Assembly: GCA_030407085.1 (NCBI GenBank)
Contig: CM059585.1
Span: forward strand, 120,447,001 to 120,511,000
Reading direction: 5' to 3'
Source of the DNA: Trichopria drosophilae
Taxonomy: Eukaryota > Arthropoda > Insecta > Hymenoptera > Diapriidae
DNA: 64,000 nt
The translations under genes and the position numbers were made by a program. Positions 1-64,000 of this stretch are shown here, piece by piece (the first letter of the stretch is position 1; each line of letters opens with the position of its first letter). Below the pieces are notes generated by a model, which saw only the letters and a program-made list of their open reading frames with translations, was not told the origin of the DNA and ran no database searches.

Positions 1-613
1 TGGACATTGCCCACGGATGTGGTGGACGAAAAACCTTGCTCGTAAAACAATTCTTCATCACCTCGATTACGAAAGGTAGAACGTAATTCTGCTGCCTGTA
101 CCCTTTCTTAATAGCCTCCAAGAGGATCTCTTTAATATCCAGATCCTCGCAGTGAATTGGTTTATCTCTTCTAATCGTCAGGATACCTAACCAATTTCCA
201 AAATTTCGAAGTATGCTTAGATTATCGTCACGAGGATCATTCTTTTTGAACCTCAGTAGAGCTTTTATTGCTCGAACCGTTATCCGGAAAACTTCATCAG
301 TATCCATGAAGTCCATTAGCTGTATATACAAATCATGATTGTCTGGTTCTCTGCTAATACGACGTATGATGACGTAATGTATAAACCAATCAATGTAATT
401 TTCTCTTCCCGTCAATAGCGCTACAACGTCAGAATATGTTTGCTCAATCTCCTGAAGAGCAATGTTATCACAAATTCGTTTTGTTTCCCTAATTACACCT
501 TGTGGTGGGTCAGTTATTTGTTCATCCCTTTGCATAAGTACTGCCACCATGAGAATGTCTATGCTTACGTTTTTTACGACAGGCATGTTTAATTTAGTAT
601 TTAAGGCTGCTAG
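1..613 (-). CDS. CNOT1-like protein, MIF4G domain, partial (runs off left edge)
   Basis: An open frame of about 200 codons runs from about 613 down to base 1 and continues past the edge. Its translation matches the middle MIF4G domain of CNOT1, the scaffold of the CCR4-NOT deadenylase, which docks the CAF1/CCR4 nucleases. Visible landmarks are a DPPQGV segment, EPDNHDLYIQLMDF (compare EPNFHDLYLKFLD in CNOT1), NFGNWLGILTI, and FRPPHPWAM near the edge (PPNPWTM in CNOT1). An in-frame ATG lies at 585. A better fit to the family is a splice acceptor (CTAG) near 613, which adds SLNTKL before that Met. The similarity is clear but distant, so this is probably a diverged paralog rather than the single housekeeping CNOT1. 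I found no upstream exon. An intron-split true CNOT1 of a fast-evolving lineage is the alternative. Confidence 0.72.
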
Positions 614-3268
614 TCAGAAGGTCACGAATATCACGAAGCTGTAAAAAAATCAGATTGTAAATTTCACATTTGCATATATTTGAATAAAAATAATACAATT
701 TTAATAAAAAAAAATAAGGTGGTTAAATTCGAGGTTTATAGTATTAGGTAATTATCGGTATAATTAAGGGATTTTTATGACACTGCTAGAAAAAGATATA
801 TGAAACATTAATTTTATGCATCATTTTTTCAGTAGATTTGAAACAATTTGAAAAAAGAATTTTTAGCAGTTAAAGCTTTAAACGTTGATTACAAATGATT
901 TTCTGACCTGAGACAACACATATTTTGTACGAAATACTGTTGAACTTTCTTATAATAAAATACTTTACAACATTCGGAAATTCACTTTATATCCATAAAA
1001 ATATCTGTAATATTCCATCCTCGATTTCGAATTTTCAAACTCCCACACTAAAAGCACTAGATTATAAAAGCAGATCATTTTATTTACGACAATGTGAATA
1101 TTGCGCAATGGAGAAATAGCGCTTACAAATGTCTTTATATTAGCAGATTCTGAAGGCAATCTTAATGGTTTCACATTACTTCTCATCAAATCTTAATATT
1201 ACCCAGACAACCAATATAAAAAAGACTTCAGTATGAGCCAAAGATGTGCACTCTTAGTGATTAGGCGCGTCACGTTCTTTTGAACTTCATAACATCATGA
1301 GATCTTTATGTGTCAAACAGAATAATATCCAAAAGTGGCGCATCTGAATTCTTTTAGAGGTGGTCCCGAACTGATCTTTATTTTGCTGGCTGGACAGATT
1401 TCGTGTTTTGGAATCTCGAAAAATTATAAGAAATTATTATGTATTGATGATTATTAATACGAAATTGCTGTGAAAATTAACAACTGAGTTATTGAATAAT
1501 AATATAAAAGGAGGCTATGGCATGAAAATTAAAGAAATTAATGAATGCATATTTATTGAACTTTGCACAAAGCTGGAATTTATATTCACAAAAATTTTAA
1601 TTTGTGATAAGTAGCAGTCAATGTATTTTATATTACAAATAATATAGAAACGTACACCAATTCTGATAGATTTAAAAATACATTTTTGTTGTTAGGAAAT
1701 CAACGAACAAAGATGTTGCTTAATACGTAATATACAAAAAGACTTTTAATGAAAATTCACCTATTTTTTTAATTTAGTCTTTCACTAGACGAAATTTACA
1801 TTTATTGGTGGTAAACAATTTTTTTTAATATATTTAATACTTTTGAAACTTGTGCAACGTCAATATTAAAAATTCAAAAATTTATAACAATTTTCTTTTT
1901 CATAATTTTACGTACATTTTCTCATCCAGATGTCACAAAATTTATACATAAATTCATTCTGTGGATTTCAAAAGTATTCAAACATTAAAAAACAATAATT
2001 TCAGTATGTATACGTAGTATATATTGTCATAAATAAGTTCTAATGGCAAAGAAACAAACTACACATATTGTTGATTGAAAAACATGTCATTATAACATCA
2101 AATTTAATTGAAAACACATTTATGAAAAGCAAACTGAAAAATTATTTCATGCAATATTTAATGTTAATCTTTAATTTTAACAGATCTTACAAAATGGTAC
2201 AAATTAGTTTAAATTTTCAATCCATCTAAATTCATTAAAAATAACTTCAAAGAAAACAGAATTGTGTCGGTCGTTGTGGTCGATGTGGATGTTAAATTTA
2301 AAATATTCAATTGATTTCTCAGAAAATGTCTCATTGCAGTTAAATAATTATAATGTTATATTAACATAGCATTAAATGAATCATTAGTAACGTACTTTTC
2401 ATTCAAAATTCATTATTTATAGCTTACTCGGTTAGGTTAAGTTTTAAGCTTTAGGTATGTGTTTGTACGCCACATTTTGGCATTAAAACGTTTGAATGAC
2501 AAATGACAAAAAGTATTAACCTTTTTAAAAAATGATACAGACTATACATTTTTAGCAAACACAGTGTGATGCGATACTTAATTTGATCATTTTTGAATTT
2601 CATGAAAATCATTCATATAGCTTCCACTGCAATCGCTACACTATGATTATTTGTATCTAGTGTAATAAGAATTTTTGAAATGGATTTAACGGTTAATTGT
2701 AGTATCAATGCTAGTATTATAATAACAGAAATTAATGACTTATTTACTAGGAGAAAATATACAAACTTTGTTCAACTGTAATATTTTAAAATCTTATGTA
2801 TATGCATCGTTAAAGTAAATATATGAAAGTAAATAGAAGTTTATTGAATCAATTTCCATAATTAATAATAACTTACGAAAGATAACTGGAAAAGTAGATT
2901 AATAACCAAAACAATTTCGGTTATGCTACGCCAACTTAGTCACATCTAAACGGTAATATTAATTGAATTGTCTGCATGTAATAGCGATGACTTTCTAAAT
3001 CAACAATATGTTAACGGAAGATACACAAGATTTGAATAATGAAGCAAAAAAGTTGGCAATCTAAATCTTCAATATAAAATATTACAAAATTCTTAGACAC
3101 GAAAGTTAATAAAAACCAAAAAATCTGTTGATCTATAACGTAGAAAGAATATAATAACAATTGAATTCGATCATTTAAAAAAATTATATTAATGCAATAA
3201 TTTTAAGTAGCTAGTGAAAATGACATTAAATATGAAAATTAATATCATAAAAATCAATTTTAATTTAC
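614..3268. other. A+T-rich stretch without recognised genes
   Basis: No coding similarity, RNA gene or well-bounded repeat is visible on either strand. Open frames here are short and biased to Ile, Asn, Tyr and Phe, as expected of random A+T-rich sequence. Upstream exons of the CNOT1-like gene should lie here or farther right, but I could not find a convincing one. Confidence 0.5.
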
Positions 3269-3340
3269 CTTTTATTTGCACCAAGTTTCCTGCAAGTATT
3301 TTGTCCTCGTTTATGATCGCGTCGTCTCTCGTATAAAAAT
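3269..3340 (-). CDS. possible isolated 72-bp exon, unknown gene
   Basis: On the minus strand a stretch with more G+C than its surroundings is bounded by an acceptor (TATTATAG, ending at 3341) and a donor (AAAAG then GTAAATT, at 3267-3268). Two of the three frames are open; one is very basic (ERRRDHKRGQ). No family is recognised. It could be an upstream exon of the CNOT1-like gene on the same strand, but the translation does not match CNOT1. Chance is a real possibility. Confidence 0.15.
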
Positions 3341-3342
3341 CT

Positions 3343-4980
3343 ATAATACAAATAATGCAGATATAATAATTACAATTAATATAGTGACATTATTCAAGTA
3401 ATTGTTAATGCACTCACAATAAAAAATTAACAAACGAGCTACTTGGTGCCTAATTTGAAACTACTTTGTTGTTTCTCGTGTCGTATATTTATAAGAATCG
3501 TTCTCGGCGTTTGTGTGTGTACATATACTTTATTTCCCATTAGTATCTATATTTTATCGACGGTAAATTTGGGTAATATCGAATGCATTGTTATTAATAT
3601 TTTTATTTTTATTTTTCAAAATTGTTGTTAATAAAATGGAAATCTCAAAATGAATTTAATACAACTGTAAGGTCTTAAAAAGGGTAATATTTTAAGTGTT
3701 TGTAGTATTTTCAGACATTCCCTCATTTTAAGAACATTTTTTTTTTATTCTTTTTATTTATTTTTTTTAGGATTTGGACTCTTTTTTAAAATGTTTTGAA
3801 GAGCTTAAGACTCCTTATTGCAGCATGATTTGCCAAAAAGGTAGATTTGATGGTCTTCTCCGTAACTTTTGGAGATCTTTTCAATGCAGATGACGTTTTA
3901 TGAAATGAAGAATTTGTATATCAGAGAAATGAAATATATCTATAGTAAAACATATTTGCATATTTCTATAGTTCATAAAATAACAAATAATGAAATCAAA
4001 ACCCATAAATTTAGCACCATAAAATGTATAAAGATTGTTTACTTCCTCAGCCATACTACTGTTCGACATTGTCTTTGACTAATGAAGTATTTTTTTCGAT
4101 TTGGCGCAGGCAGAATTTTCCTGTCACATCGTATTTCCGTAAAAAGTGATTTTAAATGTATACCAATTTTCATTTTTTTTTTACATACTTAAATTGTATT
4201 TGTAGTATATAAGCAACTTCCGTCAATTACAGTATAATTTTTGAAACATTCTTTGTTATTCAAAAAAATGAAATTTTTAAAAACGGGAATTATTTTTTAC
4301 ATATTTAACTTTAACCTCATTTTTCCCGTAAATGCGGCGCGATGAATTCTTGTGGTAACGTCATCGTCTTAAGCAAAAAATAATACTGAGACCTCGATTG
4401 TGGTAGATAAATTCTCTTTTGCTTCGAAAATAATTAAAATTAAAAAAAACCCCAATTTTTACACATTACTTTTCTTCAAATTACGATGATAAAAATTCTG
4501 ACAGCGTCATGTTGTTAAGAATCAAAAAATATTTGCGAAATTATACATGTTGTATAAAATGCAAAGAATTAATAAATTTTTCCGGTTAGTGTAATTATAT
4601 GTAATAATTATGTAGTTGTGTGAGGTATAGTTTCAAAAATGTGAGAGGTGATTCTTGTCGATTTATTTTTGCTGAAAAAGACCTTGCAATTACTCTAAGA
4701 TGCCAGAATTCATAAATTTTAGCTTGAATGGTAAAAAAATGTAAATTAAAATGATTATTATGGACATTTTTGGTAGAAGCACGTTTTTGTTTAAATTTTC
4801 AACAACTGCGCCGAATATTATTATAACTTAGCTTTAAAAAACATTTTTCTAAATCATTCTAAAAGCTCTTAAAAGCATTGTGTACAATTTTGAATTGAAG
4901 AATATGCGTCGTGCAAATTCAACCGTTTTACAGAACCGCACTGTTTTTGAATACGCAGATGTTTTTGAGGATGCTTCCAC
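3343..4980. other. no recognised gene
   Basis: A+T-rich sequence with several homopolymer runs (for example poly-T near 3740-3770). Overlapping short frames at 3869-4078 on both strands show no family features. Nothing here is supported. Confidence 0.45.
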
Positions 4981-5109
4981 TAGGTCCGGTGCGTATACCC
5001 ATTAGCGTGAAATTCGCATTTTAGACCCGCAAATCGATGCGCAAAAACATTTTACGCCTATAGCGTAAAAAAACAATGCCGGCATCGGCGACCCTCGGGG
5101 TGCCAATAA

Positions 5110-5740
5110 TAACCCGATCGTTTAATAAACCTTTATATCACGTAAATTTGGTTTAAAAATCGTATAGGCATATGGAATAAACGATTATTCATAACACGCT
5201 TATTAACCCGTTGTTTAATATACGTTTATTATATACGTTTATAATACGTACATAAAAAATTAAACGAATTATAAACGTTAATAAATCGTTTATGAATTAC
5301 GATAAAATTACTATGTTTTTTATTGCGTATAATAAGAGTGAAACATCATATGTAAACAAGACGTTCACGTGTGTGTGTGTGTGTGTGTTTCGGTGTACGT
5401 AAAGTTGATCATATCTATTATAATAAGTCGAATAGAAAAAAATGGCAATTAATTTTAAATTTACTTCTTGATCAATTTTTTTAAACGTAGATTCGAATTA
5501 GAACTACGTTTAAAACACATGTAAAAACGGATATCGAAATAGTAATTACACGAGTAATAAAGGGATATATCGATGCAGTACAGGTTTAAAACACGTATAA
5601 GAAATGGGATATCAACACGTTTTTAGCCGGACATCAGCGCGTCATTTCCACCTGCTTCCTAAACTTATAATACCACGTTTATCATATAGGTTTAGCCCCA
5701 ATTTTAAACGTTATTAAACGATTGGATTTTTATTGGGTTC
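5110..5740. repeat. AAACG-rich dispersed repeat, copy 1
   Basis: The segment is dense in variants of TTAAACG, ATAAACG and their complements, and contains a (TG)n microsatellite at about 5369-5388. The same word usage and a partly alignable sequence recur at 33700-36300 and 51400-51660. Its right part (CGGACATCAGCGCG, TTTCCACC, then CTTATAATACCACGTTTATC, GGTTTAGCCCC) lines up with bases on both sides of the foldback element at 34949-36232, so it serves as a natural empty site. No coding capacity is seen. Short GCGTAAAA motifs lie just outside both ends (near 5070 and 5752) and may mark its termini. Confidence 0.55.
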
Positions 5741-5854
5741 TGTCGTTGATGCGTAAAACTCCATTTTACGCCCTTGATATAAAAATAAGTATTATCAATC
5801 CAGTAAAATGCATAAATATTTCAAATATATTATAAAAATCATAAATATTAGAGT

Positions 5855-6000
5855 GGCCATTCACTCTTTGTGGAGTGAAAACTTGAGTTACTTTACGGAC
5901 TCTTTAAGAACTAACTTTAGGGAGTGTTGTACTTATATATACTACTTCAAACATCTTTTTCCCTCAATGCAGAGTGAATTTTCACGCCAAGAAAGTTACA
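5855..6000. repeat. cluster of GAGTGAA/TTCACTC motifs, copy 1
   Basis: Repeated short direct and inverted motifs (TTCACTC, GTGGAGTGAAAA, ACTCTTTAAG, GAGTGAATTTTCAC) crowd about 150 bases. Similar clusters occur at 14348-14405 and 57955-58085. Clustered subterminal motifs like this are typical of the ends of MITEs and hAT-like DNA transposons, but no outer boundary could be drawn here. Confidence 0.4.
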
Positions 6001-6029
6001 AAGTATATTATGCTGAATTTTAAACTATT

Positions 6030-7185
6030 TCACTACGTAAGCAAGGAAGTCTTAATGTTATTTTTGAATAATTCCGAAAATATTAGTATCTTAAGTAATC
6101 CGAAAGCACTGTTATGAAATTAAGATATCTAATAGGACTTGATATTAGATCTTATTGTCAATTATTTTATTCGATTTCCTCGATGGATGGTTTGCTTCAA
6201 AGATGACAACTTTTGGGAAATTATTGGAAAATAAATTCAATATGCAGTGGAAAATTAATTGTATAGTTTCTTTTGTCGACCTGAAAACAAGGCGCAAAAT
6301 TGTCGACTATTATGTCAACAATAATTTTACGACTATTAGTTACATAATCTCTAAAATACATTTGGAAGGTCACTACATGAAATATTTTCAATTTTTAGTA
6401 AGACGTTATAGATTGCTCATTCGCTTTGTAATTATTCTTGTGATTCTATGGTAATTGTTATTTATATGAGGAAGCTGTTACTTATCTTAATATCGTTATA
6501 AAAAGGGATTGGGAATTTAAACGAAACATTTCACGATCTTCATAATCGTTAATAATTTTAAAAGTATAACTTTAATATATTCTTAAGCCTCCTTCCGTTT
6601 CCGTTACACAACACTCGTTCTAGTACTTCAGGTTGCATTCATGTAGGCGGTATCTTTACTAAAGATAATTTTTTTATGGAATGATAAATGGCGCTAACAT
6701 TAAGAACATTTATGGATTCCCACACAATATTTTTATCTTCAGACATAATTCAGAAACGTAACAATGGAGATGTTATAGTTGCTTAAACTGGATCTTAGAA
6801 ATGTAGTCATTCATTAATATAATTATATATAAAATTGTCAAAATTTTAATGAAAACATTACTTTGTTTAAATCAAATATTTAATTGTTTTTAATTAGTAT
6901 ATAAAAATAAACCACAGCATGACTATAATTGTTTGCCATAAAACACATGAAAATAATTATAATTTTTTAGAATCAAATTTAGAACCAGTAGTTAGCCACT
7001 AATATTAACATTATTTAGATATCCTGAAGTAAATTGTTTGATTTTCAAGTTAATTATTTAGTACATTTTCATTACTTTTAAATTCAGCATTTCAAGTAGC
7101 TTTTCTTTAAAGATGATTTTCACAAACTACAGCAAGTATAAACATGTTATAAGGACTTTATCGATGGACCACAAGGGGAGAATAG
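6030..7185. other. no recognised gene
   Basis: A+T-rich sequence. The 99-codon frame at 6155-6454 is rich in Ile, Phe and Tyr, has no domain signature, and is treated as random. Confidence 0.45.
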
Positions 7186-7189
7186 TATA

Positions 7190-8722
7190 TTATGCAATGA
7201 GTGCGTAACTTCACGCAATGCACGGGCCTCATACCATATCTTATGCACAGATATTCTATGCGTGAAGTAGCGAAATTCAGTGCGTGAAGTTTATGCGATT
7301 TTACGACGCTGCACGAGAGAAACTGCATTTTTGCCAATAGTAACCAATAGTGCCGTCATTTGCATGATTTCCAACAATGGTTGTAAGCCCTTGTTGAACG
7401 TACGGGCAGCACAGAAGGCTGCAATCACGATAATTTTTGAACGTATGTTTTTGAGCTAAGTTCCAAACACATTAATTGTAACTTTCATTACAATTTTGAA
7501 TGTCAGCCTCAAATCATCCGTCGTGAGGTCTTCATACACTTTTCTGAGCAGAGGTTAAATATCGTTGTCTAACGAGGGGGGATGGTTTGCTGTCTGTCGA
7601 GAATTTGTGGAAAAAAGTAGCCCTGGTAGCGTTTCTCATATTCTCCACAGAATCTGGACTTCTTCGCACGGCCAATTCATAGTAAGTCGATAACTCTTTC
7701 ATGACTTTATTAGTTAAAACATGGTTTTACGATTTTTTTCGCCGCAGATTTTCTTGATGATGAACTTGATGTTGTACTTGATTTTTTCTTATGTTCTTCT
7801 TCCAAATTCTGTACATCTACTCTTATTTTTTGTCTACATAATTTTCATAATAAACATCATATAAGCTTACAGATCTCTGAAACATTTTAATGACAGCATT
7901 TACTTCCATTAATACAGCACTACCCTCATGATTAATACTGCACGTTTCTTTACGTTCCTCGTACCAAACATCATACTCGACAGTATCTTTCTTGCCACTC
8001 CAAATCGAATATACAGCGCATACACTTGATTTTACAACATCATCAAGAACTTTTTCGATGTATTTTCCAATTAGAGTTGTCAAGACAATAAGAGCATAAA
8101 ATCCAAGTCGAGTCCAAGGGCCATCGTCAGAAACTGTGAGACGATTCATCACGGTACCAGTTTTCTCATTTTTTACTTTCCCTTCTTCGACTGTTTTTCG
8201 AAATACTGATTCCGTAACAGATTTTTCTGCTATCTGTATGTTGTCTATAATATAATATTTTTTGCCAAATCCTATGCAGATGTCCATGAAACCACAAAAA
8301 TTACAAATGCCTTGATATCCAACACCAATTAACCGCATTGCAAAAATGAGTCGACGATTTATTTCATACGTCTGTCCGATTTGCGGACTGCTTGGAATTC
8401 GATTTTCATTTTCACATTTACACTGCGCGACTAACTGAAATCCTAAATCTTTTTCAGTGCGTTTTAAAAATGTTATATCACTTTTGCATGTTATACATAT
8501 AAGAAGGTTTTGTGAAGTCAAAAACATAAAGAAGTTCACTATAATGTACTGAAGCATTGCATCGACGTTCACTTCAAAATCAGAATTATTTTTCGAAATT
8601 TTTCTAGCCGATATACTTGTGTTACTTGTATCCTGTTCACTCGTGTGCTGATTACCCGAAAATCTTCTTCTTTTTGAACGATCTGGTCTTGATTTGCTAT
8701 CTTTACAACTCTTTTTATCCAT
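7190..8722 (-). pseudogene. Mutator-like (Phantom-type) transposase, broken
   Basis: An ATG at 8722 opens a 299-codon frame that stops at 7823. It matches the insect Mutator-like transposase family: a basic N-terminus (KSCKDSKSRPDRSKRRR), a CxxC segment near residues 77-80, YEINRRLIFAMRLIGVG near 120-136, then the catalytic-core region DGPWTRLGF, TLIGKYIEKVLDDVVKSSVC and CSINHEGSAVLMEVNAV. Intact relatives continue for several hundred residues. Here a stop follows YENYVDKK. Remnants of the missing part lie downstream in broken frames between about 7290 and 7760, including STYYELAVRRSPDSVENMRN, ATFFHKFSTD, and IAAFCAARTFNKG. The element is therefore dead, with a premature stop, a probable internal deletion and frameshifts. 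I did not find matching terminal inverted repeats with confidence. Confidence 0.8.
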
Positions 8723-9061
8723 AGTTATTCGGCTATATTAGCACTGTGCACAGTTTTATATGTAAAATAACGTTCGACAATTCCTACTGAATACCGAAAA
8801 CGTCTGAGAACCAAGCCTCACGTGTAAAACAAGCAGGAAATCGAAGCGAGCCTATTACGTGCAAAATTAGCCGAAACGCTTTTTGTGCACGTTCAGAGGC
8901 ACTACCTCAGAATGGACTTTTCGACATATTCTGCATCGATAATCGGTACATCAGGGTTCCCACACTAATTCTACATACATATAGTGCCCGAAAATTATGT
9001 TTGTGAAAAAAATGGTGTACGGGCCCCTTAAAGGTTGGCACACTCGTGCACTTTGGGAGAG

Positions 9062-11360
9062 AAATTTATTCCAAGACATTGCTTTTGATATGTGATTTAA
9101 ATTATACTTTGATGAATTAAACTGTGTTTATGGTTGTATTTTTTCTAATTGTCGATTATTTATTTCGTTTCATTTAGCTTTTATTTCGTTTTTCGTTATG
9201 TCCGGAAAACAGATCATAAAATACCGAATTAGGCAAAATCGATAGCAGCGGTAAAAGAAATTATAATCGATAAGAAAGGCATATGATCCACTGCATGCTG
9301 AGAAAGAAAATGCCGCCGCTAATAAAGAAAAAGAAAGTAACCCGCACCGACAAAAAACTTGCAGGAAAACGCGGGAAGAAAAAATCGAGTACCTCCTCAT
9401 CACAGGACGACGATTATGGTGATGATGAAGATGTAAGTTTCTCCAATTCCTTAAAAACGTGCCACGAAAACTCACAAAATTGCGAATCTAACTAACATAA
9501 CAAATAAGTGTAATGTTGTCACAAATCATTTCTTTGGCTCATTCTTATATTTTTGCCAATGTCCCAACAATTTCAGTCGAATAAGGTGTCTTCACTAAAA
9601 TGACTCGAGCGCGATATCAAATTATGCTCTGCAGCAAAGTTGTACCCAATGAGAATAACTTTTTATAGGTATATCTGAATTAAAATTATTTCTATTCATG
9701 TCGAACCCACAACAAAAAACTGAACCCTACCTTTACGACTTCGCCTACGGAATATGACTGATGATTCCTGCAATAAAGTCTTTTATATGTCCAACATGCT
9801 TCTGCGAGTAACATGTTTACATTTAAAATGTAGCTCCCACGTGACTTATTTGAAATGTAGTAGTTGAATTTTAAAATTTGATAGTTAAATTGTTTGCAAA
9901 TAGTTTATACAACCTTCGAGGATATTCTGAAAAGGAACTTAACCATATAACGATCAAGTGTCATCCAGTTGCAGAAAATGATTCCAAGTAATATGATGAA
10001 GATGGAAAGAAGATGCATATTGAGGTAGTCTATATTCCTACTAGAGCATAAGAAAACTAAAGAATATATACAAGAACAGGAAGTAAAAGAAACACATATA
10101 CTACACAAATACAAATTCAATACATCAATTGTGATTGATTTTTCTTTATCAGAATCACATATACAAACATTTGTAACGAAGATGAAGCAATTTTGTTATC
10201 AATAATCATGAGTTAAGATCAATTAATCAAGTAGGAAACAAACACCAGGAAATGTTTATTCTGGATGAATTAACTACTCTGAATCTTTTAGGAAGAAAGT
10301 ATGATATCCTGTATAATATCGACTTACAGAAGTCAGATGTAAAAAATATCACTATTTTCTTGCTACCGTCACCCAATTGTTACCGCAAGATTTAAATACA
10401 TTCAGTAGAGTTATTTATTGAGTATTGCCAACTAAAACTACAACAAAATTAAAACAATGTTATAAAAAGCTTCAAGAATTTATTCAGAACTATAAATTCA
10501 AAAAATGCTGCAACTGCTAACTCTATTTTTTGAATTAAGAGCGTATAATTGATATACATAATGAAAATGATATTTAACTTTTAACAAGAAATTTATTGCA
10601 TTGAAAGTTTAATAATATAACTCATTATTACAAATGTATAATAAATATTATATGACCCGATCGAAATATTGGAAAGTAAGTGTGATAAATAAATTGCACA
10701 ATGAAACGTACAAATAATAGGGAGCATCTTTCTGCATTAGTATAGTTATGACTTTGTGCTTAATTTTCAAGGTTATTGAGAAGTAAATGTGGGGTTTCGA
10801 AGAGATGCCTCAACACCCTATTCGGAAGACCAGAAAAATTTAACGTCTGAAATGATCTAGATAATAATTGGCTAAAATGACTTTCAGAAGGTCACGTGTT
10901 AAGAAATCATCTGAAAATTTATGAATCTGCAATATAAAATGTAGGTACTAAAAAGATTAAGTTGACATGGTGGTCAAGGTTACTTACTGGTCAATATTCA
11001 AAGTCATTCTAAGGTCAAAGTAATTTTTGTAATGATAAATGTTATTTTCTTTGTTAAACCTACTTCTAGCGTTATACTAAAAAAATTATAACAAATGTAA
11101 AGGTATTAATACATTGAAAAGAGAGAAAATTGAACAAGACAATCATCAGAATTATTCTGCGCATTTTCTTCTTGTTCAGCAGATGTACAGTACACATAAT
11201 ATGTACGCATAACAAATAACAATACTTTCATGCCCGACACTACCGAAATTAAACACAATTAGATGGTTGGAGATTACTAATATTTTCCAAGTATACGAGG
11301 TCTAATTCTTTATATTTTCGTAGAACCTATTACTAGATTTTATAAATAGGGGCAATGTTC
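9062..11360. other. mostly empty; one weak exon-like piece
   Basis: The only coding-like piece is at about 9283-9432 (plus): a Lys-rich, then Ser-rich and acidic stretch (SSTSSSQDDDYGDDED) that ends exactly at a good donor, GAT then GTAAGT. It resembles a low-complexity exon, but no partner exon or family was found. The rest is A+T-rich without recognised features. Confidence 0.3.
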
Positions 11361-11364
11361 TTAC

Positions 11365-11727
11365 ATGAAATATATTTAATATTCAATGTTTCAACTTCTT
11401 TGTTGCTGTTTAACGAGCCTCTCGGCCCAGATTCAAGTACTGCTTGATAAGCTTCATTATCTTGCCATTTTTTTTTAACTGACACCACTTTATCAATGAT
11501 TGAACGATTACATGTTATAATTTGACAGGTACTTCCAGCTTTTGTCTGCAATTGAAACGGAAGATTATTTGGTGAAAGAAGCTAGTTACATCTATATTTT
11601 AGTTAAATTCCTTAGTAACCTGAGCAAATTTGGTACTAACTTTTAGTAAACTGATGCAGTTAACTGAAGTTAGTACTGGTAGCAAACCAGGTGAACAATT
11701 AATTCTTAACATAATCAAGTAAGAATG
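11365..11727 (-). CDS. possible two-exon gene fragment, unknown product
   Basis: Two candidate exons lie on the minus strand. The first, 11727-11641 (87 nt), follows an acceptor TTTACTTGCAG and ends at a donor GTTAGT; it has one open frame, with INCSPGLLPVLTSVNCISLL. The second, 11545-11365 (181 nt), follows a strong acceptor (TTTCAATTGCAG) and ends at GTAAGA; it reads TKAGSTCQIITCNRSIIDK, then VVSVKKKWQDNEAYQAVLE. Joining them keeps a single open frame (phase 0), which chance would not guarantee. No start, stop or protein family is recognised. Several Cys suggest a secreted or zinc-binding protein, but this is only inference. Confidence 0.33.
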
Positions 11728-11734
11728 CTGCAAG

Positions 11735-12460
11735 TAAATAAATTTTATATAAATGAACAAAAAAAATACAAACCAAGTTTCGTGCATTTCTAAAAGAGGA
11801 AAAAGATATAACAATAAATGAAAACTAAATCATTTTATTGCTAATTTTTTACATTCGAATTTCAAAGAAATATTTTCATGAATTAAAAATGAAATGTACG
11901 TTTTTTTACGTATTTATTGTCAATACAAAATACATCGTGTGTTTTTTATATTTAATGTATTTAAAGTAGACAACAGAGGAAAATATAATGTCAATAATCA
12001 GGAAATACGTGAACATTTTCGTAGTTTTCAAAATAAATAAGAAATATCTATTTTAATATCTATAACATGTTTATTTTGTATTTACTAAAGTCTGTCACAA
12101 AATATTTTGTTACTACCAGTTAAAGAAAAATAAACACGAAACTTTATGTTATTTTCTAAAGTAGTATATATAATACAAATTAAAATTTGAATTAAAATTC
12201 GGAATTTCTATGATATAAACATTCAGAAGTAACTTTTTAGTAAAATAAATCGTATAACCTCCTCCTCAATCCAGGTTTACATTTGAGTCCAACTAAATTT
12301 TAATTAGTTACCATTTCCTTGTTTTTGTGTGTAAATATTATTGTTTATATTTAATTTGTATTTAACACAATTGAAGGTACGGCCATCGAAAATGGCCATT
12401 ATTTTCTTATCCATTCCACTGCGCAGTTGTTAATAAAATTGTTTAAAAATTTGGAATTTG
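11735..12460. other. no recognised gene
   Basis: A+T-rich sequence with nothing recognised on either strand. Confidence 0.45.
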
Positions 12461-12461
12461 T

Positions 12462-12648
12462 GGGTGCGGGTCCAAAAACCGACAAATCAAACCGCCGAAA
12501 GGTAAAAAAACCGACAGTATTAAAGCCGGCACATAAAATATAGACACATCGACTAACTTGTGTGTTGACTGTCGGCTTTTCGTGTCCGTTTTTTGAATGT
12601 CGTCTTTTCGATTGTCGGTTTTTTGACTGTAGGTATTTGGACCTGTCG
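12462..12648. repeat. imperfect inverted repeat rich in CCGAC/GTCGG
   Basis: The left part carries GTCCAAAAACCGACA, ACCGCCGAAAGG and AAAAAACCGACAG. The right part carries CTGTCGGCTTTTCG, ATTGTCGGTTTTTTGAC and GTAGGTATTTGGAC, which are near complements in reverse order. The repeated ACCGAC units and partial palindrome suggest a small non-autonomous DNA transposon or its ends. No target-site duplication could be fixed. Confidence 0.5.
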
Positions 12649-12649
12649 G

Positions 12650-14345
12650 CTTTTTTATTTATAGGTTTTTCAACTCAAGCCCGAATTTGTCAACGAAAGA
12701 AAAACAAAACATAAGCTTTCGAACGTTATAAACTCAAAAATTGTTTGTAAATAATCCGTATGAACATACCTATATAAACATTGCACTTTCTTATCACGAG
12801 ATGATCTTTTTTATAAAACGATTCTTGACAAATTCCAATTTATATTTCGTCAAGATAGCACCGGAAATCATACGATTGCAATAAAATCATCGATAAAGTT
12901 GACATGTATCTGCAATAAAATTCAGCGGTTTAATCCACTTGATTTCGACGTAATACAGATTTCTATCTTTATATGAAGTAGGGTTACACTATTATATTTG
13001 ATATGCTTCACTTGTCAATAAACATATTTACTTTCTTATTTTCACGAATTAATCAAGAAAATGAAGTTCATTAATTCAGGAAACACATAAATTAAACGGT
13101 TTTGGAAATTTAATTTATCAGATTTAATTCTGTGATAAATTAATATCTCTACACGGAAAGAGTTTTCGTAGATAATTTATGAGACATTACAGTATATACA
13201 CAGTGAAAATATCAGTAAATTGAATGAACTTTTAGGAAGCAGATTGCGCAAATGTTTTTATGAGCTTCATAACAATTTTAGCCACAAATATCTTTAAATA
13301 TATATTAAAATATTATAAAGAATGTTTTAATTCATAAAAAACATTTTAATGTAAATGTTTTCGCAATAATTTCATAACGAACAAACTGATGGTCAACTTT
13401 TCCTTATTTATAACAAAAATTATTCAACATTTGGAATATCTATTATTGTCATAACGGTATATTTTCACAACCAAATAGTAAACAATAGAAAAAGAAATGT
13501 TTTCCTAATTTTTATTAGAATTAAAAGTAAATTACAAAATAGGTACAAATTACTGCCTGTAACATAGTTATATTTTCACCGCAGTCTTACCGAATGTATA
13601 CTATATTTAACGATTTTCTTCAACTATGGAACGTCAAATTTCATGATCTTTCCATATTTGTTGATAAACGATGTATTTCTATAAAATCTCAGATAAAAGT
13701 TGAATAGTCAGCAAAAAGAATTATGAAGCATTTTCCAAAAACCATGATGATCGAAAATGGGCATACCGAATTGTTATCTAATTTTTCCGAACCGTGTTTT
13801 CTTGGTTTCTGAAATTTGTTTGTAAAATTATGATATATTTGTAAAGATGTTGACTAAATTGCTTCTGGAAGAGCCTTCGAAACAACAATCAAAATATACT
13901 ATGCTTTATTTCTCGTGATACAAAAATCAAGTTTTTATTTTCAAAAACAAAATATAATTTTAATTAATCCCACAAAATTACCATTACCCAAGCCTTGTAA
14001 GTTGACACCTCATTCAATATTGTTAAAAACAAAAAAATTGTTACCGTCAGGGACATATTTCAAACTTTCAAACTATCGGGTCCAGTATAAATGTATGATA
14101 AATATCATATCGGATGATAACAAATGTTTGATGATGATGGTCAAAATGACGTTCACGACATCGATGACGATCATGAATTTTAACAATAATTGTGCTGACT
14201 TGCAAAGATGACGATTACTATCCGAAAATATCAACAAAAACATTCTCCTTTTGTCTCCATAATAAATATAAACATCAAACAATCGCGAGAAAAGCATACG
14301 AATGAAATAATCGAAAAGCTAGGGTTTGGCTATCTGTAAGACATA
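12650..14345. other. no recognised gene
   Basis: A+T-rich sequence. The 98-codon frame at 13915-14211 and its antisense shadow show no family features. Confidence 0.45.
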
Positions 14346-14347
14346 CT

Positions 14348-14405
14348 CTAAATTTCTTTGAGTGAAAAGGTACTCTTTATGGAGCGAAAATTGAATCACT
14401 CAAAA
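14348..14405. repeat. GAGTGAA motif cluster, copy 2 (short)
   Basis: A short stretch with TTTGAGTGAAAAGG, TACTCTTTATGGAG and GAATCACTC resembles the longer clusters at 5855-6000 and 57955-58085. It is probably a remnant end of the same repeat family. Confidence 0.3.
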
Positions 14406-14409
14406 ATAA

Positions 14410-16450
14410 TTAGAAATTAAAAAAAGACGTATACATTCACATTTCGTTATATACGTACATGATTAATTAAAATCGACAAATGAACGGGAAGATCCGTTGC
14501 GGTAATAATGATGTTAATATAATAAATAAAAATAATACGCGAAACGTTAAATATAAAACATAATAAAACGCTGCAAGGAATTCACTACTGCAGGTATTAA
14601 CTACATTATTAGCATTAATGGTTGGATATCGTTATGTACATACACTAACACATCAACTAACTTAAAATCATCAAATTAGGCTAAATTTCATATTGACTTG
14701 AATTAGGTCTCAAACTAAATTCAAGAGAATGTAATAGTCAATCAATGTTAAAAATTCAGTCAAAACATGTTATATAACATTTTAATTGAAATATTCAAAA
14801 ACCGTATTAAATTTTTAAAGGTTATTCTTACTAAAATGTAAAAAATTAACACTACATTTTTAATTACTTCCTTTTTACTACTGCATTATGTATATATTTA
14901 TTTGCAATTAAAAATTTTAATTCGATTAATGTAAACGAACGATATTCATAATTCGAAGTCTGCTCTCTTCAGATTTAGAAATTACGTTTGGTACTACCAA
15001 TAGATCGCAATTTGTAATTTGCCGAACTGCAAAAAACACATAACATTTTTTAATTTTATTCTAAATAATCTAAAATCGATTTCGATTAGATTATCGCTCC
15101 AAAATTAAAAGATGCAAGTTTACTTTAGTCATGTCCGATGTTAACTATTTTTATAACTTAAAAAAGTAGCGAGTATTTTATGAAATTCGTGTAAATTGGA
15201 TGATTGTGAAGTTTAGGGCTATTATCTTTATTAGAATCTTTATTATAGGCGACTTGTGCTTAGGTTTCGGTTGAGTTAATACTTTTAACTTAGGAATATC
15301 ACATATCATTTGATTTGATGCTCATGATTTTGGACTTCGGCTATACTTCGGTTTTGATTTCGAATACAACTTCTGCTTATTAACTTTAATGAAAAGGAAT
15401 TAAATAGTAATGTGTTAAATACTATATCTCGACCGTTTTTAAACAAACGAGTAGAAAAGTATATAAAATTTTCCTATATAGTCACAATACTAAGACGTCC
15501 AAGCTTACAATGTAGACTGAAATAACACGGAAATATAACTGTAAATACAAAAATTAAACGATTGCACCAAGAGGTTAGGAGACAAAACTGTTATGGGATC
15601 CATGTCTGATTTAACGTTACAGCTTGCTTTAGAAATTTGAAGTTTGTAAACAAAACTGAGAGAAAGAAAAGCTTGAGAAAGTTAAAAGATACGCATCCAA
15701 AGAGATAAAAACTAAGAAATACTCACGTTTTCTAATCGCAGTTCAGTTATTCGTCGAGGGCGAATTATATGTACTGATATATATATATATAACACCACAC
15801 TTTTTAATAGTAAAATGAATTTTACAATTTTCCATATTAGATTTTGTTTGTTGCACCCCTAAGATTGTACTCGTCCAGGATTTTTGTGGTTACGCTTATT
15901 TTTCAAACACTGTAGGCTTAACCAGCACTTAACTTATCTTAGAAATATCATAACAAATGAAGTGAAAATCTTGCTGCGTTTGAAATTGTTTAACATAGTG
16001 AATTGTAATTACAGGAAGAAAACTGCTACCTAAAAATGTATTTTATATATACTTGACACATTGTAATAAACAAGAAACCCTTATGGATGATCAGGTACCG
16101 GTCGGTAACCAGGACATTTACCTCGAGTATTATTATACAGTTACTTACAGAACTATGTGGTAATTATGAAAAACATTAGAACAATGGCGTCGAACATGTG
16201 TGGATTTACGAAATGCATTAATATCGTTTATCAATTGCAAGACGATAATATTTTGTATTCGTGCAACGAATCACCTAGATTCACTTTATACGAAATATAC
16301 TGCATTCGATATTATCTAACATTACTGACAATATACAAAAAAGACAAGAAATTCGCGATTATCATGGCGATAAAGATCGAAAACCTCTTGGTATTGCAAT
16401 CGATGATTAATAAGTTCATGTTTGATCTAAATATCGTAATCGGAGTCATT
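14410..16450. other. no recognised gene; upstream flank of first protease
   Basis: A+T-rich sequence with a short (TA)n run at about 15778-15791. The 137-codon frame from 16157 overlaps the promoter and first exon of the protease in another frame and has no family signature. Nothing else is supported. Confidence 0.45.
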
Positions 16451-16452
16451 TG

Positions 16453-16459
16453 TATAAAA
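16453..16459 (+). promoter_or_regulatory. TATA box of first serine protease
   Basis: TATAAAA lies 47 bases upstream of the ATG at 16506. A start site about 30 bases downstream would give a leader of roughly 20 bases, normal for a small insect secreted-protease gene. There is no experimental support. Confidence 0.5.
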
Positions 16460-16505
16460 ATGAAGGTTCCGGATGAAAACGAGCAAGTTGCAAGCAGCAA
16501 GCATC

Positions 16506-18980
<2,475 letters not shown>

Positions 18981-18997
18981 TTGTTAACTATTTATTG

Positions 18998-19003
18998 AAT
19001 AAA
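18998..19003 (+). terminator. poly(A) signal of first protease
   Basis: A canonical AATAAA lies 17 bases past the TAG stop at 18978-18980. Confidence 0.65.
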
Positions 19004-19005
19004 AG

Positions 19006-19890
19006 ATTGTTTAGAAAATTAATTGCATTAATTTCTTTCCAAAACATACAGATTCAGTTTCATTTGAACTTGAAGAGTAAATGAAACATTATTTCATTGT
19101 TATTTAATTATGTTGTTCTTCAACAGCTTTTTTCTTCCGTATTGATTTGTTAGTTTAAGGGCACGCGTACCTTGCCTTTTCAGCTATATCAAAATTTATA
19201 AAAAAAATTGAATATTTATATTCTGATAATATTTTGGGAGAGAAATGACGTAAAATAGAAAAAAAATCCTTGGTGTTTTTTTTACACTTTTCAGATTTTC
19301 ATTTTTTACAAAATTTCTATTTCTTAGTTTTTGAGAAACAAAATAAAAATTGGCTGACGAAAAATATTGGAATTTTGTGGTAGAAGCATTTTTTATCATT
19401 TCAATAGAATTTTGAACAATATTTCAATATTATTTTAGTAAAAAAGCTACATTTTTCACATATTATTAAAAATATCTGACGAAAAAATGTTTCAGACAAT
19501 CGATGTAACAGAATGAAATTCTCTATGAACAATATTATATACATTTATGTTGTAACATTAACGGTAACTCCGTAAAAGAAGGATTAACATAGTTCAAATA
19601 CTCAGTTTTGGGAGTCGTAAGTAGTGATCTGATAAAATTCGGAAATTGGAAATTTCAAAATTATAAATGGAACGGTCTCTAAAAATTTGTTACTGATGTC
19701 TGATCGAACGAAAATAAAGACTCGCGGAAATAAAGCACCCAAAGGGAACAAATTTTCGCTACATCCACGCTGTTGATCCTTGGTCATGCTGAGAGCGAAA
19801 ACTCATACATTTCTTATGATAAAAAGGCATGTAATGCGTAGAAATATCATTTTTAGGCTAAAATAGTAATGAAGTTGACATTAAAATGTA
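19006..19890. other. no recognised gene; shares a short motif with 59.4 kb
   Basis: A+T-rich flank of the protease. The piece CCGTAAAAGAAGGATTAACAT (about 19569-19589) has a close match at 59412-59432, likewise less than 1 kb downstream of the other protease gene. This is either a dispersed repeat or common ancestry of the two gene flanks. Confidence 0.3.
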
Positions 19891-19891
19891 A

Positions 19892-20160
19892 TTTTCAAGG
19901 TCACGGATGTCTCCTGAACATTTTCTGATATTTTTTCGTATTCAGCGCATCCAAATACGTCTAAAAGCACTCCTAACTTGCCAAATCAAAATTTTTACAT
20001 TCAACTTCGAATTTAACCTTGAAATACGGTTTACAAGGTCGAGAATGTCTCCTGAACATTTTTCATGACTTTTTTCGTATTCAGTGCATCCAAATTTGTA
20101 GAAGAATACTCCTAACTGGCTAAATTAAATTTTTAATATTAGACTTTATGTTCCAGACAG
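19892..20160. repeat. two-unit imperfect tandem repeat, about 138 bp
   Basis: Two diverged units begin near 19892 and 20030. Both hold, in the same order, CAAGGTC, ATGTCTCCTGAACATTTT, TTTTTTCGTATTCAG, GCATCCAAAT, ACTCCTAACT and a T-rich tail. Substitutions and small indels show that the duplication is old. No coding content. Confidence 0.7.
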
Positions 20161-20169
20161 GACTGTTGA

Positions 20170-20620
20170 CTGTCGACTGTCGATATATCGACCACCAATT
20201 TTGTCAGGCACTTCACGTGACATATTCTTTCATTTTATGCACAAATATTGTGTAAATTGAACATAATTTCACATAAGTAACTAAGCAAAACAAAAAAACA
20301 AAAAAAAAAAGAGGGGCAACGATCAAATCAGTAAATATAAGAAAAATAATTCAGTCTATTATATTTTCTGTACCACTTGCGATGTATATATGTTGGTGAA
20401 ACAAAAAAAAACTGTAAAAACTAGGATTTCAGAACAAGAATCGAACATTCGTTGGACTGCACCTAACGTGGAATTTTGTTATTTTTGAACTTAATTTTAA
20501 AAATATTTAATATTTTTTGTTTAGTACCGAACCCAGATCATAGTAGGGCCTGGAGGCTTCAATGGAATGACTAAATCCTACTATATGAATATTTTCGAAA
20601 TTTTAATATTGTTACCCAGA
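20170..20620. other. no recognised gene
   Basis: A+T-rich sequence with a short GTTGACTGTCGACTGTCGAT palindromic stretch near 20163 and a poly-A run near 20290. No gene is seen. Confidence 0.45.
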
Positions 20621-21738
20621 CGTTGATTTGGAATCATTATATTCTTTAAAATTATTTCACTCACTTAGACGAAACAATTGAATCAAACAGTTTCGGAGTA
20701 TTTTCAAAACAAATAAATTATTATTCTGAGAAATCGCCATGTTCGTCATAATTGTTGTTTTTGTGTATTGGAAGTATTTCATTAAAAAGTAACACGGAGA
20801 AAACATTCGAGCGGCTACTGCGTTAGTAAACAGAACAAAAATTTGATAAATCTAATCTTTGAAATATATGTCAATTTTTGATATATACTATTTCGGTGGA
20901 AACATTTCGCATTTTTTCTTCATTAGCAATCATCTAGTTTAAGAACAACATAGTAATATGATTATGATGGAATTCATTTGTCAAATCTTCATACCGGGAG
21001 CTTCAACTTTTTCAGTATTGAGTATTCGATATTGGAAATTGCACTTATCGATGTCAGAAGGTATGAATTATTTTGCCATCGCTAGGTCATTGATGTTGGT
21101 CAAAATTTCGGCACCTGGAATGCACGGACCAATTGTACTTTGGTACTATCGACACCGCTTCGAATTAAGGCGAATATTTGTCGTGGCCACTTGAATGCCA
21201 TTCCATCTAGACCAGAATGTCTCAATCAATAGGAGAGGCTGGATATCTTGATTACTTTGTCCTCCAATGCATTCAAAATTGTTGAATTTTAGTCATCACT
21301 GTTATCCAAGTTAATGCATTAACCTCATTGGGCATCAAAATCCCAATGAAGGATATGTTAGAAAACTTATTGGTCAATTTAAAACCCAGCATGATGGAAC
21401 AAATTTGACATCAGTCCTTACCATGTCATTTTCAAAAACTGGAAGATTGCTCATCCTCTTCATTTCGTATCACACAGGTGTTTAGTATAATTCGAAAGAT
21501 TGAACACACTCAATGCTTTTGTCACCGTCATTTCTCTCGCTTTAATATATTTTACATTTATATGTTACAGTTGGAATATTATAAATTCTGAAAAATGATC
21601 ATTGATGGTATTCGGGCCATTGTGAGTTTCTTAATAATACAGATGTAATCGTACATCCATGGCATTCCATTGTGTTTTTGACGATTAACTACACCAATTC
21701 AAATTTTTTTTCCAATTAAAAAATAAGTGACAATAGCC

Positions 21739-22454
21739 ATGTTCGGGGGGCTTCTTACTGCCATCGCTTATTTTTTAAATAGCGGTGAAGTAGCAAAGGC
21801 CGAGCGACGTCATGTATTGCCGCTAGAACATCAGGGACCTCCGATAATCATCCCCGGCATTCCACCACCGATTAATTCAACGACCATAACTCAGATTCTA
21901 CCTACTGAAACTCTACCTACAGCCTCAAAATCGTCAGACGCACTGGAAAGCCGCGTCACACCCGACAACACATTTAATCCGACACGCCATGTATCATCTT
22001 GGGACCGGTTACCGGAGTCAACGGTTATACCAACTGGGCTAGAGTTCGACGTAACCTATTCTATTGGAGGCAGAGCTCCGACATACAAGAACGCCGTCGA
22101 AATAGCAGTTGATAATGATGCGTTGGCAGACACTCCGATCGCAAAATCGGTGCAATATTTGCCCTATCTACGGAGATCGATATCTGTCGACAATATCAAT
22201 TCGCCGGGAATTGACAATCAACCATTCAAGAATAGCAAGAAAAGGAAGTACCCTCACATCTCTTTGCCGCTTATGACAATTACTTATGAAGAACAGATCC
22301 TGAAATATACATTGAAGCATTGAATGGGCATTTCGAGGATTGGTCAGACTACTACGGCGTACTCAGTGACGAAGATATCAACCAGTATTTGGAAGAAGAA
22401 AGAAGATCAATGCCGGAATACACGGAGCAACTGCCTGGGACAGAAGAAATGTGA
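21739..22454 (+). pseudogene. unrecognised membrane-anchored protein, left-arm copy, frameshifted
   Basis: This copy is almost identical to the intact one on the minus strand at 22857-23573. One base is missing near 22294, where the intact copy has two G (CAGGATCC) and this has one (CAGATCC). The frame shifts after the TYEEQ segment and stops at 22321-22323. The original stop, TGA at 22452-22454, is still present, so the loss is recent. A few substitutions relative to the other arm are visible (for example Pro/Leu after PGI, Ala/Thr before LADTP). Confidence 0.75.
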
Positions 22455-22856
22455 GGATTCTGGAAATCTCCACTTAATTTAATTTATTGTAAATTGTAAT
22501 CAGTGTGTTCTTTTAATAGTTTTATGATATTATTCTTTTATTGTATGTAATTACAATGTACTTCTCAATGTATTACTTTTATACGCTCTATGTAAACTCA
22601 AAAAATGTAAAAAAATGTATATAATCTATAAAATGTATAACCATCCCGTTCCCTTCTTTTTTTTTTTTTTTTAGCGTCACACAATTATATTCACAATTTA
22701 CCAAATTTGTTGAGCTTACATAGAGCGTATAAAAGTAATACATTGAGAAGCACATTGTAATTACATACAATAAAAGAATAATATCATAAAACTATTAAAA
22801 GAACACACTGATTATAATTTACAATAAATTAAATTAAGTGGAGATTTCCAGAATCC

Positions 22857-23573
22857 TCACATTTCTTCTGTCCCAGGCAGTTGCTCCGTGTATTCCGGCA
22901 TTGATCTTCTTTCTTCTTCCAAATACTGGTTGATATCTTCGTCACTGAGTACACCGTAGTAGTCTGACCAATCCTCGAAATGCCCATTCAATGCTTCAAT
23001 GTATATTTCAGGATCCTGTTCTTCATAAGTAATTGTCATAAGCGGCAAAGAGATGTGAGGGTACTTCCTTTTCTTGCTATTCTTCAATGGTTGATTGTCA
23101 ATTCCCGGCGAATTGATATTGTCGACAGATATCGATCTCCGTAGATAGGGCAAATATTGCACCGATTTTGCGATCGGAGTGTCTGCCAACGTATCATTAT
23201 CAACTGCTATTTCGACGGCGTTCTTGTATGTCGGAGCTCTGCCTCCAATAGAATAGGTTACGTCGAACTCTAGCCCAGTTGGTATAACCGTTGACTCCGG
23301 TAACCGGTCCCAAGATGATACATGGCGTGTCGGATTAAATGTGTTGTCGGGTGTGACGCGGCTTTCCAGTGCGTCTGACGATTTTGAGGCTGTAGGTAGA
23401 GTTTCAGTAGGTAGAATCTGAGTTATGGTCGTTGAATTAATCGGTGGTAGAATGCCGGGGATGATTATCGGAGGTCCCTGATGTTCTAGCGGCAATACAT
23501 GACGTCGCTCGGCCTTTGCTACTTCACCGCTATTTAAAAAATAAGCGATGGCAGTAAGAAGCCCCCCGAACAT
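22857..23573 (-). CDS. unrecognised 238-aa protein with N-terminal membrane segment
   Basis: The first ATG in this frame is at 23573; four sense codons precede it but lack an upstream ATG. The protein begins MFGGLLTAIAYFLNSGEV, a hydrophobic stretch suited to a signal anchor or signal peptide. Then comes a Pro/Ile/Thr-rich region (GPPIIIPG, then NSTTITQILPTETLPT), a middle region with SIGGRAPTYKNAVEIAVDN and YLPYLRRSISVDN, a basic patch (KNSKKRKYP), and an acidic C-terminus rich in Glu, Asp and Tyr (EDWSDYYGVLSDEDINQYLEEE). I do not recognise the family. The gene lies in the right arm of the inverted duplication and has a frameshifted twin in the left arm. The intact frame and near-identity suggest recent activity or duplication. 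A structural protein of a mobile or virus-like element is possible, but this is inference only. Confidence 0.6.
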   Translation of the reverse strand: MFGGLLTAIAYFLNSGEVAKAERRHVLPLEHQGPPIIIPGILPPINSTTITQILPTETLPTASKSSDALESRVTPDNTFNPTRHVSSWDRLPESTVIPTGLEFDVTYSIGGRAPTYKNAVEIAVDNDTLADTPIAKSVQYLPYLRRSISVDNINSPGIDNQPLKNSKKRKYPHISLPLMTITYEEQDPEIYIEALNGHFEDWSDYYGVLSDEDINQYLEEERRSMPEYTEQLPGTEEM

Positions 23574-24476
23574 GGCTATTGTCACTTATTTTTTAATTGG
23601 AAAAAAAATTTGAATTGGTGTAGTTAATCGTCAAATACACAATGGAATGCCATGGATGTACGATTACATCTGTATTATTAAGAAACTCACAATGGCCCGA
23701 ATACCATCAATGATCATTTTTCAGAATTTATAATATTCCAACTATAACATATAAATGTAAAATATATTAAAGCGAGAGAAATGACGGTGACAAAAGCATT
23801 GAGTGTGTTCAATCTTTCGAATTATACTAAACACCTGTGTGATACGAAATGAAGAGGATGAGCAATCTTCCAGTTTTTGAAAATGACATGGTAAGGAATG
23901 ATGTCAAATTTGTTCCATCATGCTGGGTTTTAAATTGACCAATAAGTTTTCTAACATATCCTTCATTGAGATTTTGATGCCCAATGAGGTTAATGCATTA
24001 ACTTGGATAACAGTGATGGCTAAAATTCAACAATTTTGAATGCATTGGAGGACAAAGTAATCAAGATATCCAGCCTCTCCTATTGATTGAGACATTCTGG
24101 TCTAGATGGAATGGCATTCAAGTGGCCACGACAAATATTCGCTTTAATTCGAAGCGGTGTCGATAGTACCAAAGTACAATTGGTCCGTGCATTCCAGGTG
24201 CCGAAATTTTGACCAACATCAATGACCAAGCGATGGCAAAATAATGCATACCTTCTGACATCGATAAGTGCAATTTCCAATATCGAATACTCAATACTGA
24301 AAAAGTTGAAGCTCCCGGTATGAAGATTTGACAAATGAATTCCATCATAATCATATTACTATGTTGTTCTTAAACATAGATGATTGCTAATGAAGAAAAA
24401 ATGCGAAATGTTTCCACCGAAATAGTATATATCAAAAATTGACATATATTTCAAAGATTAGATATATCAAATTTTA

Positions 24477-24868
24477 ATTACACGTAATTATTACGCATCT
24501 ACATTTGAAAAATATTTTCATATTTCAATAAATTTCGCAATTTTGCTCATTTTAGTGAGTATTATAATCATTCTTGTATTTTATTATCAAACACGTAAAA
24601 CTTCATCCAATTAAATACAGTCATTACTCTCGAATCGAATGCTATGTTCAACATCTTGCACATATGTTACATATAATATCAAACTTGAGCATAAATTTAA
24701 AATAGCAATATTGAAAAAAAAATAAAAACGGCGCACAGTGCCAGCAGCAGCACGCACGCTTGCCTTCTAGCATGGTAACACTTGTCGTGGACTTGGCATG
24801 GTTGCCGTGGCGGTAACAAAAGCTATAAGATTCGCAGAACAAGAACAGCCACAAATTTCGAGCAGCAG
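24477..24868. mobile_element. 392-bp segment present only in right arm
   Basis: Comparing arms, the left one passes directly from AATCTAATCTTTGA... to the outer block, while the right one carries 392 more bases between TATCAAATTTT and TTCTGTTTACTAACG. The extra piece contains GCAGCAGCACGCACGC and a G+C-richer stretch at 24730-24860. It is either an insertion in the right arm or a deletion in the left. No clear terminal repeats were found, so a deletion through microhomology is plausible. Confidence 0.6.
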
Positions 24869-25084
24869 TTCTGTTTACTAACGCAGTAGCCGCTCGAATG
24901 TTTTCTCCGTGTTACTTTTTAATGAAATACTTCCAATACACAGAAACAACAATTATGACGAACATGGCGATTTCTCAGAATAATAATTTATTTGTTTTGA
25001 AAATACTCCGAAACTGTTTGATTCAATTGTTTCGTCTAAGTGAGTGAAATAATTTTAAAGAATATAATGATTCCAATTCAACTA

Positions 25085-25778
25085 CAAGTTTGAGCATCAT
25101 GGCGGTCGACAAAACACGATCACGCGTCTGTCCGATGAGATTGTCTCTAACCCTATGTTCGAATAACCTTTTTTCTTTTCTTAAAACGGGTAAAATTGGA
25201 AATTTTCAAAAAATCATAACTTTGCAACAAAAAATCGTAGCGATTTTTATAAAAAATGAATTTCAAGGTTTTGATTTGTAGTATTCACAAAAAAATTGGC
25301 AATATCCAGAAAAATTTGTTAATCATCCGGTGAAGGATAAAAGTTGGAAGAAAAAAGTTACAAAATTCGACATTTTGAAAATACAACAACTAAGACAAAA
25401 TAATGTCTGATGTAAAACTGTATGCACCAATTGAAAGCTTCATTCCTCTACTTTGTAACTTTCTTTATATTTTTATTATTTTCTTTATCAAACTTTACAA
25501 AGATCATTAACAAAATTTTTATCAGAGTTACGTAAATATAGTCAAAATGCGATCATAATATTAATTTTATATTTTTTTTTGCACATGTTTATTAATTCGT
25601 CTATGAACAGAAATAGCAATTGTTTCGATAATAATACACGCAAAAGTTTCAACTATCATTTAAATCTAAGTCATTGTGTATAAACTTTCATAACAACACA
25701 CATACATACATTCGCGTCATTCTAACATCCATATAATCGCGTCGCTTCGATATAAATAGGACAAAAAAGGACAAAGGA
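25085..25778. other. no recognised gene
   Basis: A+T-rich flank of the inverted duplication, with no coding or repeat signature I could define. Confidence 0.45.
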
Positions 25779-25779
25779 C

Positions 25780-26255
25780 AGGTTATTTCCCCCGCGTCCC
25801 CCGCGTTAATGACGATTTGTCTATTTGCGGGTCGGCTCTCGGGTGGAGAGGTACAGGACAGAGACAGACAGTACAAGACAGAAACTATAGGCACACACAA
25901 CACCCACCGAGAGCCAGTCCCCCCTACCCCAATATCGGTACCACCAGCAGATTCGGCATTCGGCGGTCTGTGCCTTAGCGAGTACGACGCGGGGCTTATC
26001 CCCTCTTTATCCGAGATAAGACCCACGACGTATCGACCGCGGATAAGACGCTGACGGTACCGATAACTGCCGACGGGGATCGGCAGCGGTCCCAAATTCG
26101 TACCTTCGCCCAGCAAAGTTCCCCGGTTATTCCACACTGGACATAAGCAGAGAAAATTGCAGGACGGGGATTCGAACTCGGGCCCTTCGCGACGTTCAGT
26201 TCGGGCGGACTAAGACTGACGCCTTAGCCCGCACGACCATCACGCCGTCTACTTC
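25780..26255 (-). mobile_element. tRNA-derived SINE (minus strand)
   Basis: A G+C-rich island in A+T-rich DNA. Read on the minus strand from about 26255, it begins with an RNA polymerase III promoter: an A-box-like TGGTCGTGCGGG (26228-26239) and a B-box GAGTTCGAATCC (26179-26168), spaced as in a tRNA gene. The rest, down to about 25780, is the unrelated body. The tRNA-like head does not fold into a full functional tRNA, so this is a SINE rather than a tRNA gene. The 149-codon frame across it has no family signature. Confidence 0.68.
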
Positions 26256-26257
26256 GA

Positions 26258-27100
26258 ATAAATAAATATTATTGAATATTTCGATTTATAATTTTTGTTG
26301 TAGAAAAATGCATGTTTTAGGATATAATATTAGGTTTTCAATTAAAACACGAACACATGACCACGCTCCAAACGACGTACCTGTTTATGGCTAAATGATG
26401 AACTGTTTATTTGCCATTATGAAATTTTGGGATCATCTTTAACCTCTTTTGACCACTTCTCGGAAATTGCAGCACTTTTCTTGATCAGGCTGTTAAATCC
26501 GTCGAATGAACTGGATGATCGTAGTCTTGTCCGTAAAAGTGGCGGTTATGGCGGTGTCCACAGGTGATTAAAATCGAGCAGTGATGATTTGCGTCCGGTT
26601 TCATGAGCACGTAGAATTGAACACGTTTACAGTAGAAAAATTTATGTCCCACATCCTATTCAACCCAGAATTTCAAAATTAACGTCTTCAAAATTAAAGT
26701 CCGTTACGTTTCACTTTGTTCTCGTAAATTCACCATTAAATTTTACCATTTCCTTTTCATTGAATTTAAAATTTCACTTAATACATATTTCAAAAATTCA
26801 CTCACCTCCCACTTCCATGATTAAACGCTTTCAATTGAAATACAATTCTATAGACTATACGGTTTCTAATTGAGTGTCGAAAAATCAAAATATACTTCTA
26901 ATTTCGGCTGTAGACTATAAGCGAATGAGAGCGGTTCAGCGCTTCGACTCAAAATGTACTATGAGTCACGTGACGTATCCCTACTTATTTCCGTTTTATA
27001 AATACATATAAACATTTTATTGTAAACGAAAAAGATTCACACAATTACAGATGTTGGTAAAACAGTAACGCTATTTATCGACTCACATTATCATACAAAC
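26258..27100. other. no recognised gene
   Basis: A+T-rich sequence between the SINE and the hAT-like gene. A few short motifs repeat, but no supported feature is seen. Confidence 0.4.
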
Positions 27101-27639
27101 GTTACAACTTAAAAAGATTTCCTTTGCGTTTTTTGAATATCTTAAAGGATTCAGTGGTATGACACGTTATTTGAAGAGTTGGAAAATTCAGAGCATTCAC
27201 GAACTTATGGCCGGTAGTGTATATGGTAATTATCTTTTTAATATATATGAAATAGAATGTAATCAATGTATTCCGTACATAACTTGACAAATCTTTGTGA
27301 TATACCTGAACATTCAATTTTGATGATACATCAATTGCCTGTTGAATTGTCGGAATGGCATTTTTGAGTTTAAAGAAACTTAATTCTTTATAAAATGAAT
27401 TTTCGAAATCAAACCACTTATATAAATAGCTTAGACCTCTGTCATAAACGTTCATAGCTTCATTTTCGAGGCGTTTAATTTCTGAAGGCAAGAGATTCCG
27501 TAAATTTTTGTTTACTTGAAAACCAAAAAATTGATCATTTTTTCTGGCCATTAATTGGTTTTCTAGAGTGCACATTATACCGTATACGTGCGTTGCATCC
27601 AAGGACGATTTCTCTAAAGTTTTTATAGAGCAGTGAAAT

Positions 27640-28270
27640 AGTACATTACGATACGAGTGCGCAAAGTAGGTATTTCCCACACGAGCGAAGTTTGTCACCC
27701 GAGCGAAGCGAGGTATACTATTTTTCCTATTAAGTGCGCAAAGTTCGACACCTATATACAACATTTAAAGTGGCGGTACAAGGGCGGTGGAGAAGGGGGG
27801 TTCGGGGGGGGGGGCAGAGCCCCCCCGACCGAAAACAGTATTTGTAAATGCTTTTGTAATAAATAGACTAAATTTATAAATATCTATGTAATACATTATT
27901 TATTATCGTTATTACTGTTAATTGTTATTAATATTTTATATAAATTTTAATGAATTTAAATATTCATTCGCATTTGCGTTTTCGGGTACATTTTCAATTA
28001 CATTACTATTTTAGATAGAATTAATCTATACCTATCGTGTTCTGTACTGAAGAACTGCGATTGAAAAGTAAAACAAATGAAAGTTTTGACAGGTCTGTTC
28101 TACATGTCTGTATACCTATAGCGCTACTTTACCGCACGCAAAACTTCATTACCGCACGCAAATTTTCTTTACCGCACGCTAAATTATAAGATCAGTAAAG
28201 TGTGGGAAAGTGGCACTTTGCACACGCAAATACGTGCGCAAAATCGAACTTTGCGCACTATAATAGGAAA
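27640..28270. mobile_element. MITE inside the hAT-like gene
   Basis: The insert separates HHVL and LFHCSIKTLE of the host coding sequence. It carries inverted copies of TTTTTCCTATTAAGTGCGCA at 27719-27738 and CGCACTATAATAGGAAAAAT at 28254-28273, and a further GTGCGCAAAG near 27657. It also contains ACACGAGCGAAG and CCCGAGCGAAGCGAGG, a short palindromic motif also seen near 54575-54590, a G-run at about 27797-27814, and three CCGCACGC repeats at 28131-28178. The ends are nested, so the exact boundary is uncertain by tens of bases. A target duplication was not fixed. Confidence 0.55.
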
Positions 28271-28678
28271 AATAGATAAAACATGGTGGACAAAATAAAT
28301 ATAACACTCTGGTAGTGTTAATTGTTCAGATATTCCATCTGCTTGATCTTTAATGAATTTCCAAATAATAGGACTACAGTTTTCTTCACCTACAAAAACA
28401 GAATGAATAAACAATCTTTATTAAAGATGCAAATATATTAGTCTCATAGAAAGCCAGATACCTTCTTCTAAAAAATAGGTTTTTATTACATTCCAGTTTA
28501 ACAGTAGCCGATCTACAGCCAAGTAAAGACTAGTCCATCGAATGGGAATATGTCGAAGGACTTCATGAAATTCTTGTCCAACAAATTCGAAACAAGATTT
28601 TAGTTGCTCTCTTTTTTTAGCGCTGACCGAAAATTCACTAAATACTTTCAATATTAATCCTTCTATAAAATAATATTT

Positions 28679-28679
<1 letters not shown>

Positions 28680-28721
<42 letters not shown>
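28680..28721. repeat. (TA)n microsatellite
   Basis: A run of about 40 bases of alternating TA/AT within the hAT-like gene. Confidence 0.9.
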
Positions 28722-28722
<1 letters not shown>

Positions 28723-29409
28723 CGTTCCAAATTTGTTATGTTTCTGTTTTATTTTATATTTTCAAAAAATATCGCAAAATCTGCTAAAATTATCGAGATA
28801 TAGAACGGGTTAATCTTAGATTGACTATAATAAAATCCTTTATTTAGAATATTAATATAATATTAGATCAATAATGTGAAACATCGTTGTCAGAAAGTAT
28901 ATTATAATATTTTAACTTCTTTTTAGTGAATTAAATAGTTTTAAAAATTGGAATTCATCACCTAAATTCGTATAAGAACGCAATCCGGAACATGTAAATT
29001 TATAATTAAAGCATATTTACCATAATTATTGAAATACCTAATAGCTAACGGAAAAAACTTGCTATTTCCTTTATTCGATGCATCAGTCGAAATAGAGTAC
29101 GGAAGATTTTTTTCATTTACTTCTTTTACAATACACTCAATAGAATATGGGCAAAGGACATTTTTCACAATTGCCTGCATTTTTGTTCTACCAAGACGAA
29201 TCTTGCCGGCTGTTTGAGAATCTTCGTAGATTGTGCAATCTAGTTTGTTGCCTATTAATTTATTGAAATTTTGTATATTTTTAAACTTTAAATTCAATTG
29301 TGAAATTTTATAAAATTAACGTTCATGTAATAAATAACGAGAAAGAAAGTTCAGTTATAATTAATTTTAATTTATATCGAGAAAAAAATTCTATTTCAAT
29401 CCATGGCCG

Positions 29410-29535
29410 TAAAAATTTTTGTTCAGACTCTGAGCGCAAAATAGTATTTTGCTCCCTATATCGCGGGAGCAAAATAGCATTTTCTCTCCCTAGGAAGCAT
29501 AACATTATTATTCACTCCCTAAGGAGCAAAATAGT
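29410..29535. repeat. short GGGAGCAAAATAG-type palindromic repeats
   Basis: GAGCGCAAAATAG, TATTTTGCTCCC, GGGAGCAAAATAG and AAGGAGCAAAATAG recur in both orientations within 130 bases. This fits a small imperfect hairpin or MITE remnant inside an intron or spacer of the hAT-like gene. Confidence 0.45.
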
Positions 29536-30177
29536 TATCCTTTATATTATTATCGCATTAATGCGCGAGAATTCGCAAGAATAAATTTTGTAGATTAAAA
29601 CGCGAAAATGTTCAAATGCGTAATAATTCAATGTAACTAGCAAATATGGCAAATACATTACCACAATCAGCTGAGTTGTAACTAAGACCATGCTTAACAT
29701 TATGTAATGTTTTTGTAATCTCAGCAAACCATAACTTTGTCTTCTTGGGCATCTGGCTGTTTTTTTATAGTTACAAATTTCGACAACGTATTTGACATTT
29801 TTTTCGCTTGAACATAACCTTTATGCTTTACGCCATCACTATGTTGTTTTAGAGCTTTTACGCCATCGTACTTAACATTAATCGTCACTTTGTACAAAGG
29901 ACATCGAGCTTCACTCATTCCATCGCCACGAGTTAACCATCCGTGGAATTCTGGCTTTGTTAACCACATATCCTGGAACTGGCAGTTCCTAAATCGACGC
30001 TTTTTTTTTGGTGTTAGGTCCTTGGAAGGGTTGCTGTTGTAGTCTGTATTACTGTCACTCATCACACCAAATTATCCTTTTACTAAGCGAGAAGTTGTAT
30101 TTTACCAAAAAAACGTGTCAAAATCCAACCTAACTTGATGACTCTATTCCATATGTACGATCACCTCTCCCAATTAA

Positions 30178-30260
30178 AAAACCGGCTTTTCATAGGCCGG
30201 TTGAACAAATGAACCGGCAACCGGCCGCCAGTCAAAATTACCGGCCGGTTGGCAACACAT
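30178..30260. repeat. cluster of CCGGCCGGTT motifs
   Basis: AACCGGCTTTT, GGCCGGTTGAAC, GAACCGGCAACCGGCC and ACCGGCCGGTTGG occur within 80 bases just outside the start of the hAT-like gene. Clustered palindromic subterminal motifs are what hAT transposase binding sites look like, so this may be the 5' end of that element. Confidence 0.45.
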
Positions 30261-30261
30261 G

Positions 30262-30908
30262 GGCGAATCCTTACGGTAGATTTCGATTTGCCATCTTCAA
30301 GTCATCCATCCCCTCGTCGTACCCTTGTGGCGGTCGCTGTCCTCATCAAACGTCCAAAGGATTTGTGGAAATGTCTTAACACTTAGTCACTCATACACAC
30401 GGGTTTATAGTCTCTTGTATACATCATACGTGCGACACAAATTTCAAAAACCTTCTTCCACCATTACCCGGCGATTGAGTCCCGGGTTTCGGCACGAAAT
30501 TTTGTAAACGACTGGTGGAAGGGTTTTAAATCAAACACACGTTTTGATCGGCCGAAAGAAAATATTAACTATTTATTTGCGATCAACCGGTGACGACCCG
30601 ATCGCGACGCGGACTTTCTCACCCTCTGACGTTCCGGAAAGTTCACTCTAAACCGATCGTCACTTTTTCACATCACAGTTCGATTTTTCAAACTCTCGAA
30701 CATTTAAAGAGACTACGACGTCCTATCACACACCGATATCATACTATTCGAATTACAAATAATTGTATCGAGATCGTCACCATTTGGAAGGGCCTTTTAC
30801 ATGATTATCTAACAGGTCAGCTTCATTTTGAGAGGTACCCCTATTCGGGTGTGCAATGGCGTAGGGAAAACCATCTTTGTGGGAAAAAACCTACGCCGGG
30901 TACCACAG
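30262..30908 (-). mobile_element. BEL/Pao-type LTR with primer-binding site and leader
   Basis: On the minus strand TTTCGTGCCGAAACCCGGG (30499-30481) matches the primer-binding site that follows the 5' LTR of BEL/Pao retrotransposons. It comes four bases after a sequence ending GTTTACA (to 30503), a standard LTR 3' end. A plausible LTR start, TGTGGTACCCGGCG, lies at 30908, giving about 405 bases with TG...CA ends. Leader sequence follows the binding site down to about 30262. No gag or pol is seen and no second LTR, so this is a fragment. The far LTR boundary against the R4-like LINE is inferred. Confidence 0.5.
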
Positions 30909-31685
30909 TCGATAAAACATCGATTCTGTCCGTAACACATACACTCCAGGCTCAAAAGGCCACGACCTCCCATATTTCGGGGCAAATACAGTCGTTCCAT
31001 GGAAGATCTTGGATGCAAACTGCGTTGCATACAAATCATCTTCCGTGTGCATCGGTCATGACCCCTTATAGCTCGTTAACATACCACTTAAGTGCCCCAA
31101 ATAAATAGACCACTGGTGAAGCGGCCAACATATTCGGGGCTGCCACTTTATTTTTCCCCGTCAATTCTGATGACCAGATCTTACGAAGAAGGCGCCGGTA
31201 TTTCTTAATGATGGTCGTTTTAGCAGTCTGCACATCTTGGACATGCCTTTGAGGCACTGCCACGTATGTGTAGGCTTCCTCGGCGCTAAGGTGGCGGATG
31301 ACATTTCCGTTGACGAGCTCCATATCGTTGTTAATGGAGTCTGACCTTCCTCTGTGCAAATCAACGACTTGTCCAATCCGAATTCCATGCCTATATTTCT
31401 CGAGTATGTGAGGGCGATGTTCACAGATCGATGTACAGTAGTCCTCCCCTTAAGTTTACTTCCCTTAAGTTTTATACTTCCCGTAAGTTTTGCGAGTGAG
31501 CAAGCTTCCCATATGTTTTGTCGCGCATGCGCACGGCGCGCAGAAGGATTCAATATATCTATACTCCATGAGTTAAACTTGAGGGAAGAAGCCGCCATCT
31601 TGAAAGCCCAAATGTAAAACTTAAGGGGAGGACTACTGTAATTGATCCTCGCCTGATGCGTATAATTTAATGGCTTCATTAACAA
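30909..31685 (-). pseudogene. R4/Dong-type LINE reverse transcriptase, C-terminal fragment
   Basis: Minus-strand pieces in different frames spell the C-terminal part of an R4/Dong-clade RT: NEAIKLYASGEDQ (about 31680-31640), YSRNIGMEFGLDKS, VNGNVIRHLSAEEAYTYVAV, then IIKKYRRLLRKIWSSEL and GKNKVAAPNMLAASPVVYLFG, and RLYLPRNMGGRGLLSLE near 30985-30940. The frame shifts several times and a Tc1/mariner-type MITE interrupts it. Only the 3' half of the RT is present, as usual for 5'-truncated LINEs. It is next to the BEL/Pao LTR, which may have inserted into it. Confidence 0.75.
31436..31638. mobile_element. 203-bp Tc1/mariner-type MITE with TA duplication
   Basis: The ends are perfect inverted repeats of at least 22 bases beginning CAGTAGTCCTCCCCTTAAG, and both are flanked by TA (31434-31435 and 31639-31640). 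CAGT termini with a TA target duplication are the signature of Tc1/mariner elements. It has no coding capacity. It sits inside the R4-like RT coding sequence, and removing it restores the surrounding LINE sequence, so it inserted after the LINE. Confidence 0.92.
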
Positions 31686-31971
31686 AAAATTGCTTTTTCA
31701 TCCGTTTATTATTATTATATTTATAATTATAAATATTTTTTTCAAAAAGTTCAGACTTTTTTACTATAGTGTAGCAAATTTTATCCAATTTCGATAAAAT
31801 GCCGCCGAGCTATAATTTTTCGAAAAAACAGTTTTGTGAAAATTTCATGTGGCTGCCATTTTAAAAATATACGAAATTTCGAAAAATCCTTTTTTCAACA
31901 AAATCGGAGATCTAATGTCAGATCGTGAGCGATACTCACCTGCGTATAATGCGTATATAATATTCTTTCAA

Positions 31972-32575
31972 GAAAGGACCCCAAGTAATTTTACTAAACT
32001 TTGTAGTTTTGTAGTTCATAGGTTTGTGAACGAAAAATCTTAGTACCAAAAATTAAAAAAAATGGACAGTTTTTTTGTTATAAATAATTGAAAATGCGAA
32101 ATTCGTAGTTAGCGAAAAAAACAAAAAAATATAAGTATAATCGAAAATTATTTTCAGTTTTCTGGATAAAAGTAGTGAAGATTTAAGTTTTTTAATTCAT
32201 GAGTACAAATACGAATTAATTGAACGGATTACATAAAAAAGCAGATTCAAAATAGCGATTTAATGATACAAAATGTATTGACTTACATTGCAAGTAAAAA
32301 CAAGTGTTTCATACAATCTTTAAAAATAATAATAATTCGTATCTTTACTCATGAATTAAAAAACTTAAATCATCACTACCTTTATCCAGAAAACTGGAAA
32401 TAATTTTCAATTACTTATTTTTTGTTTTTTTCGCTAACTACGAATTTTGCATTTTCAATTATTTATAACAAAAAAACTGTCCATTTTTTTCACAATCCTA
32501 TGAACTACAAAACTACAAAGTTTAGTAAAATTCTACCCAGAGCAATTTTTAATGTATTTGGCGTGGGGTCCTTTC
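31972..32575. repeat. 600-bp foldback repeat
   Basis: The arm at 31972-32218 is the imperfect reverse complement of 32328-32575. Both contain GAAAGGACCCC at the outer end, then TTTACTAAACTTTGTAGTT, TGGACAGTTTTTTTGTTATA, GCGAAAAAAAC and TTAATTCATGAGTA, in that order. The spacer is about 110 bases. The arms differ by indels of about 20-35 bases, so the structure is not recent. No coding capacity. Probably a non-autonomous foldback transposon. Confidence 0.8.
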
Positions 32576-32577
32576 AA

Positions 32578-33690
32578 TTCAGTAATGAAAAATCGATTTA
32601 TATACATTTGCATGAAAATTAAGTTCATATTGCATGAAATGTAATGGAATTGTACATAAAATCAACTGAAATTTAATGTACGAGGACGTTAAAATTGCAT
32701 GAAATTTTATGTCTTTATTTTATAAATTTCATTTATTCATATGAGACATTCCACGTGAGGAGGAGGAATATCAGTTATGTCTCGAAAATTGATGTTATTT
32801 TGTTGGTAGCTTTTGGAAAAATAGAATATAATTGCCTCAAGTGATTTTTTTTAATTGCAAAATTGATCGCGTTACAATTAAAAATTTCAAACCTTTTTTG
32901 GGGTAAAAATGTTGTACTTTAATATAAAATTATGAACGTTGTGCAAACAATATTTATTTTTAGTTTTCGAGAAATCTATTATTGGGCGCGTGCATGGATG
33001 ACACGGCACAGGCGCCCGAAAACAATTATCTGTTCTACCATAGTGTTCATATTGAATATTATAAAGTTCATAGATATTATAAATTTATTATATTATACAC
33101 GTTTATAGAAAGTGTTTGACTGTTATCAGTACGACAAAAATATATAAATTTGGGTTTACGGAGCTATTGCCGATTTCGAAACTTCAATCGGGTAATAAAT
33201 AATATACAGAATCCGATTTTTTGAGCGCCATTTACAAATGGCCATTTTGACACTGTGAACAGTGTCAGGCATCATTTGGAAGATGAAACATTTTGAACGC
33301 GGTATTTTGTGTTTTCGAGTACTCTGGTTGCTGGTTCCAGGTGCAAATTGCAAATACGAAAAACAATTATTTTAAAAATTCGCTATTTTTAGAAACAACC
33401 AGGTGCATCTTTTTTGGAACGAGTTTTGGACCAATTGTTTTGCTAGAATTTGAAAGAGCAGACTATTGAACGTAAGAAACATAAAACGCTCAAATTAATA
33501 TAGTTAACGGCTTATACCTACAAATTTATTAGATGTTAAAATGCTATAGTTTGAAAATTTTTAAACATTTATAATCTCAACTAGTGACGAAATTAACTAC
33601 GAAAAAAAGTACAAGAAAAAAAGGGGGAAAAAAGAAAAAAGATTTATATATTATTTACCTTTTTCTTTCTTGTTTAGATTTATTATAATT
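32578..33690. other. no recognised gene
   Basis: A+T-rich sequence. A purine-rich stretch (about 33598-33642) and a nearby pyrimidine-rich stretch (33655-33675) are the only notable composition features. Confidence 0.4.
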
Positions 33691-34042
33691 GCATGCTAAC
33701 AAATCATATTCATATACCACTCACATTTTAAATGTCAAAAACTCGTTCATAATATCCCATAAATGGCATAAGTTTAAAGTGAGTTTAATAAAGGTATTTC
33801 ATATAAATATACGTGTATGAAAAACGTTTGCTCAAAGATACTCCCATTATGAAACAAATGCACAATTCAGTTTAATATTCGTTTATGAGAATACGTTAAC
33901 AAAACGTTGAACCTATACGATTTTTAAACCACAATGTTTTAAAAGTTTTATTTTCAATTATTCATTTACTCTACGAAACAGCAATATGTGAACCGTTTAA
34001 TTAAACTCACGTACACGTAACTTTGGTATGAAAATAGTATAA

Positions 34043-34624
34043 AGTGTTGTAATTGTAGTCCAGGAACCGTAATATTAATTAAAGAAATAAAAAAATGGCC
34101 AACACGGTTCAAACCTATTGGTTGATAAAAGGACCAAACAGGTCTTTTTATTTCACGCCCAACGTTTCATTAAAATAATATTTTAATTAATGATTTGTAA
34201 ATAACATTGTAATTTAAAAAGTAACGAATTTGTATATATAGGATTGACACATTTAATTATGTATTATGTTTGTACTGCGAGTCTAAGAGTGTGTGTGTGT
34301 GTGTGTGTGTGTATGTTTACAAGTCAGTGTAATCTGTGTCACAAATTTAGTATACGACGTACAGTTACTCATGTCAGGTGCGTGTTGTTTGTTTTATGAT
34401 TATTTTATTGTAATGAGTGAAAATGTCCTTAATTTATATTTTTGTTCATATTTTTTTCGTGTGTGATATTTTGTTGGTTTTTTTTTCTATGTATCTATTA
34501 ATAGATGCACCTGAGGAGGACCTCCAAGAGTGGTCGAAACGTTGGGCGTGAAATAAAAAGACCTGTTTGGTCCTTTTATCAACCAATAGGTTTGAACCGT
34601 GTTGGCCATTTTTTTATTTCTTTA
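34043..34624. mobile_element. 582-bp Penelope-like non-autonomous insertion with 15-bp target duplication
   Basis: ATGAAAATAGTATAA occurs at 34028-34042 and again at 34625-34639, a perfect 15-bp target duplication. The insert has inverted arms of about 90 bases (TTAAAGAAATAAAAAAATGG and ACGGTTCAAACCTATTGG at 34079-34170, mirrored at 34535-34624), with a 36-base unpaired extension on the left. The middle has a (GT)n run at about 34289-34311. Inverted terminal parts plus a short extension and a long, variable target duplication fit Penelope-like elements. CTGAGGA ... GGTCGAAAC at 34511-34540 resembles the hammerhead core often found in their terminal repeats. No reverse transcriptase remains. 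Confidence 0.65.
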
Positions 34625-34948
34625 ATGAAAATAGTATAACTGTACAACGTAAATGTTTATGATATACTTTAAAATTATGTATGTGTAACACGTTTTTTAA
34701 AAATCGTTTTACAGTAAAATCCCGTACAAAAAAACTAAAAAATACTACGTTATATAAAATGTTTTCACAAATCGATTTATTCAGAATTTCCAATAAAATG
34801 AATAAAGTATTTTTTAACCATAAATTAAACGGTTATTAAACGATTACTTATCTTCTAAAATAATCATTTAAAACGGGCGTAAAAAATGATATATCAAAAC
34901 ATTTTTTAGACGGACATCGATGTTTCCCACCCTGACCTCCACACTTAA

Positions 34949-36232
34949 CCCGTTTCGTCCTGAAATGCAGTAAATTTTGACTTCTTTTCATCGGGTGCTT
35001 TCTTAAGGAAAAAATCACTCAATCGTTTTGATACAACCAAACCTATTGTATTTTTTCTCGAACTTTCTAAATCCGGTTTCAGATTGACCATATCTGCCGC
35101 CATTTTTTTACTATGGCGGTTAAAACATAAAAAAATCGTGAATTTTGAAAAAATTTGTTCAAATAATCGTATTTTTGAACAGAAAACCGTGTTCGAATCA
35201 AGCTGAATCTCTGTATCTGGTGGAGTAAATAGTTATACTAAAAGATAGGATGGTTATTAATTCACCATTCAAAATGCCGGATTCAAAATGGCGGACCTCA
35301 GTGAACATGTTGTTGAAAAATTTCTGGACGCTCTAACTGAACAATTATGAGCTTGTTTTAAAAAATGCTAAGAATAAAAAATTCTTAGAATTCGCCGAGA
35401 AACATAGTGGATTTTTTTCAGATTTTTTAAATGAATTTTTGAACATTTTTTTTCAAAATTCTTTTTAAAATTGTATTTTTTTTTCCGAAAAATTCTGAAC
35501 AAAATTTAGTGCATTCTGTGGTGAATTCTAAGAGTTTTTTATTCTATGCATTTTTTCCCAAAAGTTGATAGTTTTCGAAAAAGAAAAATCTTAAACTATA
35601 ATATTTGAAATTCATTTCCTCGAAAACTATCAACTTTTGGAAAGAATTGCAAAAAACAAAAAACTCTTAGAATTTATCAGAGAATGCACTAAATTTTTTT
35701 CAGAATTTTTCGTAAATAAATTACAATTTTGAAAAAAATTTTGAAAACAAATTTCTCAAAACTTCGTGTAAAAAATCTGAAAAAATTCCATTATATTTCT
35801 CAACGAATTCTAAGAACTTTTCATTCTCAACATTTTTTTTAAAAAGCTCGTAGCTTTTGAGTTAGATCATCCAGAAATTTTTCAACAGAATTTTGACTGA
35901 GAACCGCCATTTTGAATGGAGAATTAATAACCATCCTATCTTTTAGTGTAACTAATGACTCCACCAGATACAGAGACTTAGCTTCTTCCGAACACGGTTT
36001 CCTGTTCAAAAATACGATTATTTGAAGAAATTTTTTCAAAATTCACAATTTTTTTATGTTTAAAACGCCATAGTAAAAAAATGGCGGCAGATATGGACAA
36101 ACTAAAACCGGATTTAGAAAGTTCGATAAAAATACAATAGGTTTGGTTATAGCAAAACGATTGAGTGATTTCTTCCCTAAGAAAGCCTGATGGAAAGAAG
36201 TCAAAATTTACGGCATTTCAGGACGAAACGGG
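34949..36232. mobile_element. 1284-bp piggyBac-type foldback element with TTAA ends
   Basis: Two arms of about 630 bases mirror each other over nearly the whole length. Outer ends are TTAA-CCCGTTTCGTCCTGAA (TTAA at 34945-34948) and its complement ending GGG-TTAA (36233-36236). TTAA target duplications with termini starting CCC are the mark of the piggyBac superfamily. Paired internal landmarks include CAATCGTTTTG/CAAAACGATTG, ATGGCGG and CCATCCTATCTTTTAGT. The centre near 35590 pairs AACTATCAACTTTTGG with its complement. It has no transposase and must have been mobilised in trans. A related uninterrupted sequence at 5640-5700 supports precise insertion. Confidence 0.88.
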
Positions 36233-36304
36233 TTAAATACACCTGTTTATCGAATCGGTTTAACCCACTTTTATTAAACTAAAAATGCTAAAAAATATTT
36301 GTGA

Positions 36305-37500
36305 CTCTAAATTTACGAAGAACTTAAAACGTGATAGATGAAAATTAGTAATTTAATGCAATAAAAAAAATATATATATATAAATATTTCCAAAATGAGG
36401 TTTATAAGGAATCAGGAAAATACATTTTTGAACTTATTTTTCGTATCAAAAAATGAGAATACAAACACAAGATGTTACTCTGTTCACAAAAATTCACTAT
36501 GAGACGAAGTGAACTTTTCAATTCTTTAAATTTTGTGATACTGCTTAAAAAGTCTAGGTTTAGGTCTGGAAACTATAAAATGATAAGATCATATTTTTTA
36601 GAATCGAACATAAAAAAATCCAATCAATTAAATTGGTCCAAATTGTGACAACAGACCAATTTCGTCAAGAACTTCCTATAAAGGAAATAAAAAGGAAGAT
36701 GCAGAATATGTCTCACATATTTTCGAATTCGGGTTTACCATATACAACTCGTATATACGCTCTTCGGTTTTATTACGTCAGCCTATATGGAAAATGCAGA
36801 ATGTCATGAGGCTACCAAATGTTTTACGCTCCCAATTCCCCACCAAGCCTTTCTCTAACTTCCTCCCGTGACGTATTGCTATACTGCATCTCCAACAGTA
36901 GATTCGACTGTAAGCCTTACCAGTACGCCTCGGTCCGTCTCTTCGATTGTACGTTTAAAAAACATGCGCGTCTTCCTATTGTTCAGCAACGTACGAGAAA
37001 ACAATTTCTCGAATTATGTGCAGTTAGCTGTGTAAGGGCCAGTTTTCTACATGTGTTGATGCCTCACTAAAAATAAACGCAGATTAGTCGTACTTATCAC
37101 GCGTAAGATAATAACTATTTTTTGTTCCCACCCAGTACACTAGAACCTCAAACAAAAAACAATTAATATATCAATGCCAACTTCCCTCCTACAGTTAACC
37201 CGATTAAAACTTCCACTCCATCGAACCTCATTGTCAACAAAAATCTATTTTTAATGAAAATCGGTCGTTAAACCCAGTGAATTTGAAAGTGATCTATTTT
37301 GCCTTGTAGTCATATTAACTAGGTCCTATATGGAAATGAATTTTTTTTCAAAAATTTGGTTAAAAATTTGTCAGTTTTGCAAGTGCGTGGAATTTTGATT
37401 CGAATCCTTTCGGGTCATTTGGGGATCTTCACGTTATTTTTTCTTTCTACCTGACAATCAGTGCTGTTTCAGAATGGTCGCAGTAATCTCGTGTTTTAAT
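36305..37500. other. no recognised gene
   Basis: A+T-rich sequence; a short (TA)n run lies near 36370-36382. The 83-codon frame at 36819-37070 lies in a stretch with more balanced base content but has no recognised domain. Confidence 0.4.
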
Positions 37501-37509
37501 ATCTGACTC

Positions 37510-37640
37510 ACCATATAAGCTGAGTAGTGGCAGAACTGGCTTATCGAAGCCCACGTAGGCACACTCTGGTTCGAATCTTTTTACTGGATTCGCCTTCGGA
37601 TTAAAATCTGTCATTCTGTTTCCATCTTTTTAAAGCATTC
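37510..37640 (+). mobile_element. tRNA-derived SINE head
   Basis: TGGCAGAACTGG (37528-37539) is a full match to the RNA polymerase III A-box, and GGTTCGAATC (37568-37577) matches the B-box at tRNA-like spacing. The flanks cannot form an acceptor stem, so this is not a functional tRNA gene. It differs in sequence from the SINE at 25780-26255, so it is a separate family. The 3' end was not found. Confidence 0.55.
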
Positions 37641-37644
37641 GCCA

Positions 37645-40600
37645 CTTTTGTTCCATAAAGTTATTAAAAGTTACTATTCGTACAGTAGACATTTGGTAAT
37701 GTTTCCCATAATGGACATCTTCGATAAAGGACATCTGGCAACATGCAGAAAACGTCGTTATATTGAAATACACATATGGTCTTTCACAAAAGCATCACCA
37801 TGGACGTAGCAATACTTAGTTAATCCATAATTATTTGTGCGTCTTTTTCGTGACTTTTAAATATTCGTCAAATGCATGAATAATCAAGGATTGAATCGTA
37901 TCTACAGCCATATGGGCACAAAAGTAGGCCAATGCCCAACTCGATGTCAGCTGTCAAAAACAAAATGATAATTTTAAACAAACACCGATCATAATCTCAC
38001 AGTTTACTTTAAAACGCGATAATTATCCAGGTTTCTCGGCGGTTAATACGCCGAGATTGTAGTTCTCAAGTTCGCTGTAGAAAACGCCATTTTTGTATCG
38101 GCCAAGGAGACTTATTGTATTTTATTTCTAGAAATACGACTTATCTTTTGATTTTTTTGAATTTAAAATGATAAGTAGAGTTTATGTAAACCTTAAAAGG
38201 AACTGGAAACTGCTTTGGTGACCAAAATGTCATTACCTTAGTGAAGTATTAAATTCTATAAACACGGTATAGTACAAATTACTAGCAAGCCATAGCAAAA
38301 TAAGCAACAAGTGTTAAAAAATAGGAGATTTTCACTCGAAAAAACCGAGTTTTTGAGGAAACAAAAATAATCTCTCAAAGTCAGAAAAAAATTAGCGACA
38401 TATTGTAGTTATGAGTAAGTAAGTTGTTTCCGGCATGACACTTGCACGTTTACTCCTTTCATGCGTCATTTTTCCGCTAGAAATAATATTGAAGATATTT
38501 AAATACTCATAGACAATTCATTAAAGTGAACAGCAAAAAGTTGTGACAACGATAACAAATAATTTTTTCCGTGCTTTCTATTTCCTGTCTTGAATTCAGT
38601 AGATGAATTTTCACTAATTCTGGTTCCAAAAGCTATAGTAATTTTTTTATACATGCCCCTTGTTAGTTGGTATAATATAACCAGATATAATGAAAATATC
38701 AATTTTTGTTATATTTGATGAAATACGGAGAGCGTTTGCATTCCGTGAAATGTTTACTTTGTTTGAACAGACAGAAATTAATAGCAATGGTATAAGCAAC
38801 GCAGCTCACGATTGATTATCGTTTGTGTAGAAAACGAATGCTCATATGCGGGATATTACACAGGCGACTAAAGTCGACGCACGGTTGCCAGATCTATAGC
38901 TAAGCAGCGAAGTCTACAGCACGATGTTTTTGCAAAAAACTTAGTAGAGAAATACCTATTTAAGGGTCACAGACCACCGAGTTCCGAATTAAACTCGCTT
39001 TCTATACGTTTTGCAGATCATTATTTGATTATATATAATTAAAAAAGATAATTACAGGATACTCGTTACATTAACTCATGAAATAAAGTGTTCTCAACAG
39101 TATAAATAATTATTACGAAATCATCACGATGCTGGAGGTTTTGGGACATAATGCTAAGATTTATAATTACTTAAAATTGACATATCCTTCTATAGATAGT
39201 CTCTTAGACAATTATTGTTTTTACCGTGACGCCAGATATTCCCAGTAAAAGAAGATCGCTTGAAATTAATTCAGATTAGGGAAGGTTCAGAAATGTTATA
39301 AAAAGTTTTAATCGAATTTCGTTTGCTGAAGTAGAATTAAGTGGCATCTACTGCTCTGTATTTAAAGTGTTAAAAAATAACTTAGAATTCGCAATTTTGC
39401 AAAAACTTTAAACTTTCTTTAACACATAAAATGTCCACGTTTTGTCCACTGATTTTTTCTCACTTTACAAATCATTTTTTTATGTTTTTCACATCGTGTA
39501 ACAAATTTATTGTGTTAAGAGTAATAATTTGCTTTTATGAAATAGTTATAAACAATTTTAATACTAAGAAAAAACATTTTTTTGAAAAAGAAATCGTTTG
39601 TAAAGAATAATTTTATATAAGCATAACATTTTCCTTCTGTTTGTTTTTTTGGTTTGCTAATTTCCAATCAGAATATAGAAATTTTATACGGCAGATCCAA
39701 TATGGTGGGTACAAAATAATAAATATTCATAGATTTTTGTAATTTTTGTACCCATATGTTTTTTGGATAGTCTCTTATAAATTTGTAGTCAAATGGCGAC
39801 TCAAAAAATGGCAGAATTTCTACATTTTACAATTATTGAGAAAATATTACATTCCAAGCAAACTTGTTAAAAAAAAATTCTTTTTTTCATTTACGAAATA
39901 AATTTGAGAAGTGGCGAAATTTTTGAGCCCCCACTTTTGAATTTCATAAATCATACCATAAATTAGTAATCAGCACCGGCTATTATTATATGTACCACAT
40001 ATATGTAAAATATATCAAGATGATATTACATAATAAAATTTGTTAGCGAAATTTGTAGCGAAATAATTGGATAAATCTATCAAATCCGGATACTCAATTA
40101 CTGATTATTAACATTAAAATGAAAATAAACTCATTAACGACCAAGAGGGCGCAAACGGTACCATAAATTTAGATCACTCATTTCGAATTTGTCCAAGACC
40201 AAGACCAAAAAACACAATATAAAATAGTAATCGAAAGTTCGAAACTGAACTCACTATGAATACGCCCCTGTGACAAAAAAAAATCGAGAAAAACATTTTC
40301 TTCGAACTATAAACTTATCCATAATTTCTTCTCCTGCCATGGTGAATTTTAGTACACCCTAATGATTTAAAAATTACGCAGCAAGTTCATGAAAATGATC
40401 TCCAAATTCTGAAAATAAGCAACAAAACCTTCCTTAGACAATCGATTTAAAATAATTTAGAAAAGAATTTGAAATGTGTTTTGACGTTTTATAAATACAT
40501 TCCAACGACGGCTGGCAGGAAAAACTCGAAATAAAAATGTAGATTATTATAAAAATAATAAAAAATAGGGGTTATGTTAATACTCCTCCATTGCATCTTA

Positions 40601-40705
40601 AATATCACTTTTGACATATAATAGAGTCCCGGTATTATTGATCTCGCTATATTTTCATCCCAGCATATTTGTCCGCTTCCGTACCGTTATATTTGTCGGT
40701 CACAG
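37645..40705. other. no recognised gene
   Basis: About 3 kb of A+T-rich sequence with scattered short frames and no domain, RNA or bounded repeat that I can support. Confidence 0.4.
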
Positions 40706-40708
40706 CTC

Positions 40709-40905
40709 TGGCCGGGGAACAAAGTTCCGAAAATCAAGACACCGAAAGGCCAAAATTTCGATATAGCATGGCTCCAGCGTGATTTTCTCCACTTTGTCTT
40801 TGAAAATTTGGCAAAAAGAAAGCAAATTAAAACACCTTGGACGCACACCATATCGAAATTTTAGCCTTTCGGGGTTTTGATTTTCGGAACTTTGTTCCCT
40901 GGCCA
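40709..40905. mobile_element. 197-bp MITE with ~56-bp inverted ends
   Basis: The left end (TGGCCGGGGAACAAAGTTCC, then GAAAATCAAGACACCGAAAG) is mirrored at the right (CTTTCGGGGTTTTGATTTTC, then GGAACTTTGTTCCCTGGCCA) with few mismatches, to the ATTTCGATAT block on each side. The flanks ACAGCTCT and ACCGCTCT could be an 8-bp target duplication with one mismatch, as made by hAT elements. No coding capacity. Confidence 0.78.
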
Positions 40906-40956
40906 CCGCTCTCTTTTTCCACCATACTTTGCGGGCCTCAGGAAGGGCCCCCCGCT

Positions 40957-41160
40957 TTAATGACGAATTGTCATGAATGTAATCATTCTTTTATACCATT
41001 TATTTAACCTGTACGATGCCTTCCATTCACTGAGTAACACAAATAGTATTATATTACTCACCAAGGGAGACAAAATAAAGAATGTCTCAAACTGCGTGTA
41101 ATTTTTATGGCCCGAGGTGAAGCCAAGGGTGAAAAACATGTAGCCTGAGGCATTCTTTTT
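40957..41160. repeat. possible small MITE upstream of the talin-like gene
   Basis: The stretch contains GCCCGAGGTGAAGCCAAGGG and GCCTGAGGCATTC near its right end and AGAATGTCTCAAACTGC inside, which resemble short insect MITEs with GAGGTGAAGCC-type ends. The boundaries are not certain. Confidence 0.3.
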
Positions 41161-41554
41161 TACTTCCCGAGGGAAGTATACGATTTTTCTCCACGACAGG
41201 GAGGAAAGTTGCTGTTTTCGTCTCAGTGTGATGAAAAATTAATTTTGCTAAAAAAACTAAATTTTATTTATTAGTTGGAATAGTATAATTTTTAAATATT
41301 TCTTGTTGTAATTGTTACAGGAACAACTTTAAAATCATCTGCCTCTGAAACCTACAACAAAAACATGAGGATATCATATTGCTTGACGCTACATACGACG
41401 AAATTGCTGTTCCGCTATTGAATTGCAAACTACTGAAGGAATGCAAAAAGTAATTTTCCAACAGTTTTCAAAACTACAGTAGGCATTTCCTGAATCTGAG
41501 GAAGATCTGTTTCGAAAAGTTCTTTATTAGCATAACAAAAATCTTGCCGCAAAC

Positions 41555-44299
41555 ATGAAGACCCCTACAGTGTCACTTCGGATTGCTATCCCTGAAAAAA
41601 ATACAACGAAAATGATGCAATTTGATCCACACATATCACTCCATGGCGCAAGTTTAATGGTCAGAGAAAAGTTAGCGGACGATACTCATATGGGGAGACC
41701 AGAAGATTATGGAATATTTTTGGCTGATGAGGATACCACAAAAGGACTATGGTTGGAACCAGGGAGAAGTGTGGATTACTACAAACTGTCAAACAGCGAT
41801 TTGCTGGAATATAGACGAAAGTTAAGAACTTTACGTGTTCGTATGTTGGATGGAACTGTGAAGACTATTTTAGTAGACGATAGTCAACCAGTAGCCAATC
41901 TAATGGTTATAATTTGCACAAAGATTGGAATTACGAATCACGATGAATATTCCCTTGTACGAGAATGCGTTGAGGAGGAGATTGAAAACCAAAAAACAGC
42001 AAATTTTGGTACCCTTACTCTTAGAAGACGGAAAGAAGAGAAAGAGCGCGATTCGAAAATGGATCAGTTAAGGAAGAAATTAAGGACGGATGATGAAGTC
42101 AATTGGATTGATCCTAGTAAAACCCTCCGAGAGCAAGGTATCGGTGAGTCAGAAGCAGTTTTATTACGAAGAAAATTCTTCTTCTCTGATCAAAATATTG
42201 ACAGTCGAGACCCCGTGCAGCTATCGCTCCTTTACGTTCAAGCCAGAGATGCTATTCTTGATGGTACCCATCCAGTAACCCAAGAGAAAGCTTGTATCTT
42301 CGCTGGAATTCAATGTCAAATTCAATTTGGTGACTACAGAGAGGACAGGCACAAAAGTGGATTCATAAACTTGAAAGAATTCTTACCACAATCCTACCAG
42401 AAAATAAAAGGTATCGAAAAGAAGATATTCTGTGAACATAAGAAACATATTTCTCGATCAGACTTGGACTCGAAAGTTTTGTACACCAAAACCGCCAGAT
42501 CTCTCAGTACCTATGGCGTAACATTTTATCTTGTAAAGGAAAAAGTCAAGGGCAAGAATAAATTAGTGCCTCGTCTGTTAGGTATCACCAAGGATTCTGT
42601 TTTACGATTGGATGAAAAAACAAAGGAAATCTTAAAGACTTGGCCTTTAACTACAGTCCGCCGATGGGGAGCATCGCCCAATACATTTACTCTTGACTTT
42701 GGTGATTATGCTGATCAATTTTACAGCGTACAGACAACTGAAGCCGAACAAATTTCCCAATTAATTGCAGGATATATAGACATCTACTTGAAAAAACAGC
42801 AGGCGAAGGATCACTTTGGAATTGAAGGAGAAGATGGGTTGACAATGGTCGAAGACAATGTGACACCTTCAAAAGCGACATATTTGCAACACGATGTTAG
42901 CAACACTGATAAGATGCATGTAGAAGAGGTATCTGTGGCAATTCCAGCAGTAATGCGTGCTGGTGAAGACCAACCGTATGAACGAAGGTACATGATGAGT
43001 TCCCAATATACAGCTACTGTCAGTGAACCAGTTAATACAATATATATACCTGAAACGACTCAAACGAAATTTTCTTTCATGGACGAATCACAGCATACTC
43101 TACGTTCGACAATTTCGACGTGTCATAACGTTATACATACGGCGGAATCAGATTTGTCCACTAAACCGCAATTACCCGAGCTAGGATCTGACAATGCATC
43201 CTTGAGGTGGATAGAACAGACTATAGATACTCACAAACAAAATGTCGGTTTTCAAATTGCTGCGATGAATGCAGCCACTGCTGAAGTAGTGACATTGATG
43301 TCAGAACCATACGATCGAGTAGACCATGCTTTATTAGATTCCGCCATCACTACAATTGCCACTAACCTGCCAGAAATGACTAAGGGAGTTCGGATGATAG
43401 CTGCTCTTGCAGAAGACGACACAAACGGTGAACGTCTCTTGGATGCCGCTAGGCAATTGTGTACAGCATTTTCGGATCTGCTCAGAGCGACAGATCCTGA
43501 AATAAAAGAACCCAGACAGAATTTCTTTTCAGCTGTATCATGCGTAAGTAAAGCTTCGCATCAGGTAATTACCAACGTAAGGGAAGAAGATGAATCATAT
43601 CGAGAAATTCGTCACACTTTGTTGACGTTGGCAAAGGGGATTGCCAGTACCACTGCTGCTCTAGTACTGAAAGTAAAGAACATTTCAAAACAAATGACCG
43701 ATCCAGCCAATCAAAGTAGAATATTATCATTGGCAGCTCACTGTGCTCTAACTACCTCGCAGCTGGTTGCATGTGCGAAAGTCGTAGCTCCTACTTTACA
43801 ATCACCAGCTTGCCAATCGCAGTTGACCAATGCAGTCCACGAAGTCACAAGAGCAGTCGAAAATCTCGTTCAAATGTATAACGAGGGTTGTGGGACTGAA
43901 GATACCGTACAAGATCTCAGTGCAGCAGCTACAGCTGTAGTTAAAACACTGAATGAACTTTTGCAGCATATGTTCGAATCCATCGGCCAGTTAAGGGCTA
44001 AAGAAACAATCCAAGAAGATACTATGGAAAGAAGATTATTGTCGACTGATCTCTGTTCAAGTGAGACCACAGAAAGAATACGGAAAAGAGTAGTCGAGAC
44101 CACTGCTGAGCAAAAAATTCAAAAGATTAAAAATAGAGCAGAAATACATACCGATGCCAGACAATGCAGTCGGTTGCTTGCAGCTACCAAAACTCTTGCT
44201 GATGCCACTGTGAAAATGATAGAAACAGCACACGAATGCCACACTACTACTCGTGAATTATCGTATAAGTTTAATTCATTCCGGGTGCATCAGATGTGA
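41555..44299 (+). CDS. truncated talin-like protein (FERM head + rod R1-R3), intronless
   Basis: One uninterrupted 914-codon frame starts at ATG 41555. It matches talin, the adaptor linking integrin tails to actin. The order is F0 (1-85), F1 (from LRTLRVRMLDGTVKTILVDD) with its basic loop (LRRRKEEKERDSK), F2 (from FFFSDQNIDSRDPVQL, near 206), and the PTB-like F3 (VKGKNKLVPRLLG to TVRRWGASPNTFTLDFGDY, which holds the integrin-contacting Trp). A linker of about 425-540 and helical-rod bundles follow (ASLRWIEQTIDTHKQN, NLPEMTKGVRMIAAL, EPRQNFF, RILSLAAHCALTTSQLVACA). It ends after ARQCSRLLAATKTLADATVK, close to the R3 end of animal talin (about 911). Full talins have about 2,500 residues, so R4-R13, the main actin-binding sites and the dimerisation helix are missing. 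An intact frame with no introns suggests a retained retrocopy. A 5'UTR acceptor may lie near 41320. AATAAA is at 44421. Confidence 0.92.
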   Translation: MKTPTVSLRIAIPEKNTTKMMQFDPHISLHGASLMVREKLADDTHMGRPEDYGIFLADEDTTKGLWLEPGRSVDYYKLSNSDLLEYRRKLRTLRVRMLDGTVKTILVDDSQPVANLMVIICTKIGITNHDEYSLVRECVEEEIENQKTANFGTLTLRRRKEEKERDSKMDQLRKKLRTDDEVNWIDPSKTLREQGIGESEAVLLRRKFFFSDQNIDSRDPVQLSLLYVQARDAILDGTHPVTQEKACIFAGIQCQIQFGDYREDRHKSGFINLKEFLPQSYQKIKGIEKKIFCEHKKHISRSDLDSKVLYTKTARSLSTYGVTFYLVKEKVKGKNKLVPRLLGITKDSVLRLDEKTKEILKTWPLTTVRRWGASPNTFTLDFGDYADQFYSVQTTEAEQISQLIAGYIDIYLKKQQAKDHFGIEGEDGLTMVEDNVTPSKATYLQHDVSNTDKMHVEEVSVAIPAVMRAGEDQPYERRYMMSSQYTATVSEPVNTIYIPETTQTKFSFMDESQHTLRSTISTCHNVIHTAESDLSTKPQLPELGSDNASLRWIEQTIDTHKQNVGFQIAAMNAATAEVVTLMSEPYDRVDHALLDSAITTIATNLPEMTKGVRMIAALAEDDTNGERLLDAARQLCTAFSDLLRATDPEIKEPRQNFFSAVSCVSKASHQVITNVREEDESYREIRHTLLTLAKGIASTTAALVLKVKNISKQMTDPANQSRILSLAAHCALTTSQLVACAKVVAPTLQSPACQSQLTNAVHEVTRAVENLVQMYNEGCGTEDTVQDLSAAATAVVKTLNELLQHMFESIGQLRAKETIQEDTMERRLLSTDLCSSETTERIRKRVVETTAEQKIQKIKNRAEIHTDARQCSRLLAATKTLADATVKMIETAHECHTTTRELSYKFNSFRVHQM

Positions 44300-44420
44300 T
44301 CACGAAAATTCGAAAATACTTATGTCGTTTATTATTCGGCTGGTTTGAAACATTTCTTACACGATGTTTCAAACGCGTATGTCAATTATATCTAATGCTC
44401 TTCGCATTCAACTTTAATAT

Positions 44421-44426
44421 AATAAA
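44421..44426 (+). terminator. poly(A) signal of talin-like gene
   Basis: AATAAA lies 122 bases after the stop. No poly(A) tract or target duplication that would date a retrotransposition event is visible nearby. Confidence 0.45.
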
Positions 44427-44429
44427 ATA

Positions 44430-45860
44430 CTTAACTTTCTTTTGTGGCATTAAAACATTCCATTTCTGAGAAAGTTTAATTCAATACTCTGATGTGTCTT
44501 GTTGGACCCGCTTTTCCAGCAGGTAAATGAAGAAGGACAACTTTTTATTTTTACCTGTAGACAACTAATTTGCAAATTGCAAATGAATCTTGGGGTCATC
44601 TGTTATTGATGGTGCTTTAGCTATTTGTGATGATCATGAAATTTTACTGTAATTCCGTAATCCTTGATAACTCGTGTCAAGTATCAGAAATGGTCGAGTT
44701 GAAACCTCTGCCAAAAATGTACAAGGTAGCCCTGATCAAATTCCTCTTCAGGATTATTGTTTATATTCCAAGCGGCTTACTTCACTTCTAATGCACCACA
44801 TTTTTTCGACCAGCATCATTTTTGCGTCTCTTTTGTTGTTGGTAAACGAAGAACTAAATACCAACCCGATCGTTGGACTGGAACGAGTGCTAAAACTAAA
44901 TGGTAGAATAATTATAAGGAACGAAATCAAAAGTTGGTATACACAGAGGGCGCTGAATTTAATGGTCCTATTTCTGTACCTTTCTAGACGCTGGTTTTGC
45001 GAACGACCCAAGTTTTCGGCAGAAAAATATCATACTGCCGAAGATTAGTGCCTGTAATAATTACACAACAAATTCGAAACGAAAGCTTATTTACAAGCTG
45101 TGCCTCTAGTCAAAATTGTAAATGAATGAAGTATTATATGAATGAGGCGAAACATTCAATTTTATTAAAACATAACTAATATCGTAATGAACAATTAGTT
45201 ATTCTAATATCGTCATAATAATTTGGTCTGCGATGAGTTGACTACAGCTATAACGCATCATTGAACATCATCTTCCACGTGGACATGCAAAATTTGCATG
45301 TTGGATTCATCAAATTTCAACTACAACATAGAATATTACTTCTGGAGGATGTTGTCTTTCGTAAGTAATAAAAATGAATTTATTGGTCATTTTTTTAAAT
45401 TCAAATTGCGCTAACCTAACAATTTTTTTGCCTTTTATTGCGTGTTTTACGTCATTGAATATTATTTGATGAAAATTTTGGATTTTCAGAGCCGAGATTC
45501 GGAGAACCTCCATATATCTTTACTCCATGCAGAAATCTGTATCAACATGGATCAAACTGGATGCAGATGGGTTTCAAGAGCCATTTCATCGTTGATAAAC
45601 TATTAATAATGCAATGCTTGTGAAATAAATATGGATAGACACATGTAAATAGTTCCAGTTGAAATAACTCTACAGAGAGACTTTCAAACAGTAATCTGCC
45701 GACGTATACGACTAGTTTCACACAACATGTCAACCAGTAAATATGTATGAAAAAAAGGATGTATTTTGATGGAAAAAACTTGCCGTTAAAAAATTGTGTC
45801 CAGGATATTCAGAATGCATCTGCCATAATTCATATAGATTTAGAAAAATAATTTCTTAAA
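44430..45860. other. no recognised gene
   Basis: Several short frames (for example 44674-45048, 124 codons) read through mixed-composition sequence but show no family. This could be an eroded copy of something, because base content is more balanced than in the neighbouring spacer. Confidence 0.35.
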
Positions 45861-45869
45861 GGAATAGTT

Positions 45870-48000
45870 TTTAAATTATAAGGTTCCGCTAGGGATAGCA
45901 TTTACGGGAAGGATTTTTCTACAGTAGATAAAATCACCAAATATTTAAAGACTACATTTACACTGGGTAAAACTTATCCTTTTTATTTGCAAGAGATTCA
46001 AAAATTAAACATGAAAAATGTCGAGACTATCAATGATTTTTATGATAGAATGAATGTTTTAGTTAATGGTGCAATAACAGCATTAAAAGACACGTATGGA
46101 GCGAATGCCAAAGATATGATTATTCCATTAAATGATTGTGTATTAGAAGTGTTTTTAAACGGTCTTCCAGACGACTATCTGATTTAGTTGACGCTCGTGA
46201 TCCTAAAAATTTGGACAAAGCTTTGCTAATCACTATAAAATTAGAACAAAGAAGAAAACCTGCAAAACCGAATTTCGATTCTGTCCAATCGTTTCATGTA
46301 GCTATAGAATAATCCTACTCATTCATCAGCATTTAATGCATATCCAATCTTCAATCCAATCAATTGCAAGACAATCAAAATTTAAAAGCAGATGAAAAGA
46401 AACCGTATTCGAAACCATTAAATTATAATAAATTTAATTATTGAAGCGAACAGAATCGAGACTATCAACCATATCCATATTTTAATGTTTGTTATCCACC
46501 ACCTTATTACGTGTATCCTCCGCCTATGGTTGTTCCACATGTACCAAATAATTTTTCGAATTATACGCCTCTGTTCATGTATCTAAATGTACCATATCAC
46601 TCTTATACATCAAGATATCCTGATAATAACAACAGTCAAAAATCTTCTATTCCAATTGAACAAAAACCATCAGTCACTTGGTTTACATGATAATAGTAAT
46701 CAGTTTGAAAATATAAACTGTCAACTGGTTGGAAGATGCGTCAACGACTCATTCGGAAAACAAATCGCGCCCGGTAATCGTAAAAATTTTAGGGAGACCC
46801 CGACAATCAGAACTATAAAAGTGAGTTCATTGTGAGTACTTGTATCGGGAGAATCGTTAAAAAATAAAGTTCAGGAATTTTGAGTGGATGCAGGAGCTGC
46901 TCCTGAAGTTAGTATAATAAAAACTAGTTCATTAGATCCGAACCTTATTGTCGATTCAGATGAGAAAATTTCTCTTAAAGGAATGGGGAATGAACAAAAT
47001 AATATTCACTGTAGGTACGATTGGTCTAGAAATGTTTAAAAATAGCGATATAAAATTCCATATTGTGCATTCTTATTTTCCATTATAGTATATGCAGGAA
47101 TCTTAGGAAAGGATTTTTTAATATCAGAACAGAAATATCGTTTTTTCACAATACTTTAATTTCATCCACTGATCCCATCAATCCTATTCCATTAATATGC
47201 GAGGGTCTAACAATTGGAAAATAGCGAAGAATTTTAAAGCCTAGAATTTATAGGATCTCTAAACGATCACGAATGATGGTTGAAATATACGCAATTAATA
47301 ATGAATTGTAAGAGGGATATTTACCGAAACTTCACGAAATGGAAGAGGTTTATCTTGGTGATGCGGTGGTATTATTGAGGTATTTATTATAATGCTTTCA
47401 CAAATGTGCTCACATAGACTTCCAATTACGTAACATCTCATTTTACACATTTTTTGTTTGTTTTTTGTGATAACATTTTAGATAATCCTCGAACATATAG
47501 AATTATCGACATCCTATTATCATCCTTTAAACCTATTGCGAAATCTACTCCATTAGAAAAATTAAGTTCAATGCAATTTCCTGAGAGAGCATAGATAGAT
47601 TTTGGAGATTTAAATTCAGAAGATCGAAATCAAGAAATATTAACATATAAAGACCACACATAATCAGTCGATAGGTATACTAATAAATGAATTTGTTAAT
47701 CCAAATTTAGAACTTAATGCTTCTTGTGAGGATATGGCCGGCAGCGGTCAATGTATGAAATTTTCAAAAGAAAACTTAACATTTGATAAAGATAATTACG
47801 TGCATTTTATGTCAGCAGATGGAGAACTTTTTACGCCAAATTTCAAAACTTTTAAGAGATATAGGATTACTAAATATAGATAACTTTACAAAAATTGAAC
47901 CAAGGCTCTGACAAATTTTCATTACTTCCTTTGGAAAAAACAAATTATTTGGTTTAAGGATGAGTGGAGTAGAGTTTTACACCACATAATTTATATAGTA
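45870..48000 (+). pseudogene. Ty3/gypsy-type retrotransposon gag-pol relic
   Basis: Broken plus-strand frames spell parts of an LTR retrotransposon. Gag is at about 45900-46300 (FTLGKTYPFYLQEIQKLN, FLNGLPDDYL, ARDPKNLDKALLITIKLEQ, the last after an in-frame stop). A retroviral-type aspartic protease lies at about 46880-47130 (VDAGA in place of the usual D-T/S-G-A, EVSIIKTSSLDP, LKGMG, TVGTIGLEM, FHIVHS). A post-protease piece follows at 47290-47390 (EGYLPKLHEMEEVYLGDAVV). More remnants reach 47900 (FMSADGELFTPNFKTFKRY). Stops and frameshifts are frequent and no LTR pair was found. It is dead and old. Confidence 0.6.
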
Positions 48001-48009
48001 TGAAACTGG

Positions 48010-51000
48010 AATAATTCATACGGTATGGAATTCTTCGACTTTTTCTCACAAAATCTGATTAAATACTAAACAGTACTATCATATAACCGGTATAATAGTT
48101 TTAAATTTTAAATATTTGTCAGAAAAAATGCCAACAAATTTTTTCGATGGAATCACCCATATATATGCAATTTAAAAAATTGCCAAAGACGGAAGTGAGC
48201 GTTTTACATAAATTCAAGCATTTAATACCAGGTTTATATGTTCATAATAAAGGCAAGTACATAATTAAATATGACTTATCCTATCTGAAAAACACAGTTT
48301 TCTTTTATTTATAGTTTCAGTATTTGTATCTGACTGTTATCTACTGCGATAAATACAAGTAACAACAAACTCTCTTCTATTACCGATGTTTTGTATTTGC
48401 AAACGACGTTTGTCCTGTTAGTTCAGGAAGATGCCGTAGCGTCAGACATTTTCTGATGCCGATAAACGCGCGAAAATTAAAATCATCAATATGAAATACA
48501 CGAAGTATCTAAAGAATAGCATCAGTCACCAGATTAACAAAAAAATGGTTGAACGTTGTCGGCTCAATTTTGTGCAGTTATCATCACAAAAGCTTAAATA
48601 GCATGAGTTTTATAAATAAAAATAAGTAAATAAATATAACATATCAATTTTATGAATATGTTAGAAAAGTTGTTCAATTCATTTACCAAAAGTTTAAATT
48701 AAAGTTTATTGTCGTTTTTGAAAAGGAAAACGACGTAACTACTTCACATGCTGGCAAAATCAATACTATTTTGATTATATCAAAAACAATGTTCTTAAAT
48801 ACTATAAATAGTCTCTAGATATTTCTTAGTGAAAGTTGGACATAATTTTTATTTTTATGTATTGGAACTGTACAGAGTACATTAGGGTAGTTAACGAAAT
48901 TTTTACTTTCGAGTGGATTCTTGTACAACATCGAAAAAAAAAATATACCTGTTTTCGCATTTTTTTAACTATATAAACTCGGTTCAGTCGCTTAAGCTTT
49001 CAATTTTAAGTCAGTTTTTTTCGCGATAGTTCCTGCATTGAAATTCTTGCTTAAAATTCCTTAAAAATCTTGATAAATGTCCAAGCAATTGTGCATTCTG
49101 AAACTTTATTTTAATTTATTTTCGATAGAATTTACCAAGAAAATAAATTAAAATATAGTATCAGAGTGCATAATTGATTGGACGTTTGTCAAGAAAAATT
49201 TGAGTTCAGATTTATTTTCCGAAGCTGCGCATGCATTTTTAAAAAATATAGCAAAAAACTGAAAAACCCAGATCGCAATACAATCATTTCAAAGTATGTA
49301 CTTTTAAATATCTTCCTGAAAATTTGAGCCAAATGTCTAAAAAAATATATTTTTTAATGTAAAAAAGGTACGAATAAATTATTAACGAAATTTTACGGTT
49401 TTGGTGATTTTTTTAAATTTCAATGTTTCAAGAGTGTTGATATCAAAATTATGACAAATAATTTAAAAAGAAGTCCAGTTTATCGTTAGGAATTTAAACT
49501 TCAAACAAGAATTGAGTCAAAATAATAAAATAAATTCATGAATTTATTTTAACCATATTGGGAATAACTTTTCCACGAGTCTAAATTTCACGCAAATCAT
49601 AAAGGCAAATATTTGGTACTCAATACATTCACGTATTTTTTTCTAATGTTTATTACTAAGGCAGTGGATGTAAAAATCGGTAAAAATTCATCAAAATATA
49701 GCAAAACAATAGTACATGGATTTCTATTGTCTGATTCACATTAACCAGTGGAACGATTTTGGACAGAAGTCGAAATTGCAACATCGAAATAACAACACAG
49801 CTTATCCATTATAGCCGCTCAAATGTAGGAACACTGTGTTTCAACGATCGAATTGGGCAAATCAACCTTCCATACGTTCAATATAGACGATGAATAACTT
49901 ACATCTGTCAATTTTTGTGAAATTCCGATTTACAATGTAAGAATTCGCTTTTAGATGTACGCCATTTTGAATCAGCCACGTTGAATTTTGACTATTACCA
50001 AGCCTGGTCCTCATTTCTCACTATATGATTCATAGTAAAAAAATGGTAATTTCAACTACTTTTTTTCTGAGTGTACGGTCATTTATATCGAACGTTATTA
50101 AATGTTTTGAGAACTGTCACGAACAAAACTTGAAAAAATCAACTTTTTCATTAAAAGTTCAAACTTCAAGGGAATTACGGGGCTGGTTAAGGTCGTACAA
50201 AAAAAAACAAAAAGTCGTATATTTTTTTTTCGACATTTTACAAGAATTCACTCGAAAGTATAAGAAAAAAAAATATTTTTTGTTTTTTGAACCACCCTAG
50301 TATACATCCCTTCCGTATAAGTAATATGATAAATTTTCCTAAGAAAAGTATCTCCGTGTAGATGTTTAAATAATTAGCAAATAATACTGAATGAATAATA
50401 TGTTTGAATGTGTACACAGAAAAATGAAATCGTTGGTTTTAGTATTTAAATAGTAAACTTGGCTTCTAAATTTGTAGAGGTAACTATTTGGATAGTACCT
50501 TTAACTAAAAGCGATGTATGTGTCTTATTCTAACATTTAGTTAGTAGTTCCAAATATTTAATAATTCTTTTCGTGTAACCAAGTAGCACATTAGCTTACT
50601 TTGAGGGGCATGTTCAATTTCAATTCCTGCCGTATGTTGAACCGGAGAAAAATTCCACACGGAAACAGATTTAGAGCAAAGTGACCGATAAGTAAAGATA
50701 CAATAATGAGATATGAATAAAATCTCCCACCCCAGATTAAATTTATACAGAGTGTCCAAAAACTGGGTAGCAATATTGCAGATTTAAATGCGACAAGATA
50801 TTTTTAGCAGAAATATCTGGTACCGAAATTGCATACGAGGCGTAGAATTTGAGTGGCAAGCCATTGAATTCTCATTTTTTATGCAGAAATTTTTCGGGTT
50901 ATTTCGACGAGATAGTGCTCAGTCTAAAGGTTGACTTATGATGAATGTTTGTTCAGTTTCAGCTACATGAAAGGACAAAATATCGATTTTATTGAGTTTA

Positions 51001-51390
51001 CCCCACTGAAAACTCCTGAATTAAGACCTATAGTTTTCTAATTTTAAGTTGTAGGAAACGAAGCCTTGTTGGATTGAAAAGTAGACTTCTTCAAAAGTCA
51101 TAAACTTACCATGCAGCTAAAATGTAGTACAAAAAATTATTACTGCATTTGGCCCAAAATTCGTTATTTACATATCCGACTAATTAATAGAATAACAATT
51201 GTAAATGCTTGTGAAACACGTGGCCCATTTGAGGTGGAATATCGAACATGTTAGGATGAGTTTTCGTGGTTTTCACCATGATAATGGCATTTGCGCCAAT
51301 TTTCATCATGATAGGTATTTGAATTCAGCACATGAAAATAATGTGATATAGGTTCAAAGCATCATTATACGTATTATCATAACCGAATGT
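48010..51390. other. no recognised gene
   Basis: A+T-rich stretch. A short palindrome, TTTATTTTAATTTATTTTC against GAAAATAAATTAAAATA, is at about 49103-49159. Overlapping frames at 50025-50300 and 50541-50773 have no family features. Confidence 0.4.
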
Positions 51391-51399
51391 TAAATTGAA

Positions 51400-51665
51400 T
51401 TATGCACGCGTTTCACACCCAGAATATTTTAAACAAATTTAAACGTCATAGAAGTATATTTGCATACAAAATTACACTTTTATAAAACTTATGCTATTTA
51501 TACTTCATAAACGATTTTTATAAATTTAAAATACGTTTCGTACAATGCACAATTTATAAACGTATATGATAAACGTACATTAAACGGCAGTTTAATAAAC
51601 GTGTTGCTAATATCACACACCTAAACTGTTTCTAAACCAAGCTTACGTCAAATAAACATATATTA
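51400..51665. repeat. AAACG-rich dispersed repeat, copy 3 (partial)
   Basis: Same word usage as copies 1 and 2: TTTAAACG, ATAAACG, CGTTTCG, GATAAACGTACATTAAACGG and AATAAACGTG. It is shorter and its ends are uncertain. Confidence 0.4.
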
Positions 51666-52064
51666 AACAATAGTGTTATTATTGGGATACTCCGAAAGAA
51701 GAGATGCAAAATAGTTAAATATATTACTAAATATCTCGCAATTTTCTAAATTATCTGTTGTTCCTAATGAAATTACTGTGCAAAAAATGCTTAAAGTTTG
51801 TAAAATTTTACATTTGCCAAATATTGTATACACATTTTGTACATATTGCAAGAGATTGTCACTGGAGGAATTTATCAAATGATTGAGTTTGAAGAAGGTG
51901 ATGGCTTTCGGCGATTAGAAAATAATGAGCACAAACCCAGGAACCAACGTTGCAAATTTTTGTTAAACGATTAGATAGCTGATTAAATTGTCAGAATATA
52001 GATTGTCCACTTATAGACGAAAGAGACTCAGGATACAATAGTCAGAAAGTTTCTGGAAGGCAGA

Positions 52065-58709
<6,645 letters not shown>

Positions 58710-58719
58710 AGCATAGTTT

Positions 58720-58725
58720 AATAAA
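58720..58725 (+). terminator. poly(A) signal of second protease
   Basis: AATAAA lies 10 bases past the TAG stop that ends at 58709. Confidence 0.65.
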
Positions 58726-58739
58726 ATATTATAATTAGA

Positions 58740-59730
58740 TAAATCTAAATCTTCTGAAAAGTTTTATTTCGTAGCTTTGCGCGGTATTTGTTTGTTAACA
58801 ATATCGACGCTTCAGTACACTTCATTTACCTCATACATAAGTCTATTTTCAGTATTCGGAACCTACAAAAACTATTATACTAGAGTAAATAAGAATAAAA
58901 CTAACTTGTGTAGAAGTAAGCATAATTGAGTACATTATGTAATCTCTACATATATAGGATTTCTCTGGAAATTGTAATATTTGGTCTTCAAAAAAATGTT
59001 CTGTTTATGACACATCATCCAACCATATGACGTTTCATTTGGAAGGTCTGAAAGAGTAAGAAAGAGGTTGCGCCGATGACTTCTACAGAAGTTTTTTTTG
59101 AACTGAAGAAATGAAAAAACAAAATGATGGTAAAACTTCAGAAGTTTTACAGTAGTTTAAACATATATCTGATGTATAATTTTATCGTATTTTTGCCACC
59201 CGATTACGAATATGATAACAGAAATTAACTATGGGCCATATCTTGGGCGCCATCTTGACAAAACTGCCGAACATAATTTTTTTTTAGTATTTTTGCATTT
59301 ATTTTGAAAAATATAAATCCGACAAAGAAATGTATCCGACAAAAAATTTAGAGGGGAAAATTTTCTACAAAAAAGGTTGAAAACATTTTCTTCGTAATAT
59401 TAGCGGAACCGCCGTAAAAGAAGGATGAGCATGAGAATCATTAGCTTGGCGTGTCTCAGTATATAATAAATTAATATATCTTAATAATTCCTTGTATTAA
59501 GCTGCAGAAACTGAAATAACAAATGTTTCTACCAACTGTTATAATAGTTAAAGATTAAAATATTATAGAATTGAGGTTATGTACTCTACTGCATATTTAA
59601 CGATCGGGAAATAGTAAACGGAACGATATTATTGTGTTTTACTACGCGATTTCATTAAGTGTATATTTTCTCTCTGTAGAATCGAGACAGCTTTCCGAGT
59701 CTAATTCTACTTTAGGGAACATTTTTATTC
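58740..59730. other. no recognised gene; contains motif shared with 19.57 kb
   Basis: The piece CGCCGTAAAAGAAGGATGAGCAT (near 59410-59432) matches one downstream of the first protease. The rest is A+T-rich without recognised features. Confidence 0.35.
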
Positions 59731-59734
59731 AGAT

Positions 59735-61690
59735 CCCGTTGTTCCGGGTTCTTCAATAATAGGAACGGATAGAAATGAATGTTATGATGAAATTGGAGGT
59801 GACGAGTCTTCGCAACAAATTTCATGTTCTCCATTGGAACAAGCGTACGATATAGGCTTATACATTCGTCGCGCTGGGTAAATGCAGAGGTCATTGATGA
59901 CGCAAAAAAAGAAGATGTATTTCGACACACCCCGCCTCTAATTTATAATTTTCCTGTTCAGCAGACTCAATCATTCACACGACATTTTCAACGTTCGTGG
60001 TTAATTAATTATTCATGGTTATCCCACTCGGATGTCGAAGAAGGATTATTTTGTAAAACTTGCGTTTTATTTTGGATGATTTTGGAACGGAAAGAATCTT
60101 ATCAACATGTCAATCAATTCGTAAAATCTAATTTTACAAATTGGAAAAAGCTATCGAATGTTTTGCCAATCACCCACAACTTAAGTATCATGAAGATGCA
60201 TCTGCTGCAGCTGAATGTTTTTTATCGGTATTTGATTCACAGACTTATGATGTATGATTACAAATTAACATAAATGCTCAACAAAAAACAATCTGAAGAA
60301 AACAGAAAGAAATTGCATACAATTATCAAATTTTGTGGTAGGCAGGAATTGTCACTTCAAGGTCTTGTTGATAGCGGATGATGAGTAACCTTGGAAGACC
60401 CTTCATTTAACGATGGAAATTTTCGAGCTTTATTAAGATTTCGCGCTAAAAGTGGTGACGAGATATAATTGAAAACCCATCTACTACATTCAGGTAACAA
60501 TGTAATGTATACAAGTCCGATTGGTGAAGAAATTACTTCACAAATTATTAACCGTGCGAACAAATCTCGTTTCTTCACCGTCCTTGCGGATGAAACAACG
60601 GACATTAGTCGTATTGAATAATTTTCATTATGTATTCGTTACGTAGATTTGGATTTATGCGTTGTAGGTGAACATTTTTTGGAATTCGTACCTGTATTTT
60701 ATGTTTCCGGAAGTGGACTGGCGGAGGTACTGAAAACTCGGTTTAAACTTGAGTAATTTTGGAGTATGATGGGGCTGCTGCAATGAAAGGCGAATTTAAC
60801 GGAGTACAACCAAATGTTCGAATAGAGTTTCCGAAAGCAGTACCCATTGTGCTTCTCACTGCCTCAATTTATGCCTCAGTGACGCATGCAGCGTTGATTC
60901 CATACTAATTCATTATGATTCCATAGAAATGCATTTGGCGTTATTTCCGAAGTGTACATTTTTTCGTGCATCGGCTCGGCGAAGTGCGATTGTATCACAG
61001 GGATTAGAAACCTCTAAGTCTAAAGAAGTATTCTGAAACTAGGTGGATTGAGAGACACGATGCCGTTGCACTGTTCTACGAGTCTATAATCGAAACAATT
61101 CAGGCCCTGGAAGATTTGATTGAGTCTAAAGTTGCCTTTTGTTGCATGACGGATGCTGAGTTTCACTCATGCATTCTCAAGAAATTTGCAGTCATTTAAT
61201 ACCGATTTGTGTGGCACTTTAACTTTAGTTGATATAATATCGACAAAAATTTCGGAAATTCATAAGAATGCCGAAACTGAATTTGGTAAAATTTACACGC
61301 AAGTTTACACTCTTGCTTGTTTATTTGGAGTCGAACATATATGGCCCGAATAACAGGAACCCAGTGCCATCGATGTAAAAATCCTTCGAACTCCATTGAA
61401 GAGTACTATTTGCGAGCTGTTTTTCTTCCTTTTACTGTCTATCTTTTTCAGTCGTTGAATGATCGTTTTCTTCAACATAAAGAACATGTTAACGGATTAC
61501 AAAAGCTGATTCCAGCAGTACTTGTAAAAGAAATTGAGAAAATAGAATTCGCAGATTTGAAACCCACCATCAAGTTCTATCAGCAGGATTCTGTTAAATA
61601 AAGAAGATTCGAAATATGGCAAATTAAATGGATGAAATCTCAAGAGAAAAAGAAGAATCTACCATCTTCAGCTATAGAAGCATTGAAACA
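59735..61690 (+). pseudogene. hAT-derived ZMYM1-type transposase, broken
   Basis: Plus-strand frames with frequent shifts and stops match the family of TTF-type zinc finger/hAT proteins such as ZMYM1. Landmarks in order are DIGLYIRRAG (59850), FPVQQTQSFTRHFQRSWL, SWLSHSDVEEGLFCKTCVLF (60010-60080, the finger region), KSNFTNWKKL, a degraded ELSLQG with NFRALLRFRAKSGDE (60350-60470), SRFFTVLADETTDISRIE (60560-60620, the catalytic Asp region), LCIRYVDLDLCVVGEHFLEF, then DIISTKISEIHKNAETEFGK and YLFQSLNDRFLQH near the C-terminal half. The most C-terminal dimerisation region is missing. It abuts a LINE at about 61700. Confidence 0.72.
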
Positions 61691-61702
61691 CTGTGATGTC
61701 AA

Positions 61703-64000
61703 TTATTAGTAGATTGGTAAGATGATCCGAGGTTGACCTGAATTGCCTAATACCGCTTTGATGTTCCAAGAACCATTTCTCATCTTCCAGAGCCCACTTT
61801 AGTCTCCGATTTATTATTTTCTCAAGTATTTTACCCATGTTATATGTTAAAGCTATTGGTCGATAATTTTCAGGCTTTGAGTGATCTTTTCCTTGTTTCG
61901 CAATTGGGATAACAGCTACACTCCAACTCTCCGGAAATGTACGCGAATTCCATATAAAATTGTAAAGTTTTAGCATATACTTGAGACTGTGATTACTAAG
62001 GTTTTTTATTAGAATATTAGGTATACCGTCTGGTCCGGGACTTGAATTACCACAAGTAGAAAGAGCATATTTAAGCTCTTCCGTAGACAAATTAGAGTTA
62101 ATGTCTGTTGTTATTTTCTTGTTTATTCTTGTAGGTTTGTAGGGTTCATCGATATCGTTAGTTTTGCTTTCAGTTTCATCAGCATAGTATTCCGTTTCGA
62201 TTTTTTTTTATACGTTAAAAATTCTAACTGGAAATTTGAATCACTAGAGTTAGCAGCGAAAGTCGTTGCAAATAGGTTCGCCTTATCCGATTGGTTGGTG
62301 ATAGTTTCTTCATAATCGTTTATGAGTACTCGGGAAAAGTTTCCTTTTTTCTGTCTTTTCCGTATTCTTATATTTTTCCAAGAGCTTTCTTCGTGAAATG
62401 TGCTTTAAATGTAGGAATATTTCGATTTGCAGCTTCGGCAAGAGCGTTATTTAGCCTGCTTACCGATTCATCGATTGATTGCGTGGTAACTTCAGGGTCA
62501 TCCAGTTCGTCTATTAGTTTTTCAAAGAGAGTTTTATATCATTTCCAGTGTGCTTTTTTAAAATTCCACGAGGGTTTTATTTGGTTGGAGGAAGAAGATT
62601 CTACTCCTGAAAATTCTTCTTGGTCTCTTGGGAAATTGATGTGCACTGGGATATGGTCGCTATTATAGAGATATGGGTCGACGTACTATTCTATATCAGA
62701 GGCAAGATCGGCTGAGCATATCGATAAGTCAATCGAACTGAAGTTTCCTCTAGCCGAATAGAAATGGGTGGGAGTATTATTATTTAGTAGAATTAGATGC
62801 TCGTCGTCTAACCATTTTTCAATAGTTTTTCCGTGATTACATGTTTTTGTCGAAGGATTACCCCGTAGAGAGCTGCGGCTATTAAAGCCACCGATGACTA
62901 CAAACGGTTTCGGAAGTTGCAGAATAAGATCAAGAATATCTTGGAGGTGTAGTTCTTGACTATTTGGGATATAAACGTTGCAGATAGTAGTTTTCTGAGG
63001 CATTCTTACTCTAACTGCTATTGCTTCCAAACTCGTCTTTAAAGGGATTTCGTCGTAAGGAATATTCTCTTTGATATAGATTGCTACACCTCGCTCGCTC
63101 TATCGCATTCAGCTCTGATTTTGCAAAAGTCATCTTATCTTAACTTATTTCCTGCTTGTTTCTTAAAATTTGTTTCTTGAAAACAAAATATATCAGGATT
63201 GTTTTTTTATCGGCTCTGCCTACCACTTTTAATAAGAGCCCATAAAATTTATATTTATTGAAGAAATCAAGCCTATCTTAAATCCCTATTTATATCAGGA
63301 TTGTATTTATTTTGGAGCATTTTTATAAATGGAAAACGAACTTTAAATCCATTTAGGTTCCATTGAATTAGATGCATGGTTTTGTGGAAAATACGTTGAA
63401 GGATTTTATTGTGTAAGTGGTGAAGAGACTAAACTAACCGCTATTAGAATTCCGCACTTCTTGAATTTTTTCGTCATCGGTAATATGGGGGAGGGGGATA
63501 GCTTGAATTTCGATTTCGTTTAGTTGAAGATTATTTTCTAACTCGATTCTGTGCATTATTCTAGTGAAACGGTTTTTCATTCCACGTGAGATTAGGAGGG
63601 GGTTTGATTAGAATTGATTTCAAATTCTTCCGCAATTTCTTTCAAACTTTGTTTATCTTTACTTTTTTCAATAAAATTAACCAGCTGGGTCATTTGAAGT
63701 GGGTATGTTTCAGAGTGCGCGTTCAGTTCTTCTACAGGTATCAATTGAGACATCAAATCTACTATTTCTTCTTCAAATTTTTTTCTCTTTGTTTTAGGTT
63801 TCCGTTTTTTTTTCAGCATCTTCATTTGAGTTTTCTTCAGAGTTGTCTGTTTCATGCTCGTTTAGATCCTGAATGAACTGGGTAGAGTCGGTTTGTGGCG
63901 ATATTGATGGAGATATCGGGCGTTTGGTTACGTTAGGTGGTGGACGAAGGGAAGGGCAATATTTTAATGGGGCATTTCAGTAATATTTACAGGGGAAATA
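61703..64000 (-). pseudogene. Jockey-type LINE: ORF1 remnant, endonuclease, N-terminal RT (runs off right edge)
   Basis: Read from the right edge on the minus strand. A Lys/Glu-rich ORF1-like piece is at 63855-63592, with an ORF1 C-terminal piece near 63560-63440. The endonuclease starts at about 63380 (QWNLNGFKVRFPFIKML, then FCFQETNFKK) and continues with NVYIPNSQELHLQDIL, PFVVIGGFNSRSSL (Gly where the family has Asp in GDFN), FSSIDLSIC and NSDHIPVHINF (62650). The RT begins at about 62090: STCGNSSPGPDGIPNILIKN, YRPIALTYNMGKILEKIINR, FLEHQSGIRQFRSTSDHLTN, ending near 61705 where sequence passes into the antisense hAT relic. Stops and shifts break it, and the 3' half of the RT is absent. It has lost its 3' end, the opposite of normal LINE truncation. 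Confidence 0.82.

Follow-up and report, generated by a model that had tools for sequence, protein, structure and literature searches.

In the genome of Trichopria drosophilae we identified a short talin copy, encoded by a single intron-free frame of 914 codons, which is best explained as a retrogene for the talin head plus rod bundles R1-R2 that lacks the autoinhibitory and actin-binding rod and is kept by selection; we put the probability of this reading at about 0.72. The coding sequence occupies positions 41555-44299 (+ strand) of the window, by which we mean the whole stretch of 64,000 nucleotides that was analysed. It runs from ATG to TGA without an internal stop, and because the other two forward frames are interrupted by 64 and 63 stops, its openness is not due to chance. 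Pfam matches comprise FERM_f0, FERM_N/RA_2 (the RA_2 match lying slightly below its curated cut-off), FERM_M, IRS (F3), Talin_middle, IBS2B, R4-like and VBS2, and phmmer aligned residues 8-894 of the copy with the talin-1 chain of 6r9t over its residues 4-876 (E 2.2e-252). Both searches agree with the sequence-only reading, which had claimed a single 914-codon frame with FERM subdomains and rod sequence at this place, and the poly(A) signal that it had noted 122 bases past the stop is likewise there (AATAAA, 44421-44426, + strand). The domain order is F0-F1-F2-F3-linker-R1-R2 and part of R3, followed by the stop, with recognisable talin homology ending at residue 894 (phmmer) or 898 (BLASTP). 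The copy has the F0-F1-F2-F3 FERM head of full talin. It does not have the 13-bundle rod with the C-terminal actin-binding R13 and dimerisation helix, the frame stopping within R3 and no such parts being found elsewhere in the window.

Selection has been strongest on F1-F3, weaker on F0 and R1-R2 and weakest on R3. Overall, the copy matches the hymenopteran consensus at 643 of 895 residues (72%). By domain (all on the + strand) the figures are 66% (57/86) for F0 (residues 7-88, 41573-41818), 89% (105/118) for F1 (residues 89-206, 41819-42172), 86% (95/110) for F2 (residues 207-316, 42173-42502), 92% (88/96) for the PTB-like F3 (residues 317-412, 42503-42790), 57/94 for the linker (residues 413-507, 42791-43075), 71% (117/165) for R1 (residues 508-672, 43076-43570), 63% (82/131) for R2 (residues 673-803, 43571-43963) and 44% (42/95) for a degenerate R3 (residues 804-894, 43964-44236), after which comes a divergent C-terminal tail (residues 895-914) with the stop (44237-44299). 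After allowing for site variability (site entropy), the z values are +3.3 for F1, +2.4 for F2, -1.6 for R2 and -4.7 for R3. At sites invariant in 33 arthropod talins the copy keeps 288 of 319 residues, compared with 355 of 576 at the remaining sites (Fisher p 9e-22), codon mutability being equal in the two classes; in the head, 191 of 200 invariant sites are retained. The other 31 invariant sites carry changes, I411Y, S429L and C775Y among them. In neutral simulations of the frame, 19% amino-acid change brought 11 stops and 34% brought 20, against none in the copy, and the frame stayed open in 0 of 100 runs at 0.05 or more substitutions per site. Because invariant sites are preferentially kept and no internal stop has arisen, the copy is, judging by the residue pattern rather than by dN/dS, under long purifying selection at the protein level. 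The earlier proposal that selection has kept the frame open is borne out by these comparisons.

The residues by which the talin head contacts integrin and membrane are largely unchanged. The equivalents of talin-1 K256 and K272 (in F2), K316, K324, L325, R358 and W359 are all present, and 33 of 36 head positions equal those of Vespa talin, the exceptions (in talin-1 numbering) being Y377, which is Phe, A389, which is Ser, and K404, which is Gln. As a whole, the F2-F3 integrin- and membrane-binding residues are those of talin, with Phe for Y377. In F3 the copy retains L337, G343 and R370, which correspond to fly L334, G340 and R367, together with W371 (talin-1 W359). According to PMC4230843, mutations of these three fly residues disrupt integrin activation, clustering or binding, two of them abolishing integrin binding or activation and the third being needed for clustering. 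Binding to integrin tails, as had been proposed from the sequence, would be in keeping with this retention of F2-F3 contacts and fly residues. F0 has diverged further. In mice, three Rap1 contacts of talin were mutated, as described in PMC9198492, and R30 is among them. Its equivalent in the copy is Leu; among the 32 panel talins that have a residue at this position, it is Arg or Lys in 31.

The position of the stop, about talin-1 residue 896 by colinear extension, would lie inside the last R3 helix. Taking R3 of vertebrate talin to end near 911, the stop falls about 15 residues short of that end; the earlier placement of the stop at the R3 boundary is thus right in that the frame ends within R3, and wrong in that it ends before the boundary and leaves a bundle that is not intact. 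Within R3, the copy retains 14 of 22 invariant sites, compared with 22/22 to 22/25 in eight leave-one-out control talins, each excluded from its own panel and four of them about equally diverged overall (73-75%). In other terms it has lost 8 of 22 such sites, where the controls have lost 0-3 of 22-25, and 4 alignment columns are deleted, compared with 0-2. The R3 z of the controls ranges from -1.6 to +1.6 against -4.7 in the copy, although this value alone is not decisive, because in one control a different domain falls short almost as far (F0 of Copidosoma, z -4.1). R3 is relaxed rather than free, since inside it the invariant sites have still been retained at a somewhat higher rate (14/22) than the others (28/73; p 0.05). 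AlphaFold models, of modest quality, show no separate second helix in R3 of the copy (pLDDT blocks 36-76 over residues 811-900), whereas the Plutella control has four helices (blocks 56-86). F3 confidence is low in the copy and in this control alike, and the F3 values are uninformative about the copy. The site losses relative to controls, and with modest confidence the AlphaFold contrast, indicate that the copy has no intact R3 mechanosensor bundle.

In talin, R3 binds RIAM and contains a vinculin site. The R1 helix that we take to be the first vinculin-binding site, and the R2 helices, are near the parental type, whereas the R3 helix that presumably holds a vinculin-binding site has been rewritten. 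The suggestion of vinculin or RIAM sites in an intact R1-R3 is not supported in view of this decay, and the functional unit of the copy is likely to be the head plus R1-R2.

Several lines of evidence point to a spliced hymenopteran talin transcript as the source. A protein search that scored 7992 candidates (lengths restricted to 0.55-1.75 times the query) yielded 192 matches, the top one a Xylocopa talin at 69% identity over 98% of the copy; identity to four hymenopteran talins (Xylocopa, Vespa, Halictus and Diprion) is 68.5-71%, up to about residue 904. Among the best 120 of the 192 matches there was neither a closer short talin over the whole copy nor an annotated ortholog; two head-only predicted proteins (P0041 and P0043) match about half of it at 70-71% identity. 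The linker carries a two-residue insert that is common to the panel's aculeate, ichneumonoid, cynipoid and chalcid talins and to Orussus and Cephus, and that is missing in the tenthredinoid sawflies Athalia and Diprion and in non-hymenopterans, Daphnia having two unlike residues. We rejected the insert as a mark of Apocrita; because Cephus and Orussus carry it too, it excludes only tenthredinoid sawflies.

Hymenopteran talins have alternative segments at about residues 474-501 and/or a microexon of 11-12 residues at about 654 (position 708 in one isoform with a longer N-terminus). The isoforms of all six species compared (P0126, P0131-P0134, P0137, P0149, P0235, P0239, P0250, P0258, P0268, P0272, P0279 and P0282), which are hymenopterans other than the copy's own species and stand in for its parent gene, expose parental introns at about residues 473, 501 and/or 654, and the copy has none of these. 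The microexon (PFYI...) occurs in five of the six species and the alternative linker segment in three. In the copy the linker segment is in and the microexon is out, and the frame reads through the two linker junctions (~42970 and ~43057, + strand) and the microexon position in R1 (~43510, + strand), all of which are fused without an intron. Because it reads without introns across splice points that isoforms mark, the copy derives from a spliced transcript, and by its sequence it is a processed copy of a hymenopteran talin. With the stop within R3, this agrees with the earlier description of an intronless, 3'-truncated processed copy. Retroposed copies mostly lose the 5' end and keep the 3' end; here it is the reverse, the 5' part being kept. 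Poly(A) tracts and target-site duplications of retrocopies fade with age. We found no poly(A) tract downstream of the copy, the only run of at least 8 A between 1.5 kb upstream and 2.5 kb downstream lying 1.3 kb before the ATG, and no direct repeat longer than 10 bases between the 1.2 kb upstream and the 1.5 kb downstream. We infer retroposition from a full talin located elsewhere in the genome, of which the copy would be a paralog.

The copy is also not recent. Its terminal branch measures 0.66 (34 rows), 0.85 (31 rows) or 0.53 (33 rows, R3 left out) changes per column, while those of most hymenopteran talins measure 0-0.26 and those of Copidosoma and Trichogramma 0.45-0.54. Without R3 it is not longer than that of Copidosoma talin (0.53 and 0.54). 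Because of this difference from most hymenopteran talins, it was not copied recently from an ordinary talin. The earlier judgement that it is not very recent holds on branch length and consensus identity (72%), and this low identity makes near-identity to the parent unlikely. In the all-column tree, placements with Cynipoidea, Ichneumonoidea, Chalcidoidea and Aculeata are all not rejected. The R3-less tree groups the copy with chalcids (95/88), in the presence of two long chalcid branches, and neither ichneumonoids (p 0.29) nor aculeates (p 0.21) are rejected as alternative placements.

We searched the window for further talin segments by tblastn with the talins of Xylocopa, Vespa, Halictus, Diprion, Timema and Plutella and found none. 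The rod of the copy itself gave weak matches to other rod repeats (E 0.004-0.012), and at two other places of the window there were three short matches (E 7.6-9.7). Exons that would complete a normal talin, the finding by which the sequence-only reading would have fallen, were not found in the 19.7 kb of the window downstream of the copy. The region holds other features. Exon-like ORFs of trypsin fold flank the copy on the same strand (18034-18333, +, and 55796-56077, +; PF00089, E 1.6e-10 and 4.7e-12), suggesting that serine protease genes surround it. A Mutator-like transposase ORF lies at 7823-8722 (-; PF20700, E 1.5e-21), and pieces of non-LTR retrotransposons lie at 53651-53956 (+), 61671-62207 (-) and 62689-63099 (-), two as reverse transcriptase-like matches below the curated cut-off and one as an endonuclease-reverse transcriptase match. 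Elements of this kind could have been the source of reverse transcriptase for the copy. A large, near-perfect palindrome occupies 20704-25000. It has 1360-base arms with 99% complementarity, and further pairs of 328 bases (inner) and 133 bases (outer); ORFs for one and the same protein, 198 and 242 aa long and without a Pfam match, lie on its two sides. Elsewhere in the assembly, positions 1-10000 of contig C1 (218.7 Mb) read as bacterial DNA with long ORFs, which by eye resemble purC, purM, rnhB, mraY and an IS transposase of a Wolbachia-like bacterium; by the same eye judgement, this start would be either DNA transferred recently or an endosymbiont contig that scaffolding has joined to the chromosome.

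Three other explanations were weighed. The frame may be the 5' giant exon of the sole talin gene, with its first-half introns lost (for example by cDNA recombination) and splicing near 44253 to exons beyond the window. Homology does fade near a GT donor-like site (C/GTGAAT, 44252/44253, + strand), full talins can be nearly as diverged as the copy at 72% (Copidosoma 74%, Trichogramma 75.5%, Chironomus and Daphnia 72%), and fast talins occur among the chalcids with which the R3-less tree groups it. However, no talin exon follows in the 19.7 kb downstream, and the R3 losses, at invariant sites and in columns alike, exceed those of all controls, whereas an essential single talin should retain R3; we consider this explanation unlikely. 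Slightly less probable again is that a retrocopy once under selection is now decaying without function. The decay of R3 and the 31 changes at otherwise invariant sites would be expected of such a copy, but 914 codons without an internal stop, a frame that holds to its end, and F1-F3 subdomains that keep 86-92% of the consensus and nearly all invariant head sites would not.

It is highly improbable that the copy was retroposed very recently from a diverged parental talin of the same species and evolves neutrally. Although fast-evolving talins occur in Hymenoptera, the parent itself would then need the R3 damage, and the eight lost R3 sites are invariant in all 33 panel arthropod talins, 24 of the rows being hymenopteran.

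We therefore return to the selected retrogene and propose the following course. A spliced hymenopteran talin mRNA that included the linker segment and skipped the microexon would have been reverse-transcribed, and the cDNA inserted in a region with transposon pieces and trypsin-fold exons on both sides. The copy, without everything past R3, has been kept open for long by selection on its protein, as the residue pattern shows. The autoinhibitory bundle of talin is named R9, and R9, ABS2, ABS3 and the dimerisation helix are all located beyond R3. The product would be soluble and monomeric, binding the membrane and the integrin beta tail through its F2-F3 faces and so activating or occupying integrins. 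Without R9 it would not be autoinhibited, and without ABS2, ABS3 and the dimerisation helix its coupling to actin would be weak, by way of the head site and vinculin bound to R1-R2. Accounts of full talin describe an autoinhibitory bundle, ABS2, ABS3 and a dimerisation helix (PMC8697387, PMC6032930). Most likely, then, the gene specifies a head-R1-R2 protein that is not autoinhibited, couples weakly to actin and binds both membrane and integrin tails. It could be a constantly open activator of integrins, or it could compete with full talin and thereby reduce the force that full talin transmits. Retrogenes are often germline-expressed, and activity in restricted tissues is probable.

Compared with talin itself (rhea in insects, TLN1/TLN2 in vertebrates), the copy shares the F0-F3 head, the linker and R1-R2 in order and sequence, as well as the integrin- and membrane-binding residues, but is without R4-R13, ABS2/ABS3, the R9 autoinhibitory bundle, the dimerisation helix and introns, and its R3 is degenerate. 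Kindlins (fermitins) also have a FERM head with F3, but their F2 carries a PH insert and they lack a talin rod; their phmmer matches to the copy are weaker (E ~1e-20), and the copy is far closer to talin. The head that calpain releases from talin-1 comprises about residues 1-433. It is a rodless, integrin-activating head, and the copy likewise appears to keep a head, but one that is genome-encoded and followed by R1-R2. Fly talin head activates integrin in cultured cells, as reported in PMC4230843. HAPSTR2 is reported as a functional retrogene and is, like the short talin, a processed copy kept by selection; the short talin differs by its 3' truncation, through which a defined half of the protein, the mechanical one, is missing. 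The review PMC6032930 states that invertebrates carry one talin gene only, in which case the copy would be a second one, if the full talin exists. Among the open-access papers listed, judged by titles and the start of abstracts, we found no prior report of a talin retrogene. An article touching on parasitoid, venom and talin (PMC8314478) has talin as an abbreviation and in a reference, passages that do not tell of its role.

Talin unites integrin activation and force transmission in one molecule. A short talin that has long been kept, with the head preserved and the mechanosensitive part lost, would be a natural separation-of-function experiment on which half is selectable alone, and it would provide a native, non-autoinhibited head-R1-R2 for comparison with engineered constructs. 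We tentatively suggest that a hymenopteran lineage has split talin, with the full talin serving force and the head-R1-R2 gene serving as a force-independent integrin activator or decoy. If so, the head-R1-R2 protein would be stable and beyond autoinhibition, having lost the R3 mechanosensor along with the rod's sites for actin, and it would perhaps be used in gametes, in blood cells or in secretions that act on host cell adhesion.
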